From Alcaligenaceae bacterium CGII-47 (GTDB lineage Bacteria > Pseudomonadota > Gammaproteobacteria > Burkholderiales > Burkholderiaceae_B), in contig JAHTBO010000006.1 of assembly GCA_019166125.1 (NCBI GenBank), positions 124,001 to 188,000 on the forward strand: a stretch of 64,000 nt of DNA, given 5' to 3'. Position 1 is the stretch's first letter, and each line of letters starts with the position of its first letter. Of the stretch, positions 1-64,000 are shown piece by piece. The position numbers and the translations under genes are program-made. The notes beneath the pieces are model-generated. The model saw nothing but the letters and a program-made list of their open reading frames with translations, ran no database searches and was not told the DNA's origin.

Positions 1-2618
1 TGGCCCAAAAGCTCTCGCAGATTACCGGTGTCGGTCTGGTGAGCGTGACAGGTGGGCAGCGGCCTGCCGTGCGGATACAGGCCAATCCCCAGGCGCTGGC
101 GGCGCATGGACTGACGCTTGCGAGCTTGCGCAGCGCTGTGGTCCAGGCCAATGTGAATCAGCCCAAGGGCAATCTGGACGGCCCGCAGCGCTCGATTACC
201 ATCAGCATGAACGATCAACTGCGTACGACACAAGGCTATGAGCAGTTGATTCTGGCCTACGAGCAGGGGGCGCCGCTACGCCTGAAGGACGTGGCCAGTG
301 TGCAGCGTGATGCTGAAAACATTCATCAGGCGGCGTGGTTTGGGCAGACGCCAGCGATTCTGCTCAATATTCGGCGCCAGCCTGGTGCTAATGTGATCGA
401 GGTGGTCAACCGCGTCCAGGCCTTGTTGCCCGCGTTGCGCCAGAGCTTGCCGATGGGCGTGGATGTGGTGGTTGCGGCGGATCGTACGCATACGATTCGT
501 GACTCGGTCACGCATGTTGAAATCGAGATGCTGCTGGCAATCCTCTTGGTGGTTGCGGTGACATTCGCCTTTTTGCGGACCTGGAAGGCGACCTTTATTC
601 CCAGTGTGGTGGTGCCACTGTCTTTGGTGGGGACGTTTAGCCTGATGCTGCTGATGGGCTTTAGCATCAATAATCTGACGCTTATGGCGCTGACGATTGC
701 AACGGGGTTTGTGGTCGATGATGCGATTGTGATGATCGAGAACATCGCCCGGCATATCGAGCAAGGGGAGGGGGCGATGTCCGCAGCGCTTAAAGGGGCC
801 AAGCAAATCGGCTTTACCCTGGTGTCGCTGACGTTGTCGCTGATTGCAGTGCTGATACCGCTGCTATTTATGAGCGATGTGGCGGGGCGCCTGTTCCGTG
901 AGTTTGCCGTGACGCTGGCGGTGGCGATTTTACTTTCCTTGCTGATCTCGCTTACCCTCACCCCGATGATGTGTGCGCGTCTGCTGCGTCCGGTTCGCGA
1001 GGAACGTCTGGGTCGATTCCAGCAGTGGCTGGGTCGCCAGCTCGATCGTTTGATTGCCTGGTACGACCGAGGATTGGGTTGGGTGCTGGCGCACCAGGTA
1101 TTGACACTGTGGGTGGCGTTGGCCACGTTTTTTGTGACGGCAGGTTTATACCTGGCCATCCCTAAGGGCTTTTTCCCGCAGCAGGACACAGGGATGATCC
1201 AGGCGGTCAGCGAGGGGCCGCAGTCGGCGTCCTTTGCCGCGATGTCGGCCTTGCAGCAGCAGGCTGTCGGGCAGATTTTGAAGGATCCTGATGTTCAGGC
1301 CGTGTCCTCCTTTATCGGGATTGACGGGGATAACGCAACCCTTAATACGGGACGGATGCAAATTGCCTTGAAGCCGCTGGGGGTGCGCTCGGCGCGCGCA
1401 CCGCAGATTATGGCGCGGCTTGACGAGCAGTTGAGCTCTGTGGCTGGCCTGCGCGTCTATATGCAGCCTGTACAAGAGCTCTCTGTCGAGGGCCAAGTAA
1501 GTCGTACGCAATTCCAAATGACGGTCTCCAACCCCGATCAGGCAGTGCTTGATGACTGGACGCCCAGGCTCGTGGCGGCCATGCAGATGCTGCCTGAGTT
1601 GCGGGATGTGGTGGATGATTTGCAGAATCGCGGCCTACAGATTGCCGTGCAGGTCGATCGGGATGCCGCCTCGCGCCTGGGGGTGACGCAGGCGTCGATT
1701 GACGATGCGCTGTACGACGCGTTTGGCCAGCGCCTGATCTCGACGATCTATACGCAATCCGCACAATATCGTGTTGTCCTGGAAGCGGGCGGGCCTTATC
1801 GGCTGGGCCCAGAGGCTTTGGCGCACATTTATGTGGCGACGGGTTCGGGCGGCGTGACGCCGCTCTCGGGCATCGCACGGTTTGAGCCGCGCACAGCACT
1901 GCTGTCTGTGCAGCGCCTGGGGCAGTTTCCTGCAGTGACCTTGTCCTTCAATTTGGCACCTGGCGTGGCCTTGTCTGATGCGGTGTCAGCGATTCAAGGT
2001 GTTCAGACGGAGTTGGCCGTGCCGGCGTCGCTGGAGCTTCAGTTCCAGGGGGCGGCGCAGGCATTTCAGGCGTCCTTGGCCAGTACGCTGTGGCTTTTGC
2101 TGGCGGCGGTAGCCACAATGTATATCGTTTTGGGGGTTCTGTACGAGAGCTACATTCATCCGATCACGATTCTGTCTACCTTGCCTTCGGCGGCCATCGG
2201 TGCACTGCTCGCCTTGCTGCTGGCAGGCATGGAGCTGGACATGATCGGTGTTATCGGCATTATTTTGCTGATCGGGATCGTCAAGAAGAACGCCATTCTG
2301 ATGATCGACTTTGCCCTGGAGGCCCAGCGCGAGCGGGGCTTAGCCCCGGTGGATGCCATCCGCGAGGCAGCCTTGCTGCGGTTTCGTCCAATTCTGATGA
2401 CCACGCTGGCAGCATTCTTCAGTGCCATCCCCCTGGTGTTCGCCTCGGGCTCGGGGGCAGAGTTGCGCCAGCCCCTGGGGCTGGTGATGGTGGGTGGGCT
2501 GCTATGCAGTCAGGTGCTGACCTTGTTCACAACTCCTGTTATTTTCCTCATGTTTGACCGACTGTCCAGGCATCGCGCGGGCTTGAGCAGGGTGGCGACG
2601 ACGGATTCGTCGCCATGA
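1..2618 (+). CDS. mdtB: RND multidrug efflux permease, MdtB-like (5' end outside window)
   Basis: Inner-membrane proton-driven drug exporter of the HAE-1 RND family. The reading frame is open from base 3, upstream of the GTG at 39, so the start lies outside the window; by alignment with the next gene about 160 N-terminal residues are missing. Visible family marks are the membrane block around DDAIVMIENI, the PKGFFPQQDTG segment that opens the second periplasmic domain, and the closing membrane region with GIVKKNAILMIDF. It overlaps the next permease by 4 bp (ATGA), as in mdtBC operons where two different permeases form one heteromeric pump. An MdtA-like adaptor gene is expected just upstream but cannot be seen. 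Substrates cannot be read from sequence. Confidence 0.93.
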   Translation, partial: AQKLSQITGVGLVSVTGGQRPAVRIQANPQALAAHGLTLASLRSAVVQANVNQPKGNLDGPQRSITISMNDQLRTTQGYEQLILAYEQGAPLRLKDVASVQRDAENIHQAAWFGQTPAILLNIRRQPGANVIEVVNRVQALLPALRQSLPMGVDVVVAADRTHTIRDSVTHVEIEMLLAILLVVAVTFAFLRTWKATFIPSVVVPLSLVGTFSLMLLMGFSINNLTLMALTIATGFVVDDAIVMIENIARHIEQGEGAMSAALKGAKQIGFTLVSLTLSLIAVLIPLLFMSDVAGRLFREFAVTLAVAILLSLLISLTLTPMMCARLLRPVREERLGRFQQWLGRQLDRLIAWYDRGLGWVLAHQVLTLWVALATFFVTAGLYLAIPKGFFPQQDTGMIQAVSEGPQSASFAAMSALQQQAVGQILKDPDVQAVSSFIGIDGDNATLNTGRMQIALKPLGVRSARAPQIMARLDEQLSSVAGLRVYMQPVQELSVEGQVSRTQFQMTVSNPDQAVLDDWTPRLVAAMQMLPELRDVVDDLQNRGLQIAVQVDRDAASRLGVTQASIDDALYDAFGQRLISTIYTQSAQYRVVLEAGGPYRLGPEALAHIYVATGSGGVTPLSGIARFEPRTALLSVQRLGQFPAVTLSFNLAPGVALSDAVSAIQGVQTELAVPASLELQFQGAAQAFQASLASTLWLLLAAVATMYIVLGVLYESYIHPITILSTLPSAAIGALLALLLAGMELDMIGVIGIILLIGIVKKNAILMIDFALEAQRERGLAPVDAIREAALLRFRPILMTTLAAFFSAIPLVFASGSGAELRQPLGLVMVGGLLCSQVLTLFTTPVIFLMFDRLSRHRAGLSRVATTDSSP

Positions 2619-5600
2619 GGATATTCGGCCTGTGCCTGATGCGCCCGATTGGCACGACGCTGCTGTGTGTGGCGATGGTGCTGGCGGGCGCCCTGGCGTT
2701 GCGCCTGCTCTCGGTGGCGCCCTTGCCGCAGGTCGATTTCCCCGTGATCTCGGTGCAGGCTAATCTGCCGGGAGCGAGCCCAGAGACCATGGCCTCGAGC
2801 GTGGCGATGCCGCTGGAGCAGTCTTTGGGGGCGATCTCGGGCTTGAGCGATATGAGTTCGCGCAGTAGCGAGGGCTCGACACGGATCTCGCTTACGTTTG
2901 AGCTGGATCGTGATTTGAATAATGCGGCCCGAGACGTCCAGGCAGCGATCAATATTGCGCGCCCCATGTTGCCCTCCAGCCTTCGAGAAAACCCGACCTA
3001 CCGCAAGGTGAATTCCTCGTCCTCGCCCATCATGGTGCTGGCGCTAACCTCGGGCACCGCTACCCGAGGCGAAATGTACGACCTGGCATCCACCGTGCTG
3101 GCGCAAAAGCTCTCTCAGGTCAACGGGGTCGGCGATGTGACGGTCGGTGGCAGTTCCCTGCCTGCCGTGCGGGTCGCTTTGAATCCGCGCGCTTTGGAAG
3201 CCGCAGACATTTCGCTTGATGAAGTGCGCCAAAAAATTCGTGATGTGAACACCCTACGGCCTGTGGGGTTCGTCGAGCGCGGGCATTTCAATTGGCAAAT
3301 CGATACGGGCAGTCAGTTGACTCGTGCCGTGCAATATCGGGATCTGATTGTCGCCTGGCGTGATGGACGTGCGCTGCGCCTGTCCGATGTCGCCGAGGTG
3401 GTGGATTCGGTCGAGGATACCAATCAGGTTGGCTACTTTAACGATAAATCTGCCGTTTTATTGATTATTCGACGCCAGACCGATGCCAATATTATCGAGA
3501 CAGTAGACGCTATACGAGAGCGCCTGCCTGCCTTTCAGGCAATGTTGCCGGCCCAGGTCGATTTATCCATTGCCCAGGATCGCACCCCCAGTATCCGTGC
3601 ATCGCTGCATGAAGCCGAGATAACCTTGTTGGTCGCCGTCATCCTGGTTGTATTGGTGGTATTCGCCTTTTTGGGCAATGTGCGTGCTGCGCTGATACCA
3701 GCGATTGCCGTGCCAGCTTCCCTATTGAGCACGTTTAGCCTGATGTGGTGGTTCGATTTCACCCTGAATACGATTTCGCTGATGGCCTTGATCGTCGCGA
3801 CGGGCTTTGTTGTAGACGATGCGATTGTCGTGCTCGAGAACATCATGCGCCATATGGAGCGTGGGATGAAACCCTTCCGGGCGGCGTTACGGGGTGTGAA
3901 TGAGGTCGGTTTTACCGTGCTTGCCATGAGCCTGTCACTGGTCGCGGTGTTTATCCCCTTATGGTTGATTGGTGGTCTGGTGGGGCGGCTATTTAAGGAG
4001 TTTGCGGTCACACTCTCGGCAGCGATCATGGTGTCGCTGGTGATTTCCGTCACGCTCACGCCTGTGATGGCAGCGCGCTTGCTGCGCACACCCCGTGCGG
4101 CGCCGCGTGCGCGCGGCGTCCTGGCGCGCGCGGCCGATCGTTTTGGCGGCATGTGCTGGCATGGGTATCGGCGGTCTCTGCGCTGGTCGCTGGATCATGG
4201 GCGTTTGATTCTTCTGCTCTTGCTCTCGACGATTGCCCTGAATGTCTATCTCTATATTGATGCGCCCAAGGGGTTTTTTCCGCAGCAGGATACGGGGCAG
4301 CTGATGGGATTTTTTCGGGCGGATCAGGGGACGTCTTTTGAGATCACCCAGGGGCGACTGGATCATTTTCGCCAGATTTTGATCGCGGATCCGGATATCG
4401 ACAGCGTGACGGTATTTGCCGGTGGGCGCGGCGGTAGTAACTCTAGCTTTATTATGATCCAGCTCACGCCTCTGGAGGGGGGGCGAGCAAGCGCTGCACA
4501 GATCGTCAACCGCTTGCGCGGTAAATTACAGAATGCGCCGGGCGCCCGCCTGTTTTTGGTACCGCAGCAAGATATTTTTGTGGGGGGACACAGCTCACAA
4601 TCGGGCTCGTATAGCTACGAGCTAAAGGGCAGTGATCTGGATCTGCTCAAGGCCTGGGTCCCGCGGGTGCGGGATGCCATGGCCAGCCTACCCGAACTGG
4701 TCGATGTGGATTCCGATGTCGAGGACAAGGGGCGACGGGTGGAACTGAGCGTAGATCGGGACGCAGCCAAGCGTCTGGGTGTGGATATGTCAACACTCGC
4801 CTCGACACTGAATAACGCGTTCAGCCAGCGCCAGATTGCGGTAATTTACGGCGCCTTGAATCAATACCATGTGGTGATGGGGGTGGCGCCACGCTATTCG
4901 GAGGATGTGCGAGCACTAGAGCAGTTGCGGGTGCTCAATAGTCGTGGTGAACAGGTGCCCTTTACTGCATTTACGACGATCTCTGAGGGAAACACACCCT
5001 TGTCGGTGAGCCATTCCGGTCTTTTCGCATCGGACGCGATATCCTTCAGCCCGGCGCCGGGCGTCACACTAGAGCAGGCGCTGGCCGCGATTGATGGCGC
5101 CGTCGCGCGCCTGAGCCTGCCCACCCAGGCGCTGCAGGTGGGCCTGGATGACTCTTCAGGGTTTATACGTGATTCAGTGACGCAGCAACCGTGGATGTTT
5201 TTGGCTGCACTGGTCGCCATGTATATCGTCCTGGGTATGCTCTACGAGAGCGCCATCCATCCGATTACGATACTCTCGACCCTGCCTTCGGCTGGGATCG
5301 GTGCCCTGCTGGCACTTAGGCTTGCAGGTATGGAGTTCACATTGATCGCTATGATCGGTGTGTTTTTGTTGATTGGGATTGTTAAGAAAAACGCCATCAT
5401 TATGGTGGATTTTGCCTTGCTCACACAGCGTCGTGATGGTCTGGCGCCGCGCGAGGCGATCTATCAGGCCTGTTTGGTGCGGTTTCGTCCGATTATGATG
5501 ACCACGCTATCAGCCATGCTGGGTGCCTTGCCGCTGGTGCTGGCTTCAGGCGCAGGGGTAGAGATGCGTCGGCCTTTGGGGCTGACGATTTTAGGGGGCT

Positions 5601-5719
5601 TGCTGGTGAGCCAGGTACTGACGCTCTATACAACGCCGGTTGTATATCTATATATGGACCGTTTGAGCAGACGCAAATCTCGTCCTGCACATAAGGAGCT
5701 CGGTCATGCCTTGCCATAG
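2615..5719 (+). CDS. mdtC: RND multidrug efflux permease, MdtC-like
   Basis: Full-length 1034-residue RND permease, the usual size for MdtC (about 1025). It starts with a membrane segment after a short MRIFGLCLMRP leader and repeats the family layout: large periplasmic domain, DDAIVVLENI membrane core, PKGFFPQQDTG, second periplasmic domain, and GIVKKNAIIMVDF near the end. The start overlaps the preceding permease by 4 bp and the end overlaps the outer-membrane factor by 14 bp, which implies one co-translated operon. It probably forms a heteromultimer with its neighbour, as known for E. coli MdtBC, which exports bile salts and novobiocin; the substrates here are unknown. Confidence 0.95.
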   Translation: MRIFGLCLMRPIGTTLLCVAMVLAGALALRLLSVAPLPQVDFPVISVQANLPGASPETMASSVAMPLEQSLGAISGLSDMSSRSSEGSTRISLTFELDRDLNNAARDVQAAINIARPMLPSSLRENPTYRKVNSSSSPIMVLALTSGTATRGEMYDLASTVLAQKLSQVNGVGDVTVGGSSLPAVRVALNPRALEAADISLDEVRQKIRDVNTLRPVGFVERGHFNWQIDTGSQLTRAVQYRDLIVAWRDGRALRLSDVAEVVDSVEDTNQVGYFNDKSAVLLIIRRQTDANIIETVDAIRERLPAFQAMLPAQVDLSIAQDRTPSIRASLHEAEITLLVAVILVVLVVFAFLGNVRAALIPAIAVPASLLSTFSLMWWFDFTLNTISLMALIVATGFVVDDAIVVLENIMRHMERGMKPFRAALRGVNEVGFTVLAMSLSLVAVFIPLWLIGGLVGRLFKEFAVTLSAAIMVSLVISVTLTPVMAARLLRTPRAAPRARGVLARAADRFGGMCWHGYRRSLRWSLDHGRLILLLLLSTIALNVYLYIDAPKGFFPQQDTGQLMGFFRADQGTSFEITQGRLDHFRQILIADPDIDSVTVFAGGRGGSNSSFIMIQLTPLEGGRASAAQIVNRLRGKLQNAPGARLFLVPQQDIFVGGHSSQSGSYSYELKGSDLDLLKAWVPRVRDAMASLPELVDVDSDVEDKGRRVELSVDRDAAKRLGVDMSTLASTLNNAFSQRQIAVIYGALNQYHVVMGVAPRYSEDVRALEQLRVLNSRGEQVPFTAFTTISEGNTPLSVSHSGLFASDAISFSPAPGVTLEQALAAIDGAVARLSLPTQALQVGLDDSSGFIRDSVTQQPWMFLAALVAMYIVLGMLYESAIHPITILSTLPSAGIGALLALRLAGMEFTLIAMIGVFLLIGIVKKNAIIMVDFALLTQRRDGLAPREAIYQACLVRFRPIMMTTLSAMLGALPLVLASGAGVEMRRPLGLTILGGLLVSQVLTLYTTPVVYLYMDRLSRRKSRPAHKELGHALP

Positions 5720-7136
5720 AGCATTTCGACGTTGCGTCGCGGGTGTTGTGGCCTGCATCGTGCTGGCGGGATGTGCGGTGGGCCCGAATTATCAGCGCCC
5801 GACCCTGGATATCGGCGAGACGTACAAGGAAGCGACTGATGCGCCGCCTGGCTGGAAGCCTGTGCAGCGACTGGATGCGAGTACCCAGGCACAGTGGTGG
5901 TTGCCTTTTTCCGATCCTGAGTTGAATCGGCTGATGGCTGCCTTGCCACAAGGCAATATGGATCTTGCGCAGGCGCAGGCGCAGTATCGTCAGGCGCAGG
6001 CAGCACTCGCGTCAACGCGGGCGGGCTTTTTCCCGGTGGTTGGCGCCTCCACAGGCCTGAGCCGCTCAGGGCAGGGCGCACGCATTGATGCCGGGGATAA
6101 CCCCTCGAATACCTATAGCCTGAGTGGTACGGTGAGCTGGGAGCCTGACTTATGGGGCAAGATCAGTCGGGCGGCCGAGTCTGACCGAGCGGGCGTCCAG
6201 GCGAGTGCTGCCGATGTGGCCGGCGTGCGCCTGAGCATGCAATCTGCGCTTGCGCAGACTTATTTTGCGGTGCGGGTTGCCGATGCCGAGATTGAATTAT
6301 TGAGGCGTACTGTCCAGGAATACGAACGGGCGTTCACCATGACACAGAATCGGTATGCTGCGGGGGTTGCGGCCCCCTCAGATGTGGCGGCGGCGACGGT
6401 GCAGCTTGAAAATGCCCGAACACAATTGATCCGCCAAGGCTGGCAACGTGCGCAACAGGAGCATGCCCTTGCTGTGCTGGTGGGTCGGGTGCCTAGCGCG
6501 TTTGCGCTGGCGGCCAATGCCCAGGTGCCGCAGGTGCCTGAAATACCGGTGGGCGTGCCCTCGGCACTGCTTGAGCGCCGTCCGGATGTGGCCGCCGCCG
6601 AGCGACGTGTGGCCCAGGCGAATGCTCGAATCGGGGTGGCCCAGGCCGCGTGGTTCCCTGATCTGACACTGAGTGCCCAGGGTGGATACCGCGCAGGGGT
6701 TTGGACGCAATGGCTGTCAGCGCCCGCCCTATTCTGGTCGTTGGGCCCCACGTTGGCGCTGACCCTTTTTGATGGCGGGGCGCGCCAGGCAGGGATGGAC
6801 GCTGCGCGTGCCGCCCATGATGCCCAGACGGCAAGTTACCGCCAGACCGTGCTGAATGCGATGCGAGAGGTCGAAGACTATCTGGTACAAACGCATTCGA
6901 TGGTGCGCGAGCAGCAGACCCAGGCGCGCGCGCTGGCAGCAGCGCGCGAGACCTTGCGTCAGGTCAATGACCAGTATGCAGCGGGTATTGTCGACTATCT
7001 GAGCGTTGTGCAGGCACAGACCAGCGCATTCAATGCCGAACAATCCGCCCTGAGTCTGCAGGCGCAGCGGCTGGCTGCAACGGTTCAACTGATTGCTGCG
7101 CTGGGCGGTGGTTGGGGTGGATTGGATATCCTATAG
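5706..7136 (+). CDS. NodT/OprM-family outer-membrane efflux lipoprotein
   Basis: Outer-membrane channel of a tripartite efflux pump. The 476-residue protein has a lipoprotein signal ending in the lipobox LAGC, with lipidated Cys23, then the GPNYQRP start typical of NodT proteins. Two OEP repeats follow; each has long helices that form the periplasmic tunnel, and the second begins near the LLERRPDVAAAERR motif. It is translationally coupled to the upstream permease (14 bp overlap), so the pump has its own dedicated exit duct. It runs convergent to, and overlaps by 6 bp, the Nudix gene on the other strand. Confidence 0.92.
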   Translation: MPCHRAFRRCVAGVVACIVLAGCAVGPNYQRPTLDIGETYKEATDAPPGWKPVQRLDASTQAQWWLPFSDPELNRLMAALPQGNMDLAQAQAQYRQAQAALASTRAGFFPVVGASTGLSRSGQGARIDAGDNPSNTYSLSGTVSWEPDLWGKISRAAESDRAGVQASAADVAGVRLSMQSALAQTYFAVRVADAEIELLRRTVQEYERAFTMTQNRYAAGVAAPSDVAAATVQLENARTQLIRQGWQRAQQEHALAVLVGRVPSAFALAANAQVPQVPEIPVGVPSALLERRPDVAAAERRVAQANARIGVAQAAWFPDLTLSAQGGYRAGVWTQWLSAPALFWSLGPTLALTLFDGGARQAGMDAARAAHDAQTASYRQTVLNAMREVEDYLVQTHSMVREQQTQARALAAARETLRQVNDQYAAGIVDYLSVVQAQTSAFNAEQSALSLQAQRLAATVQLIAALGGGWGGLDIL

Positions 7137-8093
7137 AATGGGCCCGCGTATGGCTGCGATGCCATGTGCACCGTGCTGGCGCGCGGTCTGCGCGGTGTCT
7201 ACTGATTGTCCGCCAAGTGCAAACACCGGTCGTCCCGCCAGCGCTGCCCATTGTTCGAATTGATCCCACCCGATTGCAGCGTCCTCGGCATGACTGGGCG
7301 TATCCAGAACGTGTCCTAGCACGATGAAATCCGCATTCAAGGTTCGTGCGACTTGAATTTCCTCGGGATTGTGGGCAGATACCCCGAGCAGACCGTTGGG
7401 GTGCTGCCTGGCGCCCTTAGCGGCGAGTCGCTGCGCGTCTACAGCACGCAAATGCACCCCATCGGCCTGAGCCCACCAGGTTGCCGGGTGGGCGCTGTTG
7501 ATCAGGCATTGTGCGCCGTGGCCATGGCAAAGCGCCACGATGTCCCGAAAAATCTCGTAGAGCGCATCGGGCGCACCTGTCCAATTGGGTTCGCGAAACT
7601 GTACCAAACGCAGGCCTGTTGTTAATGCAGCCTTAAGGCGCACCATGAATGGCTGGACACCCTCGGGGGTGACGATATGGCTGATGAGGTAGCGTGTTGG
7701 CAGTTGCAGCCAGCGCAAGGGGGGCTCGGTTGCCGGCAGTAGGGGTCCAACATCGATGGGGTCTTGAGGATCAACCCAGGCCAGATCCTGGTTTTCCAGG
7801 CCTTGGGGTGTGCCCTCCCAGGCGGTGACCTGACAAAACGCCAACTCGACGATGTTTTTTGGATATTCATGGATATGCGTGACCCAGGGATAGATTTGCG
7901 TCGCCCGTATGCCGAGTTCCTCGTGCAGCTCGCGCACCAGCGCCTGCTTGATGCTTTCTCCGGCCTCGATTTTGCCCCCAGGTAGTTCCCACCAGCCGGC
8001 CCAAGGCTTGCCCGCGGGGCGCTGGCCGAGCAGCAGGTGGCCACGCTCGTCAAGGATCAACCCGGCGGCGACCCGGATATAAGGTTTAGACAT
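7131..8093 (-). CDS. Nudix hydrolase fused to a thiamine-phosphate-synthase-like domain (MutT-like)
   Basis: The 320-residue protein starts with a complete Nudix box (residues 40-62, pattern G-x5-E-x7-REL-x-EE-LGI), so the N-terminal half should hydrolyse a nucleoside diphosphate derivative, as MutT does for 8-oxo-dGTP. From about residue 145 to the end there is a ThiE/TenI-like barrel, recognisable by LRLVQFREP, the GVHLR strand and the late ALGG and GIAAIRG turns. This two-domain form is known in beta- and gammaproteobacteria; the role of the second domain is unsettled. The ATG at 8093 was chosen over the longer frame because it lies 8 bp inside the upstream ATPase gene and starts right at the Nudix fold. 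Confidence 0.88.
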   Translation of the reverse strand: MSKPYIRVAAGLILDERGHLLLGQRPAGKPWAGWWELPGGKIEAGESIKQALVRELHEELGIRATQIYPWVTHIHEYPKNIVELAFCQVTAWEGTPQGLENQDLAWVDPQDPIDVGPLLPATEPPLRWLQLPTRYLISHIVTPEGVQPFMVRLKAALTTGLRLVQFREPNWTGAPDALYEIFRDIVALCHGHGAQCLINSAHPATWWAQADGVHLRAVDAQRLAAKGARQHPNGLLGVSAHNPEEIQVARTLNADFIVLGHVLDTPSHAEDAAIGWDQFEQWAALAGRPVFALGGQSVDTAQTARQHGAHGIAAIRGPIL

Positions 8094-8952
8094 GGCGTGC
8101 TGCCCAATCTCGTGCAAACTGACGTGCGACGCGTCCCGAGCGCGAGCCGCGCTCGAGTGCCCATTGGAGCGCCTCAGTACGCGAATCGCTAATCGATTGA
8201 GCGTCGCAGCCGTGCTCGGCCAGCCAGTGGTTGACGATGTCCAAATAATCATCCTGTCGAAAGGGGTAGAACGACAGCCACAGGCCAAAGCGCTCGGAGA
8301 GTGAGATCTTTTCCTCGACGGTCTCGCCGGGATGGATCTCGCCATCGGGCTGATGCCGGGCGCTGAGGTTCTCGCTCATGTACTCAGGCATCAGGTGACG
8401 CCGATTCGAGGTGGCGTAGATCAGAACGTTATCACCAGGCGCGGCAACCGAGCCATCCAGCACGGATTTCAGTGCCTTGTAGCCAGGTTCGCCTTCGTCA
8501 AAGGACAAATCATCGCAGAAAATGATGTAGCGCTCGTTGCGCGCCTGTATCAGATCGATGATCTCGCCCAGATCAGCCATGTCAGCCTTATCCACCTCGA
8601 TTAAGCGCAAGCCGTCTGCGCCATAGGTATCCAGCATGGCGCGCACCAGCGAGCTCTTGCCCGTGCCGCGCGCGCCCGTCATCAGGACGTTATTGGCTGG
8701 CTTGCCGTGCAGAAAAGCCAGTGTATTGCGCTGGATGATGGTTTTTTGGCGATCGACATGCTGTAGATCGCTTAAGTGCATGGGTGCAATGCGCGTCACC
8801 GCTTCCAGCCAGCCACGCAGGCCGTGCTTGCGCCAGCGATAGGCGTATGCAGACCAGTCTATGGCGGGCGGAGTAGGGGGTAGCCAGGCTTCTAGCTGAA
8901 TGAGGACATTGTGGGCACGCTCGATTAATGGGCGCAGTTCAGGGTCGATCAA
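8086..8952 (-). CDS. DUF815-family AAA-type ATP-binding protein
   Basis: A 288-residue P-loop ATPase of the DUF815 family, whose biological role is not established. Walker A is GARGTGKSS at about residues 94-102; a Walker-B-like stretch FCDDLSF follows around residue 147, and YATSNRRHLMPEY matches the sensor region. The gene overlaps the Nudix gene by 8 bp, so the two form an operon. It is divergent from ispB. DUF815 next to a MutT-type gene is a common betaproteobacterial arrangement, which supports the call but not a function. Confidence 0.88.
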   Translation of the reverse strand: MIDPELRPLIERAHNVLIQLEAWLPPTPPAIDWSAYAYRWRKHGLRGWLEAVTRIAPMHLSDLQHVDRQKTIIQRNTLAFLHGKPANNVLMTGARGTGKSSLVRAMLDTYGADGLRLIEVDKADMADLGEIIDLIQARNERYIIFCDDLSFDEGEPGYKALKSVLDGSVAAPGDNVLIYATSNRRHLMPEYMSENLSARHQPDGEIHPGETVEEKISLSERFGLWLSFYPFRQDDYLDIVNHWLAEHGCDAQSISDSRTEALQWALERGSRSGRVARQFARDWAARHV

Positions 8953-9013
8953 GGATATCTCCGGTATTTTTGAGGCATCAAGAGCTTGTGGGGTTTGGCG
9001 TTCGGCGCCGCCG

Positions 9014-9042
9014 TAAACACGTATTGGTCGAGAAAGTATAAT
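9014..9042 (+). promoter_or_regulatory. sigma-70 promoter candidate for ispB
   Basis: A perfect -10 box TATAAT (9037-9042) lies 17 bp after TAAACA (9014-9019; 4 of 6 matches to TTGACA), about 50 bp before the ispB start. Transcription would begin near 9050. Confidence 0.55.
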
Positions 9043-9092
9043 CTGGGTCTTGGCGACCGTCTGGTCGACACCAACCTTGAGCTGGGTCCGTT

Positions 9093-10058
9093 TTGAATCT
9101 CTCCGAAATATTCGCTCCCATTGTTGATGATATGCATGCGGTTGACGCGGTCATCCGCGCACGCCTGAACTCTGAGGTCGTATTAATACGCACAATCGGC
9201 GACTATATCGTCGGCGCGGGCGGCAAGCGTATGCGCCCGGCCATGGTGCTACTGGTGGCCAATGCCCTAGGGTATCAGGGGGACAGGCATCACCTTTTGG
9301 CAGCGGTGGTCGAATTCATCCATACGGCCACACTATTGCATGATGATGTTGTCGATGAGTCCGATCTGCGTCGTGGCCGAGGCACGGCCAACGCCGTATT
9401 CGGTAATGCCGCCAGCGTGCTGGTCGGAGACTACCTCTATTCGCGCTCGTTCGAGATGATGGTCGAGACCGATTCCATGGCGACGATGGCGGTGCTATCG
9501 AGTGCGACGACAATCATCGCGGAGGGCGAGGTCCTGCAACTGCTTAACGTGCATGATCCGGACGTATCATTGGATCGTTATCTGCAGGTTGTGCGTTACA
9601 AGACCGCCAAGCTCTTCGAGGCTGCCGCCCAGGTGGGAGCCATCATATCCGGGGCCTCGCCCGAGCTCGAACAGGCTGCAGCGACCTATGGTCGCCATAT
9701 CGGTACGGCTTTTCAGTTGGTCGATGATGTGCTGGATTACAGTGGGGATGCCCAGGCCTTGGGTAAAAATGTGGGGGATGATCTGCGCGAGGGTAAACCC
9801 ACGCTGCCGCTTATTCGTGTATTAGAGATCGGGACACCCGCACAACAAGCACTTATTCGCTCGGCGATCGAGACCGGGTCGGCGGACTTTGAGGCCGTCG
9901 CCCGGGCGATTCAGGATACCGAGGCACTTACCTATACCCGAGACGCCGCGCGCGTCGAAGCAGCACTGGCGCTACAGGCACTGGAGGCCTTTTCAGACTC
10001 CACGCACCAGCAAACTCTGGTAAAATTCTGCTCTTTCGCGGTCGATCGAGATCGTTGA
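9093..10058 (+). CDS. ispB: octaprenyl diphosphate synthase
   Basis: Makes the C40 all-trans polyprenyl side chain of ubiquinone by adding isopentenyl diphosphate to farnesyl diphosphate. The 321-residue protein has both aspartate-rich metal motifs: DDVVD at residues 84-88 and DDVLD at 211-215, plus GGKRMRP near residue 43. TTG at 9093 was chosen because the resulting MNLSEIF start lines up with the E. coli IspB N-terminus and nearly the full family length results; the next ATG would remove about 13 residues. The protein ends in the VDRDR tail also seen in E. coli. tRNA-Pro follows 53 bp downstream. Confidence 0.95.
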   Translation: MNLSEIFAPIVDDMHAVDAVIRARLNSEVVLIRTIGDYIVGAGGKRMRPAMVLLVANALGYQGDRHHLLAAVVEFIHTATLLHDDVVDESDLRRGRGTANAVFGNAASVLVGDYLYSRSFEMMVETDSMATMAVLSSATTIIAEGEVLQLLNVHDPDVSLDRYLQVVRYKTAKLFEAAAQVGAIISGASPELEQAAATYGRHIGTAFQLVDDVLDYSGDAQALGKNVGDDLREGKPTLPLIRVLEIGTPAQQALIRSAIETGSADFEAVARAIQDTEALTYTRDAARVEAALALQALEAFSDSTHQQTLVKFCSFAVDRDR

Positions 10059-10111
10059 AAATTCAATCCCGAGGCTGACCAGGTATTTGCCTGGGCAGCA
10101 CGATGCACCGT

Positions 10112-10188
10112 CGGGGTGTAGCTCAGCCTGGTAGAGTACTGCGTTCGGGACGCAGGAGTCGCATGTTCGAATCATGTCACCCCGACCA
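10112..10188 (+). tRNA. tRNA-Pro, anticodon CGG
   Basis: A 77-base cloverleaf: 7-bp acceptor stem cggggtg/caccccg, D arm, anticodon stem ctgcg/cgcag with loop ttcggga (anticodon CGG at 10146-10148, reads CCG), T arm with gttcgaatc, discriminator A and encoded CCA. It sits between ispB and an intrinsic terminator. Downstream lies a variable region, but I found no second copy of the tRNA 3' end that would mark an integration event. Confidence 0.97.
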
Positions 10189-10199
10189 TATTCCATGAC

Positions 10200-10232
10200 A
10201 AAAAGCCCTGAATTATTCGGGGCTTTTTGTTT
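10200..10232 (+). terminator. intrinsic terminator after tRNA-Pro
   Basis: A 13-bp stem (AAAAAGCCCTGAA against TTCGGGGCTTTTT, one G-U pair) with a TTA loop, running into GTTTT. The A-tract/T-tract symmetry would also let it act on the opposite strand. Confidence 0.9.
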
Positions 10233-10303
10233 TCCTGCTGCCGGGGGGTGTGTATCCGAGGCAAAGATCTCCTTGGAGCGAACAGCGCTCAATCACAAAG
10301 CAA

Positions 10304-10332
10304 TTGACAGAAAATTCACGCCTATGTATCAT
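10304..10332 (+). promoter_or_regulatory. strong sigma-70 promoter of the acyl-CoA/TRAP operon
   Basis: A consensus -35 TTGACA (10304-10309), a 17-bp spacer and -10 TATCAT (10327-10332; 5 of 6), ending 28 bp before the first gene. A promoter this close to consensus is usually held down by a repressor, which fits the palindrome just downstream. Confidence 0.8.
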
Positions 10333-10335
10333 TTG

Positions 10336-10349
10336 TTCATAACTATGAA
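10336..10349 (+). promoter_or_regulatory. palindromic operator candidate at the transcription start
   Basis: Inverted repeat TTCATA-AC-TATGAA starting 4 bp after the -10 box, so a bound protein would block initiation. The IclR gene at the end of the operon is the natural candidate. No second copy was seen in front of the IclR gene. Confidence 0.5.
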
Positions 10350-10360
10350 TAAAGGAGACA

Positions 10361-10846
10361 GTGTTGGCTGCTACTTCCAACGAATTACCTATCGTCGGCC
10401 TAGGCATACCCTTTGAGGAATGGACGATAGGTCGAAGGTTCCGTACCGTCGGCCGCACGGTTACCGAAGCAGATATAACGAATTTCGTCTGTGTGACCGG
10501 CATGCTCGAAGTGCTCTTCACCAACATTGACTACCTCGAAAAGGAATCCCTCATCAAGGGCAGGCTGGCACCTGGCGCCTTGGTTTATAGCTTTGCCGAA
10601 GGCTTGCTCATGCAGTCAGTCATGCAGCACACCGGCTTGGCGTTCCTCGGTATGGAACTGAAGGTGATCAAGCCTGTTTTTGCAGGCGACACTATCCATG
10701 TGCAGTGCGAAGTCACAGAGGCCAGGTCAACGTCCAAACCCGGTCGGGGCATTGTCACTGCCCTGAATAACGTCGTAAACCAGCACGATGACATCGTCTT
10801 GGCCTACACCGCAACGCGAATGGTCAAGCGATTCGATAATAAGTAG
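10361..10846 (+). CDS. MaoC-like hotdog-fold dehydratase/thioesterase family protein
   Basis: A 161-residue protein with the MaoC dehydratase-like layout: an N-terminal FEEWTIGRRF strand, TVTEADITNFVCVTG (where true hydratases carry the active-site Asp and nearby His), then LAPGALVYSFAEGLL and the strand pair GMELKVIKPVFAGDTIHV. In canonical (R)-hydratases the motif is D-x4-H; here the matching stretch reads DITNFVCVTG with no His, so the hydratase activity is doubtful or altered. The start is GTG 10361, or TTG 10364, which is better spaced from GGAG at 10354-10357. First gene of the operon; the substrate is probably the CoA thioester made by the ligase downstream. Confidence 0.75.
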   Translation: MLAATSNELPIVGLGIPFEEWTIGRRFRTVGRTVTEADITNFVCVTGMLEVLFTNIDYLEKESLIKGRLAPGALVYSFAEGLLMQSVMQHTGLAFLGMELKVIKPVFAGDTIHVQCEVTEARSTSKPGRGIVTALNNVVNQHDDIVLAYTATRMVKRFDNK

Positions 10847-10896
10847 AGACGCTACACGCGCAAATAGTTTTCATACATCCTAAATGAGGAGTAGAC

Positions 10897-11886
10897 ATGA
10901 AGCACATGATGCTAGCCGTTGCCAGCTTAGGCTTGGTCGCCGCTTTAAGTTCCGGGACCGCCCGCAGCGAAACCGTTATTCCGCTGGCCACATGGGGCGG
11001 TACCAACCACGTAAATATTCGTCACTTTGTGCCCGCGTTAGAGGAAGCCATCAAGGCCACCAAGCCCAATGAGCTAGTATTGCAGCACTTCCCCGGTGGG
11101 CAGCTGGGTCAGGACAAGGACATGCCGGTGGCCATCCCCACCGGCCAGGTGAAGCTGGCATGGATTACTGTCAATGGCTGGACCGGCACCGTCCAGGATA
11201 CGCGGATCATGGATGCCCCGACCGGGCTGACCATGTCGCAGCTAGACGAGTTGATCGATCGTCCTGACGGTTTGATGTCTGTTCTGCAGAAGAAATTCGA
11301 AGAAAAAAACACCGTGTTGATGGGTCTTGCCGACCTTGGACCTCCGGCTATCGTATCCAAAACCTCCATCAAATCACCGGCCGACTTCAAGGGAAAAAAG
11401 GTCCGGGTGTTTTCAGAGGGGTTAGCGGAAGCTGTCCGGGCATTCGGCGGCTCACCGGTCAGTCTTCCATTCTCGGATATTTACTCGGCCATGCAGTACG
11501 GCACGGTTGATGCCGCTATCGTCGGCTTTCAGGGCGTCAACAGCCAGCGCATGTACGAAGTGGCCGAGCATGTGTTGGTACCTGCCTCATTCTTGGGCAC
11601 CACCATGATGGGCTGGGCTGCCAATAAGCAATGGCTTGCCAGCTTGCCTGACCAGGACCGTAATGCTTTCATAAAAGCCATGGATATAGCGTCGCATGAG
11701 AACCGCAAGGCTGTCGTTTCCGAAATTGACGAGCTGGCCAAGGACTACGAAAAGCGCGGCATGACCGTCACCTTCCTCGCGCCCGATCAGCCTGAATACG
11801 CTCAGTGGAAGGAGGCGACACAACCCTTGCTCCAGGCCATCCTTGACAAGCTCAGCCCAGACGTAGCGGCATTGTTCAAAAAATAG
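10897..11886 (+). CDS. TRAP transporter substrate-binding protein (DctP family)
   Basis: Periplasmic solute receptor of a TRAP importer, usually for organic acids. 329 residues, with a Sec signal peptide (MKHMMLAVASLGLVAAL, cleavage near ARS-E at residue 25). The domain marks are FPGGQLGQDKDMP, FKGKKVRVFSEGLAEAVRAFGGSPV (which contains the conserved ligand-binding region), PFSDIYSAMQYGTVDAA and the C-terminal helical part. A good ribosome site (TGAGGAG) precedes the ATG. Followed after 9 bp by the small membrane subunit, so all three TRAP subunits are present here. Confidence 0.93.
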   Translation: MKHMMLAVASLGLVAALSSGTARSETVIPLATWGGTNHVNIRHFVPALEEAIKATKPNELVLQHFPGGQLGQDKDMPVAIPTGQVKLAWITVNGWTGTVQDTRIMDAPTGLTMSQLDELIDRPDGLMSVLQKKFEEKNTVLMGLADLGPPAIVSKTSIKSPADFKGKKVRVFSEGLAEAVRAFGGSPVSLPFSDIYSAMQYGTVDAAIVGFQGVNSQRMYEVAEHVLVPASFLGTTMMGWAANKQWLASLPDQDRNAFIKAMDIASHENRKAVVSEIDELAKDYEKRGMTVTFLAPDQPEYAQWKEATQPLLQAILDKLSPDVAALFKK

Positions 11887-11895
11887 GGGTCCTCA

Positions 11896-12441
11896 ATGGC
11901 GTCCATGCAACAACGGCACGTTCTGATCAGTATGGTCCGCGCTCTCGACAAACTGGGAAGCGCGGGCGGTGTTGTTGCCACTCTGACTATCTGGCTATTG
12001 GCCATCACCGTCACCTACGACGTGGTTCTACGTAGCATAGGCGCTCCAACGCTGTGGGCCTCGGAAGTCAGCATTTATCTTATGGTCGCCATGGCCTTTT
12101 TGGGCATCGGTGCGACCCAGAGCGTGGACGGCCATTTTCGGGTGACTTTCGTGCGCGACCTCTGTCCGCCCGTAGTGAGAACGGCATTTGACCTGCTCAG
12201 CCTGGCCGCCAATCTCGTCTTTGCAGCAGGATTCACGTATGGCGCCTGGAAGCTGGTTTCTTTTTCCATCCTGCTTGGCTTTAAAACGCCCACCATACTG
12301 GAAGTCCCCATGTGGCTACTACAAGGTTTGCTTCTGGTGGGGGGCGTACTGCTTATATTGGCCAATACCCGGGATGTTCTCCGGTTCATCATGGAAGGCC
12401 ACAAGGCCCGTGATGGAAAAAGCTCCAGCGAAGTGATCTGA
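11896..12441 (+). CDS. TRAP transporter small membrane subunit (DctQ family)
   Basis: A 181-residue, four-helix membrane protein. It shows the family pattern of a first helix with VATLTIWLLAITVTYDVVLR, then WASEVSIYLMVAMAFLGIG and the PMWLLQGLLLVGGVLLIL final pair. DctQ couples the receptor to the large permease. The gene sits 2 bp before the permease gene and is co-translated with it. Confidence 0.9.
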   Translation: MASMQQRHVLISMVRALDKLGSAGGVVATLTIWLLAITVTYDVVLRSIGAPTLWASEVSIYLMVAMAFLGIGATQSVDGHFRVTFVRDLCPPVVRTAFDLLSLAANLVFAAGFTYGAWKLVSFSILLGFKTPTILEVPMWLLQGLLLVGGVLLILANTRDVLRFIMEGHKARDGKSSSEVI

Positions 12442-12443
12442 CC

Positions 12444-13730
12444 ATGGAACTTATCGCGATCGGTGTCATCGGATTTTTCGTTCTGTCCTTGATCCTCAGC
12501 ATTCCAGTCTTTGTCGCTATGGGCCTGAGCGCGGTGGTGGGCAGCTACTTTCTGGGCGACATCAATATCTTTCAGGACGCCGCCTTAAACGCATACAACT
12601 CCTTGAACAGCTTCGTACTGCTGGCGGTCCCGCTTTACATACTGGCAGGGGCGCTGCTTGAGCAAACCGGTCTGTCCAATCGACTGTTCACCTTTGCCGC
12701 ATCGCTGGTGTCTTCTATTCGAGGCGGTTTGGGCGTCGCCACGGTCATTGCTTCGGCTATTTTTGCCGCCATTTCGGGCTCGAGTGTCGCGACGGCCGCG
12801 ACGATAGGTCTGGTGGCCATACCGATACTCACCGCTAACGGCTACCCTGGCGGGCGCTCTGGAGCCTTGGTTGCGGCGGGCGGAACGCTGGGTATTCTTA
12901 TTCCGCCCTCTATCGCGCTGCTGCTCTATGGCGTACTCACCGACCAGTCCATTGGTGCACTGTTTGTGGCCGGCGTGGTGCCGGGCATTGCGCTGGCCAC
13001 AGTGATGGCTCTCTACACGATAGTCGTCAATCCTAGGGACCCAGGCGCAAAGCAAGCGAGCGTCAAGGAGATCCTCAAAGCGTCCGTCGACGCGGGCGCG
13101 ATCTTGCTGCTTCCGATACTCATTTTCTATGGGATCTATTCCGGGCTCGCAACCGCCACCGAAGTCGCGGCGCTCGCCGTTCTCTATACGGTGATAGTGG
13201 GCCTGCTGTCACGCACGCTGACCCTTAAAAAGTTTTATCAAGCCGGCCTGACGGCCACGCATGCCTCCGTCATGATCTTTATGCTCGTGGCGTTTGGCGC
13301 TTTGATGACGCACTTTTTAACTGTCACACGGGTACCCCAGGCCCTGACGGAACTGATCTCCGGTTCAGGGCTGGGCTACTTCGGCACCATCTCGCTGATG
13401 ATCGCTTTTTATATTGTGTTGGGGATGTTCCTCGAAGCCCTCTCCATGATGTTGATCACCATACCAATATTGTTCCCGGTTGCGATGGCCATAGGCATGG
13501 ACCCCCTGGCGTTCGGGATCTTTGTTGTGCTGGCCATTGAAATCGCTCAGATCACCCCTCCAGTCGGCATTAACCTTTTCACCGTCTCCCAAATCGCGAA
13601 GATCCCGTTCGAGGACATCATCAAATCCATTGTTCCCTACGTGGTGATGGCGATCCTGATGATATATGCCGTCGCCTATTGGCAGGAGATCGCAACGTGG
13701 CTGCCCCGAACTATGGAGTACAAACAATGA
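12444..13730 (+). CDS. TRAP transporter large permease (DctM family)
   Basis: A 428-residue sodium-coupled permease with about 12 membrane helices. Characteristic stretches are FVLLAVPLYILAGALLEQ, ASAIFAAISGSSVATAATIG, the AAGGTLGILIPPSIALLLYG hairpin and the mirrored EIAQITPPVGINLFTV hairpin near the end. The last codons overlap the start of the acyl-CoA dehydrogenase by 4 bp (ATGA), tying uptake to catabolism. Confidence 0.94.
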   Translation: MELIAIGVIGFFVLSLILSIPVFVAMGLSAVVGSYFLGDINIFQDAALNAYNSLNSFVLLAVPLYILAGALLEQTGLSNRLFTFAASLVSSIRGGLGVATVIASAIFAAISGSSVATAATIGLVAIPILTANGYPGGRSGALVAAGGTLGILIPPSIALLLYGVLTDQSIGALFVAGVVPGIALATVMALYTIVVNPRDPGAKQASVKEILKASVDAGAILLLPILIFYGIYSGLATATEVAALAVLYTVIVGLLSRTLTLKKFYQAGLTATHASVMIFMLVAFGALMTHFLTVTRVPQALTELISGSGLGYFGTISLMIAFYIVLGMFLEALSMMLITIPILFPVAMAIGMDPLAFGIFVVLAIEIAQITPPVGINLFTVSQIAKIPFEDIIKSIVPYVVMAILMIYAVAYWQEIATWLPRTMEYKQ

Positions 13731-14917
13731 CCGCAGATATTTTGACCATGGATCGCGAAGCGCTATGGCCCGCTTGTGTGAATGCGCAGTATGTCCATAG
13801 ACTTCGCGCCTATGCGGACCACAATATTGCCCCCTTTGCCGACCAGATAGACCGCGACGATGTCTATCCCGTCGCCATTCTGAAGGATATGGCCCAACAG
13901 GGATACAACACGGCGGCACTGTCTGCGACCATGGGGGGCCAAGGGCTGGGCTACCCACACGTAGCTGCCATATTCGAAGAAGTCGGTGCGGCGAGCGCAG
14001 CCGTCGGTATCTCGCTGATCACCATCTATCAAGCTCAGACCATGATCAACCTGTTCGGACAAGACAGCTTGCGCCAACGCTACTTGCCCGCTTTCGCACA
14101 GGGATTGCTATCGTCCTACGCACTGACCGAGGCAAGTCACGGTAGTGATATCCGAACCTTGGAAACCAAAGCGCATCGACAAGGAGATGAGTGGATCGTC
14201 CACGGCGAAAAGCACTTTATTACCTCGGCTACGGCGGCAGAGCTTTTCGTCATCCTGGCAGAAACGGAAGTTGGCGTATCGGTTTTCGCTGTTCCGCGGG
14301 ACGCGGCAGGGCTATCGATGTACGAGGGGCCGAACTCCGCCACATTTGGATTGCGCAACGGCCCTCACATGAACGTCAAACTGGATAACGTGCGCTTGCC
14401 CCTGGACCACATGATAGGCCAGGAAGGGAAAGGCGTGCGGCAGGCCGTAACTGTGCTGAACTATTCACGCACCATGGCCGGAGCAATTAGTTTGGGCGTT
14501 GCGCGCGCCGCCTTTGAGGGCGCATTGACGTTTGCGCGTGACCGCAAGGCTTTCGATCAGCGCGTCTTGGATTTCCAGGGCATCCAGTGGTATTTCGCCG
14601 ACATGCTGACAGAAATCGACGCCGCAAGGCTGCTGATTTACCGCGCAGCAACGGCGCTTGATTCGAACGACCAAATTTCGCGTTGGGGCAGTGAAGCGAA
14701 GCTAAAGGCCTGCGCCATAGCCACCCAGATAGCGTCGCAAGCGGCTCAGATTTGCGGGGCGTACGGCATTATGGTCAACGCTCCCTTTGGCCGCTATCTT
14801 CGGGATGCGAAAGCGTACGAGATTGCAGGTGGTTCGAGCGAAATTCTCAAAAACACCATAGGCAAAGCGTTGATGCCCATTATTGGTATCAGTCGGTCGA
14901 CCAAGACGGTTAAATGA
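13727..14917 (+). CDS. acyl-CoA dehydrogenase family flavoprotein
   Basis: A 396-residue FAD enzyme that oxidises an acyl-CoA to the 2,3-enoyl-CoA. It has the helical N-terminal domain, the middle flavin-contact stretch YALTEASHGSDI and WIVHGEKHFITSA, and the C-terminal helical domain with RDRKAFDQ and IASQAAQICGAYGI. The catalytic base is probably the Glu in AKAYEIAGGSSEI near residue 366. ATG 13727 overlaps the permease stop (ATGA), which is why it was preferred to the frame open from 13679. The gene overlaps the ligase by 4 bp. Substrate chain type is unknown. Confidence 0.92.
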   Translation: MTADILTMDREALWPACVNAQYVHRLRAYADHNIAPFADQIDRDDVYPVAILKDMAQQGYNTAALSATMGGQGLGYPHVAAIFEEVGAASAAVGISLITIYQAQTMINLFGQDSLRQRYLPAFAQGLLSSYALTEASHGSDIRTLETKAHRQGDEWIVHGEKHFITSATAAELFVILAETEVGVSVFAVPRDAAGLSMYEGPNSATFGLRNGPHMNVKLDNVRLPLDHMIGQEGKGVRQAVTVLNYSRTMAGAISLGVARAAFEGALTFARDRKAFDQRVLDFQGIQWYFADMLTEIDAARLLIYRAATALDSNDQISRWGSEAKLKACAIATQIASQAAQICGAYGIMVNAPFGRYLRDAKAYEIAGGSSEILKNTIGKALMPIIGISRSTKTVK

Positions 14918-16437
14918 GTACCATTAGCTCCAAGCTTCATGAGCAGGCCCAGCGCAATGGTGCCACGACGGCCATTGTGTTTGACGAAGCGACGTTCACA
15001 TGGTCGGAACTACGCGATCTATCTCTCAAGACATCTTCGATGCTGCGTGAGCGCGGGGTCAAACAAGGTGATCGTGTCGCGCTGCTCTGCGGCAACCGCC
15101 CCGCGTTCCTCATTGCCTGGTTTGCCATCGCCAATATCGGGGCCATCACGGTCTCGATCAATACTGGTTTGGTCGGCGACGGCCTGCGTTATCCGATCGT
15201 TCAGAGTGAAGCAACGACTATCGTCATCGAGGGCGCTCTGCTTCGCGACAAGGCCAACGATCTGGGCGATCTTCTGACGACGCGTCAGGTGATAGGATTC
15301 GACGATGAAGACGAACTGATATCCATCGTCGCGCCGTTTGATGCGGACGCTGTCTATGACGGCAAAGGGTCTGATCCGGTCAGTATCATTTATACCTCTG
15401 GCACGACGGGACGCCCGAAGGGGGTTCTGAACTGCCACGAAGCGTTTTTGGCTAGCGGTTACTGGATGGTGGACCGGTTGGCGATTACCGCCGATGATCG
15501 AATTATGGTCTTTTTGCCGCTCTTTCATACCAACCCGCAGATGTATGCCGTGATGTCAGCGTTGGAGACTGGCTGCACCATCATACTTAGGCCCCGGTTT
15601 TCCGTTAGCAAGTTCTTCGACGAAGCCCGCCGCTTTCAGTGCACCATGTTCACCTATGTGGGTACGGTATTGTCCATGTTGACCAGCCGCTTGAGGGAGC
15701 CTTGCCACAACCACAGCATCACGCGTTGTATGGGCGGGGGTTGCCCATCCGGTGTGTGGAGCATCGTGCAGGAGCGCTTTGGAATCCAGCCCTACGAGCT
15801 CTATGGTATGACCGAGATTGGGGGTTGGGTAACAAGCAACAGTACAAAAGACTATCGCTTTGGCTCTTGCGGCAAGGCGCGCCCCGATGTTGCCGTGCGT
15901 ATCGTCGACGATCAGGACGAGCTCGTGCCACCTGGATCGACGGGAGAAATTGTTGTTCGACCTGAACGCCCCTTCGTCCTCCTGCTGGGCTACTGGAACG
16001 ATCCAAAAACTACCTGGGAATCGTCTCAAAACCTGTGGTTCCACACGGGTGATGTGGGCCTGATGGACGAGGATGGCTACTTGTACTTTAAAGGGCGGCT
16101 CAAAGAGATCATTCGACGCGGCGGCGAGAATATCTCACCCTTTGAACTTGAAATTGCCCTGCTGGATTATCCGGATATTAAGGACGCCGCAGTCGTTGGC
16201 GTGCCTGATGCAATTTACGGTGAGGAAATTAAGGCGGTCATTGTTCCCAAGCGGCCCTTTGCCCCTGCCTCGCTCGTTGATTTCCTAAAGACCCGAGTCG
16301 CCGTCTATATGATTCCCCGTTACGTCCAATTCGCGCAGACCATACCCAGGACGGAAACGCAGAAAATACAGCGACACCTCCTCCAGCAGGACAACGCTGG
16401 GGTCATCGACCTGAACAGGGAGGTTAGCGATGCCTAA
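14914..16437 (+). CDS. AMP-forming acyl-CoA ligase
   Basis: A 507-residue ANL-superfamily enzyme that activates a carboxylic acid with ATP and CoA. Motifs in order: phosphate loop IYTSGTTGRPKG (about residues 162-173), YGMTEIGG, TGDVGLMDEDGYLYFKGR hinge region, KEIIRRGGENISPFE, and a C-terminal PRTETQKIQR in which the lysine that catalyses adenylation is retained although the usual Gly before it is Gln. Overlaps both neighbours (4 and 8 bp). It should act on the acid taken up by the TRAP system, feeding the dehydrogenase. Closest in layout to short-chain or crotonobetaine-type ligases, but specificity is not readable. Confidence 0.92.
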   Translation: MSTISSKLHEQAQRNGATTAIVFDEATFTWSELRDLSLKTSSMLRERGVKQGDRVALLCGNRPAFLIAWFAIANIGAITVSINTGLVGDGLRYPIVQSEATTIVIEGALLRDKANDLGDLLTTRQVIGFDDEDELISIVAPFDADAVYDGKGSDPVSIIYTSGTTGRPKGVLNCHEAFLASGYWMVDRLAITADDRIMVFLPLFHTNPQMYAVMSALETGCTIILRPRFSVSKFFDEARRFQCTMFTYVGTVLSMLTSRLREPCHNHSITRCMGGGCPSGVWSIVQERFGIQPYELYGMTEIGGWVTSNSTKDYRFGSCGKARPDVAVRIVDDQDELVPPGSTGEIVVRPERPFVLLLGYWNDPKTTWESSQNLWFHTGDVGLMDEDGYLYFKGRLKEIIRRGGENISPFELEIALLDYPDIKDAAVVGVPDAIYGEEIKAVIVPKRPFAPASLVDFLKTRVAVYMIPRYVQFAQTIPRTETQKIQRHLLQQDNAGVIDLNREVSDA

Positions 16438-17224
16438 GACAGCTCGCGGTTTGCATTACAGAGTGGATGACGTCCGGGCACCGTGGTGCCAGGCAGGAGC
16501 ACCCGTGCTGTTTCATCATGGGATCGGTACTAGCTTGGGCATCTGGAGCGACTGGATTCCCATTGTTGCCGCGCGGCATCCCGCTCTACGTTTTGATATG
16601 CGGGGTTTTGGGCGGTCAGTTATTCCACCTCGAGATCACGTGTGGTCATTAGAAGAAATGACGAATGATGTTTGGGAGGTCATCGACAATGCGGGCTACG
16701 ACGCGGTGCATCTCGTTGGCGAATCGTTCGGTGCTACAGTCGTTATCGCTGCCGCGATCACTCGTCCCGAGCGAGTCCTGTCGCTACGCATACTAAACGG
16801 CACCTATAAAGGCAAGGGCTTAGGGGAACTCGCGTACTGGGTCGACCAGTTTGCGGCGGGAGACTCCCTCGCCTGGGGCAAGCGAATGATGGAGAATCGC
16901 TTTGCGCCCGACGTAGCACCGTCGGCAGCACTGACGTGGTTCGAACGTGAACAAGAATACACCTTGCCCCACGTGGCTATGGGTTTGGGGATGGTCCTGG
17001 CCGAAACAGACCTCAGCGCCGGCCTAAAAACCTTGAATGCGCCCTTATCGATAGTGTTGCCGGATGCAAGCCCTTTTGTCCCCGTTGAACATGGCCGGGA
17101 AATGGTTCGCTTGGCCAATCGCGCTACCCTGCGGATCGTGGCGGGAGTCAAGCACGGCCTGCCGTTTTCGCATGCACACCAGGAGGCGCAGGATCTCCTG
17201 GTCGCCTTAAGTGCGTTTGAGTAG
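16430..17224 (+). CDS. alpha/beta-fold hydrolase
   Basis: A 264-residue soluble hydrolase. The catalytic triad can be placed: nucleophile Ser in GESFG (about residue 104), Asp in VLPDASPFVP (about 205) and His in GVKHGLPFSH (about 243). The oxyanion loop HHGIGTS lies near residue 27. The size and shape resemble 3-oxoadipate enol-lactonases and meta-cleavage hydrolases, but this is only a family likeness. It overlaps the ligase by 8 bp and is the last enzyme of the operon; it could open a lactone or ester, or release the acid that enters the pathway. Confidence 0.85.
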   Translation: MPKTARGLHYRVDDVRAPWCQAGAPVLFHHGIGTSLGIWSDWIPIVAARHPALRFDMRGFGRSVIPPRDHVWSLEEMTNDVWEVIDNAGYDAVHLVGESFGATVVIAAAITRPERVLSLRILNGTYKGKGLGELAYWVDQFAAGDSLAWGKRMMENRFAPDVAPSAALTWFEREQEYTLPHVAMGLGMVLAETDLSAGLKTLNAPLSIVLPDASPFVPVEHGREMVRLANRATLRIVAGVKHGLPFSHAHQEAQDLLVALSAFE

Positions 17225-17299
17225 CCGCAGACTCGCCAAGCCTATAATCCGTCGCGTGGATAATCGAACCAATACTCTCCTACGTATTTATGGACGTCT

Positions 17300-18046
17300 A
17301 TGATTGTCAAGCAAGTCCAGTACGCATTCCAGATTCTGGAGTTCTTTGCAGAACGCCGAAGCCCGACGACCTTATCGGAGATTTCCAATCATTTTGGCTG
17401 GCCTCGTTCGAGTACCTTCAACTTGATCGAGACTTTGAGCCACGGCGGTTATCTATACGAGCCAAAGTATCGAGCGGGCTACTATCCGTCCCGAAAACTG
17501 TTCAAGCTGGCTCACCAAACTATTGTTGATGGCCCCATTTCCGAACGGCTACGCGCTTCGGTAGTCAATGTTGCTGCGCGGTCCGATGAAACCGCAGGGC
17601 TTTGCGCGTTATCGGGGCCGCATACCATATTTGTTGAAGTTGTCGAATCAAGTTCGCCGATACGGTACTTTGCCCAGGTCGGGCAGCGCGTTCCGACCCA
17701 AGCGACCTCCGCGGGTCGGGCGTTGCTGACCATGCTGCCGAGGAGGGAGCGCACCGCCATACTGCGCAAGTGTGAGTTGACGCGTTACGCACCGGACACC
17801 TTGATGAGTATCGACGAAATAGACGCTGAAGTAGAAGCCTCCAAAGCACGCGGTTGGGCGCAAAACGTCAACGGATTCGAACCCGAACTCGTGGGCTTGG
17901 CCGTACCCATGCCCCTTGGTGAAAGGCAGTTCTCCCTTTTGGTCGCCGGCCCATCCTACCGCATGCTGGATCGCATCCCTGAGTTGGTGAAAGTCCTGTT
18001 GGACGAAGTTGCCTGCTACATGCAAGAGCGTGGGGAACACGAGTGA
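17300..18046 (+). CDS. IclR-family transcriptional regulator
   Basis: A 248-residue regulator with an N-terminal winged helix-turn-helix (residues 1-65, with TTLSEISNHFGWPRSSTFNLI as recognition region) and a C-terminal effector domain (ESSSPIRYFAQVGQRVPTQATSAGRALL). It follows the catabolic operon after 75 bp, in which a perfect TATAAT occurs at 17243-17248 without a good -35 box, so it may have its own weak start. IclR proteins often control the neighbouring catabolic genes; the palindrome at 10336-10349 is a possible target. Confidence 0.92.
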   Translation: MIVKQVQYAFQILEFFAERRSPTTLSEISNHFGWPRSSTFNLIETLSHGGYLYEPKYRAGYYPSRKLFKLAHQTIVDGPISERLRASVVNVAARSDETAGLCALSGPHTIFVEVVESSSPIRYFAQVGQRVPTQATSAGRALLTMLPRRERTAILRKCELTRYAPDTLMSIDEIDAEVEASKARGWAQNVNGFEPELVGLAVPMPLGERQFSLLVAGPSYRMLDRIPELVKVLLDEVACYMQERGEHE

Positions 18047-18065
18047 GGGCGTACCGCGGACGCCC
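18047..18065 (+). terminator. hairpin between convergent iclR and hipA genes
   Basis: GGGCGT and ACGCCC form a perfect 6-bp stem with a 7-base loop, directly after the IclR stop. There is no T tract, so it is at best a weak terminator. Confidence 0.3.
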
Positions 18066-18087
18066 AAGTCCTGCAACGGGTCAGTGC

Positions 18088-19401
18088 TTAGGTCCTGCGA
18101 AATGGACTTGTTGGCCTTCGTTTTGGGACGGGCCTCTGGTAGTGGTGAGGGTCAAAGGTTCGGCGCTGGTTTAGCAGTTCGTCGCCGTCGATGCGCTCGG
18201 CCAAGCTGTTCAAATCGTTTCGGGTCACCCCAACGCTTTCAAAGTGCGCACGCCAGGTGTCGACAACACGGATGACCTGGACCACCATCTGCACGGCTTC
18301 GGTCGGCGTTAGCCCAAATGCCTCGCACTCTGACATGGCGTTGCGCAAGGTTGACTCGTGTCCATCCGCTCCACAGATGAATTCTTGAAAGCCCTGGCCG
18401 GAATTGCTTGGCAGTACGTCATACGCCGGCGCTAACCGCAACTTCCCATTGTCGCTTGGATTGACGACCAACAACGAGTGGTTCTTTTCATGGTCATCGG
18501 TGTTGTCCACGAGGATGTTGAATACCATTCTTCGGAACAGCTCCCGCGCATCCGCCAGATACGCATCGTCTTGGCTAACTCCGATTCGGCGCAGGACTCG
18601 CGCCAGCTGGGGATATCCCATCTCGGGTTCAACACCGGCTGGCGTTGCGGCCCGAATAGCGGTACCAGCCGAAATGCTGTGAATCCGATGTTTGCCTTCA
18701 CGATCGAACCGTCGAATCGCAATCGCGTGCGCACCTTGCAGCGCAATGACCTGGGTTCGCGCCACAGTGATACCTGCTTTGGCGGCCAGCGTCATGGCCG
18801 CATGCTCAATGAGCGGAACGTCTACATACTCGTTGTTGAAAAACTTGATGACCCATTGCTCACCGTCGATGTTGATGAGCGCCTTGGGCTTAGCCCCCCC
18901 CAAAGGACTACCGCCACCTTGGATGATTTTGGCCTCAAGCGCCGTCAAGGCCTCACCGGCCTCTACCTTGGCTACCACTTCGCTAAGGGCTTGAGCCTGT
19001 TCCAGCCGGGGCAACGGCCCACCCGTTCGTGGAAGGTATTTGCTGGCTGAGGTGGACACGCCGAGGGCCCCGAAGCGATCATCACCCGCGTAATAGAGCA
19101 ACTCCATTAGCGAAACACGTTTTGGTTTGTCGACAAAGCGGATAACTTTTTCGCCCCAACGGTCCGGACGGGCATCATCAACGGCACCGACCGCACGTGG
19201 GCCATTGGCGCTCAGTCGGCCGGCCGGCAAGAACTCGATGTCCACTAGGGGAAGGTCTTCGCTTAGCGCAAAACCATTGGCTAACCACCTGACGTCGTAG
19301 CGCAGGGATACTCCTTTGCCTGCCGCCACCAGCTTCAAGGCTCCGACGTAGCGGGGTTCGTCATTACCTAGATACCAAAGGAACAAGTCATCCAAGCGCA
19401 T
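18088..19401 (-). CDS. HipA-family serine/threonine kinase toxin (first copy)
   Basis: A 437-residue kinase close to the 440 residues of E. coli HipA, which phosphorylates glutamyl-tRNA synthetase and causes growth arrest. Marks: an N-terminal subdomain with RPDRWGEKVI, the glycine-rich GGSPLGGAKPKALI loop, WVIKFFN with the ATP lysine, IEHAAMTLAAKAGI, IRRFDRE, the catalytic DNTDDHEKNHSLL segment, and LAPAYDVLPS with the metal-binding Asp. All catalytic elements appear intact. ATG 19401 was chosen because the hipB stop lies 1 bp upstream; the longer frame would run through hipB. The tail is proline- and arginine-rich. Confidence 0.9.
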   Translation of the reverse strand: MRLDDLFLWYLGNDEPRYVGALKLVAAGKGVSLRYDVRWLANGFALSEDLPLVDIEFLPAGRLSANGPRAVGAVDDARPDRWGEKVIRFVDKPKRVSLMELLYYAGDDRFGALGVSTSASKYLPRTGGPLPRLEQAQALSEVVAKVEAGEALTALEAKIIQGGGSPLGGAKPKALINIDGEQWVIKFFNNEYVDVPLIEHAAMTLAAKAGITVARTQVIALQGAHAIAIRRFDREGKHRIHSISAGTAIRAATPAGVEPEMGYPQLARVLRRIGVSQDDAYLADARELFRRMVFNILVDNTDDHEKNHSLLVVNPSDNGKLRLAPAYDVLPSNSGQGFQEFICGADGHESTLRNAMSECEAFGLTPTEAVQMVVQVIRVVDTWRAHFESVGVTRNDLNSLAERIDGDELLNQRRTFDPHHYQRPVPKRRPTSPFRRT

Positions 19402-19402
19402 G

Positions 19403-19783
19403 TCAGTCTTTCGGTGGGTTTGTTGCTGCAGCGCGCCGGGCATCCGCGGAAGCTTGCGCTCGAGCTTGACCCAGTTGCACAGCCTCGCGCACGTCCATCT
19501 CCAAAGCACCTCGGTCGTGCTCCGGGGCTGCCAATTGGCCCAATTCTCCATCCCGGTTGATCAGCCATAAGGCACTGGCCAGTATGCCTATGCTCACGCC
19601 CGGGTCCCCGGCTTCCAGACGCTGCAAGGTTGAAACTGAGACTCCCAGGCGCTTAGCCCAGCTACGAAGGGATTCCTTTCTACGCAGGCGAGCCACCGCG
19701 AGGTCGGCACCAAGCTTTTGGATGGCACCGAGCGTGGCCGGCGGCAGTTGCTGCAGGGCTTTTATGGGCTTTGACATATCCAT
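19403..19783 (-). CDS. HipB-like XRE-family antitoxin (first copy)
   Basis: A 126-residue protein with a helix-turn-helix around residues 30-75 (RRKESLRSWAKRLGVSVS and TLQRLEAGDPGVSIGILASA). The C-terminal 40 residues are Ala/Arg-rich and probably flexible. Located 1 bp before hipA, it should bind HipA and repress the operon. The start could be either Met of MDMSKP; no clear ribosome site precedes it. A decayed relative of this gene lies at 22136-22240. Confidence 0.85.
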   Translation of the reverse strand: MDMSKPIKALQQLPPATLGAIQKLGADLAVARLRRKESLRSWAKRLGVSVSTLQRLEAGDPGVSIGILASALWLINRDGELGQLAAPEHDRGALEMDVREAVQLGQARAQASADARRAAATNPPKD

Positions 19784-19789
19784 ATATTA

Positions 19790-19812
19790 GTACAAAGCAG
19801 GTATTTTTGTAC
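19790..19812. promoter_or_regulatory. inverted repeat upstream of hipB (operator candidate)
   Basis: GTACAAA and TTTGTAC are separated by 9 bp, immediately upstream of the hipB start, in an AT-rich stretch with TATAAA- and TAATAT-like boxes on the minus strand. The position fits autoregulation by HipB. Confidence 0.5.
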
Positions 19813-19875
19813 TTTTATACAGGTATATATTGAGCAGGATACATCGTATGGCGGCGATGCTGCGATGAAACTGGC

Positions 19876-20544
19876 CTATACCAGCGTCGGCTGTGCCTCG
19901 CTTCGTCTGATCGAGCGCACGATGGCGTTCAGGGCGATGCCATACAGGGGCACGAACAGCAGCAGGCTGACGGACAGCTTGATCACGTAGTCCACCATGG
20001 CGATCTCGACCCAGTGTTCGGCCATGTAGGGATTGGTGCTGCGCCAGAAGGCAATGCCAAAGAACGCGGCGGTGTCCAGCAATTGCCCGAGCACGGACGA
20101 GGCCGCCGGCGCGACCCACCACTGTATGTGGTCGCGGCGCATGCGGTCGAATACCTGCACGTCCAGCAACTGGCCCAGGACGTAGGCGGCAAAGCTGGCG
20201 AAGGCGATACGGAACACGAAGGTGTTGAATTCGCTCAGTGTGCCCAAGCCGCTGAAGGCGCCCTCGTGAAATAGGACCGAAATGATGTAGGAGGCGATCA
20301 GCGCAGGAATCATGGCGCGCATGATCACCCGGCGCGCCTCGGTCTTGCCGATCAGGCGCACGGTGAGGTCGGTCGCCAGAAAAATGAAGGGAAAGCTGAA
20401 AGCGCCCCAGGTGCTGTGAAAGCCCCACAGGTCGATGGGCAGTTGCACCAGATAGTTGCTGGCGATGATGATGAGGATATGAAATGCCACCAGCAGGGCG
20501 AGGTGGAACGAGATCCGCGATGGCGGCAGGGCGATGGAGGTCAT
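19876..20544 (-). CDS. yhhQ: queuosine-precursor transporter, YhhQ family
   Basis: A 222-residue inner-membrane protein with about six helices, of the COG1738/YhhQ family that imports preQ0 and preQ1 for tRNA queuosine synthesis. Recognisable stretches are ASNYLVQLP, FPFIFLATDLTVRLIGKTEARRVI, and ASSVLGQLLDTAAFFGIAFW. The function is supported independently by a preQ1-I-like riboswitch in the leader (20546-20584). An isolated transcription unit with a perfect TATAAT (20598-20603, minus strand) about 55 bp before the start. Confidence 0.93.
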   Translation of the reverse strand: MTSIALPPSRISFHLALLVAFHILIIIASNYLVQLPIDLWGFHSTWGAFSFPFIFLATDLTVRLIGKTEARRVIMRAMIPALIASYIISVLFHEGAFSGLGTLSEFNTFVFRIAFASFAAYVLGQLLDVQVFDRMRRDHIQWWVAPAASSVLGQLLDTAAFFGIAFWRSTNPYMAEHWVEIAMVDYVIKLSVSLLLFVPLYGIALNAIVRSIRRSEAQPTLV

Positions 20545-20545
20545 A

Positions 20546-20584
20546 GGAGCCTTTTTTTGATGAATGGGGTGAGGGAACCCATGA
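20546..20584 (-). ncRNA. preQ1-I-type riboswitch candidate in the yhhQ leader
   Basis: Read on the minus strand: stem AUGGG (20582-20578) pairs with CCCAU (20568-20564) around loop UUCCCUCAC, then a linker and an A7 tract followed by GG (20558-20550). The loop CCU (20574-20572) can pair with AGG (20552-20550), giving the H-type pseudoknot of preQ1-I aptamers: UUC at the start of the loop and an A-rich tail entering the groove are both present. The AGG is also the ribosome site, 5 bases before the AUG, so ligand binding would block translation. It precedes a preQ1/preQ0 transporter gene, as known for this class. Confidence 0.8.
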
Positions 20585-20597
20585 GAAAGTGCTGCAT

Positions 20598-20603
20598 ATT
20601 ATA
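20598..20603 (-). promoter_or_regulatory. -10 box of the yhhQ transcript
   Basis: Perfect TATAAT on the minus strand; no convincing -35 at 16-18 bp (best is a poor TTC-rich match). The start would fall near 20590, so the leader would hold little more than the riboswitch. Confidence 0.55.
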
Positions 20604-20633
20604 CGCGGGAGCCGCGCCCTGAAGGCTCGGCTG

Positions 20634-21242
20634 TTATTTGCCGCGCATCCACTGCAGGTAGGCCGAGCGCGTGCCGTGGGACACGGATTCCAGGACCTTC
20701 TGGTGTTTGACCTGGTGGCGCACCGCCAACCGCGCATCAGCCACACCACGCGATTTGCAGAACCAGTGGCAGCTGTGCTGCAACAGATAGAGTTCCGCCG
20801 ATAGGTGAAAGGCGCGATCCGTTGTGCTGCATTGGGCTTCGTTGTCCACGACGTGGCGCAGGCCGGCCGCATGAATGCGCAGCAGTTCGCGAAAATCCCG
20901 CGTCATCGAAGGCATCAGCTTCTCGATGTAGGGCAGGCAGAACGGCAGAGTGCCTATGCTGGTCGCCTGGGCGCTTTCTTTTTGCATCGCCTCGACCAGC
21001 GAGCCGGCCTGGGCCGCCGCCGTGTCCTCGGACTGGGCAAAGGAACTCAGCACTTGGAGCCGGCGTGCCTCGTCCTTTTCATGGATGGCGCGGGCGTAGC
21101 CCTGCGTCAGCGTTTCCATGAGGCGTTCGAGCTGCAAGCTGGCCAGATGGCCGCCCAGCAAGGCAATGTGCGTGCGCTGGTAGCGCAGGCACAGCACCCT
21201 CCATGTCATCGCCGTCGCCAGGAGGGTAAATAGGATATCCAT
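20634..21242 (-). CDS. hypothetical protein with one N-terminal membrane helix
   Basis: Not recognised. The 202-residue protein starts MDILFTLLATAMTWRVLCLRY, a likely membrane anchor, and continues with an alpha-helical, charged region (LERLMETLTQGYARAIHEKDEARR, with residues 40-85 suggestive of a long helix) and a Cys/His-containing C-terminal part (QHSCHWFCKS). ATG 21242 follows a GGGG-rich ribosome site; a longer frame from 21344 exists, but the added part is Arg-rich and has no membrane or domain character. It lies upstream of yhhQ on the same strand but is separated from it by the yhhQ promoter. Confidence 0.6.
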   Translation of the reverse strand: MDILFTLLATAMTWRVLCLRYQRTHIALLGGHLASLQLERLMETLTQGYARAIHEKDEARRLQVLSSFAQSEDTAAAQAGSLVEAMQKESAQATSIGTLPFCLPYIEKLMPSMTRDFRELLRIHAAGLRHVVDNEAQCSTTDRAFHLSAELYLLQHSCHWFCKSRGVADARLAVRHQVKHQKVLESVSHGTRSAYLQWMRGK

Positions 21243-21406
21243 TGTTCGCGTTCCCCTTTTGTATCCAGCCGAGATACTGGCACAAAAGCGGGCGTCTCGC
21301 GAATCGTCGCGCGACGGTTTCGCGTGGCGCGGCCATAGGAGCACTTCACTGGCGGCCGATGCGCCCGCGACCTACTGTAGCGGATTAAGTACCCTCGACG
21401 ATAAGT

Positions 21407-21898
21407 TTGCTAAAATTGCATGCTTCTCTATATGCTCTTGGTAGAGAATTGAACGTGGCACGACACACCAACACGTCGCAGCAGTATGACAGCGGGGCCC
21501 AGCGCGACGCCAACGTCGACGTGCAGGTCCAGCGCACTATCGAAGCCCTCGAAGAAGATATCGTCCTCGGATATTTATACCCCAGAGAACGTTTGATCGA
21601 AGATGATCTGCGCGCGCGATTCAATCTAAAGAGACACGTGGTCAGACAGGTGCTGAAGGGTCTCGAACAGATGGGGCTGGTCGAACGCAAGAAAAACATC
21701 GGAGCACTCGTCAGATCCTATACCGAAGAAGAAGTTCGAGATCTGTACCAGACACGAGAGATTCTTGAAACCAGTTGCGCGAGCTTGATTCCCACCCCGG
21801 TTTCCAGCGAGACGCTCGATGAGTTAAAGAGAATACAACGGACGCACGACGAAGCGGTCAAGCTTACCGATCTAAAAGCTGTTTTCCGCAGCAATCTA
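21407..21898 (+). pseudogene. GntR/FCD-family regulator, 3' end lost to an IS630 remnant
   Basis: The N-terminal winged helix (residues about 40-105: YLYPRERLIEDDLRARFNL and VVRQVLKGLEQMGLVERKK) and the first helix of the FCD effector domain (VRDLYQTREILETSCASLI) are well preserved. Homology stops after AVFRSNL, where a helix carrying the ligand residues should continue. The remaining codons to 22033 are antisense to transposase sequence. The break is next to a TA (21897-21898), the dinucleotide target of IS630 elements. The true start is uncertain (TTG 21407 or GTG 21455). It may still make a DNA-binding stub. Confidence 0.75.
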
Positions 21899-22135
21899 GT
21901 GTTGTGTTTCATTAATCGGGTTATTTATCTCATGCCATCGCTGATTTTGCACGCTCAACCTTGGCAAGGATTGCATCAGCAGACTTGGTCCAGCGAAACG
22001 GCTTGGCGCTGTAGGCATTATGAGCATCGATAAACTGGCGGATCGCCTCGCGCTGTTCCTGCACACTACCAAAGACTCCCCGGTAGAGGGCACGGCGCTC
22101 GAGGCTTGCAAACCAGCGCTCGACAGCCCTACGCG
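21899..22135 (-). mobile_element. IS630-family transposase remnant (C-terminal end only)
   Basis: On the minus strand, the frame from about 22133 to the stop at 21930 reads RRAVERWFASLERRALYRG, then SVQEQREAIRQFIDAHN, and ends KPFRWTKSADAILAKV plus a short tail. This is the conserved C-terminus of IS630/Tc1-type transposases, including the WTKSAD motif. The N-terminal two thirds and one end of the element are missing. The left boundary was set at the base after TA at 21897-21898, assuming the usual target site; no second inverted repeat is available to confirm it. Confidence 0.8.
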
Positions 22136-22240
22136 ATTGGCCCAATTCTCCATTCCGGTTGATGAGCCACAAGGCGCTGGCCAGAATACCAATACTTACG
22201 CCGGGATCTCCCGCTTCCAGTCGCTGTAGGGTGGAGACCG
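22136..22240 (-). pseudogene. hipB remnant joined to the IS630 remnant
   Basis: The minus strand encodes VSTLQRLEAGDPGVSIGILA then SALWLINRNGELGQ in frame, matching the HipB at 19403-19783 over about 33 residues with one substitution (N for D). The DNA differs from that hipB at several third positions, so it is a related allele and not a fresh copy. Coding stops being recognisable upstream of 22240, and the frame runs directly into the transposase remnant at 22135. No hipA sequence accompanies it. Confidence 0.75.
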
Positions 22241-22384
22241 TGGGTCACTGAGCGTCGAATGTAACGCTATCTGGAAGGTTGCCGCCCCGACGTTGCCTGG
22301 GCGAACGCAGCACGTCGAAAAATCGCTAGTGCTTTGCGCCAGGTGGTATTGCCAAAGTGTCGTAGAGCCTATATCGTTGAATAA

Positions 22385-23488
22385 ATGTGGTTTTTATTAA
22401 CAGAAGCTTTGCTGCGTGTGGCCGCGGCGTGTGTGCTATGTGCTCTCGGCGCGGCGTCAGCTCAGGCCCAATATCGAACGGGGGCCGACTCGCTCATAGA
22501 CCTCTCGCCGCAAGTCTATGCGATCCCCGAGGTGCCCGCGTTAACGGAGTCGGTTGGGCCGGACGCGACGGACGTCCAATTTGGCAACCGTGCTTTGTCT
22601 CGTCTCGTGCCTGATGATTATGTGGTGGATTACCGCGACGGTCTGGACGGGCCTATCGTGGCGGGTGCCTCCGGTTTGGCACCCGCCGGTTTCGAACTGG
22701 CGATGCCGAGCGGTGTGGATGCCTGGTCTCTGGGGGCGAGAAACTGGCGCTATGTCAGTTCGTCCGGCTACGGTGTAACGCTGGGAAATGCCTCATCGCG
22801 CGCGCCTGCCTGGAGTCAGTCCGTACGTCTCGCGGGTGTCGGAGTCCATAGGGTGCCCGGGCTGGGCCGCGCGCCAGGCGATGGGTGGGCTTATGCCATA
22901 GCAGTTGGAGCCCTGGATGACTCGGGCGACACGCTGTCGAGCAGCGACTTGACCTACGGACCTGCGGCGTACGATGCGTCCGCAAAGCATGCGGTCAACT
23001 CCAATTTGACCTTGGCCTCACAGGTGCAAGGGACATCAGACTTGTTTGCTCTTGGGCTGGGGGGGGAATACGCTATGAACGACTGGGGATCCTGGGCGCT
23101 AGGGATCTCGAGGGCGCAGCGCCCCACGGAGGATGGCTGGCGTTATCAGCTGGGCTACAAGGTCGATATATTCACGGACTGGAGGCTATCATGGCTCAAT
23201 GAGCAGCGTGGCCAGGGCTATTCCGACCTGTCCTCGTATCGCGAGAATGCGCTCGCATGCGGGTGCGTACGCAACCAGTGGCAACTGAGCATGCCCATGG
23301 GCCGTTGGGGAAAGCTGAGCGGCACCTACGAACAACTGGATCGTGCGGTGCAAGAGCCCGAGCGGTCGTTCGGCCTGGCGCAGCAATTCTGGTATAGCCC
23401 TCATCTGAGCGTGCGCCTGGAGGCACATCGTAATATCGTCATGGGCACTTATGGTCTTGGGGCCAAATTCTCCGTGCCACTTGATTAA
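22385..23488 (+). CDS. outer-membrane beta-barrel protein, usher-like
   Basis: A 367-residue protein with a signal peptide (hydrophobic stretch LLRVAAACVLCALGAASAQA, cleavage near residue 28). The rest is rich in alternating aromatic/Gly strands (WSLGARNWRYVSSSGYGVTL, WALGISRAQRPTEDGWRYQLGY, LSVRLEAHRNIVMGTYGLG) with short turns, as in outer-membrane barrels. The pattern NSNLTLASQVQGTSDLFALG followed by WGSWALGISRA resembles strands inside fimbrial ushers, but it is only about half usher size and lacks plug, N- and C-terminal domains. No chaperone or pilin gene is nearby. Function unknown; possibly a remnant of an usher or a stand-alone barrel. Confidence 0.5.
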   Translation: MWFLLTEALLRVAAACVLCALGAASAQAQYRTGADSLIDLSPQVYAIPEVPALTESVGPDATDVQFGNRALSRLVPDDYVVDYRDGLDGPIVAGASGLAPAGFELAMPSGVDAWSLGARNWRYVSSSGYGVTLGNASSRAPAWSQSVRLAGVGVHRVPGLGRAPGDGWAYAIAVGALDDSGDTLSSSDLTYGPAAYDASAKHAVNSNLTLASQVQGTSDLFALGLGGEYAMNDWGSWALGISRAQRPTEDGWRYQLGYKVDIFTDWRLSWLNEQRGQGYSDLSSYRENALACGCVRNQWQLSMPMGRWGKLSGTYEQLDRAVQEPERSFGLAQQFWYSPHLSVRLEAHRNIVMGTYGLGAKFSVPLD

Positions 23489-23556
23489 GACTGTGGTTTG
23501 GCTTGCCCGTTAGGCTTAGCCAGGCTAGACTAACCATAGTGCCTTTGGAGAATGCC

Positions 23557-23805
23557 ATGAACACCGTTAACATGCTGGAAGCCAAGTCCTCATTATCCCG
23601 TTTGGTGGAGGCTATTGAGCAAGGGCGAAAGCGTGAAATCATAATCGCCCGCAATGGCCGTCCGGCAGCCAAGCTGGTTCCAATTGGCAAGGTGTCGGTG
23701 GGTAAGCGCATTGGTGTCGCTAAGGGCAAGTTCGAGGTGCCTGATAGCATTGATGGCCATAACAAAGATGTTGCGCGCTTATTTGTAGCTGGAGAGCTGT
23801 CTTGA
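23557..23805 (+). CDS. Phd/YefM-family antitoxin
   Basis: An 82-residue protein with the Phd N-terminal dimer/DNA-binding fold (MNTVNMLEAKSSLSRLVEAI, then IIIARNGRPAAKLVPI) and a C-terminal toxin-binding tail. ATG 23557 has TTTGGAG 6 bp upstream. The stop overlaps the VapC-like toxin start (TTGA), as usual in these pairs. Confidence 0.9.
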   Translation: MNTVNMLEAKSSLSRLVEAIEQGRKREIIIARNGRPAAKLVPIGKVSVGKRIGVAKGKFEVPDSIDGHNKDVARLFVAGELS

Positions 23806-24188
23806 ATCTTTTGCTGGATACGCATGTCGCCCTGTGGGCGATTACAGATAGCCTGCGGTTGTCACAGACGGCCAGAGATTTAATTCAATCGCCCAAAACA
23901 ACGGTTTGGGTCAGCGTTGCGAGCATATGGGAAATAGCTATCAAACACTCCCTTGAGCGCGGAGATATGCCGGTATCGAGTCGGGATGCGGCGCGCTACT
24001 TCCACGAGTCCGGCTACCGCTTGGTGGCGATTGAGGCTGAGCATGTTGTGGCGGTAGAAGGCCTGCCGACGCACCACCAAGACCCATTTGATCGTATCCT
24101 CGTTGCGCAGGCGCTCATCGAGCCGATGCGATTGATGACCCATGACCCCTTGGTCGCGCTGTACAGCGACACCATTATCAAAATCTAA
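23802..24188 (+). CDS. VapC-like PIN-domain toxin ribonuclease
   Basis: A 128-residue PIN-domain protein. It has the acidic active-site pattern: Asp6 in LLLDTHVALWA, Glu in SVASIWEIAIK (about residue 44), Asp in HHQDPFDRILVAQA (about 94-97) and a late Asp in LMTHDPLV. The start is TTG at 23802, overlapping the antitoxin stop; no ATG alternative keeps the first Asp. PIN toxins of this type cut tRNA or rRNA. The pair appears complete and probably autoregulated. Confidence 0.9.
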   Translation: MNLLLDTHVALWAITDSLRLSQTARDLIQSPKTTVWVSVASIWEIAIKHSLERGDMPVSSRDAARYFHESGYRLVAIEAEHVVAVEGLPTHHQDPFDRILVAQALIEPMRLMTHDPLVALYSDTIIKI

Positions 24189-24274
24189 GTAGCAGCGACG
24201 CCTATCCCGTCCGAACCACCTTTTACTGCGGCTTATACTGTAACCCTCCCTTACGGTTTCCTTTAAGACGGCAG

Positions 24275-25324
24275 ATGCTCAACGACATCAAGAAAACACT
24301 CTGGGCTACTGCAGACGAGCTGCGGGCCAATATGGACGCTGCCGAGTACAAGCACCTCGTGCTTGGCCTGATTTTCATCAAATACATCTCTGATACCTTT
24401 GCCGCCCACCGTGACGAGCTCACCCGGCGCTATGCTCGAGCACGACTGCCTGATGGCAAGCTCGGGGAGTTGGTTGATCTCGTATCCACCATTGGTTTCG
24501 GTGACGACGCAAACACGGCCCGCGATGTGCTCGGCCAGGTCTATGACCCCTGCTGTGGCTCAGGTGGGATATTTGTTCAGTCAGAGAAATTCATTGAGGC
24601 GCACGGCGGCACGATAGGCGACGTGTCTATCTATGGGCAGGAGTCCAACCCCACCACCTGGCGCCTGGCCGCCAGGAATCTGGCCATTCGTGGTATTGAT
24701 TTCAACCTGGGGCGTGAACCTGGCGATATACTTGCCGATTTGGCATTTTTAAATCCTGAGTTGTGGACTACTAAGGAACATCCAGAGACGGTACTTTACA
24801 TTGACTTGGCTAATGCAAAAAACGACGAGATAACCACGGTTTCAGAGATCGCCTTCGACGAAGCGCCGAGCCGTGCTAGACGAGTGCTGCGAAGTGGTGA
24901 CACAATTGTCGGCACTGTTCGTCCTGGGAGCCGCTCATTTGCTTTCATCCATAATGCACCATTAAACCTAACTGGCAGCACAGGCTTTGCCGTTTTTAGG
25001 CTCCTTGTAAAAGAAAATACAGAGTTTGTTTATCTGTCTGCAACACGAGATGCCAGTATTGAGCACCTGACTCATATTGCTGATGGCGAAGCTTATCCGG
25101 CAGTTAGGCCAGATGTTGTGGCTGGGTTGATAGTAGCCATACCAACAAGCGAGATTCTTTCCGCCTTTCATCAGATAGCCGCAACGCTGCTAATAGCTGT
25201 GGCAGAGAACTTAAAGCAGGCTCAAACCCTTGCTGTCCTTCGCGATACTCTCCTCCCGCGTCTGATCTCCGGCAAACTTCGCCGACCTGAAGTCGAATCG
25301 CTTATTACGGAGCTAGCCTCATGA
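24275..25324 (+). pseudogene. in-frame fusion of an HsdM remnant and the C-terminal half of HsdS (type I restriction-modification)
   Basis: One open frame of 349 codons made of pieces. Residues 1-52 match the HsdM N-terminal domain (YKHLVLGLIFIKYISDTF); 53-90 continue further down HsdM (KLGELVDLVSTIGFGDD); 91-151 give the methyltransferase motif I region (DPCCGSGG, residues 91-98) and IYGQESNPTTWRLAA. From about 152 the frame continues as an HsdS target-recognition domain (ETVLYIDLAN, APSRARRVLRSGDTI, GTVRPGSRS) and the HsdS C-terminal helix LRDTLLPRLISGKLR. Full HsdM is over 500 residues. The catalytic NPPF motif IV is absent, so no methylation is expected, though a protein could be made. 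Overlaps the next gene by 4 bp. Confidence 0.85.
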
Positions 25325-25713
25325 AAACCACTCACGCACTAACAGTATTGACCGCGCTGGCATGTTTGTCGTTCTCGACCCAGGCCCAGGAAAATAATCT
25401 GAATAAACAGTACTCTGCCTGCATGGATAGGTCTGGTGGTGTGACAGAAGACATGATTGATTGCATGACGGCTGAGCATCAGCGCCAGGATGGTCGGCTC
25501 AATAAGGCGTATAAGGCTTTGATGGACGATCTGGATGCCGAGCGCAAAAATCAGCTAAAAACTGCACAACGTGCCTGGATTAAATTTCGCGACGCCAACT
25601 GCGACTTTTATTATGATCCGGATGGTGGCAGCATGGCTCGTGTCAGCGCGAATGACTGCATGATTTCCATGACCGCTAATCGGGCTCATGAGTTGGAAAA
25701 TTTGCGCCAATAA
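25321..25713 (+). CDS. LprI-family (DUF1311) periplasmic protein
   Basis: A 130-residue exported protein with signal peptide (ALTVLTALACLSFSTQAQ) and one LprI domain: YSACMDRSGG, IDCMTAEHQRQDGRLNKAYK, LKTAQRAWIKFRDANCDF. Cysteines at about residues 34, 47, 89 and 107 fit two disulfides. The namesake M. tuberculosis LprI inhibits lysozyme; most relatives are untested. Its ATG overlaps the stop of the broken hsdM-hsdS frame, so it was part of the restriction operon as cargo. Confidence 0.85.
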   Translation: MKTTHALTVLTALACLSFSTQAQENNLNKQYSACMDRSGGVTEDMIDCMTAEHQRQDGRLNKAYKALMDDLDAERKNQLKTAQRAWIKFRDANCDFYYDPDGGSMARVSANDCMISMTANRAHELENLRQ

Positions 25714-25749
25714 TTTCTTCTCGTCTACCTGAGATAATAGGATCAACCC

Positions 25750-26502
25750 ATGCCAGCACCAGGTACCCAATACTCACTATTTGAATCCGTCGAGGCTATT
25801 CCGGTAGAGGGCAAGGCGCCTGAGTCATTAGGCCGTCGATTCAGTGACTATGTGGTGTACGTGGACGAGAGCGGTGATCACTCGCTCACGAGCATCGATA
25901 AGGATTATCCCATTTTTGTACTTGCTTTCTGCATTTTCCATAAACGACACTATGCAGAAAAAGTCATCCCTGCCATCGAGAAGCTGAAGTTCAACTACTT
26001 TGGCCATGACAGTGTTGTGCTGCATGAAAATGAGATCTGTAAACAGAAGGGAGACTTCGCCTTCCTAACGCATCTCCCGACTCGCAATGCTTTTATGGCA
26101 AGCCTCACTTCGATCATGGAGGCGAGCAACTTCATCTTCATTTCTTGTGTGGTGGATAAGGCTCGCTTGAGTAGAGGGGCGGGAGGGCCTCCCAATCCGT
26201 ATCACATTGCACTAGGTATTTGTCTGGAAGCTTTGCACGGATTTCTGGTAGAGAAGGTGCAGGAGCACGTCAAAACCCATGTGGTCGTTGAGTGCCGGGG
26301 GAGAAAGGAGGATGAAGTTGCGCGCCCCGTAGGCTTGAGCTATCTCCGACCGCAGCAACCGAATCAGGCTTTTGATATCCTGAAGAAAAAATTGTTCTGT
26401 GACGGAGGGCGGGCGTGTGTTGGGCAGGGGTATGAGAACGTGGGACTGATGATTCATCCGCCCAGAAAAGCGAAAAGCCCCGATGAACCCACCGAGGCCT
26501 AG
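25750..26502 (+). CDS. DUF3800 domain protein
   Basis: A 250-residue protein with the DUF3800 hallmark YVDESGDHSL near residue 37, followed by VLAFCIFHKRHYAEKVIPAI, VLHENEI, and the late HVVVECRGRKED (about residue 180). The acidic pairs suggest an RNase H-like nuclease fold; family members are frequent beside restriction and other defence genes, with no settled activity. It lies between the hsdM-hsdS remnant and hsdR and, unlike them, looks intact. The end is Pro/Lys-rich. Confidence 0.85.
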   Translation: MPAPGTQYSLFESVEAIPVEGKAPESLGRRFSDYVVYVDESGDHSLTSIDKDYPIFVLAFCIFHKRHYAEKVIPAIEKLKFNYFGHDSVVLHENEICKQKGDFAFLTHLPTRNAFMASLTSIMEASNFIFISCVVDKARLSRGAGGPPNPYHIALGICLEALHGFLVEKVQEHVKTHVVVECRGRKEDEVARPVGLSYLRPQQPNQAFDILKKKLFCDGGRACVGQGYENVGLMIHPPRKAKSPDEPTEA

Positions 26503-26589
26503 ACGCCGACCGGGAACCCCCAATGCACTTAAGCCTAGTTTAGCTCAAAGCGCTATGAAGTGTTATAGAAAATACGACTAGGGAGCCGC

Positions 26590-27186
26590 ATGACCGAACA
26601 CCAACTCGAACAAGACGTCCTGGGCTGGTTGGCTGAGACGAAGGCTATACACCTCACTACGGCCCGGATATCGCCTTCGATGGCCCCGACACGCAGCGCG
26701 CTGATTACCGCCAGGTCATACTCCCATTTCGCCTGTGTGAGACCATTGGACGACTGAATTCCGATGTTCCGACGGTTGCCCGTGAGAACGCACTAGCCCA
26801 GGTTATCAGCCTTGGTATCCCAGCCTTGCTTTCCGCCAATCATGCCTTCCATAGGTTGTTGGTAGGCGGGGTACCCGTTGAGTATCAAAAGGACGGTGAG
26901 ACTCGGGGTGACCTAGTGCGTCTCATTGATTAGTCCGATATTTCTAAAAATGAATTCTGGACGGTCAATCAGTTCACCATTAAGGGGGCGCATCATACAC
27001 GCCGTCCTGACATCATCCTGTTTATCAATGGCTTGCCACTGGTTCTCATCGAGCTTAAAAACCCTGCCGATGAGGCTGCGGATATCTGGAAGGCCTACGA
27101 GCAGATCCAGACCTATAAGGAACAGATTGCTGACGTCTTTCAGTACAACGAGGTGCTGGTTATCTCCGATGGCTCAGAGGCCCTTG
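26590..27186 (+). pseudogene. hsdR remnant (type I restriction subunit, N-terminal part)
   Basis: Starts as MTEHQLEQDVLGWLAE, then a frameshift near 26638-26641 moves homology to the next frame (EGYTPHYGPDIAFDGPD, DYRQVILPFRLCE, VPVEYQKDGETRGDLVRLID). A TAG at 26931-26933 replaces the Trp expected after LID. The frame goes on with EFWTVNQFTIKGAHHTRRPD and the nuclease core LPLVLIELKNPADEAADIWK, which holds the E-x-K active-site residues, and ends near DGSEA. Motor and C-terminal domains are gone. The gene therefore carries three separate lesions and cannot restrict. Confidence 0.88.
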
Positions 27187-27370
27187 ACTCATCTGGAAGA
27201 AGGTCGCGCTGCTCCGTGCCTACTGCATAGCGGAGCTTCCCTTGAGTGACATAGACGATTTCTTCGTTGTTCGCATGGCTGTGTGGTGGCGGGACATTCG
27301 CACCCGGCATAAACGCAGCTAAGAAAATGTCGGCGCTACCGATCCGTACGCTCGATTTTTCCACAAGCAA
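27187..27370 (-). pseudogene. cupin-domain protein, 3'-truncated
   Basis: On the minus strand the frame reads VEKSSVRIGSADIFLAAFMP, then a cupin metal-binding motif (PPPHSHANNEEIVYVTQGKLRY) and stops matching after GTEQRDL, where it meets hsdR sequence. Only the first part of the barrel is present. The 5' end overlaps the last 35 bp of the CHRD-like gene upstream, suggesting an old operon. The exact junction (27180-27200) is uncertain. Confidence 0.5.
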
Positions 27371-27989
27371 TAGGTAGCGTAACCTGGGCTGGGATGGGCC
27401 CGAGCGACTGTACTGTAGGGGGCAGATTGGTCTCGGCAGCGACGCCGTGGATCAATAGAACGCGCTTGTCCAGATCTAGCGCCTGACCATCAAAGGCTTT
27501 GGTAAACGCCGCGGATAATGCTTTGACAGACACGACTTGGTGGTAATGATACGTGCCACTCGTTGATGCCATGGGATATTTCCCGTGGGCGACATCCATC
27601 GCTGCCGGCATCTTGTCAAAAGGCACCATCGTGACACCTGAGGCAGGCTCCGTCTCGATGAGGTCGACGTAACCATCAGCATTGATATCTGCTGCCGGCG
27701 TTGCACAATCTGCCGCCATGCGCCCCTGTAATCCGTGAAAATGCTGCCAATGTGTAATGTTGGGCGGGGCGCCTTCGACCTTAATATCGATGGTGAGTTG
27801 GTCGCCCTGGATGTCGAAGGTGGCATTGCCGCTCGTTGAAAAATCGATCGCGGCGGCGTTCATCGATTGCAAGGCTGCTGTATAAGAATGGTTGGGGGCG
27901 GTTTCTGTGGCGGCTTGGGCCCAGATTGGAGCGCCCAAAGGCCCCACGGCTAATATTGCAGCCATAAGTAGTGATGGTTTAAGTTTCAT
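27336..27989 (-). CDS. exported CHRD-like domain protein
   Basis: A 217-residue protein with a signal peptide (LLMAAILAVGPLGAPIWAQA, cleavage near residue 26). The rest is a His-rich beta fold: THWQHFHGLQGRMAADC, an Asp-rich loop INADGYVDLIE, SGTYHYHQVVSVKAL, LDLDKRVLLIHGV, and Cys near the end (LPIACGKIE). This matches CHRD-type or related exported proteins, some of which bind metals or superoxide; the histidines and the DxDxD-like loop suggest metal binding, which is inference. Start ATG 27989. The stop lies inside the cupin fragment. Confidence 0.65.
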   Translation of the reverse strand: MKLKPSLLMAAILAVGPLGAPIWAQAATETAPNHSYTAALQSMNAAAIDFSTSGNATFDIQGDQLTIDIKVEGAPPNITHWQHFHGLQGRMAADCATPAADINADGYVDLIETEPASGVTMVPFDKMPAAMDVAHGKYPMASTSGTYHYHQVVSVKALSAAFTKAFDGQALDLDKRVLLIHGVAAETNLPPTVQSLGPIPAQVTLPIACGKIERTDR

Positions 27990-28367
27990 GGCGTGAGTCC
28001 TTATTTAAGTTCTCCAGCCGCTCAAAATGCTGTTGGAGGAGATCCTAGGTCGAAGTAGGTATGGATCGCTTCAATCTTAAAGCTTAGGGCGTCTTCAATC
28101 AGTTTTACTTATGTTGATGTTGTGGGTATAGGGCGTGGATAGTGATCGCTAGTCCGCAGTGCGCAATATCCGTAACCGATCGCCATGAGAAAAATATGGC
28201 ATGCTATGCGGTTAGCGCCAATTGCCATAGTGCTTGTGTTTGATCGGCGGTGTGCCAGCATTTTGTCCGCCGACGGACGCGCAACGGCCGTTTTGCGTAC
28301 AGCATATTGCGGGCTTCGATGATGGGTCAAAGTCCATGGGGCAACAGTCCGATCTGGTGGCCGCAAT
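27990..28367. other. intergenic stretch without a supported gene
   Basis: 378 bp between two minus-strand genes. Short frames exist on both strands, but none shows a domain, a ribosome site or codon use like the neighbours. The stretch near 28230-28330 might be an old insertion fragment, but I could not identify it. Confidence 0.4.
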
Positions 28368-29051
28368 CTAGAAGGCTGGATGGATGCTTAGCGCAAGCAT
28401 GGCCGATAATTGGCATAGTGGCCTGCCGCTGCACTGGTGCAAGGCATTGAAAGCGTCTTGCACGGTTTGCAGGTCGCGTTGGCTTGAGGGTTCTTTGGTA
28501 ATGATGCCTGCCGTCACCAGGCGCGCGACCACATGACTGGTCAATAAGAAGGTGTCCTTACCGACCAGGCGCAGGAATCCGGCCCCCGAGCGTCCACCCA
28601 GGTGGGCACCATCTTTGGCGAGGACGCGCCACAAGCCGACAATATCGACGACCGGCCAAGCGGCAATGAATGCACCGAAACTGTCGCCTTGCGTCTGGCT
28701 GACATTTAAAATGAACTGGGCATTTTTGGGGATGGTTCGCAATTTGGCGAGGTGGCGGATAATACGTTCATTTTGCATGTGGCCCGCCAGGTCTGCGTCA
28801 CTGAGCAAGGCCATGGCCTCGGGCACAAAACCCGAAAACGCTTCCTCGAAAGCAGGCCATTTGGCGTCAATCACGGAATGCCGCATGCCGGCTTGAAATA
28901 TCCGCTGCGTCATGGCAGAGAGGTAGCGGTCATTGCCCTTGTGCTTCAATTCATCAGGTGCCAATGCCTGAGGCAGGAAGGCCTCCATCGCTTCGTCAGA
29001 ATCAAAGCGCTTGCGTACTGTGTCGTGAAGCCACTGATACGTTAAATTCAC
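28368..29051 (-). CDS. DNA-3-methyladenine glycosylase I-like protein
   Basis: A 227-residue protein of the methyladenine glycosylase family, which removes alkylated bases from DNA. Supporting stretches are DRYLSAMTQRIFQAGMRHSVIDAKWPAFEEAFSGF (helices around the base-binding pocket), NERIIRHLAKLRTIPKNAQFI and LLTSHVVARLVTAGII. It lacks the C-terminal His/Cys zinc cluster of E. coli Tag, as do many relatives of this shorter branch. Located 26 bp downstream of the MFS gene on the same strand, possibly co-transcribed. Confidence 0.8.
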   Translation of the reverse strand: MNLTYQWLHDTVRKRFDSDEAMEAFLPQALAPDELKHKGNDRYLSAMTQRIFQAGMRHSVIDAKWPAFEEAFSGFVPEAMALLSDADLAGHMQNERIIRHLAKLRTIPKNAQFILNVSQTQGDSFGAFIAAWPVVDIVGLWRVLAKDGAHLGGRSGAGFLRLVGKDTFLLTSHVVARLVTAGIITKEPSSQRDLQTVQDAFNALHQCSGRPLCQLSAMLALSIHPAF

Positions 29052-29077
29052 TGTTATTCCTTTCGATCATCAATTGG

Positions 29078-30277
29078 TCAGACCCGTTGGATCCGCTTGT
29101 CGACCACTAGCGGAATAGTGATCAGCACAAGCGTCGCCCCAACGCCTATGGCGGAAGTCAGCCACAAAGATTTTATTCCGAACTCATCAAGGCACATCCC
29201 AAAGAGCCACGGTGCGAGTGCCTGGGCGATCCGTGCTGGAACCATGAGCACGCCTTGAAGGTGCCCATATCCGTTGGGTCCGAATATCACCAAAGGCAGC
29301 GTTCCCTTGGCGATGGTCAGAATGCCGTTTCCCGCACCATGCAGGATCCCAAAAGCTGCGGCCGCTGGAGCGCCGATGATGCCAAATAGCAGTGCGCCGA
29401 TCGGATGCAGTGAGGCGGCAATGCGTGCAGATACAATTGGATGGATTTTACGCAGCAGGCTGAACTCTAATAGCCGCGCCGCCACTTGGGCGGGCCCAAT
29501 CAGCGCACCGACCATAACGGCAGTAGCCAATGTTGCTCCGCCAGCCTGTAGCAATCTTGGCAGATGCGCAGCCATTGCGGTGCTGATGAACCACGTGGCG
29601 GCAAACACAAAAGCCAGTGCGTACGATGCCCGACGGTGGAGATTTCCGGTATCAGAGGCTGGCTTTTCAATCGGATATTGTGGCAGAGGCGTCGCTTCAG
29701 CCGTCTGCGCTGCCAGTCGCGTGGGCAGGCTCAGGTTCAATGCAAGTCCGAGCGTCAAATGAAGTGCCGACCACGTAAAGCACGCCCCGCGCCAGCCAAT
29801 CTGCGCCTCTAGCAGAGTTGTAAGCGGCCAGCCAACCGTGCTGGCAAATCCCGCAATCAAGGTGATGCCTGTTATGGCACTGCGTGCGCGGTTTCCGTAA
29901 AGAGCGACCAGCGCTGAAAACGCGGCTTCATACAAGCCGCTACCCATCCCGATGCCAATTATCAGCCACGCCAGAAATAGTCCGATCGGGCCTTGAACAA
30001 GTCCCAATGCCGCCAGCCCGAGTGCAAAGATAATACTGGTAAAAACCAGTACCAGTCGCCCACCTGTATGATCGATCAAGCGCCCTGCATGCGGTCCGAT
30101 CAGAGCAGAAACCATCAGCGCTGCGCTAAATGCGGCGAAGACTGTGGGGGTGGGTACGCCAAGGTCCTTCGCCATCGGCTCGGCGAGCATCGCGGGCAGG
30201 TAATACGTTGATCCCCAAGCTAGAGTTTGAGCAATGCCTAATCTAGAGATAACGGCTACATTCGGCTCGGCGGCCAT
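29078..30277 (-). CDS. MFS transporter
   Basis: A 399-residue major facilitator with 12 predicted helices. The loop between helices 2 and 3 reads GPHAGRLIDHTGGR, the MFS signature shape, and the two halves are separated by a hydrophilic linker around residue 200 (TAEATPLPQYPIEK). Substrate cannot be inferred. It may form an operon with the glycosylase gene downstream and is separated by 37 bp from the diguanylate cyclase upstream. Confidence 0.88.
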   Translation of the reverse strand: MAAEPNVAVISRLGIAQTLAWGSTYYLPAMLAEPMAKDLGVPTPTVFAAFSAALMVSALIGPHAGRLIDHTGGRLVLVFTSIIFALGLAALGLVQGPIGLFLAWLIIGIGMGSGLYEAAFSALVALYGNRARSAITGITLIAGFASTVGWPLTTLLEAQIGWRGACFTWSALHLTLGLALNLSLPTRLAAQTAEATPLPQYPIEKPASDTGNLHRRASYALAFVFAATWFISTAMAAHLPRLLQAGGATLATAVMVGALIGPAQVAARLLEFSLLRKIHPIVSARIAASLHPIGALLFGIIGAPAAAAFGILHGAGNGILTIAKGTLPLVIFGPNGYGHLQGVLMVPARIAQALAPWLFGMCLDEFGIKSLWLTSAIGVGATLVLITIPLVVDKRIQRV

Positions 30278-30314
30278 TCCTGCCTCGTGACGCTTGATGA
30301 ACGGAAGGATGCTG

Positions 30315-31523
30315 TCAAGTCGCGACTTCTACGCGATTGCGTCCATTGCTTTTGGCGCGATAGAGCGCCTCATCGGCGCGTGCATGCAATGCCTTGGCGG
30401 TGTCGCCGCTTTGCGTGGCCGCCGCGCCCAGGCTGACCGTCAAGCGTAAGCACTGCTTGTTATGTTTGACTTCTAGAAGGGCGATAGTTTGGCGAATTCT
30501 CTCGGCAACAATGGCCGCATCCTCTGCGTCGGCATCCTCGAGGACAATCAGAAACTCTTCTCCGCCGTATCGGCCAAGCTGGTCGTTGCCGCGTAAGATT
30601 TTCTGGATGGCCTGCGCTGCAGCATGTAGTACGGCGTCGCCAGCTTGGTGTCCATAGGTATCGTTGATCGCCTTGAAATGATCCAGGTCAGCCATGATGA
30701 TCGCCAGTGATCGGTGCTCTTGTCGTGCTCGATATAGGCTGGCCCCCATCCAGGTTGTGATCGCACCATGGTTCATCACCCCTGTGAGGCTGTCATGGTC
30801 GGATTTTTTCTGTAGCTTTTGATTGCTGTCCTGGAGCTTTTGATAGAGCAGACTTTTTTCTACAACCAGCGATACCAGACCTGCGGTCTGGATATATATA
30901 TTCTGATGCTGGTTGCTATAGGCATCCTTTTGGCAGCTGGAAAAGAATAGAAATCCAATCGCCTTACCATTTACGACCAGTGGGCAGGTGAGGCTAGAGC
31001 GAATCCCCTCGGCCACGATAAGCTGTGTCGCCACGGATCGAGGGTTTTCAAAAAGGTATTGTTCCAAGTCGTTAAGAATGCGTGGCTCGTTGGTCTCGAT
31101 GATCTGCACGAGACTGCTGTTGGCCATGGTTGCCGAGAACCCACTATGTATCTTGATGCCTGGGTAGTTGGCCCGCGCCCAGCATGAACGTAACATCAGG
31201 CCTGCATCGTCGAGCAGGGCACAGCCAATGCGATCATAGGGGATCAATCGGGTGTAGGACTCATAAATGGAATTCAGGACCTGCTCGACAGACAGGCCTT
31301 GGCCGATGCGGGCCATTACGGTTTGTAGCTTGTCCAGTTCAGCAAAGCGTGACGTTATCCACTTAGCCATGCGTGAGACTTCAATACCCAGCTCACGGGT
31401 TGCGGGCGGCATGTCGACAACAGCTATTGAAGGCCCAGCGTAATTTCCCGTACGAATTGCCTTTATTTCCTGCACGCAGGCATCCAGGCTGTCTTGCACC
31501 GCTTGCTTCATATCTAACCTCAA
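30315..31523 (-). CDS. GAF-GGDEF diguanylate cyclase
   Basis: A 402-residue soluble c-di-GMP synthase. Residues about 60-215 form a GAF-type sensor (LIPYDRIGCALLDDAG, SSLTCPLVVNGKAIGFLFFS), followed by a short coiled linker and a GGDEF domain with active site GGEEF and the inhibitory RxxD site (RGND) five residues before it. The catalytic output therefore looks active and product-inhibited. The sensed signal is unknown. Confidence 0.92.
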   Translation of the reverse strand: MRLDMKQAVQDSLDACVQEIKAIRTGNYAGPSIAVVDMPPATRELGIEVSRMAKWITSRFAELDKLQTVMARIGQGLSVEQVLNSIYESYTRLIPYDRIGCALLDDAGLMLRSCWARANYPGIKIHSGFSATMANSSLVQIIETNEPRILNDLEQYLFENPRSVATQLIVAEGIRSSLTCPLVVNGKAIGFLFFSSCQKDAYSNQHQNIYIQTAGLVSLVVEKSLLYQKLQDSNQKLQKKSDHDSLTGVMNHGAITTWMGASLYRARQEHRSLAIIMADLDHFKAINDTYGHQAGDAVLHAAAQAIQKILRGNDQLGRYGGEEFLIVLEDADAEDAAIVAERIRQTIALLEVKHNKQCLRLTVSLGAAATQSGDTAKALHARADEALYRAKSNGRNRVEVAT

Positions 31524-31691
31524 AAATAGCCCACTCCCAACGGGGATTTACGACTATATCGGATTTCTGACGAAACGTGTCTGATTAAGATTAAGGGATA
31601 GCGGATCAGAATACTGAAATGCTGCCTGAGGCAGCAAGCCACAGGAACAAATTAAATAGGTAAAATAGCGCTCATTTCATCTATTTATAGG

Positions 31692-31714
31692 CAATATATT
31701 ACTCAATATTATTG
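31692..31714. promoter_or_regulatory. inverted repeat upstream of the second hipB
   Basis: CAATA and TATTG arms separated by 13 bp in a very AT-rich stretch, 45 bp before the hipB start. A separate perfect hairpin GCTGCC-TGA-GGCAGC lies at 31621-31635 in the same divergent gap. Either could be an operator; neither has a T tract. Confidence 0.3.
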
Positions 31715-31758
31715 GCTTCAGAATGATGGATGTACGATAATTGCAATCCGCCCAATAA

Positions 31759-32106
31759 GTGAACAAGATCATGCCTATTCCATCCCCTGTGCCCTATGAG
31801 GTCAGCCGAGCCTTGCTTACGCTCGGCGAGCGGATTCAGGTCGCACGCCTGAGGCGAAACCTTACCCAGGCCGAGCTCGCCGCAGCTTGCGGTATCTCGC
31901 GTCGAACGCTGTACGGGATCGAGAACGGCCAGGCCGGTATTGCAGTGGGCCATGTTTATGCCGCGCTGTGGGCCCTTGGGCTGCTCGGCTCAGTTGCGGG
32001 CGTAGCCGATCCGGACGCCGATGGTCATGGCAAGATTCTGGAGGCAGGTCGGCGGGCCAAGCGTGCCCGCCGACCCAGGGTGCCCCTTGATAGCAATGAT
32101 TTTTAG
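31759..32106 (+). CDS. HipB-like XRE-family antitoxin (second copy)
   Basis: A 115-residue protein with a clear helix-turn-helix (LGERIQVARLRRNLTQAELA, then GISRRTLYGIENGQAGIAVG). The C-terminal tail is basic (RRAKRARRPRVP). The start is GTG 31759 or ATG 31771. It precedes hipA by 12 bp. It shares the fold but little sequence with the first hipB, so the two modules are not recent duplicates. Confidence 0.88.
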   Translation: MNKIMPIPSPVPYEVSRALLTLGERIQVARLRRNLTQAELAAACGISRRTLYGIENGQAGIAVGHVYAALWALGLLGSVAGVADPDADGHGKILEAGRRAKRARRPRVPLDSNDF

Positions 32107-32118
32107 GGGAAAACTGCT

Positions 32119-33393
32119 GTGAAGACCGCTGATCAGTTTTGCTATGTCTATATTCAGTTGCCGGGGACATCCGAGTGGGTGACCTGCGCATCCCTTCGGG
32201 TGCGTGAGCTGGCCTCAGGCATGTTTGAGGGGACATTTACCTATGGCAAGCGCTACCTCGCACGTCACAACGTCGTGGCCTTGGATCCCTTTCGCTTGCC
32301 CCTAAGCGAGCACCCACACAAAATCACCAAGCTCAAGGGCATCCCGGGCGCGGTGCGTGATGCCGGCCCCGATTACTGGGGACGACGCGTCATCCAGGCA
32401 AAGCTCGAGCGCCCGGAGGCTACACTACAGGAGGTGGATTACTTGCTGAATGGCCCGGATGATGGTGCTGGCAATCTGCGCTTTGGCCTGACGGTAGAGC
32501 CGCCAGGCCCACCTCGACCCTTTAACCGCACGTATCAGCTAGAAGCGCTTATCGAGGCGGCTCAGACGCTGGAGGCGGATGGTCGCCTGCCTCATGAGGT
32601 GTTGGAGGGGCTGGATCCGGGGACGAGCATGGGCGGGGCACGACCCAAGGTTGCGATTGAGGATGACAATAAAATCTGGTTGGCGAAGCTGCCCGAGCGG
32701 CAAGATCGCCACAATATGCAGCGCATTGAATATGCGACGCTGGAATTAGCCCGTGCGGCGGGTTTGCAGGTTTGTCATACACGCCTGGAAAAGGTCTCTG
32801 GGCGCGATGTCCTGATGCTACAGCGCTTTGATCGGGAATGGAATCCTGATACCCAGTCCTATGACCGCTACGGTATTGTTTCGGCGCTTACTGTGCTGGA
32901 TGCCGAGGATGGCCACTATGGACGTGATAAATGGTCGTATCTTCTGTTCGCTGATGAGCTCAGGCGTTGGTCGGTCAGGCCCAACGAGGACCGCCAGGAG
33001 TTGTTTCGCCGTATGGCCTTCAACGCGATGGTGACGAACAATGATGACCATCTGCGTAATCATGCCTTGCTGCGTACGTCGATGGGATGGCGGCTGTCGC
33101 CTGCCTACGATATTGTGCCCGTAGCGCTGGTGTCACAAGAGCGGCGTGACTTGTCGCTTGATGTGGGCCGTTACGGACGCACGGCGAGTATCTATAACTT
33201 ATTGTCCGCATGTGGCGTTTTTGGCTTGTCACGTGAACAAGCCAGGGCGCAGATCGACGCCATGCTGCAGGTGGTGCAGCATTGGCGGGCGCATTTTGCC
33301 ACGCTTGCACTCGAGCCGCGTAGCCTGGATATGCTCGAAGGGGCGATTCTTTCGCCAAGTTTTTTTCGCGAAGACCCGCCCGAACGGGTCTAG
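32119..33393 (+). CDS. HipA-family serine/threonine kinase toxin (second copy)
   Basis: A 424-residue HipA-type kinase. In order: N-terminal subdomain with GPDYWGRRVIQ, the loop DPGTSMGGARPKVAIED, IWLAKLPERQD with the ATP lysine, IEYATLELARAAGL, MLQRFDREW, the catalytic TNNDDHLRNHALL segment, and LSPAYDIVP with the metal Asp. All kinase elements are present. GTG start with AGGGGAAA upstream. It differs from the first HipA throughout, including the region that selects the tRNA synthetase target in known HipA proteins, so targets may differ. Confidence 0.9.
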   Translation: MKTADQFCYVYIQLPGTSEWVTCASLRVRELASGMFEGTFTYGKRYLARHNVVALDPFRLPLSEHPHKITKLKGIPGAVRDAGPDYWGRRVIQAKLERPEATLQEVDYLLNGPDDGAGNLRFGLTVEPPGPPRPFNRTYQLEALIEAAQTLEADGRLPHEVLEGLDPGTSMGGARPKVAIEDDNKIWLAKLPERQDRHNMQRIEYATLELARAAGLQVCHTRLEKVSGRDVLMLQRFDREWNPDTQSYDRYGIVSALTVLDAEDGHYGRDKWSYLLFADELRRWSVRPNEDRQELFRRMAFNAMVTNNDDHLRNHALLRTSMGWRLSPAYDIVPVALVSQERRDLSLDVGRYGRTASIYNLLSACGVFGLSREQARAQIDAMLQVVQHWRAHFATLALEPRSLDMLEGAILSPSFFREDPPERV

Positions 33394-33414
33394 CCAAGCG
33401 CGGCGCGGGCGACC

Positions 33415-34200
33415 TCAGACGTTGGGGATCAGGCCGCCGTCCACACGAATTACTGATCCGGTCAGGTAGGATGCCTGCTGACTGGCCAGGAACGTGGCGA
33501 CGGCACCGTATTCCTCGGGTTTCCCATAGCGCTTCAGAGGAATCGTTCCGACACTTTCCTGTACGACGCTCTCGTAGCTGCGGCTTTCGCGGCCGGCCTT
33601 GGCCTCATCCAGCGCGACAATGCGTTGTGTCGCAATACGACCGGGGATGATCACATTGCTGGTGACGCCGTGCTCTCCTACCTCGCGCGACAGGGTTTTG
33701 GACCACCCCACCAAGGTGCTACGCAGCGCATTGGACAGGCCCAGGTTGGGAATAGGGATCACGACACCGGATGAGGCACTGGTAATAATACGTCCCCAGC
33801 CCTGTGTCTTCATGTGGCCCAATACCAGATCGGTCATCGTGACTACCGATAGCACCATGGCGGAAAAGTGGTGCTCCCAGACACTTCGGTCAATGTTCTG
33901 TATGAGGCTAGGTGGTGGACCACCTGTGTTATTGAACAAGATATCAACTGGCCCAACCGTTGATACGAGTGCCTCGTGCCATTGGGTAAACGAATCGATA
34001 TCTGCCAGATCCCAAACCTGGGCGATGGCTTTTCCACCCGCCTGTTCAATGGCCTCACATGTCTGTTGTACCGAGTCCGGATTGACATCGCAGGCGATAA
34101 CCGTCGCGCCTTCGGCTGCCAGGGCACGGGCAACGGCACCGCCCAGCCCCCCGCCTGCACCATGCACCAGGGCAATGCGCTTCTTTAAACCTAAATCCAT
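33415..34200 (-). CDS. SDR-family oxidoreductase lacking the usual Tyr-Lys pair
   Basis: A 261-residue short-chain dehydrogenase with the Rossmann start VHGAGGGLGGAVA, NAD(P) acidic strand VIACDVN, and the unusual NNTGGPPPS in place of NNAG. The active-site serine region is SASSG, but where YxxxK is expected the sequence reads LSNALR. The same replacement is known in a whole SDR subgroup with the TGGPPP motif, so this is a subfamily feature and not damage; the catalytic mode is unclear. It sits 25 bp downstream of nadX and is probably co-transcribed from the LysR-controlled promoter. Confidence 0.88.
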   Translation of the reverse strand: MDLGLKKRIALVHGAGGGLGGAVARALAAEGATVIACDVNPDSVQQTCEAIEQAGGKAIAQVWDLADIDSFTQWHEALVSTVGPVDILFNNTGGPPPSLIQNIDRSVWEHHFSAMVLSVVTMTDLVLGHMKTQGWGRIITSASSGVVIPIPNLGLSNALRSTLVGWSKTLSREVGEHGVTSNVIIPGRIATQRIVALDEAKAGRESRSYESVVQESVGTIPLKRYGKPEEYGAVATFLASQQASYLTGSVIRVDGGLIPNV

Positions 34201-34225
34201 GACGCCACCTCCTTACTTGAACGAA

Positions 34226-35032
34226 TTAAGTGCCCACGCACAAGGGCGCGCGTAGTTTACGCAATAATGCAATCACGCTTTGTGCCGTGATACGGCCGGT
34301 CTTTGGGTTTTCTGATGGAATATTCTGGATTTCCATCGACAGTAGCGCTGAGTCGGAAATGACCTCGATATGATGAGTATTGCGCACCAGCGTCGGGTCT
34401 GCCCATACTTCCAGTTGTGTGCGATCAGGTCCAATCCCAGCTAATGACACGCTGACTGCCACGTTCAGATTTGCGGGGAACCCAGCCGCCGCCTCACGTG
34501 CCGACCCTGAAAAAATCAGGGTGGGCTTAGTCAGACCCAGCACATCAATATTCTGCTGTTCAAGGAATGGTGCGCCGACAAATCCCTTGATAGGCTTGCG
34601 CGATGTCATCTTGACCGACTGGATTTCCCCCTCGGCCGCCCCGAGCAATGCATCCAGACCAAGGATCGCTCCCGATGGGACCAGGATCTGGCCGTGATGT
34701 TCGCGTGCGAGATCAATAAGCTCTGGGTGATCCAATAGCGCGCCGCTGCTGAGTACAACGGCTTTTTTACCCACGCGCAAAACGGGCGTGATGATCGAGC
34801 TGAGGTGCTGTGCTGGTGCGCACTCGATGACTACGTCACAGTGCGGCTCGAGATCCCCGAGGCGCGTGAACACCGGTGGGCCCTGATCGCCCCACTCAAA
34901 TGCTGGCGGTACTGCAGGTTCGCGCACCCCAACCGCCGTCAGTCGCAGGCCATCGACACCACGAATGATCTGGCGAGCGATCGCTCGACCAATTGAACCA
35001 AAGCCGGCTACTCCTACCCGTATCTCCTCCAT
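34226..35032 (-). CDS. nadX: aspartate dehydrogenase-like NAD(P)-dependent enzyme
   Basis: A 268-residue enzyme of the L-aspartate dehydrogenase family (COG1712). Rossmann start VGVAGFGSIGRAIARQI, then CDVVIECAPAQHL, SSGALLDHPELIDLARE, VPSGAILGLDALLGA, and the C-terminal PANLNVAVSVSLAGIGPDRT with the conserved Asn and Asp region. Known members convert aspartate and NAD to iminoaspartate or act on other amino/keto acids. ATG 35032 was chosen since the longer frame (35110) adds a non-conserved stretch and runs over the promoter boxes. First gene after the LysR operator. Confidence 0.85.
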   Translation of the reverse strand: MEEIRVGVAGFGSIGRAIARQIIRGVDGLRLTAVGVREPAVPPAFEWGDQGPPVFTRLGDLEPHCDVVIECAPAQHLSSIITPVLRVGKKAVVLSSGALLDHPELIDLAREHHGQILVPSGAILGLDALLGAAEGEIQSVKMTSRKPIKGFVGAPFLEQQNIDVLGLTKPTLIFSGSAREAAAGFPANLNVAVSVSLAGIGPDRTQLEVWADPTLVRNTHHIEVISDSALLSMEIQNIPSENPKTGRITAQSVIALLRKLRAPLCVGT

Positions 35033-35084
35033 CTCTACAATCCCCGAATACAAAGTTATGACGCCCGACAGGACGAAGAACTTC

Positions 35085-35114
35085 ATTCTAGGAGAGGCGG
35101 CAGGGCACAAACAA
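35085..35114 (-). promoter_or_regulatory. promoter of the nadX-SDR operon
   Basis: On the minus strand: -35 TTGTTT (35114-35109), 18-bp spacer, -10 TAGAAT (35090-35085). The -35 box overlaps the conserved half site of the LysR operator. Confidence 0.65.
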
Positions 35115-35151
35115 ACGATTTGTTATCGTGAGTCGGATTAGCACAGCTAAT
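35111..35151 (-). promoter_or_regulatory. LysR operator, nadX side
   Basis: On the minus strand: palindrome ATTAGC-N3-GCTAAT (35151-35137), 15 bp, then AAATCGTTTGT (35121-35111). The palindrome contains the T-N11-A core of LysR sites. The same elements with the same spacing occur at 36146-36186. It overlaps the last codon of the LysR gene. Confidence 0.8.
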
Positions 35152-36106
35152 GAGTTACTGTTTCTGCTGCTTCATTTAACACCCAGGCTCTGAACTTTTG
35201 GATGGCTGTTTGTTTGTGTGATATTGCCTGCGTGAGCAGATAGTAATCACCGGCGCTTCTGACACGTTGTAGATCCGGGAGAAGGATTTCGAGTTCATTA
35301 TTGCCGGGATAGCCCTGTAGTAAAACACTGGGGACAAGTGCAATACCCCGTTGATCTTGTGCCGCACGCAGCGAAATATAAAAGTGACCGTATTCGGGAT
35401 CCTCGTCCCTGCGTCGGTAATCCACGCCATGGGCCTTAAGCCATTCGGGCCAGGCATTGGGGCGGCTGGCGGTATGCACGAGCGGCGCAGTTTTAAGGTC
35501 TTCGACGCACCGGATAGGCGGCTGATTGGCATACCATTGTCGAGATGCAATGGGCACCATCGTATCGTGGAACAATAGGTCGGCCTCGATATTGGTCCAT
35601 TTCTCTAGCATGACGAGATTGACAGCGGGGAAATGAGCCGGGTAACGTTTCCCAGGGAGCTTCCCCACTCGTAAGGCGACATCAATATTGGCAGCCTGCA
35701 TGTCGACCGGCCTGATGTCAGACACCACGCGCACCTCAATGTCGGGATGTAGCGCGGCGAATGAGGCCAAACGGGGCATGAGCCATAGTGTTCCTATCGT
35801 GGGGATTGTGCTGACCGTTAGTATTTCATGTTGCTCGGGGGCCGCCAGGCTGCGGGTGACCTTCTCCAGGCCATCGAGTAGCGCTTGGCATGCCTCCTGG
35901 AATTGCAGCCCTTCACGGGTCAGCTCTACCTTGCGTGCATGCCGGATGAATAGCGGCATACCCAGAAATTCTTCGAGCTTGCGAATCTGCAAGCTGATGG
36001 CCCCCTGTGATACGTGCAGTTCTTGGGCAGCCAGGGTGAATGATAAATGGCGGGCTGCGGCTTCAAAATATCGGGTGGCCAGTAATGGTGGGAGGTATCT
36101 ACCCAT
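35147..36106 (-). CDS. LysR-family regulator of the flanking catabolic operons
   Basis: A 319-residue LysR protein of the GcvA type. Winged helix at residues 5-65 (FEAAARHLSFTLAAQELHVS, QGAISLQIRKLEEFLGMPLF), then an effector-binding domain from about residue 95 (LTVSTIPTIGTLWLMPRLAS). Matching operators lie on both sides of the gene: one before the rraA-TRAP operon (sharing the divergent promoter region with this gene) and one before nadX, just beyond its own stop. This indicates control of both operons and probably of itself. The effector is unknown, presumably the imported compound or an intermediate. Confidence 0.93.
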   Translation of the reverse strand: MGRYLPPLLATRYFEAAARHLSFTLAAQELHVSQGAISLQIRKLEEFLGMPLFIRHARKVELTREGLQFQEACQALLDGLEKVTRSLAAPEQHEILTVSTIPTIGTLWLMPRLASFAALHPDIEVRVVSDIRPVDMQAANIDVALRVGKLPGKRYPAHFPAVNLVMLEKWTNIEADLLFHDTMVPIASRQWYANQPPIRCVEDLKTAPLVHTASRPNAWPEWLKAHGVDYRRRDEDPEYGHFYISLRAAQDQRGIALVPSVLLQGYPGNNELEILLPDLQRVRSAGDYYLLTQAISHKQTAIQKFRAWVLNEAAETVTH

Positions 36107-36145
36107 AAGGCGGCTCGCAATCGTTATTCAAAGACTTTATTCGTC

Positions 36146-36186
36146 ATTAGCAAAGCTAATAGCATCACATACTTTAAATCGTTTGT
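36146..36186 (+). promoter_or_regulatory. LysR operator, rraA/TRAP side
   Basis: Palindrome ATTAGC-AAA-GCTAAT (36146-36160) with a T-N11-A core, 15 bp, then AAATCGTTTGT (36176-36186), which overlaps the -35 box. Arrangement is identical to the site in front of nadX. This is the expected layout of a LysR recognition site followed by an activation site at the RNA polymerase boundary. Confidence 0.82.
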
Positions 36187-36211
36187 CTGGTCTTTGACAC
36201 CCCACTAAGAT
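36183..36211 (+). promoter_or_regulatory. promoter of the rraA-TRAP-isochorismatase operon
   Basis: -35 TTGTCT (36183-36188), 17-bp spacer, -10 TAAGAT (36206-36211). The weak -35 is typical for an activator-dependent promoter. Confidence 0.65.
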
Positions 36212-36280
36212 AAAAACATGTTTAACCAGCGGCTGTCGGCGACTAACGCGGCGGCACACCTATCAGTGAGGGTCCGGATC

Positions 36281-36955
36281 ATGTCCGAACAGCAACACAA
36301 AAACGCTATCCGTGAACGCTATTTAAAGGTTGATACCTCAAACGTCGCGGATGTCCTGGACGAAATGGGGCTCCCGGATCAATGCCTTGCCGCCGGTTTC
36401 CAGCGACAAACAGGTCAAGAGCGGCTTGCGGGCTGGGCTTACACCATACGCGGCCAGATGACGCCGTACGAGCTTGGTGGCGACGCCGAAAAGATGAAAG
36501 CCTGCGCAGCGATATCAGAAGGTGATGTATCCGTATGGTCGGGTGATGGTGACGGCATTTGCTATTTCGGCGAGCTGATCTCTATCGGCATGAAGGAAAA
36601 GGGCTGTGTAGGCGCAATCGTCGATGGTGGTCTGCGCGATACGCGCTGGATCAATGCGCTGGGCTTTACGGTCTTTGGCCGTTTTCGTACGCCAGTGCAA
36701 TCCATTTCACGCTGGAAGGTCAACGCCTGGAATGTGCCCGTATTCATGGCGGGTGCCACCGGTCGGCGTGTGGCCGTCCATCCCGGTGACTTCATACTGG
36801 GCGACGATGATGGTGCGCTGGTTATTCCACAGGCGATCGTCGAAAAAGTCCTGGTCGAGTCCGAGCGTTTGACGCAACAGGAAATCAACATTCGCGAAAG
36901 CCTCAGCCAGGGGATGTCGCTGGCTGAGGCGCTCGAGAAATACGGTCACGTCTAG
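36281..36955 (+). CDS. RraA-like aldolase/decarboxylase family protein
   Basis: A 224-residue protein of the RraA/MenG-like fold shared by 4-hydroxy-4-methyl-2-oxoglutarate aldolases, oxaloacetate decarboxylases and the RNase E regulator RraA. The enzyme motif is present: GAIVDGGLRDT with the substrate Arg and metal Asp (about residues 115-125), and HPGDFILGDDDGALVIP later. These residues favour an aldolase or decarboxylase over RraA. ATG 36281 (GAGGG upstream) is preferred to ATG 36218, which lies at the predicted transcript start. First gene of the LysR-controlled plus-strand operon. Confidence 0.85.
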   Translation: MSEQQHKNAIRERYLKVDTSNVADVLDEMGLPDQCLAAGFQRQTGQERLAGWAYTIRGQMTPYELGGDAEKMKACAAISEGDVSVWSGDGDGICYFGELISIGMKEKGCVGAIVDGGLRDTRWINALGFTVFGRFRTPVQSISRWKVNAWNVPVFMAGATGRRVAVHPGDFILGDDDGALVIPQAIVEKVLVESERLTQQEINIRESLSQGMSLAEALEKYGHV

Positions 36956-36999
36956 TTCGATAAATAGAGCCATTAAATTAAACAGGCAAAGGGGACAAT

Positions 37000-37983
37000 A
37001 TGAAAACTATTCTTGGTGCGGCGATACTCGCCCTATCCTTCATCGGCGGTCATGCCGTCGCACAAAAGCCAGTCGTCGCAAACTTTGGACACGGCTTTCC
37101 GGCTGGGTCGATTCATCACCAGGCGGCCACAGAATTCCAACAGGAAATTGATAAGCTCAGCGATGGCGCGATCAAGGTCAATGTCTTTCACTCGGGTCAG
37201 CTAGGCAGCGCGCGTGAGATGTTTGAAGGCCTGCAATTGGGGACCTTGCAGATGACCTGGGTGCCCACAGCGCGCATCAGTGGCTTTGCACCGCAGTTGC
37301 AGTTGTTCGATCTGCCTTTCTTGTTCAAGAATATGGATTTCCTCGAGCAGGTGCTCGACGGCGACGTGGGTACGCAGTTGCTCGACTCCTTATCCTCGCA
37401 GCAGGTCACCGGGATCGGGTTCTATATCGATGGTTTCAAGGCGATGACAGCCAACAAGCCCTTGCGTACGCTCGATGACTTTAAAGGGGTGAAGTTCCGC
37501 ACGATGGAAAGCGAAATCGTGATGTCCTTCTATCGTTCGCTCGGTGCAGACCCGGTGCCGATGGATTATGCAGAGGTTTATAACGGCCTGCAGATGGGCG
37601 TGATCGACGGCCAGGAAAATCCAATCGTTCTGATCCACGATATGAAGTTCCACGAAGTCCAAAAGAACCTGATGATCTCCGAGCATGCGGTGCTGGCTGG
37701 TGTCTTGGTATATGGCACGCAGTGGTTCAACAGCCTGCCGGCCGAGCAGCAGAACATCCTGCGTGAGGCGGGCCAGAACTTGGTTAAGCGCCAGCGCGCA
37801 ATGGCCCGGGATATCGAGCAAAAGGATCTGGCGGCCATCGAGGCGTCAGGGACTGAAGTCATTCGCTTGACCAGCGAGGAAAAAATGCCTTTGCGAGAGG
37901 CGACACAAAATGTCCGTGCGCAATATGTGAAGCAATACGGCGATCAGCTCTTGACGGCGATCGATGCGGCGAGGGGTGAATGA
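37000..37983 (+). CDS. TRAP transporter substrate-binding protein (DctP family)
   Basis: A 327-residue periplasmic receptor with signal peptide (ILGAAILALSFIGGHAVAQ, cleavage near residue 22). Family marks: FHSGQLGSAREMFEGLQLGT, LPFLFKNMDFLEQVLDG, FKGVKFRTMESEIVMSFYRS with the conserved Arg, and VPMDYAEVYNGLQMGVIDGQENP, which also occurs in C4-dicarboxylate and sugar-acid binding DctP proteins. Strong AAAGGGGA ribosome site. Overlaps dctQ by 4 bp. Confidence 0.94.
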   Translation: MKTILGAAILALSFIGGHAVAQKPVVANFGHGFPAGSIHHQAATEFQQEIDKLSDGAIKVNVFHSGQLGSAREMFEGLQLGTLQMTWVPTARISGFAPQLQLFDLPFLFKNMDFLEQVLDGDVGTQLLDSLSSQQVTGIGFYIDGFKAMTANKPLRTLDDFKGVKFRTMESEIVMSFYRSLGADPVPMDYAEVYNGLQMGVIDGQENPIVLIHDMKFHEVQKNLMISEHAVLAGVLVYGTQWFNSLPAEQQNILREAGQNLVKRQRAMARDIEQKDLAAIEASGTEVIRLTSEEKMPLREATQNVRAQYVKQYGDQLLTAIDAARGE

Positions 37984-38512
37984 GTCGACGCAAACTGTGG
38001 GCATCCCGGCTGAAGTCCCTCGAAGAGGGCTTCATCGGGATCCTGCTGCTCGTGATCACCTTTGTCATTTTTGCCAATGTTGTGTTGCGATACGTGTTTC
38101 AGGCCAGCCTGAGTTGGGCAGAAGAGTTCGCACGCTACGGGGTGATTTGGGTGACCTTTATCGGCGGCAGCGTATGCGTCTATCGCGGCCTGCATATTAC
38201 TGTGGATATATGGGCACATAAGCTCTCACCGCGGATTGATCGGTGGTGGCTGATCTGTGCCAATACGGTCAGTGCATTATCGTGTGGTGCCTTTTTTTGG
38301 TATTCCTTATCGCTCGTTGAAAAATCGATTCATACCGGGCAAAAAACGGTTGCGCTGGGTTTGCCGATGTGGCTCGTATATGGCGCGCTCTCGGTAGGGG
38401 GGCCTTGATGAGTCTGCGCTTTCTTATGCTGGCCTGGAATGGGCTGATGCGCCACGGCCCTCCAGATGCCGTGGCTTCTGCGGTGACTGAGATAGATGGA
38501 GATAATCGGTAA
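37980..38512 (+). CDS. TRAP transporter small subunit (DctQ family), frame interrupted at a G run
   Basis: Reading from 37980 gives four-helix DctQ sequence (LLLVITFVIFANVVLRYVFQ, SWAEEFARYGVIWVTFIGG, GLPMWLVYGALSVGG) and then a stop at 38406-38408. The +1 frame carries on with ALMSLRFLMLAWNGL and a tail that ends with TAA overlapping the ATG of the permease by 1 base, exactly what an intact operon would show. The shift falls in a run of six G (38397-38402); seven would restore one protein of about 177 residues. Sequencing error, slippage-based variation or a real loss are all possible. The truncated form still contains four helices except the last turn. Confidence 0.85.
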
Positions 38513-39789
38513 TGCTGGTGCTCTGTGCGTCGATTGTCGGCTTGATGTTGCTGCGAATACCGCTATTCGTTGTCTTCTTGTTATCGGCCTTGGTGTATAT
38601 CGGGATGCTGACGTCTATTCCCGTCAATATCGTGATTCAAAGGACGTTTTCAGGGCTGGATAAGTTCCCCTTGATGGCCGTCCCAATGTTTATCCTGGCT
38701 GCCTACACCATGGCGCAAGGCGGGATGTCCTCTCGCATCATCGACTTTGCCAAATCTTTGGTCAGCCCACTGCCTGGTGGGCTCGCGCTGGCAACCGTCT
38801 TTGCCTGCATGCTCTTTGGGGCGGTCTCCGGCTCCAGCCCGGCGACCGTGATTGCCATTGGCAGCATCATGTACCCCGCACTGGTCAAAAGCGGCTATAA
38901 CTCGGGGTTTTCGGTAGGTTTGATTAGTTCGAGTGCATCGGTCTCGGCGATTATTCCGCCCAGCATCGGCATGATCGTCTATGGCACCGTGGCGAATGTT
39001 TCAATCGGGCAGCTGTTTATTGCGGGTGTGGTGCCCGGCATACTGTATGGGCTGATGTTTATGCTCTATTCGCTGGTGTACTGTCTGTGGTTTGATCATC
39101 GCAGCAATGACAGTTATCACTGGGACGAAATAAAGCGCACCTTTAAACAAGCCATCTGGGCGCTGGGTGTGCCGATTATTATCATCGGGGGCATTTACGG
39201 TGGCATCATGACGCCTACCGAGGCTGCTGCGGTGGCAGCAGTATATGCAATACTGGTCGCCTTGTTTGTCTACCGAGACATTGATTTAAAAAAACTGCTT
39301 TCCATTTCGGTCGATTCAGCGGCGATCACCGCACAAATCATGATTCTTATTGGTACCGCTTCCGCGTTGTCGTGGCTGCTGACAATCGAGCAGGTGCCAG
39401 GTGAGGTGACCCAGTGGCTGACGAACACCATCAGCTCTAAGATAGGCATGCTGCTGATGATTAACCTGATCCTGATTGTCGCAGGGATGTTCCTGGATCC
39501 GACTTCGGTGACAGTGATTTTTGCGCCACTCTTTTTGCCGATTGCTCAGACCATGGGCATCGACCCGATCCATCTGGGCATCATCATGCTGGTAAACGGT
39601 GCGTTGGGTATGTTTACGCCACCCTTCGGATTTAATCTGTTTGTGGCGTCGTCACTCTTTGGCGTCTCTATTGTCCGCCTGGCATCCGCAGTGGTCCCCT
39701 TCATGATCATGGCGCTAGTGGTTGTGTTGTTGGTGACGTTTATTCCCCCTGTGTCGCTGTGGTTGCCCGCAGCACTTAATATGAGATAG
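38512..39789 (+). CDS. TRAP transporter large permease (DctM family)
   Basis: A 425-residue permease with about 12 helices. Landmarks: FPLMAVPMFILAAYTMAQGG, ACMLFGAVSGSSPATVIAIG, SSASVSAIIPPSIGMIVYG and, in the second half, MLVNGALGMFTPPFGFNLFV. Starts on the stop of the repaired dctQ frame. Together with the receptor and small subunit it forms the importer of the LysR regulon. Confidence 0.94.
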   Translation: MLVLCASIVGLMLLRIPLFVVFLLSALVYIGMLTSIPVNIVIQRTFSGLDKFPLMAVPMFILAAYTMAQGGMSSRIIDFAKSLVSPLPGGLALATVFACMLFGAVSGSSPATVIAIGSIMYPALVKSGYNSGFSVGLISSSASVSAIIPPSIGMIVYGTVANVSIGQLFIAGVVPGILYGLMFMLYSLVYCLWFDHRSNDSYHWDEIKRTFKQAIWALGVPIIIIGGIYGGIMTPTEAAAVAAVYAILVALFVYRDIDLKKLLSISVDSAAITAQIMILIGTASALSWLLTIEQVPGEVTQWLTNTISSKIGMLLMINLILIVAGMFLDPTSVTVIFAPLFLPIAQTMGIDPIHLGIIMLVNGALGMFTPPFGFNLFVASSLFGVSIVRLASAVVPFMIMALVVVLLVTFIPPVSLWLPAALNMR

Positions 39790-39792
39790 GTC

Positions 39793-40497
39793 ATGTCAAA
39801 TTTGTTATCCGACACGGTTCGCCCGTCGGACATGCCCCAGAGCCCAAAAAGCAAGCAAGGGCCGGCGCTCACGTTGCAGCAACAGTTGACACAGCAGCGC
39901 TGCGCGCTATTGGTCATCGATATGCAAAATGACTTTGTGGCCGATGATGGACGACTGGCCAAGTGGGGGCGTGATCCCGTTCTGGTGCGCGGCATCATCG
40001 ATCAGGTCAATCAGTTGGTCGAGCAGGCCAGGGCCGCCGGCCAACTGATTATCTGGGTGGCAACCAGCCACAGTTTTGAGGAAGCCTTGCCCAATTACCT
40101 GTCTGTGTATCTGCGCGATGTGCTCGAGGACCAGTGGACCGAAGACCAGTTGCTTGTGCGCACGGGAAGCGCAGGGGCTCAGTGGCATAAGGACATGACC
40201 CACCCGCTGCCTGATGAGGTGCAGATTACCAAAAATATGTACTCGGCCTTCAGAGGGACGCGCCTGAAGCAAATTCTGGACGCGCACGGCGTGCGCACCC
40301 TGGTATTGGCGGGGTGCAATACGAATGTTTGTCTACATAGTACCGCCACAGATGCCTTTTTTGATGGCTACTATCCGATTCTGTGCGAAGATGCGTGTGC
40401 CACCTCGAGCGCAGAGATCCACGAAGCCATCATCGCTACGCATCGGAATTTCTACGGCCTGACCGCCACGCTTGGGCAGATTAAAGCGCTCTGGTGA
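39793..40497 (+). CDS. isochorismatase-like cysteine hydrolase
   Basis: A 234-residue hydrolase with the family triad: Asp in VIDMQNDF (about residue 38), Lys in QITKNMYSAFRGT (about 146), and Cys in NTNVCLHSTATDAF (about 179), with the preceding cis-peptide GCNTN turn. Such enzymes include N-carbamoylsarcosine amidase, maleamate amidase, ureidoacrylate amidase and nicotinamidase, so an amide or carbamoyl bond is the likely target. It follows the permease by 3 bp and ends the operon. Combined with an aspartate dehydrogenase-like gene in the same regulon, a nitrogen-containing substrate is plausible but unproven. Confidence 0.9.
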   Translation: MSNLLSDTVRPSDMPQSPKSKQGPALTLQQQLTQQRCALLVIDMQNDFVADDGRLAKWGRDPVLVRGIIDQVNQLVEQARAAGQLIIWVATSHSFEEALPNYLSVYLRDVLEDQWTEDQLLVRTGSAGAQWHKDMTHPLPDEVQITKNMYSAFRGTRLKQILDAHGVRTLVLAGCNTNVCLHSTATDAFFDGYYPILCEDACATSSAEIHEAIIATHRNFYGLTATLGQIKALW

Positions 40498-40557
40498 GTG
40501 GGGGGGTCGCGATTACAATAGCGCCTCCTAGTATTGACGTAGATTCAGGATAAGCTA

Positions 40558-42291
40558 TTGGTCAACAATATTCTTAAGCAATGGGTGATCAGCATCCTTG
40601 CGCTTATCATTGCGTGCCTCACGGTGCCCGCAATGGCCCAAGACCTCATTGTTTCGCGTGCCATGCTAGAGGATGCGTCGGGCAGCCTGACGATTGCGGA
40701 TGTTGCCGATAGTAAATTCGCGCCGATAGGTTCTACCCTCTACGAGGGCTACTCCGATTCTGCATACTGGCTGCGCCTGCGGGTTCAAGCGCCTGCCCAA
40801 GGCAGCGAGGTGGTTCTGCGTATTGGCCCGACCCTGCTCGATGATGTTCGGCTCTACGAGGCCGGTCAGGGCGATCCAAAAGAATGGATTACGCGTGTGA
40901 CAGGCGATCGCCATGCCTACCAGGATCGCGACCGTGCCGATATCGCTTTGGGTTTTGTGGTCAATATCACCGCGCCCGAGCAGACCTTTTATCTGCGCAT
41001 TCAGACGACAAGCGCATCGGTGCTGACCGTAGAGGGCATAGAGCCGCAGCATGCGCAACGTCATGCCGCACAGAAAAGTCTGCTGCATTATGTCTTTATC
41101 GGTCTGATGCTGTGGGCACTGATTTGGGCGATTGACCATTATATTGTCGGGCGCCAGTTGGCTATTGGGCTCTTTGCCCTGTACCAAGGGGTTTATATCC
41201 TCTATGGCCTGAGTGCAACGGGCAATCTTGCACCGTATGTCCCCTCTGCTATTCCCCAGTTGGCTGACTGGCTGACCAATGTATTGACTTGCGCTGCGCC
41301 TTTTTTCTTTGTGCTATTTAGCAAAGAGTTATTCAAGCGCTATTCGCCCCCGTGGATGCGAGGGTTTACTGCATTACTTTTGATCTTTCCCATTCAACTC
41401 GCACTGATGGCGTTTGATTACACGCGTCTGGCCTTGAATATCGGTGCCGTCATATACCTTGTTGCCGCCTGGTACTACGTGGCATTGGCGCTGGCAGCCA
41501 CGCAGGAACACGTGCCTAGCCGCCGGGTTTTGTTAACGACCTATATTGTGCTGGCGCTTTCTGTGACATTCACTAGTTTGACCGATCTGGGCTGGTCAAC
41601 GCTTATCGGCACGAGCTCAAAAAGTGCATGGATCATCCTTACCGATGGGATCGTGACCAGCGGCCTGCTTTGCTCGATGATGTATAGGTATCTACGTTGG
41701 TCACGTTTGGACGCTCAACGTGTCAATGTGCGCCTGGCACGCTCACAAAACGCGCTGGCCCGAGAGCGCGCACACAAAGAGTTGGCACAAACCCACGCCC
41801 GAACCGATTATCTGACCGGCCTGTTCAATCGACGTTATTTTGTCGAGCTGGTGAAGCACGAAATCGCGCGTGCGCTGGACACCCAAGCGCCCCTATCGCT
41901 GCTCATGATAGATATCGATTATTTTAAGCAGGTCAACGACACCTGGGGTCATGGTGCCGGAGACGTGGTGCTGCAACAAGTCTCTGGTCTGATCCGTGAC
42001 GCATTACGTGAGGATGATATTCTCGGTAGGATCGGTGGCGAGGAGTTCGCGGTGGCCCTGATCGGCACTGATCACGAACAGGCTCTAGAGGTTGCGCAAC
42101 GAATCCGAATGACGGTTGCCGATGCGGTGGTGCTGCTCTCAGATGGCCAGCAAGTGCAGGTCACCTTATCATTAGGGCTTACTCGGGTGCAGGGCCAGGA
42201 TATTGGTTTTGAAGAATTGCTGGATAAGGCCGATAAGGCGCTGTATCGCGCCAAGGGGGCGGGGCGCAATATCGTTATAGCGATGGATTGA
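40558..42291 (+). CDS. 7TMR-DISM sensor diguanylate cyclase
   Basis: A 577-residue membrane sensor: signal peptide (ISILALIIACLTVPAMAQ), a periplasmic jelly-roll DISM-ED2 domain (about 30-165, including AYWLRLRVQAP), seven membrane helices (about 180-375) and a C-terminal GGDEF domain with GGEEF and an RxxD inhibitory site (REDD) five residues before it. The architecture is that of carbohydrate- or ligand-sensing c-di-GMP synthases. Start TTG 40558 after AGGATAAG. The 60-bp gap after the isochorismatase gene makes operon membership doubtful. Confidence 0.92.
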   Translation: MVNNILKQWVISILALIIACLTVPAMAQDLIVSRAMLEDASGSLTIADVADSKFAPIGSTLYEGYSDSAYWLRLRVQAPAQGSEVVLRIGPTLLDDVRLYEAGQGDPKEWITRVTGDRHAYQDRDRADIALGFVVNITAPEQTFYLRIQTTSASVLTVEGIEPQHAQRHAAQKSLLHYVFIGLMLWALIWAIDHYIVGRQLAIGLFALYQGVYILYGLSATGNLAPYVPSAIPQLADWLTNVLTCAAPFFFVLFSKELFKRYSPPWMRGFTALLLIFPIQLALMAFDYTRLALNIGAVIYLVAAWYYVALALAATQEHVPSRRVLLTTYIVLALSVTFTSLTDLGWSTLIGTSSKSAWIILTDGIVTSGLLCSMMYRYLRWSRLDAQRVNVRLARSQNALARERAHKELAQTHARTDYLTGLFNRRYFVELVKHEIARALDTQAPLSLLMIDIDYFKQVNDTWGHGAGDVVLQQVSGLIRDALREDDILGRIGGEEFAVALIGTDHEQALEVAQRIRMTVADAVVLLSDGQQVQVTLSLGLTRVQGQDIGFEELLDKADKALYRAKGAGRNIVIAMD

Positions 42292-42373
42292 TGTGTGTCT
42301 CAGGGGCCAGCCTGCGCCTTGAGGGTACGATAGCGAAAGCCGACCCGGCGTCAACTTTTTACCGGATGCAGTC

Positions 42374-43615
42374 ATGACAATACAGGATTTTAAGGACGCA
42401 GCATGCTCGACGATTCATGAGCGCTTCGATGAGCAGGTGAGGATGCTCGCGCAGCTTGTGCAATGTCCGTCAGATAATCCTCCCGGGGATTGTGCGGCCC
42501 ATGCCGAACTTGCTGCTGGGCTGCTCGAGGCACTGGGGTTTGTGGTCGAGCGCCATACAGTCGATCAGGAATTGGTTCGTGCCGCGGGGATGCGCAGCGT
42601 GACCAATTTGATTATTCGCGAGACATTTGGGCCAGGTCCCACGATTGCCATGAATGCGCATGGCGATGTGGTGCCGCCAGGCGAGGGCTGGACAACGGAT
42701 CCGTATGGGGCAGAAATTCGGGATGGTTGGCTCTACGGGCGTGGTGCAGCGGTTTCAAAATCAGACTTCACGACTTATGCCTACGCATTGCTGGCACTAA
42801 AGGAATTACGGGATCGTGGCGCAACGTTGCGCGGTTCGGTTGAACTCCATTTCACGTACGATGAGGAAACGGGCGGGGTGCTTGGCCCAGGTTGGATTCT
42901 TGAACAAAAGCTAAGTGCGCCGGACTATGTGATTTCTGCCGCGTTTACCCATCATGTCGTCGTCGCCCATAATGGTTGCCTGCACCTGGAGATCATTGTC
43001 AAGGGGCGTTCAGCCCATGCCGCGCGACCCGATACGGGCGTTGATGCGATCGAAGCGACGTCGACTTTGCTGACCGCACTTTACGCCTATCGGGATCGTC
43101 TGGCCGAGCGCGTGTCGGATACAGTCGGGATTGAGTCGCCAACAATGGTGGTGGGCCTCATCGAAGGAGGAATCAATACCAATGTGGTCGCTGACACGGT
43201 GTCGCTGCGCATTGACCGTCGTATCATCCCCGAAGAGGTGGCCGAGCAGGTCGAGGACGAGCTGCGCGCCGTGGTGAATGACACCATCAGTCGTTTGCCT
43301 GGTGTGACCGCAGACATCCATCGTCTGCTGTTGGCGCTTCCCTTCAAACCCTCTGCCGCGTCAACCGAATTTGCACAACTGATGTGCAAAGAGGCCAGTG
43401 CCGTCATGGGCAAACCCGTAACCCCTATCGGGGTGCCGCTGTACACGGATGCACGCTTGTATAGTGAGGCGGGCATTCCCACTGTGATGTTTGGTGCCGG
43501 ACCGGTTGATCTGCTGGCTGCCAATGGCCATCGTGCAGACGAGCGTGTGCCGCTGGACGAGTTGCGTCGGGCGACCTGCGCGGTCGCCAATACATTGCTT
43601 GAACTGATGCACTGA
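42374..43615 (+). CDS. M20-family metallohydrolase (ArgE/DapE-like)
   Basis: A 413-residue dizinc amidohydrolase/peptidase. The first zinc His is in MNAHGDVVPPG, and the general base pair in TYDEETGGVLG (about residue 162). The stretch normally reading GRGxxDMKGG is GRGAAVSKSDF, so the bridging Asp is not at its usual place; this variant occurs in a branch of M20 enzymes. The dimerisation lid domain (SAHAARPDTGVDAIE) and the final His region GHRADERVPLDEL are present. Substrate unknown. Downstream of the cyclase gene and possibly independent. Confidence 0.87.
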   Translation: MTIQDFKDAACSTIHERFDEQVRMLAQLVQCPSDNPPGDCAAHAELAAGLLEALGFVVERHTVDQELVRAAGMRSVTNLIIRETFGPGPTIAMNAHGDVVPPGEGWTTDPYGAEIRDGWLYGRGAAVSKSDFTTYAYALLALKELRDRGATLRGSVELHFTYDEETGGVLGPGWILEQKLSAPDYVISAAFTHHVVVAHNGCLHLEIIVKGRSAHAARPDTGVDAIEATSTLLTALYAYRDRLAERVSDTVGIESPTMVVGLIEGGINTNVVADTVSLRIDRRIIPEEVAEQVEDELRAVVNDTISRLPGVTADIHRLLLALPFKPSAASTEFAQLMCKEASAVMGKPVTPIGVPLYTDARLYSEAGIPTVMFGAGPVDLLAANGHRADERVPLDELRRATCAVANTLLELMH

Positions 43616-43645
43616 TTTAATTTTCAGTTGGGGTGGGCTCGCGTT

Positions 43646-43882
43646 ATGCGTAATTTTGATGACTCACACGGCAACACGTGGCAGGCTGTACTGCTGGATG
43701 CTTCGTACGGCAATATCACGCTGCTTTTCACCGCTGTGCAGGGCGATGATATCCGGCATCAATTGATGTCGGCAGACAATATGGCTGAAGCGGTAGAGCA
43801 ACTGGCCGACATGGATGACGAAGACTTGCGCACCATACTGGCCCAGGCCCAACCCTGGGGGCCGGGTGTTGGTGGTTCCTGA
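43646..43882 (+). CDS. small conserved-looking hypothetical protein
   Basis: A 78-residue acidic protein, not recognised. It has a beta-rich first half (WQAVLLDASYGNITLLFTAV) and a helical acidic second half (MAEAVEQLADMDDEDLRTIL). ATG 43646 was chosen over GTG-type upstream starts because the protein then begins with MRNFDDSHG after a plausible GGGGTGGG site. 31 bp after the M20 gene, so possibly co-transcribed. The protein ends 6 bp before the amidase stop on the other strand. Confidence 0.6.
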   Translation: MRNFDDSHGNTWQAVLLDASYGNITLLFTAVQGDDIRHQLMSADNMAEAVEQLADMDDEDLRTILAQAQPWGPGVGGS

Positions 43883-43888
43883 ATTCGC

Positions 43889-44722
43889 CTACAAAGGATC
43901 CGTCGATGGCCCGGGGCAACGTGCGGCCGGATCAGTGGCATTATTGAGTATCTTTAGTATAGACATGGTTTCTACATCCGGCCAACCGTCATAACGCTCG
44001 GGACGATAATGCATCTGAAAAGCCGCCACGACATTTCGGGTGGCCGGGTCGAGTATCCCGGTATTGGGGGTGGCATAGCCTGCCATCGCCAGTTGAGTCT
44101 GTACCCACCGTGCGTCAGGCAGTGTTGTCTGTAGGAGCTCACGTTGTACATCGGCAAGGGCGGACTCATCGTACCAGCGCCCGATACCCGCCTGTGCCAG
44201 TTGTTTCCAGGGGAAACGCGGACCCGGATCGATTTTGCGTTGTGCAGCGATGTCGCTGTGACCCACCACGTTGACCGACTTGATCTGATGGCGCGCGCTC
44301 ACCTCATGCAGCAAGGTGATCAGGGTGTCGATTTGGTCCGCAGGGTAAGGCGCCCAGCGCCCGTTGCGTTGCCCGGTGTTGACCAGTTCAATCCCAATTG
44401 AGGCGGCATTCAGCCAGGTGCGCCCGCACCATTGGCTGGCTCCGGCATGCCAAGCTCGGCGATTTTCGTCTACCAGCTGATAAATATAGGTGGGCGTATC
44501 ATCCGTCACGAGATAATGGCTGCTGACGTTTTGTCGGCTCAGTGTGTTGAGCGCAATGGGTGTGTTGGATGAGGTGTAGTGCAGCACAATGAAGGCCACC
44601 CGACTGCTCTGGCTGCGCGCCTGTACGCTGCGATCGATGTGCAAAGCGCCGCTAGTACTGCATGCGCCAAGGGCTACGATCAGTCCGATGATCAGTGCGC
44701 CACGCCACAGAGCGCGCGCCAT
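43889..44722 (-). CDS. N-acetylmuramoyl-L-alanine amidase lipoprotein (AmiD-like)
   Basis: A 277-residue zinc amidase that cleaves murein or anhydro-muropeptides. It starts with a lipoprotein signal (MARALWRGALIIGLIVALGAC; lipidated Cys21), then an amidase_2 domain with zinc ligands His in FIVLHYTSS, His in NVVGHSDIA and the Asp/Cys region near KIDPGPRFPW, and a C-terminal peptidoglycan-binding helix bundle (TGILDPATRNVVAAFQMHY). ATG 44722 starts the signal peptide; the longer frame overlaps the LysR gene. Probably bound to the outer membrane, for murein recycling. Confidence 0.92.
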   Translation of the reverse strand: MARALWRGALIIGLIVALGACSTSGALHIDRSVQARSQSSRVAFIVLHYTSSNTPIALNTLSRQNVSSHYLVTDDTPTYIYQLVDENRRAWHAGASQWCGRTWLNAASIGIELVNTGQRNGRWAPYPADQIDTLITLLHEVSARHQIKSVNVVGHSDIAAQRKIDPGPRFPWKQLAQAGIGRWYDESALADVQRELLQTTLPDARWVQTQLAMAGYATPNTGILDPATRNVVAAFQMHYRPERYDGWPDVETMSILKILNNATDPAARCPGPSTDPL

Positions 44723-44727
44723 GCTTT

Positions 44728-45636
44728 CTACAATCGGATGGGGGCTGCCTGCAATATTGCCTTGAGCAAGGGTGGCTCGAACCGGCGTGGCACCGTGACC
44801 GCAAAAAAGCTTTCTTTGATCCCGGAAAATCGCATCAGCTCGCATAAGACTCCCTGTTGTATTTCGTCTTGGACGACGATGGCGGGCAGGACCGCCAAGG
44901 CACCCGAGTCGCGTGCCAACAAACGGAGCATTGCCATATCGTCCACCTCGGCAAAGATTGCGGGCTTAATCCCGTGCTCATCACACAGCGCATCGAACTG
45001 TGTGCGGATCTCGCTGCTCAGCCCAGGCAGCACAAGTTTGTGGCCTTGTAGATCATGTGGGAAATTGAACTTGCTGATCCCCATATCGGGCGGCCCGATC
45101 AGGCTGACCGCCTGGCGCGCAATGCGTGTGCAGCGCCAGTCATTGGCCTCGTCCTTGGCGACCGCATGATTCGATAGTACGACATCGAGCTTATGCATAC
45201 TCAGTTTGCCCAGGAGCTCTTTGAAGCTACCCGACTCAAGCGTCAACTGTACATTTTCGCGCGACAGAAGGGGGCTAAATAAATTGTCCTGAAAATTACG
45301 TGACAGGGTGGCGACACTACCGACACGCAGGTGCTGGATCAAGGATTGCCCGGAGCCATCGAGCGTCGCCAGCATTTCAGCACCCAGATCAAAAATCGCC
45401 TGCGCATAATCGTAGACGATCCGACCCTCTTCAGTGATTTCCAGTTTACGCCCCGTGCGCAGGAATAAACGACGGCCCAGCCTGTCCTCGAGCTCGCGAA
45501 TTTGGGAGGATAGCGCCGATTGCGATACGTGCAGATGTTCTGCCGCCTGGGTGAGGTGACCTTGTCGTGCCACCGCCCAGAATGCGTGCAAGTGCCGATA
45601 ATTAATTCGGTTAAGCGGGGTAGGTTCTGTTTTCAT
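44728..45636 (-). CDS. LysR-family regulator divergent from dabBA
   Basis: A 302-residue LysR protein of the NhaR-like branch: helix-turn-helix at residues 10-70 (HLTQAAEHLHVSQSALSSQI) and effector domain (LRVGSVATLSRNFQDNLFSP). It is divergent from the DabB/DabA operon with 88 bp between starts, containing a long inverted repeat. LysR regulators often sit beside inorganic-carbon uptake genes, so control of dabBA is likely. The amidase gene 5 bp downstream on the same strand may be co-transcribed. Confidence 0.92.
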   Translation of the reverse strand: MKTEPTPLNRINYRHLHAFWAVARQGHLTQAAEHLHVSQSALSSQIRELEDRLGRRLFLRTGRKLEITEEGRIVYDYAQAIFDLGAEMLATLDGSGQSLIQHLRVGSVATLSRNFQDNLFSPLLSRENVQLTLESGSFKELLGKLSMHKLDVVLSNHAVAKDEANDWRCTRIARQAVSLIGPPDMGISKFNFPHDLQGHKLVLPGLSSEIRTQFDALCDEHGIKPAIFAEVDDMAMLRLLARDSGALAVLPAIVVQDEIQQGVLCELMRFSGIKESFFAVTVPRRFEPPLLKAILQAAPIRL

Positions 45637-45643
45637 GAACGTT

Positions 45644-45673
45644 TCATTCTAAAAGATCTATTTTACAGAATGA
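45644..45673. promoter_or_regulatory. inverted repeat between lysR and dabB
   Basis: TCATTCT and AGAATGA arms separated by 16 bp (with AAAA/TTTT inside) in the 88-bp divergent gap. A likely binding site for the adjacent LysR protein. Confidence 0.55.
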
Positions 45674-45724
45674 CAGTGTAAGTTGAAACTGTAGGCTGAT
45701 CAAAATGATGAGAAAGGACTTTTC

Positions 45725-47314
45725 ATGGAAACAAGCGATGTCGTCTACGCGCTGCCATTATTGATTCTAAGCCTGGGGTCCGCGAGCTGCCTCGTCCCTG
45801 GTTTGTCGTCGCGCGGACTCTGGCGGGTGGCGCAGGGCACGGCTTTTGCCGCATTAGGCGCCGCCATCGGCGCGAGTATATTTTTTATCCTGGATTCGAA
45901 GCCAGTTATCGAGCCGATATTCCGTCTAAATTCGGCGGCGTGTTTTATGCTGCTGTTGGTGAGCTTTCTCGGTCTGGTTGTTGTGCGCTTCTCGATGCGC
46001 TATCTAGATGGTGAGGCGCGCCAGCGTACCTATGCCAGCGCCCTGCTCGCGACCTTGGCGTCCGTTATGACGATTATCGTCAGCAATGAATTTGCCGTGC
46101 TGATCATCGCCTGGATCGCCAGCAGTGTGGCATTGAACCGGCTTTTGGTTTTTTACCCCGAGCGGGCGGCCGCACATATTGCCGCACATAAAGAGTTTCT
46201 GGTCAGCCGCACCGCGGATGCATTGTTCATCCTATCCGCTCTATTACTCTATTCACAGTTTGCGACGTTGCGCATTGACGCCATGGCCGTGCAATTGGGA
46301 GCGATGGGGGGGGAGTATCCGTGGGAGGTCTCTGTTGCGGCATGTTTGTTCGTATTGGGCGTGACCCTTAAATCCGCCCAATTGCCTGCACATGGATGGC
46401 TTATCCAGGTGATGGAGGCGCCCACGCCGGTCTCTGCGCTGCTTCATGCCGGGGTGGTCAATCTGGGCGGCTTTATCCTGATTGGCTTTGGTTTTTTATT
46501 GGACGCCATCCCTGCCGCCCAATGGTTGCTTGTGGGCATCGGGAGCGTCACGACCTTGCTGGCGGCCTTATCCATGCTCACCCGTGCCAGCATCAAGGTC
46601 AGGCTTGCCTGGTCTACCATCGCCCAGATGGGTTTCATGATGATGGAATGCGGGCTGGGGCTCTATACCTTAGCCTTGGCTCACTTAATCGGTCATTCGC
46701 TCTACAAGGCCCATGCGTTTCTTGGTTCAGGCTCCGTCGTGCAGGATACGAGCATTGCGCAATTAATCCGGGCGCCGATCTGCGGTGCATCTGCGCTGCG
46801 GTGGATCTCGCCCATCGCCGCCTTGCTGGTCTGCGCGGGCCTGGCCTGGCTGAGCAGCGAGCTGGTGGTGCAAGGGTTCGCCGCGCACCCCATACCACTG
46901 CTCTGGTTGAGCGTGCTGGCATTGGCGTTTGCACCAGGCCTGTGGCTGGCCAGGTTCACGGACTGGCGTGAACTGCCCGGGGCGCTACTGGGCGTCGTCG
47001 GACTATTCCTGGCTTTGCAAGCCGGCCATTTCTTGTTGGGACAGGCCGGATTACAGGCTGGCGCTGCTCGTGGCGTGTCACTGCAGGGAATGGCGGTGGT
47101 GGCTTTGCTGGGGCTCTATGTGATGCAGGCCATGTTGGTGCATGGTGTACGGCCACATTGGGTGGCGTCGTTTGGCGCGAAGGCCTTTGCAGGCTTTGAT
47201 ATGGATAATTGGATGAGCCCTTTTGTGCTGCGCGGGCAGCGGACAAGCCGGTCTGGATTCTCGGGTTTACCTGCGTTGCGGACCTTTACGCACACCGAGG
47301 GTGAACAAGTATGA
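45725..47314 (+). CDS. dabB: inorganic carbon transporter membrane subunit DabB
   Basis: A 529-residue proton-channel protein related to NuoL/MrpA, with about 14 helices. The key proton-path elements are visible: KSAQLPAHGWLIQVMEAPTP and VSALLHAGVVNLGGF, and GHSLYKAHAFLGSG with Lys/His. It is too short for NuoL and is followed by DabA with a 4-bp overlap, which identifies it as the membrane half of a DAB complex. In Halothiobacillus, DAB uses the proton gradient to drive CO2 hydration to bicarbonate in the cytoplasm. Confidence 0.93.
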   Translation: METSDVVYALPLLILSLGSASCLVPGLSSRGLWRVAQGTAFAALGAAIGASIFFILDSKPVIEPIFRLNSAACFMLLLVSFLGLVVVRFSMRYLDGEARQRTYASALLATLASVMTIIVSNEFAVLIIAWIASSVALNRLLVFYPERAAAHIAAHKEFLVSRTADALFILSALLLYSQFATLRIDAMAVQLGAMGGEYPWEVSVAACLFVLGVTLKSAQLPAHGWLIQVMEAPTPVSALLHAGVVNLGGFILIGFGFLLDAIPAAQWLLVGIGSVTTLLAALSMLTRASIKVRLAWSTIAQMGFMMMECGLGLYTLALAHLIGHSLYKAHAFLGSGSVVQDTSIAQLIRAPICGASALRWISPIAALLVCAGLAWLSSELVVQGFAAHPIPLLWLSVLALAFAPGLWLARFTDWRELPGALLGVVGLFLALQAGHFLLGQAGLQAGAARGVSLQGMAVVALLGLYVMQAMLVHGVRPHWVASFGAKAFAGFDMDNWMSPFVLRGQRTSRSGFSGLPALRTFTHTEGEQV

Positions 47315-49734
47315 GTGCCGTTCCAGCCCGTGCGCACGCTATTTCGGATGCGGACTTATGGTCGAAAGTAGAGAGGGTATGTAATCGAATCACTGCGAGT
47401 TGGCCTCTGGATGAGTTCATCGCCGTGAATCCGCATTGGGGACGAATCGATTTGCCCATCGAGCATGCAGCGGCACGCATTGAAGTGCTGGGGGGGATGC
47501 GCCTCACACCACTGAGGAGCGATCTGCGAGGGCAGTGGCAGGGCAACCCTATCTCCTCTGATGCCTTGCGGCAAGCCGCCCGAGAGCTGGGTTGCGACGC
47601 GACGCCAGAGGCGCTGACGGCTGCCCTGAGCCAAGAACCCCTTATCGCGCGCTTACCTATTCTGTGCGAAGTGACGCTGCGCGGAAAGGGCCCGGCGGAT
47701 CCGTCCTCGGGGCTTGACATGGCGCAGGCTCAGATCAGCCAATTCTGCGCGAGCTATTTCGACGATGTCCAGGCTGAATGGCGCATGAGGGGTGCCCAGA
47801 CGATGTATGAAGCCTGGCGCCTGGCCTTGGAGCGTGATGCAAGCGTGCGGCGAGCCTTGGGGCGTAATCGCATCGCGCAATTCCTGTGTGAGCTCCCGCA
47901 ATCCGCAGATGAATTAATACCGTGGGCCTGCGCTCGTCTGGATGGCTGCCACGAGCATTGGGACGACTACCTCGAAGCCATGCTCCTGCGCCTGCCCGGA
48001 TGGGCGTCATGGTGTGCCTTTTTACGCTTGCGTGCGGGCTTATGTGATGAGCAGGATGCGCATATCGAGCACTATTTGGCGATCTGGCTGGCCTGGGAGT
48101 GTCTGCTTGACGATGGGCACCGCGAGGCGGATAGCCGCCATGGCATCTGGTTGCGTGAATGGACCCACGCTGCCGCCTATTATGCGCGCGCCGAACAGGA
48201 ACGCATCGTCGACTGGGTGTGGCTACGAGCGCTCGAGATTGACTATGCTGCGCATTTGCGCACCCGACTGATGTCGGGAATCACGCCACGTAGCACTCAG
48301 CTTGAACTGCAGGCGGTGTTTTGTATCGATGTGCGCTCGGAAGTCATACGCCGCGCGCTGGAGGCCTGCGATACCCGGATCCAGACGATTGGCTATGCGG
48401 GCTTTTTTGGGTTGCCGATGGCCTTTCAACCATTAGGGGGTGACTCAAAGCATTCTCGCATGCCCGGTCAGCTCCCCACATCCGTTCTTGGCACGCAGAC
48501 AATGGGTGATCAGGCGCAGGACGCCGTCGTCGCGGTGTTGCGCCGAAAAAATCTGCAACGACAAGCCCGCACGTCGCGCTTGTTGAGCCTGCCTGGTTCA
48601 GCCTTTGGCACGGTCGAAGCCGTTGGGGTGCTATCGGGGCTCAGTTTGCTCGGGCACTTGACCGGTTTCTCGGGGGGCGTGTCCTCACTTGAGGGTCAAG
48701 GCTTACCGGCCCCTCTCGCGACAAAACTTAAGTATCAACTTACGGGCGTCGAACTGGAGACGCGCGTTCAGTTGGCCGCAGGCGCATTACGCGGCATGGG
48801 CCTGACCGAGCAGTTTGCCGCCACGGTCTTGATCGTTGGGCATACGGGTCAAAGCGCCAACAATCCCCATGCCGCGTCGCTGAATTGTGGTGCTTGCAGT
48901 GGGCACAGCGGCCAAGCCAATGCCCGTACATTGGCCAGCCTGCTTAATGAACCGGCGGTACGTGCCGGCCTGAGTGCGCAGGGGATCCCTATTCCTGAAG
49001 CCACGACATTCATCCCGGCGTTGCACAATACCAGCACAGATGAAATCTGCATGTTCGATGTCCCAAGGACATCGCCCGGCGAACGCAAGCGCCAGGAACA
49101 GATCGTCGCCTGGCTGGACGCGGCCGGTGCGGCGACGCGTCGAGAGCGCGCCCCCTTGCTGGATCTGGATGTCAACGATAAAAAGCCGGGAGATTTGCTG
49201 CGAGCCCTGCGTAAGCGTGCCACGGACTGGTCCCAGACGCGGGTAGAGTGGGGGCTGGCAAACAACGCCGCAATGATTATCGGTCCGCGTGATCGGACGC
49301 GTGGCATCGACCTGGAAGGACGGGTGTTTCTGCACGATTACGACTGGCACCAGGATGCCGCTGGCCAGACGCTGGCGATGCTGATGGGGGCGCCGATGAT
49401 TGTTGCGCAATGGATCAATTTCCAATATTTTGCCTCGACTGTAGATCCCCACCATTACGGCAGCGGGAATAAGTTGCTGCACAACGTCATCGGCGGGCAT
49501 ATTGGTGTGTTCGAGGGCAATGGCGGTGATTTACGTATCGGCCTGCCCCTGCAGTCGGTGCATAACGGCCAGCGCTGGATGCATGAGCCGCTGCGCATGC
49601 TTGTTGTTATCGACGCACCGGCGGCACTGATAGACAGTGTGTTGGCAGCAAACCCCCAGGTTCGGCAACTCATCGAGAATCGCTGGTTGTGGCTGTTACG
49701 GTTCGACGACTTTCTGCCTGAGGTGATTGTGTAA
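47311..49734 (+). CDS. dabA: inorganic carbon transporter catalytic subunit DabA (DUF2309)
   Basis: An 807-residue peripheral subunit with a beta-carbonic-anhydrase-like zinc site. The four residues defined in Halothiobacillus DabA are conserved at matching distances: Cys338 and Asp340 (FCIDVRSE), His511 (VGHTGQS) and Cys526 (LNCGACSG). An N-terminal FIAVNPHWG motif and C-terminal HNVIGGHIGVFEGN and GLPLQSVH also match the family. With DabB it should convert CO2 to bicarbonate inside the cell. No RuBisCO gene is in the window; PEP carboxylase, a bicarbonate user, is 3 kb downstream. Confidence 0.95.
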   Translation: MSAVPARAHAISDADLWSKVERVCNRITASWPLDEFIAVNPHWGRIDLPIEHAAARIEVLGGMRLTPLRSDLRGQWQGNPISSDALRQAARELGCDATPEALTAALSQEPLIARLPILCEVTLRGKGPADPSSGLDMAQAQISQFCASYFDDVQAEWRMRGAQTMYEAWRLALERDASVRRALGRNRIAQFLCELPQSADELIPWACARLDGCHEHWDDYLEAMLLRLPGWASWCAFLRLRAGLCDEQDAHIEHYLAIWLAWECLLDDGHREADSRHGIWLREWTHAAAYYARAEQERIVDWVWLRALEIDYAAHLRTRLMSGITPRSTQLELQAVFCIDVRSEVIRRALEACDTRIQTIGYAGFFGLPMAFQPLGGDSKHSRMPGQLPTSVLGTQTMGDQAQDAVVAVLRRKNLQRQARTSRLLSLPGSAFGTVEAVGVLSGLSLLGHLTGFSGGVSSLEGQGLPAPLATKLKYQLTGVELETRVQLAAGALRGMGLTEQFAATVLIVGHTGQSANNPHAASLNCGACSGHSGQANARTLASLLNEPAVRAGLSAQGIPIPEATTFIPALHNTSTDEICMFDVPRTSPGERKRQEQIVAWLDAAGAATRRERAPLLDLDVNDKKPGDLLRALRKRATDWSQTRVEWGLANNAAMIIGPRDRTRGIDLEGRVFLHDYDWHQDAAGQTLAMLMGAPMIVAQWINFQYFASTVDPHHYGSGNKLLHNVIGGHIGVFEGNGGDLRIGLPLQSVHNGQRWMHEPLRMLVVIDAPAALIDSVLAANPQVRQLIENRWLWLLRFDDFLPEVIV

Positions 49735-49774
49735 AATAATCGATATCTAAACGATCTGAAGGAACAGGATCAAT

Positions 49775-50530
49775 ATGGCAACTGCAGGGATTGAATCAAC
49801 ATCAGATTATTCCTCGCTCCAAGACATCTTTGACCTGCTCGGGCTCAAACGAAATTTAAAGCACCGGGCAGAGACCGAATCAGAACTTAAATTCCGCCAC
49901 CGCCGATTTCAAACGGGTGAGTTTATCTATCACATGGGGCAGGCCTTTAGCGTTTTGTATATTGTGCGATTTGGCTTTTTAAAAACGGTTTTACGTAATG
50001 CTCAGGGCGATGAACGCGTCCTCTCCTTTCCAATGAAGAGCGATCTGCTTGGCTTTGACGGGGTTTATCGCAACCGGTGTACCAGCGATACGGTTGCCCT
50101 GACCGAAGTCGAGCTGATCACGATTCCTGTCAAGCAGCTGTTTACGCCGGGACATGTCAATAGTGAGCTGGATCGAATTATCTATGTGAACGCCAGTCGG
50201 GAAATTGCACTGGAACGTTGCGGCATGGGCTTGTCAATTACCGTCGAAGCAAAAGCGCGGGTGGCTCGGTTCCTGGCCATGCAGGCAAAACGTTATGCGA
50301 ACCTCGGCTATTCGTCCCGCAGTTTTGTGCTGCCGATGACCCGGCATGACCTGGGGAGCTATCTGGGGCTCTCGCTTGAAACCATTAGCCGTTCGCTATC
50401 CGCCCTGGCTGCTGCGGGCGTTATCGCAGTGAACCGACGTGACATTCAGATATTAAAACCGGAGCAGTTGATATTGCCCCCGAATTTTCCGCTCTTGCCC
50501 AAGCGAGCAGCAAGTTATCCCGCCGAATGA
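49775..50530 (+). CDS. FNR-like regulator without the iron-sulfur cysteines
   Basis: A 251-residue Crp/Fnr protein with a cyclic-nucleotide-binding-type sensor domain (residues 40-155: FQTGEFIYHMGQAFSVLYIV) and a C-terminal winged helix with LSLETISRSL, the E-x2-SR DNA contacts of FNR that read TTGAT half-sites. The N-terminal cysteine cluster of FNR is missing (no Cys in the first 90 residues), so it cannot hold the usual [4Fe-4S] cluster; the input must be different. Starts 40 bp after dabA with AAGGAAC upstream, possibly within the same transcript. Confidence 0.9.
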   Translation: MATAGIESTSDYSSLQDIFDLLGLKRNLKHRAETESELKFRHRRFQTGEFIYHMGQAFSVLYIVRFGFLKTVLRNAQGDERVLSFPMKSDLLGFDGVYRNRCTSDTVALTEVELITIPVKQLFTPGHVNSELDRIIYVNASREIALERCGMGLSITVEAKARVARFLAMQAKRYANLGYSSRSFVLPMTRHDLGSYLGLSLETISRSLSALAAAGVIAVNRRDIQILKPEQLILPPNFPLLPKRAASYPAE

Positions 50531-50547
50531 TCGCGATAAGCAGGTGT

Positions 50548-52200
50548 TTATTCGGGCTGGGCAAGGACACCTTCCACGGTGATCTGATCAAAATCATCTA
50601 CCCGAATATCCAGACCTATTTGCCAGCGACCTGTCTTGGGGAGTGGCGGTATCGCAGCCTGCCATGTACCATCCGCCAGCCGATGGGCCTCGCGGTGCAG
50701 GGCCTCAATCCCCAGTTGCGGATTGGATAGATTCACGGTAATCGCCTGTGCGGTTATGGTTGACCCGGCAGCGCGGGTGCTTAGCGTGATACGCAGGTCG
50801 CCAGGCTGGTGGGGTGTGCCCGGTTGGTAGTGCAGCATTGCGTGCGCTTTGGGGTTCATGAGTATGACTTCGGTCGGCGCGGATGGGATCGCCGAAGTTG
50901 TCCTGCTGGTATCAGTAGCATGTAGGCTGCGCGGCGGGGGCGTGAAGCGCCATAGTGAGACCAGGCCCAGGATGCAGGCAGCGACGATGATTTCGATGCC
51001 AATCATGCGCCGCAGCCCCCGGCGTGCCGTGGGTTCCCCACCAAGGGCACCCTGGGTATATCGGTAGCGATTTACGGCCGCGAGTGCCAGCAGCAGGGCG
51101 ACTAACGACAGCTTGGCCATCAGCACACGGCCATAGTCCGTGCGCCACAGGTCACTTGGGGCATCGAGCTGTAGCCAGATCAAGGTGGCGCCAGAGAGCA
51201 ATAGCAGGCCGACGACCGGCGTAATCCAGCGTGAAAAGCGTGCCAGGGCGCCAGAGAGCGTTTGGGCATTGGCGTGCAACAGACGAGCCAATGGGATCAG
51301 GGCGCCTAGCCAGGCCGCGATGGCAATGATGTGCAGGGCGACGGCCGCGCGCGCTAAGCTCTGCGGGGGGGCGGTGCTGGCATGCCCGCTATTGGCAAGC
51401 GCTACGCCCAGCAATAAGGTGCTGGCGATGGTGGCCAGCAGGAGCACGCCGCGCCGGTTTGTATCCTGCGCCCGATAGGCTGCCGCCAGCGCCATCGCGG
51501 CAAAGCCCAGCGTGCCGGCGTAGCGCGTATCAAAGGCGGCGCGCCAGGTGTCGGCATGGACAAGACCTCGCCACGGCGCATCCAGGACATCGAGGCCTTG
51601 GAGGGCCAAGCTGATCAGGAGCAAAACCAGCCCGACAGAGATCACGCGCCGTACCCAGTCCTGGCGCGGTGCACCAGGACTGGACGCACGGAATATGGCG
51701 GCACCGGTGCTGGTGATCAGGCAAAGATAGAGCAGCAGGCGGCTTAGCCAGATTGCGACATCACGTAGTGCATGCACTTGCTGCACCTGGGTGTGTGGTG
51801 TGGAACTGCTGGCGCCCAGCGCATAGCTCAGTGCGCCGCCGATGGGGTGCCCATCTGCAGAGACCACGCGCCAGCTCAGCAGATAGCTGCCTTGGGCGGT
51901 GAGGGGGGGCAGGGTGATGATGATGTTTTTATCGGTGCTGTGTACGGGACCGGGCGTGAGGCGCTCGCCCGTAGGGGGGATAAGCGTGAAGGCAATCGGG
52001 CCAACCGGCTCGTTAAACGACAAGGATACGACAGCGGGCGCGCGGCTTAGCGTGGCGCCCTCGACGGGGTCGGATGCCACAAAGGCAGCGTGTCCATAGG
52101 CCATCTGTGCGCAGACCAGCAGCCATCCACATAGCAGAATCCCCATGGCCGAGCGCATGAATTGCGAGCGAGCGTGTAGGGATGCGGTGGCGAGGAGCAT
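50548..52200 (-). CDS. CopC-CopD copper resistance fusion protein with C-terminal extra domain
   Basis: A 550-residue membrane protein. After a signal segment (MGILLCGWLLVCAQMAYGHA), residues about 38-135 are a CopC domain with the N-terminal copper His (HAAF) and the second site DGHPIGG. A CopD domain with eight helices follows (about 150-410; conserved ASTAPPQSLARAAVALHIIA, HRYRY-like NRYRYTQG), and the last 120 residues (NPKAHAMLHYQPGTPHQPGD) form a YtkA-like beta domain. It should bind periplasmic copper and pass it into the cytoplasm. Lies 8 bp downstream of ycnI. Confidence 0.9.
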   Translation of the reverse strand: MLLATASLHARSQFMRSAMGILLCGWLLVCAQMAYGHAAFVASDPVEGATLSRAPAVVSLSFNEPVGPIAFTLIPPTGERLTPGPVHSTDKNIIITLPPLTAQGSYLLSWRVVSADGHPIGGALSYALGASSSTPHTQVQQVHALRDVAIWLSRLLLYLCLITSTGAAIFRASSPGAPRQDWVRRVISVGLVLLLISLALQGLDVLDAPWRGLVHADTWRAAFDTRYAGTLGFAAMALAAAYRAQDTNRRGVLLLATIASTLLLGVALANSGHASTAPPQSLARAAVALHIIAIAAWLGALIPLARLLHANAQTLSGALARFSRWITPVVGLLLLSGATLIWLQLDAPSDLWRTDYGRVLMAKLSLVALLLALAAVNRYRYTQGALGGEPTARRGLRRMIGIEIIVAACILGLVSLWRFTPPPRSLHATDTSRTTSAIPSAPTEVILMNPKAHAMLHYQPGTPHQPGDLRITLSTRAAGSTITAQAITVNLSNPQLGIEALHREAHRLADGTWQAAIPPLPKTGRWQIGLDIRVDDFDQITVEGVLAQPE

Positions 52201-52208
52201 GCGGTGGC

Positions 52209-52736
52209 CTAATGGCTGTGTGCGTGTTGGGCTTTTGGCGCCAGCAGTTTAAGGCCGGGAGCCGGGTTGCTCACGTCTGGCTTGCCCGAGATGTCGATCC
52301 ACCGCTCGACCCCTTGCGCGCACGCCTGCACGATGGGGAAATATAAGGTCTCACCGGCCTTCAGTGCGGTAGTGAGGTAGGCGCGAAACACAAACTCGTC
52401 ATAGTAGGCGTCCGGCAGAGTACCCGCCCAGCTTATTTCCGTCACGCCGGTGGTGATTTTTGCACCATGTAGGGTATAGGTCGCTGCATAGTCGCCTTCG
52501 GTGGTGTCCAGTGTCCACTGCGCCTTGGGCTGGGGCTTGACCGCTACAACGCCTTCGGGGATACGCACGCGGACTTGAGTGGTGGCTGAGCCGTTGCAGC
52601 CATGGGGCACCCGCACAACCGCCTTGTAGTAGCTGCCGATGGTTGCCTCGCCGGTCTCTAGGGTAATGTGTGCCAGGGCGGGCGTTGCCGCTGACAGGGC
52701 AAGAGCGAGCGAGCTGATAAGCAAAAATGACTTCAT
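52209..52736 (-). CDS. YcnI-like copper-binding protein (DUF1775)
   Basis: A 175-residue exported protein. The signal peptide ends at ALA-HITLE, so the mature protein starts with His, the copper ligand shown for YcnI. The DUF1775 domain follows (SYYKAVVRVPHGCNGSATTQ, VRIPEGVVAVKPQPKAQW, YFPIVQACAQGVERWIDISG) and the tail is His-rich (HAHSH). ATG 52736 begins the signal peptide; the longer frame adds no leader features. Operon with the CopC-CopD gene, as in Bacillus ycnI-ycnJ. Confidence 0.93.
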   Translation of the reverse strand: MKSFLLISSLALALSAATPALAHITLETGEATIGSYYKAVVRVPHGCNGSATTQVRVRIPEGVVAVKPQPKAQWTLDTTEGDYAATYTLHGAKITTGVTEISWAGTLPDAYYDEFVFRAYLTTALKAGETLYFPIVQACAQGVERWIDISGKPDVSNPAPGLKLLAPKAQHAHSH

Positions 52737-52841
52737 GGTGTCCTCTGTGAAGGGATTGGGCAGGCGTCCTACTCCGATTGGATGGCTCTTAGGCATCGAG
52801 CGTTTCTGGGGTTAAATCAGAACGGGCATAAACGGGCGCTA

Positions 52842-55769
52842 TTAACCTGAGTTACGTAGGCCGGCGGCGATGCCATTGATCGTCATATGAATGGCACGCT
52901 GGCTGCTGGTTTCCGTTTCATTGCTCTGGCGGCTGCCCGGTTGGCTTGCCCGGTGACGGCGCAGCAGCTCGACTTGCAAGTGATTAAGGGGATCGATATA
53001 GGCAAAGCGCTCGCTTAAGGCGGCGCGCAATTGCTCGTCCTGATCCAGCAGATCATGTCCAGTCACCTTGCGAAATGCATTCAGGGTGCATAAGTACTCG
53101 GCCTCAATCAGGCTAAAAACACGGTTGCGTAAGGCCTTGTCTGGCACCAGTTCAGCGTAGGTGCGACCAATCGCCAGGTCGGTTTTGGCGAGCACCTGTT
53201 CCATATTAGAGAGCAGGGTGCGGAAAAAGGGCCAGTCGCGCGCCATGGTCTGTAGCTCGGCCAGTCGCGCGTCGGTCGATTCAGGGCTGCCGGGACAGCC
53301 TGTCTCGATATAGCGCGATAGCGCTGTCCCCATGCCGTACCAACCGGGCAGGGGCAGGCGGCATTGCGCCCAGGAAAAGCTCCAGGGGATCGCCCGCAGA
53401 TCTTCAATGCGCTGGTTGGCCTTGCGCGAGGCGGGGCGCGAGCCAATATTCAGACCGGCGATCTCGCGGATGGGCGTCGAGGTGAAAAAATAATCGTTAA
53501 AGCCCTCTGTGCCATAGACCAAATCGCGGTAGGTGCTGCGCGCCACCGTTGACATCCACGCCATGGCCTGGCCAAAACGTGTCGTGTTTTTATCCTCAGT
53601 CTGTGTGGCGGACCCTGCAGGCGTCAAGCTTGACTCTAAGGTCGCTGCGACAAATAGTTCCAAATGCCAGCGCCCGACCTCGGCATCCTTATAGCGTCCC
53701 TGGATAATCTCACCCTGTTCGGTCAGCCGAATCTGGCCACTGACGGTGCCTGGTGGTTGCGCGAGGATGGCATCAAAGCTAGAGCCGCCCCCCCGGCCCA
53801 CCGAACCGCCTCGGCCGTGAAATAGCCGCAGACGTGTGCGGTGTTTTTTAAAGACCTGAACCAGTTGGCGTTCAGTCTGGTAGAGCGACCAGTTGGAGGT
53901 CAGGTAGCCGCCGTCCTTATTGCTGTCGGAGTAACCGAGCATGACCTCCTGGATACCGTTCTGAACCTGCCGGACCCGTGCGCCCACCTCGGGCAGACTC
54001 AACCATGCGTCCATGATCTCTGGGCCACGCTCCAAGTCAGGAATTGTCTCGAATAGCGGCACCACCATCAGGCCGGTCTGATGCGTCTGGCTATCGACGG
54101 TCGGTGTGGCGAGGCCGGTCTCTTGTTGCAAGACAAGAACCTCGAGTAAGTCGCTGAGCGTCTCGGTATGTGAGACGATGGATTGGCGGATAGCCGCCTC
54201 ACCAAAGCGCGAGCGGCAGGAGGCCGCCATGCGCAGGATGGCGAGCTCTTTTTCTGTCTCGGCAGAATATCCGGTCCAGGGTGAGACCAGGGGACGCAGT
54301 TCACGTAACTCTTGGCGCAGAATCCGGATACGGGCGGCCTCGTCCAGCTGGGCATAGTTCACGGCCTTGCCATCGAGCGTCACCCGCGCGGTGTGCATCA
54401 ACTCGCTGAGGACCCGCTCGTGCACGTCCGAACTCTGACGCAAATCAACGGTCGCCAAATGAAAGCCAAAAATGCCGATCGCCTGGATCAGGTGAGTCAG
54501 GCGCAAACGCGCAATCAGGCTGCCATGATGGGTGTCGAGTGAATCGGCAATGATGCGTAGATCCTGCTCAAAGGCCCGAGCAGATTCATAGGGTGTCGCG
54601 TCGTAGACCTGACGCCGCGCGAGTTTGCGGCCCGTCAGGCTCAGTCCAGTGGCCGCCAGACGCGCATAGATATGGATAAAGACCCGACGATAGGGCTCAT
54701 CCTCGCGGTGGACAGAGGGGTCCTTGCTTGCCTGTGCGAGCGCGGCGAGTTCGGGGGTGATCTGCATTAATGATTGCGAGACCGAGAGCTCGGTGGCCAG
54801 CGCGTGAACCTCCAGCAAATAATGGCGCAGCGCGTGGGCGCATTGGCGCAGCAGGGCTTGTTCCAGGGTCGTCGCATCTACATTTGGATTGCCGTCGCGA
54901 TCCCCGCCGATCCAGCTTCCCATGGACAGAAAGGGGGGCAGCGCCGTGTTGTCCACGTCAAAGACATTGCGTGCGGGCTTGCGTAGCAAAGCCGCCATAT
55001 CCAGATGGAGCTGGGGGATCGTGCTGAAAAATGTGCTGGTGTAGTAGGTGAGCGCGTTGTCGATTTCATCGAGCACGGTCAGCTTTCGTTGACGCAGCAT
55101 CCGGGTCTGCCAGAGTGCGGCGATCAGCCCCGTTAGACGTTGCTCGATGTGGGCGGACTCTGTCGGGGTCAGGGTCGCATCCAGTTGCCGTAGGTGCCGT
55201 GCGATCTCCTGGTGCAGATCCAGCGTGCTCTTGCGCTGAACCTCGGTCGGGTGTGCGGTGAGGACCGGCACGATGCAAGTCTGTGCCAGATACCGGCTGA
55301 TCTGCCCGCTACGTATGCCGCGTTCCTTGAGCAGATCAATGGCATGCTGCAGACTGCCTGCAGAGGCTGCCGTGCGCGTAAGCACTTGGTTGCGCTGGCG
55401 CCTGGTCTGGTCGCGATCTTCGGCGATATTCGAGAGGTGTAGAAAATAGCTGAAGGCACGCGCTACCGAATTGGACTCCCGGTCGGCTAAGCGTCGGATC
55501 TGTCGTGCCAGAATCTGACCATCGCGATCCTCGCCTTCCCGACGGAATTTGACCGCTGTACGGCGTAATTTTTCAATCACGTCATAGGTCGGTTTACCCT
55601 CGCATTCGCGTATTACCTCGCCCAGTGTTTTGCCCAGTAATCGTATGTCTTGGCGCAGTAGGGATGAGGGGTCGGACAGCGGGACGGGGGCGAGGCTCAC
55701 ATTGGCTCCATCTATTGCTTGAGGCGTGCAGCATTCAGAAACGCTTATGATAAGCGCTTTTGTCTGCAC
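52842..55769 (-). CDS. ppc: phosphoenolpyruvate carboxylase
   Basis: Replenishes oxaloacetate from PEP and bicarbonate. About 975 residues, slightly longer than E. coli (883) through an N-terminal extension; the real start may be a later codon near [11 protein letters not shown]. Catalytic features: His in [13 protein letters not shown] (about residue 174), the glycine-rich [13 protein letters not shown] loop, [16 protein letters not shown], the allosteric and C-terminal region ending in [14 protein letters not shown], whose NG closing residues are conserved. Stands alone on the minus strand between the copper genes and the TonB receptor. Confidence 0.96.
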
Positions 55770-55795
55770 GCCTTAGATGAAACGGGAATATAGGT

Positions 55796-57895
55796 TTAAA
55801 ACTTATAGCTTATCCCCGCCGTGATACTGCGGCCATTTCCAGGAAGAAATGTCGGCGCGCCAGCAGTGGCTGCCTTGCGGATGACAAAGGCACTGGCATA
55901 GGTTTCATCGCTCAGATTATCTGCCTGAATATAGGCATTCCAGTGTTTGTCATGCTGATAATCCAGCTTAAAGCCCAGGATCGCGTAGGCGTCCTGTTGT
56001 GTGCCGGCAATATTGGCATGGTTGGTTTCGGTAGCTGACGGCATCCAGCGCACATTGGGCCCAAAGCGCAAGCCACCGATACGATACAGCAGCTCGGCGC
56101 TGACCAGATCGCGTGGTACGCCGGCGATACGATTGCCTGCGTATTCACCGCCCTTGAATCGAAAATCGCTAAAGGTGTAGGCCATGCGATACTCGAATGC
56201 ACCGGTGCCCGGCGCAGGCAGCGTGCCGTTCAAGCCTAGCTCGATGCCTTGGTGGCGGGTGCCGCCGTCATAGTTGAATACATCGCCCCCGCCACCGAAG
56301 GCGTTGCTCACTGCCATCAGCTCATCGCTGACCTCGCTGCGGTAATAGGTGAGCGACCAATTGGCGGCATAGCGGCCCGTGCCCAAGATGCCATCGCCGC
56401 CGATCTCGAAGGTGGTGGCGCGCTGCACGTCTAGCGTATTGAGCTTGGTCTCGGTTAAGTTGGGGTTCATGGGGCTCTTGACCCCACCGTAGACGATCTC
56501 CCAATAGGTCGGTGCCTCGTTGCTGCGGCTGATATTGGCAAAGAATCGCTGCGTAGCGACGGGTTGCCAGATCAGGCCGATCTTTGGGCTGGCATAGCTC
56601 CAGTCCTGGTTAAGCGTGTCGCCGGTCATATGTTCGCGGGCGTTGCGGATCGCCTGGCTGAATTTGAGATCGCCCGCCAGCGTCCATTGCGGTGCCAAAT
56701 GCCAGGCCAGGCCCAATAAGGCATTGCGATTTTCAGCCTGTAGATCATAGTTGCCAAAGTGCTTTTGGTGGCGACCGTTATCGATATTCACCGAGTAGAA
56801 GTCCCGATCCATATCCGTACGCGCCCAGTCCAGTGCGAAGCGATAGTCCAGTGCATTGAGCTTGCCCGCAAGTTGCCATTGCGCGCCATAAGTCATGCCA
56901 TCGCTTATCGTAGCGACCTGAGGGTCCTGGAATGTATCATCGATATTTTGCGTATAGACGCCAAAGGTCTGATTCAGTGCCTCGGATCCCCAGTAGGTCC
57001 GGTTGGCGAGTCGAAACTGCTTTGAGGTGCGGTGCGGATTGCGCTTGTAGACGTTGACGGGGCCGGGTGGGGTCGCGTCGCCTTGAACCTGGCGGGGGTC
57101 TTGTTCCATCATCGAACGGGAGACGACCGTGGGGATGGTGACATCCAGATCGACATAGGATAAATACGTACGATTTTCAAAGCTATCCCCCTGTACACCA
57201 AAATTGCCTTGCAAGTTGGTGCGCTCGGAGCCCGAGTGATGGCGATATCCGTCGTATTTGTCGTGGGTGACGCTTAGGCGCCCATCCAGATTATCGGACT
57301 GAAAGCCTTTGGCAGCTTGTAGACCCAGCCGTCCAAAGCTGCCGCCCTCCAGGCGCAGCACATCGCTGGCGGTACCGGTCAAAGACTGGAAATCCATTTC
57401 TCCACCCAGTGTCGTGGCTGCTGCAGACCAGGCATTGGCGCCACGGCGGGTGCTGATCAGGCTGCTGTTTCGAGGCTCTAAAAAGCCAATAATGAATGAG
57501 CCATCGGCCTCGTTCAGGGGCAAGTCGTCCTGGAGCAACAGCACGCCGCGGTTGACCGGGTTGCTCTGGATGCCTGAGCCGCGAATATTCAGGCGTGGTT
57601 GATCCAGGCCGCCAAAAAACTCCTGCACGACAAGGCCCGGTTGATAGTTCAACGCATCGTTTAGGGTGGCGAGTCGGCTCTCGTTTTGCGGCTCAATCAG
57701 ATTGGTACCGCCCGGGACATTGTTCAAGCGGGCTTGCTCTGTGGCGATACTCGGCTGAAGGGGGCTGTTGTCGGGCTCGCCGCTGACGGTGATGGTGGGC
57801 AGGCTGCTGACGCTCTGGGCGAGGCTTGAGCCCAGGCCCGCGGCGATGAGCGCAAGGGTCAGGCCTAAGGGTTTGAGGACGAGTGTAGCGGGCAT
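55796..57895 (-). CDS. TonB-dependent outer-membrane receptor
   Basis: A 699-residue receptor: signal peptide (LKPLGLTLALIAAGLGSSLA), plug domain with NDALNYQPGLVV and LNIRGSGIQ, and a 22-strand barrel ending in YKF with terminal Phe. The TonB box cannot be fixed but probably lies near LPTITVSG. Resembles FecA/OprC-type receptors in plug sequence. It is the last gene of a minus-strand cluster with an NMT1-type ABC transporter, 8 bp after the ATPase gene, so receptor and inner-membrane transport are coupled. A Fur-like site in front of the cluster suggests iron control; the ligand is unknown. Confidence 0.92.
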   Translation of the reverse strand: MPATLVLKPLGLTLALIAAGLGSSLAQSVSSLPTITVSGEPDNSPLQPSIATEQARLNNVPGGTNLIEPQNESRLATLNDALNYQPGLVVQEFFGGLDQPRLNIRGSGIQSNPVNRGVLLLQDDLPLNEADGSFIIGFLEPRNSSLISTRRGANAWSAAATTLGGEMDFQSLTGTASDVLRLEGGSFGRLGLQAAKGFQSDNLDGRLSVTHDKYDGYRHHSGSERTNLQGNFGVQGDSFENRTYLSYVDLDVTIPTVVSRSMMEQDPRQVQGDATPPGPVNVYKRNPHRTSKQFRLANRTYWGSEALNQTFGVYTQNIDDTFQDPQVATISDGMTYGAQWQLAGKLNALDYRFALDWARTDMDRDFYSVNIDNGRHQKHFGNYDLQAENRNALLGLAWHLAPQWTLAGDLKFSQAIRNAREHMTGDTLNQDWSYASPKIGLIWQPVATQRFFANISRSNEAPTYWEIVYGGVKSPMNPNLTETKLNTLDVQRATTFEIGGDGILGTGRYAANWSLTYYRSEVSDELMAVSNAFGGGGDVFNYDGGTRHQGIELGLNGTLPAPGTGAFEYRMAYTFSDFRFKGGEYAGNRIAGVPRDLVSAELLYRIGGLRFGPNVRWMPSATETNHANIAGTQQDAYAILGFKLDYQHDKHWNAYIQADNLSDETYASAFVIRKAATAGAPTFLPGNGRSITAGISYKF

Positions 57896-57903
57896 GAGGA
57901 TCC

Positions 57904-58608
57904 TTAGATGATAGAAGGTGAATGAAAACAGGGCTGTAGCAGGCTCGCATTCAACATGTCGGCGGTCGCTGTGCGTGCCGCTGGGTCTGGATCAATCGCC
58001 ACGCTGCGTACCTGCTGCGCACCCACCACCAGGCAGCGGTCCACCATGCGCACCAATTCGTGTGGGTGATGGCTGATGCACAGCAGCGCTGCACCCGTGG
58101 CGCAGGCATGGTCGACGCACAATTGGCTGAGGCTCGCGCGCAGGGCAGGATCCAAGGCGCTGAACGGTTCATCGAGCAGCAGCAGGTCAGGTTCGAGGGC
58201 GAAGGCGCGGGCGATCGAGGCGCGTTGCGCCATGCCACCTGATAGCTCGGCGGGCCAGGCATGTGCTGCCTCGGTAAGCCCCACATGCGTCAGCCAGCGA
58301 TCACGGCGCACACGGATCTCGGCCGGGGCCAGGCCGGCAGCTTGTAGCGCAATATCGATGTTTTGCGCGACGCTACGCCAGGGCAGCAGTCTGGGCTCTT
58401 GAAAAACCATGCGCACGCAACGGAAGGTATTGCGGTAGTGTCCGGCGCTGGGGCGTAGCAGACCGGCTGCAAGTTTAAGCAGCGTGCTCTTGCCTGCACC
58501 GCTTGCGCCAATAATGCCCGTGCGTTCGCCTGGCATGATGCGCAGATCCAGGTTGCGTAATACGACGTGCCGCCCAAAACGTAGTTCGACTTTGTTCAGT
58601 TCAAGCAT
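57904..58608 (-). CDS. ABC transporter ATPase (nitrate/sulfonate/taurine type)
   Basis: A 234-residue ATPase: Walker A GASGAGKST, Q-loop VFQEPRLLPWRS, signature ELSGGMAQRASIARAFAL, Walker B LLLLDEPFSALD and switch His in CISHHPHEL. The VFQEPRLLPW stretch is typical of the NitT/TauT family. ATG 58608 is taken as start; a GTG at 58629 would add 7 residues and has a weaker fit. Overlaps the permease gene by 13 bp. Confidence 0.92.
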   Translation of the reverse strand: MLELNKVELRFGRHVVLRNLDLRIMPGERTGIIGASGAGKSTLLKLAAGLLRPSAGHYRNTFRCVRMVFQEPRLLPWRSVAQNIDIALQAAGLAPAEIRVRRDRWLTHVGLTEAAHAWPAELSGGMAQRASIARAFALEPDLLLLDEPFSALDPALRASLSQLCVDHACATGAALLCISHHPHELVRMVDRCLVVGAQQVRSVAIDPDPAARTATADMLNASLLQPCFHSPSII

Positions 58609-59387
58609 GCTTGGCTGGGCTCCTTCCACTGGGTCAGATGTCGCTGGATCGGTTGCAGCAACAGAAATTCGAGCAGTGCAACCAGACCGAGGATGAGCAG
58701 CACCCAGGCGTAGAGCTGAGCGCTGTCAAAGGTGCTGCGCGCGTTGGCCAAGGCGTAGCCCACGCCGCTCTCGGCGCCCAGTACCTCGGCCATGACAACC
58801 AGACGCACGCCGCCGCATGTGGCAATCAGTAGCGCGGCGGTCAAGGGCGCGGCGAGCGCTGGCAGGTAGATATGACGCAGGCGCAGCCACGGGCTAAAGC
58901 GATAGACATGGCCCATTTCGATCAGTGAGGTATCGATCAATTGCATACCCTTGACGGTGTTGACGTACATGCCGGGTGCCATCATCAGGACGGTAATAAA
59001 GATCACCATGGATGACCCCAGTCCGAACCACAGCATGGCCAGAACAACCACGACGACAGGTGGAATCGCCATCAGCAGCCAGCGCAGGGGCTCTAGCAGG
59101 CCGCGCAGTCTGGCGTTCTGTCCGGCCAACACGCCCAGGACAAAGCCGATGGCACACCCCATGCCCACGCCTGCAGCGATACGTAGCAGGCTGGCGCGGG
59201 CATGGAGCCAGAACTCAGGGTCTTGCACCAGCGTTGTGATTGCGCGCAACGCCTCCATCGGGGTGGCCATGAGCATGGGCCCCATCTGGCGTGCGCTGAT
59301 TTCCCATCCGCCAAGAATGAGCACAACGCCCAGGATGGACCAGCGCCAGGCGGTGCGGGCTGGGAGGGCAAGCTCAGGGGTGGTCAT
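58596..59387 (-). CDS. ABC transporter permease (SsuC/TauC type)
   Basis: A 263-residue inner-membrane permease with six helices. The EAA-like loop that touches the ATPase is in SLIEMGHVYRFSPWLRLRHIYLPALAAPL, and GWEISARQMGP near the start matches NitT/TauT permeases. Overlaps both neighbouring genes by 4-13 bp, forming one operon with receptor, ATPase and binding protein. Confidence 0.92.
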   Translation of the reverse strand: MTTPELALPARTAWRWSILGVVLILGGWEISARQMGPMLMATPMEALRAITTLVQDPEFWLHARASLLRIAAGVGMGCAIGFVLGVLAGQNARLRGLLEPLRWLLMAIPPVVVVVLAMLWFGLGSSMVIFITVLMMAPGMYVNTVKGMQLIDTSLIEMGHVYRFSPWLRLRHIYLPALAAPLTAALLIATCGGVRLVVMAEVLGAESGVGYALANARSTFDSAQLYAWVLLILGLVALLEFLLLQPIQRHLTQWKEPSQACLN

Positions 59388-60418
59388 GATCCGTAGAAAT
59401 CCGTATTAGGAAGGTGTCCGCCTATCGCGTCGGGGTCGTGTTGCTGAATGAGGCGATATAACGATTCAAGGGCGGGGCGTACGGCGCTGGCTGGACGGCT
59501 GTCCAGGCGGGTGACGCGGATTGAGGCCTCGATCGCGTCCGCGGGCAGAAAATTCAGATGTTTGTGTACGATGGCTGCACATTCCGCGGGGTGGGCCGAG
59601 CACCATTGAGCCGAACGCGTATAGGCCTCGTCTACGGCGCGGCTGAGTGCCCGGTCATCGGCCAGATGTGCGTTCACCATAATGCCTGCCTGGGGCAGAT
59701 CCGGACTGTCTGGAAAGGTCTCGCTCCAGGCGGCCTCCAGGCTCTGTACGCGATACAGCGGCGCGCCGCCTTGCTTGATATTTTGAGCCAGCAGCATAGA
59801 GACTGCTGGCTCAACCAACAAGGCGTTCTCGGCCTGGCCTGTGAGGATCAGCGCCATTGCGTCCTGGGCATCGCGGGTGTGGCGTCGTTGCACGGCACGT
59901 GTCCCAGTAAGACCGCGCGCTTCGGTGAGCCGGTCGAGCAAAATAGAGGGCAGGTCGCGCTGGAAGGTGCTGACCAGGGTACGGCCTGCCAGGTCCGAGA
60001 CGCTGCGCACCTCCGGATTGCGGCTGATAAACCACAAAATTCCCCATACCGAGACATTTAGCAGGCGCACGGGTGAGCCGCGATTAGCCATGATCGCGGG
60101 GAGATTGACGGGCGTTGCGCTGAAGTCGATTTCCTTTTTAGCTAAAAGGACACGTAACTGATCCGGATTTTTCCAGTGGCGGAACTCCAGTGTGCCCACC
60201 AGACCGTGCAAAGCCTGGGTCTCTACCATATGGATCAAAGGGAAGCTTACCGCCGCGCTGGGCCCCGCCAGGATGATCTTGTCGTAGGTGCTGCTTGCCT
60301 GGGCGGGCAATAGAATTAGGGTGGCGGCCAGACTGGCAATGAAGCACAAGAGCCGGTGGCGGTATGATGGCGTGATGAGTGTGGTCATTTTCGTAATGAG
60401 AATAGTTATCAGTCGCAT
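59384..60418 (-). CDS. ABC transporter substrate-binding protein (NMT1/SsuA-like)
   Basis: A 344-residue periplasmic binding protein of the NMT1-like fold: signal peptide (LLCFIASLAATLILLPAQA), then DKIILAGPSAAVSFPLIHMVE and repeated ligand-hinge regions (LAKKEIDFSATPVNLPAIMANRG, ALLVEPAVSMLLAQNIKQGG). ATG 60418 has a good GGTGAG site but places a Fur-like sequence inside the first codons; ATG 60388 would put the box upstream but lacks a ribosome site. Family ligands include sulfonates, nitrate, thiamine precursors and metal complexes; presence of a TonB receptor points to a large or chelated ligand. Confidence 0.88.
   Translation of the reverse strand: MRLITILITKMTTLITPSYRHRLLCFIASLAATLILLPAQASSTYDKIILAGPSAAVSFPLIHMVETQALHGLVGTLEFRHWKNPDQLRVLLAKKEIDFSATPVNLPAIMANRGSPVRLLNVSVWGILWFISRNPEVRSVSDLAGRTLVSTFQRDLPSILLDRLTEARGLTGTRAVQRRHTRDAQDAMALILTGQAENALLVEPAVSMLLAQNIKQGGAPLYRVQSLEAAWSETFPDSPDLPQAGIMVNAHLADDRALSRAVDEAYTRSAQWCSAHPAECAAIVHKHLNFLPADAIEASIRVTRLDSRPASAVRPALESLYRLIQQHDPDAIGGHLPNTDFYGS
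60394..60410. promoter_or_regulatory. Fur-box-like sequence
   Basis: TAATGAGAATAGTTATC matches the Fur consensus GATAATGATAATCATTATC at 14 of 17 overlapping positions. It lies within the first codons of the binding-protein gene if ATG 60418 is used, and 38 bp from the start of the divergent Crp-type gene. Repression of the uptake cluster by iron-loaded Fur is the simplest reading. Confidence 0.55.
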
Positions 60419-60430
60419 ATGCTCTCACCA

Positions 60431-60446
60431 GTATACCTAGGTAGAC
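60431..60446. promoter_or_regulatory. near-perfect palindrome between divergent genes
   Basis: GTATACCT-AGGTAGAC, arms matching at 7 of 8 positions, directly before the Crp-type gene start (ATG 60448) and 12 bp upstream of the binding-protein start. It is not an FNR/Dnr site (TTGAT-N4-ATCAA). The binding protein is unknown. Confidence 0.4.
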
Positions 60447-60447
60447 A

Positions 60448-61167
60448 ATGACAAATATCAAGTTTCCATCAATTTCGACACCATCCGTCCTGGAACACGG
60501 CTTGTTTCGCGGGATTCCTGCCGATGTTGGAGCCATGCTGCTGCGCGATAGTGCAACTTTGCACGTGCAGGCACGCGATGTTTTATTTCGTGAAGGTGAT
60601 TCGGCTGATGAGTATTTATTCGTGCAGACTGGCAGCGTCGAGGTGTTGCGTCACACGCAGGAAGGGCAGGAGCGGGTCTTTCAGATCTTTGAGGCGCGGC
60701 GCCTGCTCGCCGAGACGGCGATGTTCATGAAACATGGGCGTTACCCCATGTGCGCGCGGGCGCGCAGCGATACCATCGTCCTGTGTCTGAAGCGTACGGC
60801 CCTGCATGCCGCCTGCCAGGCCTATCCCGAGCTGGCCATGCGTATGTTGCAGCGCTTGAGTGATCGTATTTATGAACGTGTCAATGATATTGAGTGGTTC
60901 AGTGACAGTACGTCGGCCCAACGTCTGGCCGCCTATTTGCTGGAATTACGCAGCCGCGTGGCGCAGCCCCAGGCACAGGACTTAATGCGGCTGCCTTTGA
61001 CACAACGCCAACTGGCCACGCATCTGGGCGTGCGTGCCGAGACCCTGAGTCGCTTGTTGGCCGAGTGGTCCGCCCAGGGGATTGTGAAAGGGCAGCGGCG
61101 CGACTGGGCCGTGTGCAATGAGGTGTTTCTGCGTGAGCTTGCTCAGTCGGCACAACGTGATTTCTAG
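60448..61167 (+). CDS. Crp/Fnr-family regulator, Dnr-like
   Basis: A 239-residue regulator. Sensor domain residues 20-130 (VLFREGDSADEYLFVQTGSVEVL; RVFQIFEARRLLAETAMFM), dimer helix, then winged helix with TQRQLATHLGVRAETLSRLLAEW, where E-x2-SR is the FNR-type DNA contact. No cysteine cluster for iron-sulfur. The layout matches Dnr/DnrD regulators that respond to NO, but no denitrification gene is in the window. Divergent from the TonB/ABC cluster, so it may regulate that cluster. Confidence 0.9.
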   Translation: MTNIKFPSISTPSVLEHGLFRGIPADVGAMLLRDSATLHVQARDVLFREGDSADEYLFVQTGSVEVLRHTQEGQERVFQIFEARRLLAETAMFMKHGRYPMCARARSDTIVLCLKRTALHAACQAYPELAMRMLQRLSDRIYERVNDIEWFSDSTSAQRLAAYLLELRSRVAQPQAQDLMRLPLTQRQLATHLGVRAETLSRLLAEWSAQGIVKGQRRDWAVCNEVFLRELAQSAQRDF

Positions 61168-61239
61168 GGTCGATCACGTGTTAAATCCCGGGTAGAATGT
61201 GCTCGCAATTGCCGCAAGCTGTGCGGTAGGTCTTACACT

Positions 61240-61254
61240 ACAGGATTATCCTGT
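61240..61254 (+). promoter_or_regulatory. hairpins in the ilvD leader
   Basis: ACAGGAT-T-ATCCTGT is a perfect 7-bp inverted repeat 35 bp before ilvD; CTACAGG and CCTGTAG give an alternative, overlapping stem (61238-61266). A second stem CCGCA/TGCGG lies at 61212-61226. Mutually exclusive pairings suggest attenuation or an operator, but no leader peptide rich in Ile/Val/Leu was found. Confidence 0.35.
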
Positions 61255-61289
61255 GGCCTGTAGCCCGATTCGACATAAGAGAGTTCACC

Positions 61290-62999
61290 ATGAGTTCACC
61301 CAAGCGCCTGCGTTCCGCCAACATCACCGAGGGCGTAGCCCGCGCGCCGAACCGTTCCATGTATTACGCCCTGGGTTATACCGACGCGGATTTCAAGAAC
61401 CCCATGGTAGGTATCGCCAACGGCCAAAGCACGATTACCCCATGCAATAGTGGGCTACAGCCCTTGGCGGACGCCGCAGCAAAGGCAATTAAAGAGGCCG
61501 GTGGCAATCCGCAGATGTTCGGTACGCCGACGATCTCGGACGGCATGGCGATGGGCACCGAAGGCATGAAATACTCGCTCATCTCGCGCGAGGTCATCGC
61601 CGACTGCGTCGAGACCTGTGTGCAGGGACAATGGATGGACGGCGTGTTGGTGATCGGCGGCTGCGACAAGAACATGCCCGGCGGCATGATGGGCATGCTG
61701 CGCGCCAACGTACCCTCGATCTACGTCTACGGTGGCACGATCCTGCCCGGACACTACAAGGGCCAGGATCTGAATATCGTCAGTGTATTTGAGGCGGTGG
61801 GTGAAAACGCTGCAGGTCGTATGTCGGATGAGGATCTACGCGAGATCGAGATGCGCGCGATCCCCTGTAGCGGCGCGTGCGGCGGCATGTACACCGCCAA
61901 CACGATGAGTTCGGCCTTCGAGGCCCTGGGCATGAGCCTGCCGTATTCCTCGACCATGGCGAATGTCCATGAGGAAAAACTGGAGTCCGCAGCTGAGTCG
62001 GGCCGTGTGCTGCTCAAGGCTATCGCACTGGATCTCAAGCCACGCGATATCGTTACACGCCGCTCGATCGAAAACGCCGTAGCGGTCATCATGGCCACCG
62101 GCGGCTCAACCAATGCCGTGTTGCATATCCTGGCGATTGCGCATGCTGCAGAAGTCGAATGGACGATCGACGATTTCGAGCGCGTGCGCCTGCGCGTCCC
62201 CGTCATCTGTAATCTCAAGCCCAGCGGCGAGTACCTGGCCGTGGATATTCACAAGGCTGGGGGTATCCCGCAGGTTATGAAACTGCTGCTCAATGCGGGC
62301 CTGATCGATGGCAGTTGTATCACCATTACCGGCCAGACGATTGCTGAGGTGCTGGCAGACGTGCCCGACGTGCCTCCCGCCGGCCAGGACATCATCCGCA
62401 CCTTGGATAAGGCGCTTTACCCACAAGGCCACCTCGCAATTCTTAAGGGCAATCTGGCTGTTGACGGTGCAGTGGCCAAGATCACTGGCCTTAAAAACCC
62501 CTCCATGACTGGCCCGGCACGCGTGTTCGACGACGAGCAGTCGGCGCTACAGGCGATCCTGGACGGCCAGATCCATGCGGGCGACGTGATGGTGCTGCGC
62601 TACCTTGGCCCCAAGGGCGGTCCGGGTATGCCGGAAATGCTGGCGCCCACCAGTGCCTTGATCGGCGAGGGTCTGGGGGACTCCGTCGGCCTTATCACCG
62701 ATGGTCGATTCTCGGGCGGTACCTGGGGGATGGTTGTCGGTCATGTCGCACCTGAGGCGGCGATGGGCGGGACGATCGCCCTGGTACAGGAAGGCGACTC
62801 TATCACCATCGATGCCCACAAGCACCTGCTGCAGGTCAATCTGGACGATACGGTATTGGCGGCGCGACGTGCGGCCTGGACGGCGCCCGAGCCCCGCTAT
62901 TTCCGTGGGGTGCAGGCCAAGTTCGCCTTTAATTGTTCCGACGCGAGTACCGGTGCTGTGCTGGATCTCTTTGAAGGCCGAGAAGTCCGACGCGTCTAA
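61290..62999 (+). CDS. ilvD: dihydroxy-acid dehydratase
   Basis: Iron-sulfur enzyme of valine, leucine and isoleucine synthesis that dehydrates 2,3-dihydroxy-3-methylbutanoate. 569 residues, with cluster ligands Cys52 (ITPCNSG), Cys about 126 ([11 protein letters not shown]) and Cys about 198 ([14 protein letters not shown]); three ligands and this length fit the [2Fe-2S]-type branch rather than the longer E. coli form. Later landmarks are [27 protein letters not shown] and [16 protein letters not shown]. Stands alone 122 bp after the Crp-type gene. Confidence 0.97.
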
Positions 63000-63036
63000 C
63001 GGCAGGGTGTGCCTGTCTGGTTATTTGGAGTAGTGT

Positions 63037-63873
63037 GTGTTGAGGACTGAGCAGCGCGTTGTACAGCACGCGATCCGTACTGCGCTGGGCGTGGCCGAGT
63101 CTTTTGATGTGCAGGCCGAGATCGAACGGCGCGTGGCCTTTTTGGCTGAACAGCTGCGCGCCAATAATCTGGCTGCCCTGGTGCTGGGCATTAGCGGTGG
63201 CGTCGATTCACTCGTGGCCGGATGCCTTGCACAGCGCGCCGTCCGGGCCCTGCGCGCACAGGGGCATGAGGGCAGCTTTATCGCTATGCGCCTGCCCTAC
63301 GGCGTACAGCTTGATGAGGCGGACGCACAGCATTGCCTGCGTGTCATGCAGGCCGACGAGCTCCTGACCGTGGATATTCAAGCCGCCGCAGATGTCATGT
63401 TGGCAAGCGTCCAGCAATCTGGCGTCATATTTCAGGATGCGGCGCAGCAAGATTTCCTGCATGGCAATATCAAGGCGCGCCAGCGCATGATCGCGCAGTA
63501 TGCCGTGGCGGGCGCGCGTCGTGGGTTGGTGATTGGCACCGACCATGCTGCAGAGGCCCTCATGGGGTTTTTCACTAAATTTGGCGATGGTGCGGCAGAT
63601 ATCACGCCGCTGGCCGGCCTGAACAAGCGTCGCGTGCGCGCGCTTGCGCTGGCTCTGGGGGCGCCGTACGAGCTGGCCTATAAAACCCCCACCGCCGACC
63701 TAGAGCTCCTGGCCCCCCTTAAGCCCGACGAGGATTCGTTCGGCGTAAGCTACGAGCAGATTGATGACTTTCTCGAGGGCAAAGAGGTGTCAAACGAGAT
63801 ATTTGACATCATCGTGTCAGTCTATCGGCGCTCGGCGCATAAGCGCGCACTGCCAGTCAGTCCGCCTCGGTGA
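63037..63873 (+). CDS. nadE: NH3-dependent NAD+ synthetase
   Basis: Last step of NAD synthesis: amidates deamido-NAD with ATP and ammonia. 278 residues, like E. coli NadE (275), without a glutaminase domain. P-loop LVLGISGGVDSLVAG near residue 50, GTDHAAEALMGFFTKFGDGAADI and the closing KTPTADLELLAPLKPDEDSFG. GTG start with TTGGAG 6 bp upstream. 37 bp after ilvD, possibly co-transcribed. Confidence 0.95.
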   Translation: MLRTEQRVVQHAIRTALGVAESFDVQAEIERRVAFLAEQLRANNLAALVLGISGGVDSLVAGCLAQRAVRALRAQGHEGSFIAMRLPYGVQLDEADAQHCLRVMQADELLTVDIQAAADVMLASVQQSGVIFQDAAQQDFLHGNIKARQRMIAQYAVAGARRGLVIGTDHAAEALMGFFTKFGDGAADITPLAGLNKRRVRALALALGAPYELAYKTPTADLELLAPLKPDEDSFGVSYEQIDDFLEGKEVSNEIFDIIVSVYRRSAHKRALPVSPPR

Positions 63874-63941
63874 GCCCCCGGCCACCATTATTTCCTTACA
63901 TCTTCTAGTAGAAACCCTTGCTTTGATTTCAACAAGCTTTG

Positions 63942-63970
63942 TTGACGTGCAACTGATGTACACGTAATAT
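63942..63970 (+). promoter_or_regulatory. sigma-70 promoter reading out of the window
   Basis: -35 TTGACG (63942-63947), exactly 17 bp, -10 TAATAT (63965-63970; 4 of 6). The rest of the 127 bp after nadE is AT-rich and has no gene. The target lies beyond the window. Confidence 0.6.
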
Positions 63971-64000
63971 TCTTTTAATAAATTAATTGCCAATGCGTGA

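Follow-up and report, generated by a model that had tools for sequence, protein, structure and literature searches.

We asked whether a single LysR-type regulator controls both of the operons that flank its gene, nadX-SDR and rraA-TRAP-isochorismatase, in a 64,000-nucleotide stretch of DNA from Alcaligenaceae bacterium CGII-47 (hereafter, the window). A sequence-only reading of this locus had proposed that two identical composite LysR operators lie before the two operons, and had taken them as direct evidence that one regulator switches both. Our analysis points to a GcvA-type LysR protein (35147-36106) that would bind a composite operator on either side of its own gene and control nadX-SDR and rraA-TRAP-isochorismatase together, a reading to which we assign a probability of about 0.87. 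Judged from sequence comparison, this interpretation, in which a GcvA-type regulator has a conserved regulon of two operons, far outranks the others, and systems of this kind are already known. The features on which the argument draws are as follows.

33415..34200, minus strand: SDR family oxidoreductase, likely the second gene of the nadX operon
34226..35032, minus strand: nadX, aspartate dehydrogenase family (PF01958; NF009825 at 415 bits, cut-off 253)
35085..35090, minus strand: predicted -10 of nadX-SDR, TAGAAT (TAGAAT or TAGTAT in close relatives)
35151-35111, minus strand: site 1, exact 41-bp composite before nadX-SDR
35137..35151, minus strand: palindrome of site 1, ATTAGC-TGT-GCTAAT, probable recognition site (RBS)
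35111..35121, minus strand: second block of site 1, AAATCGTTTGT, taken as an activation site merging into the -35
35147..36106, minus strand: LysR-type regulator, GcvA-like, 319 aa, between the two sites
36146-36186, plus strand: site 2, exact 41-bp composite before rraA-TRAP-isochorismatase
36146..36160, plus strand: palindrome of site 2, ATTAGC-AAA-GCTAAT
36176..36186, plus strand: second block of site 2, AAATCGTTTGT
36206..36211, plus strand: predicted -10 of the rraA operon, TAAGAT (TAAGAT or TAACAT in close relatives)
36281..36955, plus strand: RraA-like aldolase/decarboxylase family protein (PF03737)
37000..39789, plus strand: TRAP transporter dctP, dctQ and dctM
39793..40497, plus strand: isochorismatase-fold hydrolase, likely the last gene of the rraA operon (PF00857; RutB-like)

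Two composite sites around a GcvA-like regulator gene

Both composites, ATTAGC-N3-GCTAAT followed after 15 bp by AAATCGTTTGT, were present exactly as proposed, and each palindrome carries the claimed T-N11-A core (T at palindrome position 2, A at position 14). Their description as identical holds for the two blocks, which agree at 23/23 positions, but not for the bases between them, as the N3 differs at all three positions (0/3 identical) and the 15-bp spacer at 13/15 (2/15 identical). Since identical blocks are joined to spacers that are so little alike, a recent duplication is unlikely. Site 1 overlaps the stop codon of the LysR gene (TAG, 35147-35149), which lies inside ATTAGC. The same arrangement is seen in G027, G254 and G261, and in G145 the stop codon lies within the right arm. 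Site 2 is located between the divergent lysR and rraA genes, its palindrome 40-54 bp away from the LysR start codon on the upstream side.

Over 100 shuffles the composite was expected 0.00 times at up to three mismatches. A scan of the whole genome (3,447,753 bases), which the sequence-only reading had called for, returned at the same tolerance only the two places flanking the LysR gene, with 0 for the reversed control. The palindrome alone occurred at two exact and two one-mismatch places in the genome versus 12 for its reversed control, and at four places in the window at up to two mismatches versus 1.9 expected; AATCGTTTG alone was found twice in the window versus 0.48 expected. Only the composite with its fixed spacing is significant, and the palindrome alone is not enriched.

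With the -35 boxes read as TTGTTT (nadX) and TTGTCT (rraA), the predicted -10 hexamers follow at 18 and 17 bp, respectively, in agreement with the 17-18 bp claimed; these spacings and positions are a reading of the sequence. The positions of the -10 hexamers place the predicted start sites near 35078 (nadX) and 36218 (rraA), relative to which the palindrome centres fall at about -66 (nadX) and -65 (rraA), with the second block at about -43 to -33. For rraA, a gene start at 36281 agrees better with the predicted transcript start than does one at 36218. Neither promoter was listed by a promoter scan, and both are weak by consensus; poor -35 boxes are common at activator-dependent promoters. By eye, a hexamer resembling a -10 box also lies downstream of most sites in the loci of LysR orthologs, about as far away as in the window.

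The regulator carries HTH_1 (PF00126, 75.4 bits) and LysR_substrate (PF03466, 89.5 bits) domains, both above cut-off. Its best NCBIfam match is GcvA (PRK11139 / NF008352) at 249.9 bits, under the curated cut-off of 288, and we therefore call it GcvA-like rather than GcvA; among solved structures it is closest to 8y6u_H, a glycine cleavage system transcriptional activator. One other protein of the same genome matches it at E ≤ 1e-15, with 33% identity. In a plasmid search with the LysR, limited to 5000 records, the ten matches listed reached at most 46% identity and were not used, and a tree of 36 LysR rows, with several long branches, served as a side check and not for dating.

According to PMC5002191, E. 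coli GcvA recognizes a 15-bp repeat, ATTAG-n5-CTAAT, with IR1 at -65 and the less conserved second repeat, IR2, at -43 of gcvB. Both window palindromes correspond exactly to this published repeat and lie, relative to the predicted starts, near -65 of their targets. The window system resembles the E. coli one (gcvA-gcvB, gcvTHP) in the 15-bp inverted repeat itself, in its place at -65, accompanied by a further site around -35, in the proposed control of more than one unit, and in a regulator gene divergent from one target. It differs in its predicted targets (nadX-SDR and rraA-TRAP-isochorismatase), and in that the second E. coli repeat follows 22 bp on, whereas the second window element, AATCGTTTG, is centred about 27 bp on. 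Sites near -65 and -35 are also frequent at LysR-type promoters in general, where PMC11602165 describes an RBS near -65 and an ABS near -35 (e.g., AccR-accS); unlike these, the window has two separate operators flanking the regulator gene, one of them over its stop codon.

Occurrence of the sites with the LysR ortholog

We searched 268 genomes of the family for LysR orthologs (E ≤ 1e-70) and scored the eight best candidates per genome. An ortholog was found in 28 genomes. Among their loci, 17 reached at least 17/21 conserved positions and 22 at least 16, compared with 0 and 2, respectively, of 84 shuffled loci. At a lenient level (at least 15/21, with at least 7/9 in the second block), 26 of the 28 loci had at least one site before nadX, rraA or tctC, though 5/84 shuffles also reach at least 15/21; two loci (L164 and L165) had no recognisable site at this level. 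Several loci keep half of the palindrome (6-8/12), and weak sites mean little one by one. Lenient matches were also seen inside nadX of L158 and as a shifted overlap in L146. Weak second composites (15/21) in LysR orientation stand at an unidentified gene in L166 (3579) and L167 (3632), possibly another member of the regulon.

Sites at two such promoters were present in 14 of the 28 loci, or 15 counting the rraA site of G019. All six loci with rraA in the stretch (the window, G037, G027, G145, G254 and G261) have both sites; with G019, where rraA lies beyond nadX-SDR and apart from the LysR gene and its site is kept with two mismatches, this becomes 7/7 of the examined genomes that carry a LysR ortholog and rraA. 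Pairwise identity over these seven genomes was 0.97 in the second block and 0.86-1.0 in the palindrome arms, compared with 0.58-0.68 in the spacer and 0.31-0.38 in the flanks.

In loci that showed no rraA, tctC is preceded by a second site (e.g., L147, L149, L151, L153 and L157). G169 has LysR, nadX, tctC and a TRAP set; its second site, again before tctC, scores 17/21 and is one base shorter. The tctC-lysR-nadX loci of Bordetella, Achromobacter and Pigmentiphaga relatives share with the window a LysR of 48-57% identity, nadX and the composite sites; they differ in having a TctC receptor in place of rraA-TRAP, and in that their LysR gene lies on the same strand just after tctC, whereas that of the window is divergent. 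Bordetella-type loci have the order site-tctC-lysR-site-nadX. The retention of a site before the relocated rraA of G019, together with the tctC sites elsewhere, indicates that the operators are tied to the regulon and not to one piece of DNA.

We also fetched 43 nadX loci by protein alone, without use of the motif. A LysR of 48-74% identity was encoded in ten of them (L037, L038, L039, L046, L064, L065, L066, L069, L070 and L073), and all ten contained the composite at 15/21 conserved positions or better, nine within 400 bp before nadX and the tenth (L073, 20/21) before its tctC. Of the 33 loci without the LysR gene, only L067 reached 15/21 before nadX, the others scoring at most 13; elsewhere in these 33 loci, scores of at least 15 were seen in three (L049, 15; L057, 15; L079, 17). 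No composite was found in L074 (Bradyrhizobium mercantei), which has nadX, SDR, rraA and a LysR of 37% identity. The joint presence of LysR and composite in nadX loci argues for one regulator of both operons. This assignment is well supported by comparison (10/10 versus one remnant in 33), but the evidence is comparative, not direct as had been claimed.

The exception, L067, is one of a pair of Bordetella ansorpii loci: in L070 LysR is present and nadX is preceded by the full composite, while L067 (9670-10003) is without LysR, retains AATCGTTTG at 9/9 before nadX and has lost the palindrome. It amounts to a natural loss, which, to judge from the closeness of the sister locus L070, may be recent.

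The second block and the identity of the binding protein

Over 22 sites, 7/9 positions of the second block are invariant and the remaining two almost invariant, and the block is more conserved than the palindrome arms, although picking sites with at least 7/9 in this block somewhat favours its conservation. The block does not repeat the palindrome. It is only weakly symmetric, at 0.59 about its own centre and 0.40 at the 22-bp offset of GcvA. A GcvA-style second repeat at that offset, seen as ACGAT-N5-ATCGT at the nadX site of the window, was rejected, as it fails over the 22 sites (0.40).

Two accounts of this block were weighed. The GcvA-type regulators of the family may use a mixed operator, in which a palindromic recognition half is combined with an unrelated, strictly spaced and more conserved activation half, AATCGTTTG, common to regulators that are about 29% identical. 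We offer this tentatively, at rather less than even odds; if true, the activation site would be read by its specific sequence, fused with the -35, and would not be a degenerate copy of the recognition site. It is also possible, with roughly one chance in three, that the palindrome alone is the LysR site and that AATCGTTTG is either a -35 region that is extended and activator-dependent or the target of a second factor, its spacing fixed by RNA polymerase. This would fit the overlap of TTTGT with the -35, the weak symmetry of the block, and its persistence at 9/9 next to a decayed palindrome (e.g., L150, L155 and L156, at 6/12) or, as in L067, after the loss of both palindrome and LysR, with the reservation that the latter loss may be recent. 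However, a -35 needs TTG and not nine near-invariant bases, and the nadX, rraA and tctC promoters share the nine (in sites whose selection favoured the block). The absence of a comparable score before nadX in 32 of the 33 loci without LysR also argues against it, as does the place of the block, which is that of the usual LTTR activation site (PMC11602165). L067 led us to raise slightly the likelihood of the block belonging to the -35 region and to lower slightly that of the mixed operator, as it favours a palindrome that belongs to LysR and a second block that may serve the promoter itself.

The spread of the composite bears on which protein binds it. When the gap was left free from 4 to 32 bases, the 268 family genomes yielded 23 sites in 18 genomes, with 0 for the reversed control. 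The spacing was that of the window in 19, one base shorter in two (G248 and G249), and 9 and 32 in one each. Fifteen of the 21 well-spaced sites belong to ten genomes, all with the LysR ortholog, and the other six to genomes without one at E ≤ 1e-70 (G107, G114, G125, G127, G129 and G024). A looser family search (up to three mismatches of 21) gave matches in 32/268 genomes, of which several three-mismatch places look like chance, and in the genome of the window its reversed control also gave one match. An order-wide search covered 399 genomes, 13 of them of the family; the 386 outside the family gave one match (G574) versus four for the reversed control over the list, hence nothing beyond chance.

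In the four genomes examined among those without the ortholog (G107, G114, G125 and G024), the composite, in its AAGTCGTTTG form, stands beside a GcvA-type LysR of 29-30% identity; its neighbours in G107 encode a CN-hydrolase, a D-serine-dehydratase-like protein and a family-5 solute-binding protein. The tie of the composite to one regulator is thus exclusive within the genome of the window, but family-wide it extends to this paralog, and the sequence alone does not name the binding protein. It is nevertheless improbable that such sites are common to GcvA-type regulators as a whole and that another GcvA-type paralog binds them in the window. The recognition helices of the window LysR and those paralogs do look alike by eye, but the single other LysR match in the own genome has in its locus, as the best composite-like stretch, only a 16/21 match with arms of 8/12, downstream of the paralog gene, and the two strong sites flank the window LysR and track its orthologs. 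As a side observation, L114 (8560-8920) and L115-L117 show the AAGTCGTTTG-form composite next to a different GcvA-type LysR. In L114 it precedes a CN-hydrolase gene, and a further ATCGTTTGT is found close to the start of that LysR. That the sites reflect chance, or a recent local duplication without function, is barely credible: the palindrome alone is indeed not over-represented, but the shuffles (composite expectation 0.00), the uniqueness in the genome and the divergence of the spacers (2/15 versus 23/23 in the blocks) led us to reject it, and footprinting by comparison contradicts it, the composite being conserved in related genera.

Proposed regulation and the controlled module

Under the regulon model, LysR would, most likely, hold the palindrome as its recognition site and touch the downstream block; inducer binding would shift this contact and so bring RNA polymerase to the weak -35. 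Site 2 is common to the divergent lysR promoter, and LysR bound there would also hold lysR down (autorepression). We infer binding, inducer-switched activation and autorepression by analogy with GcvA and general LTTR models (PMC5002191, PMC11602165).

Together, the controlled genes could serve to take up and degrade a small carboxylate or amino-acid-like compound, an assignment in which our confidence is low. Their solved relatives are generic (5ir2 and 3noj for the RraA-like protein, 2dc1 for nadX, many DctP proteins, and a RutB-like hydrolase). The set contains nine further genomes from the genus of the window, some of them incomplete, and all nine lack the nadX homolog, the LysR ortholog and the composite, which indicates that the module is accessory in that genus. 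In the open-access literature, we found nothing that combines at least three of aspartate dehydrogenase, RraA, a TRAP transporter and LysR, nothing on an aspartate dehydrogenase/nadX-LysR catabolism gene cluster (Bordetella included), and no mention of AATCGTTTG with LysR; from 2022 onwards, a cryo-EM report of GcvA with RNA polymerase was not found, though structure 8y6u exists.

Several further features of the locus were recorded. A gap of 103 bp separates dctM from the end of dctQ, which follows a run of G (37980-38511). The relative in L113 is 175 aa long and abuts dctM, and the C-terminal part of that relative matches another window frame weakly (35%, E 0.002); the gap may reflect a frameshift, a homopolymer sequencing error or divergence. 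Next to the end of the SDR gene, HTH_3 and HipA_C proteins in tandem form a HipBA-like toxin-antitoxin pair (31759-33393). Two GGDEF diguanylate cyclases bracket the module (30315-31523 and 40558-42291, the latter just after the isochorismatase gene), and an M20/ArgE-DapE type deacylase is encoded downstream (42374-43615).

The proposed regulon gives a testable unit for an uncharacterised nadX-SDR-rraA-transporter module, with transporter and enzymes assigned to one regulator, in Alcaligenaceae-type genera. The transporter differs among them, TRAP here and TctC elsewhere, while the two operators have stayed. The second block, with its unusually strong conservation, can serve as a marker of GcvA-type promoters in the family, and it bears on how LysR-type regulators recognize their activation sites.
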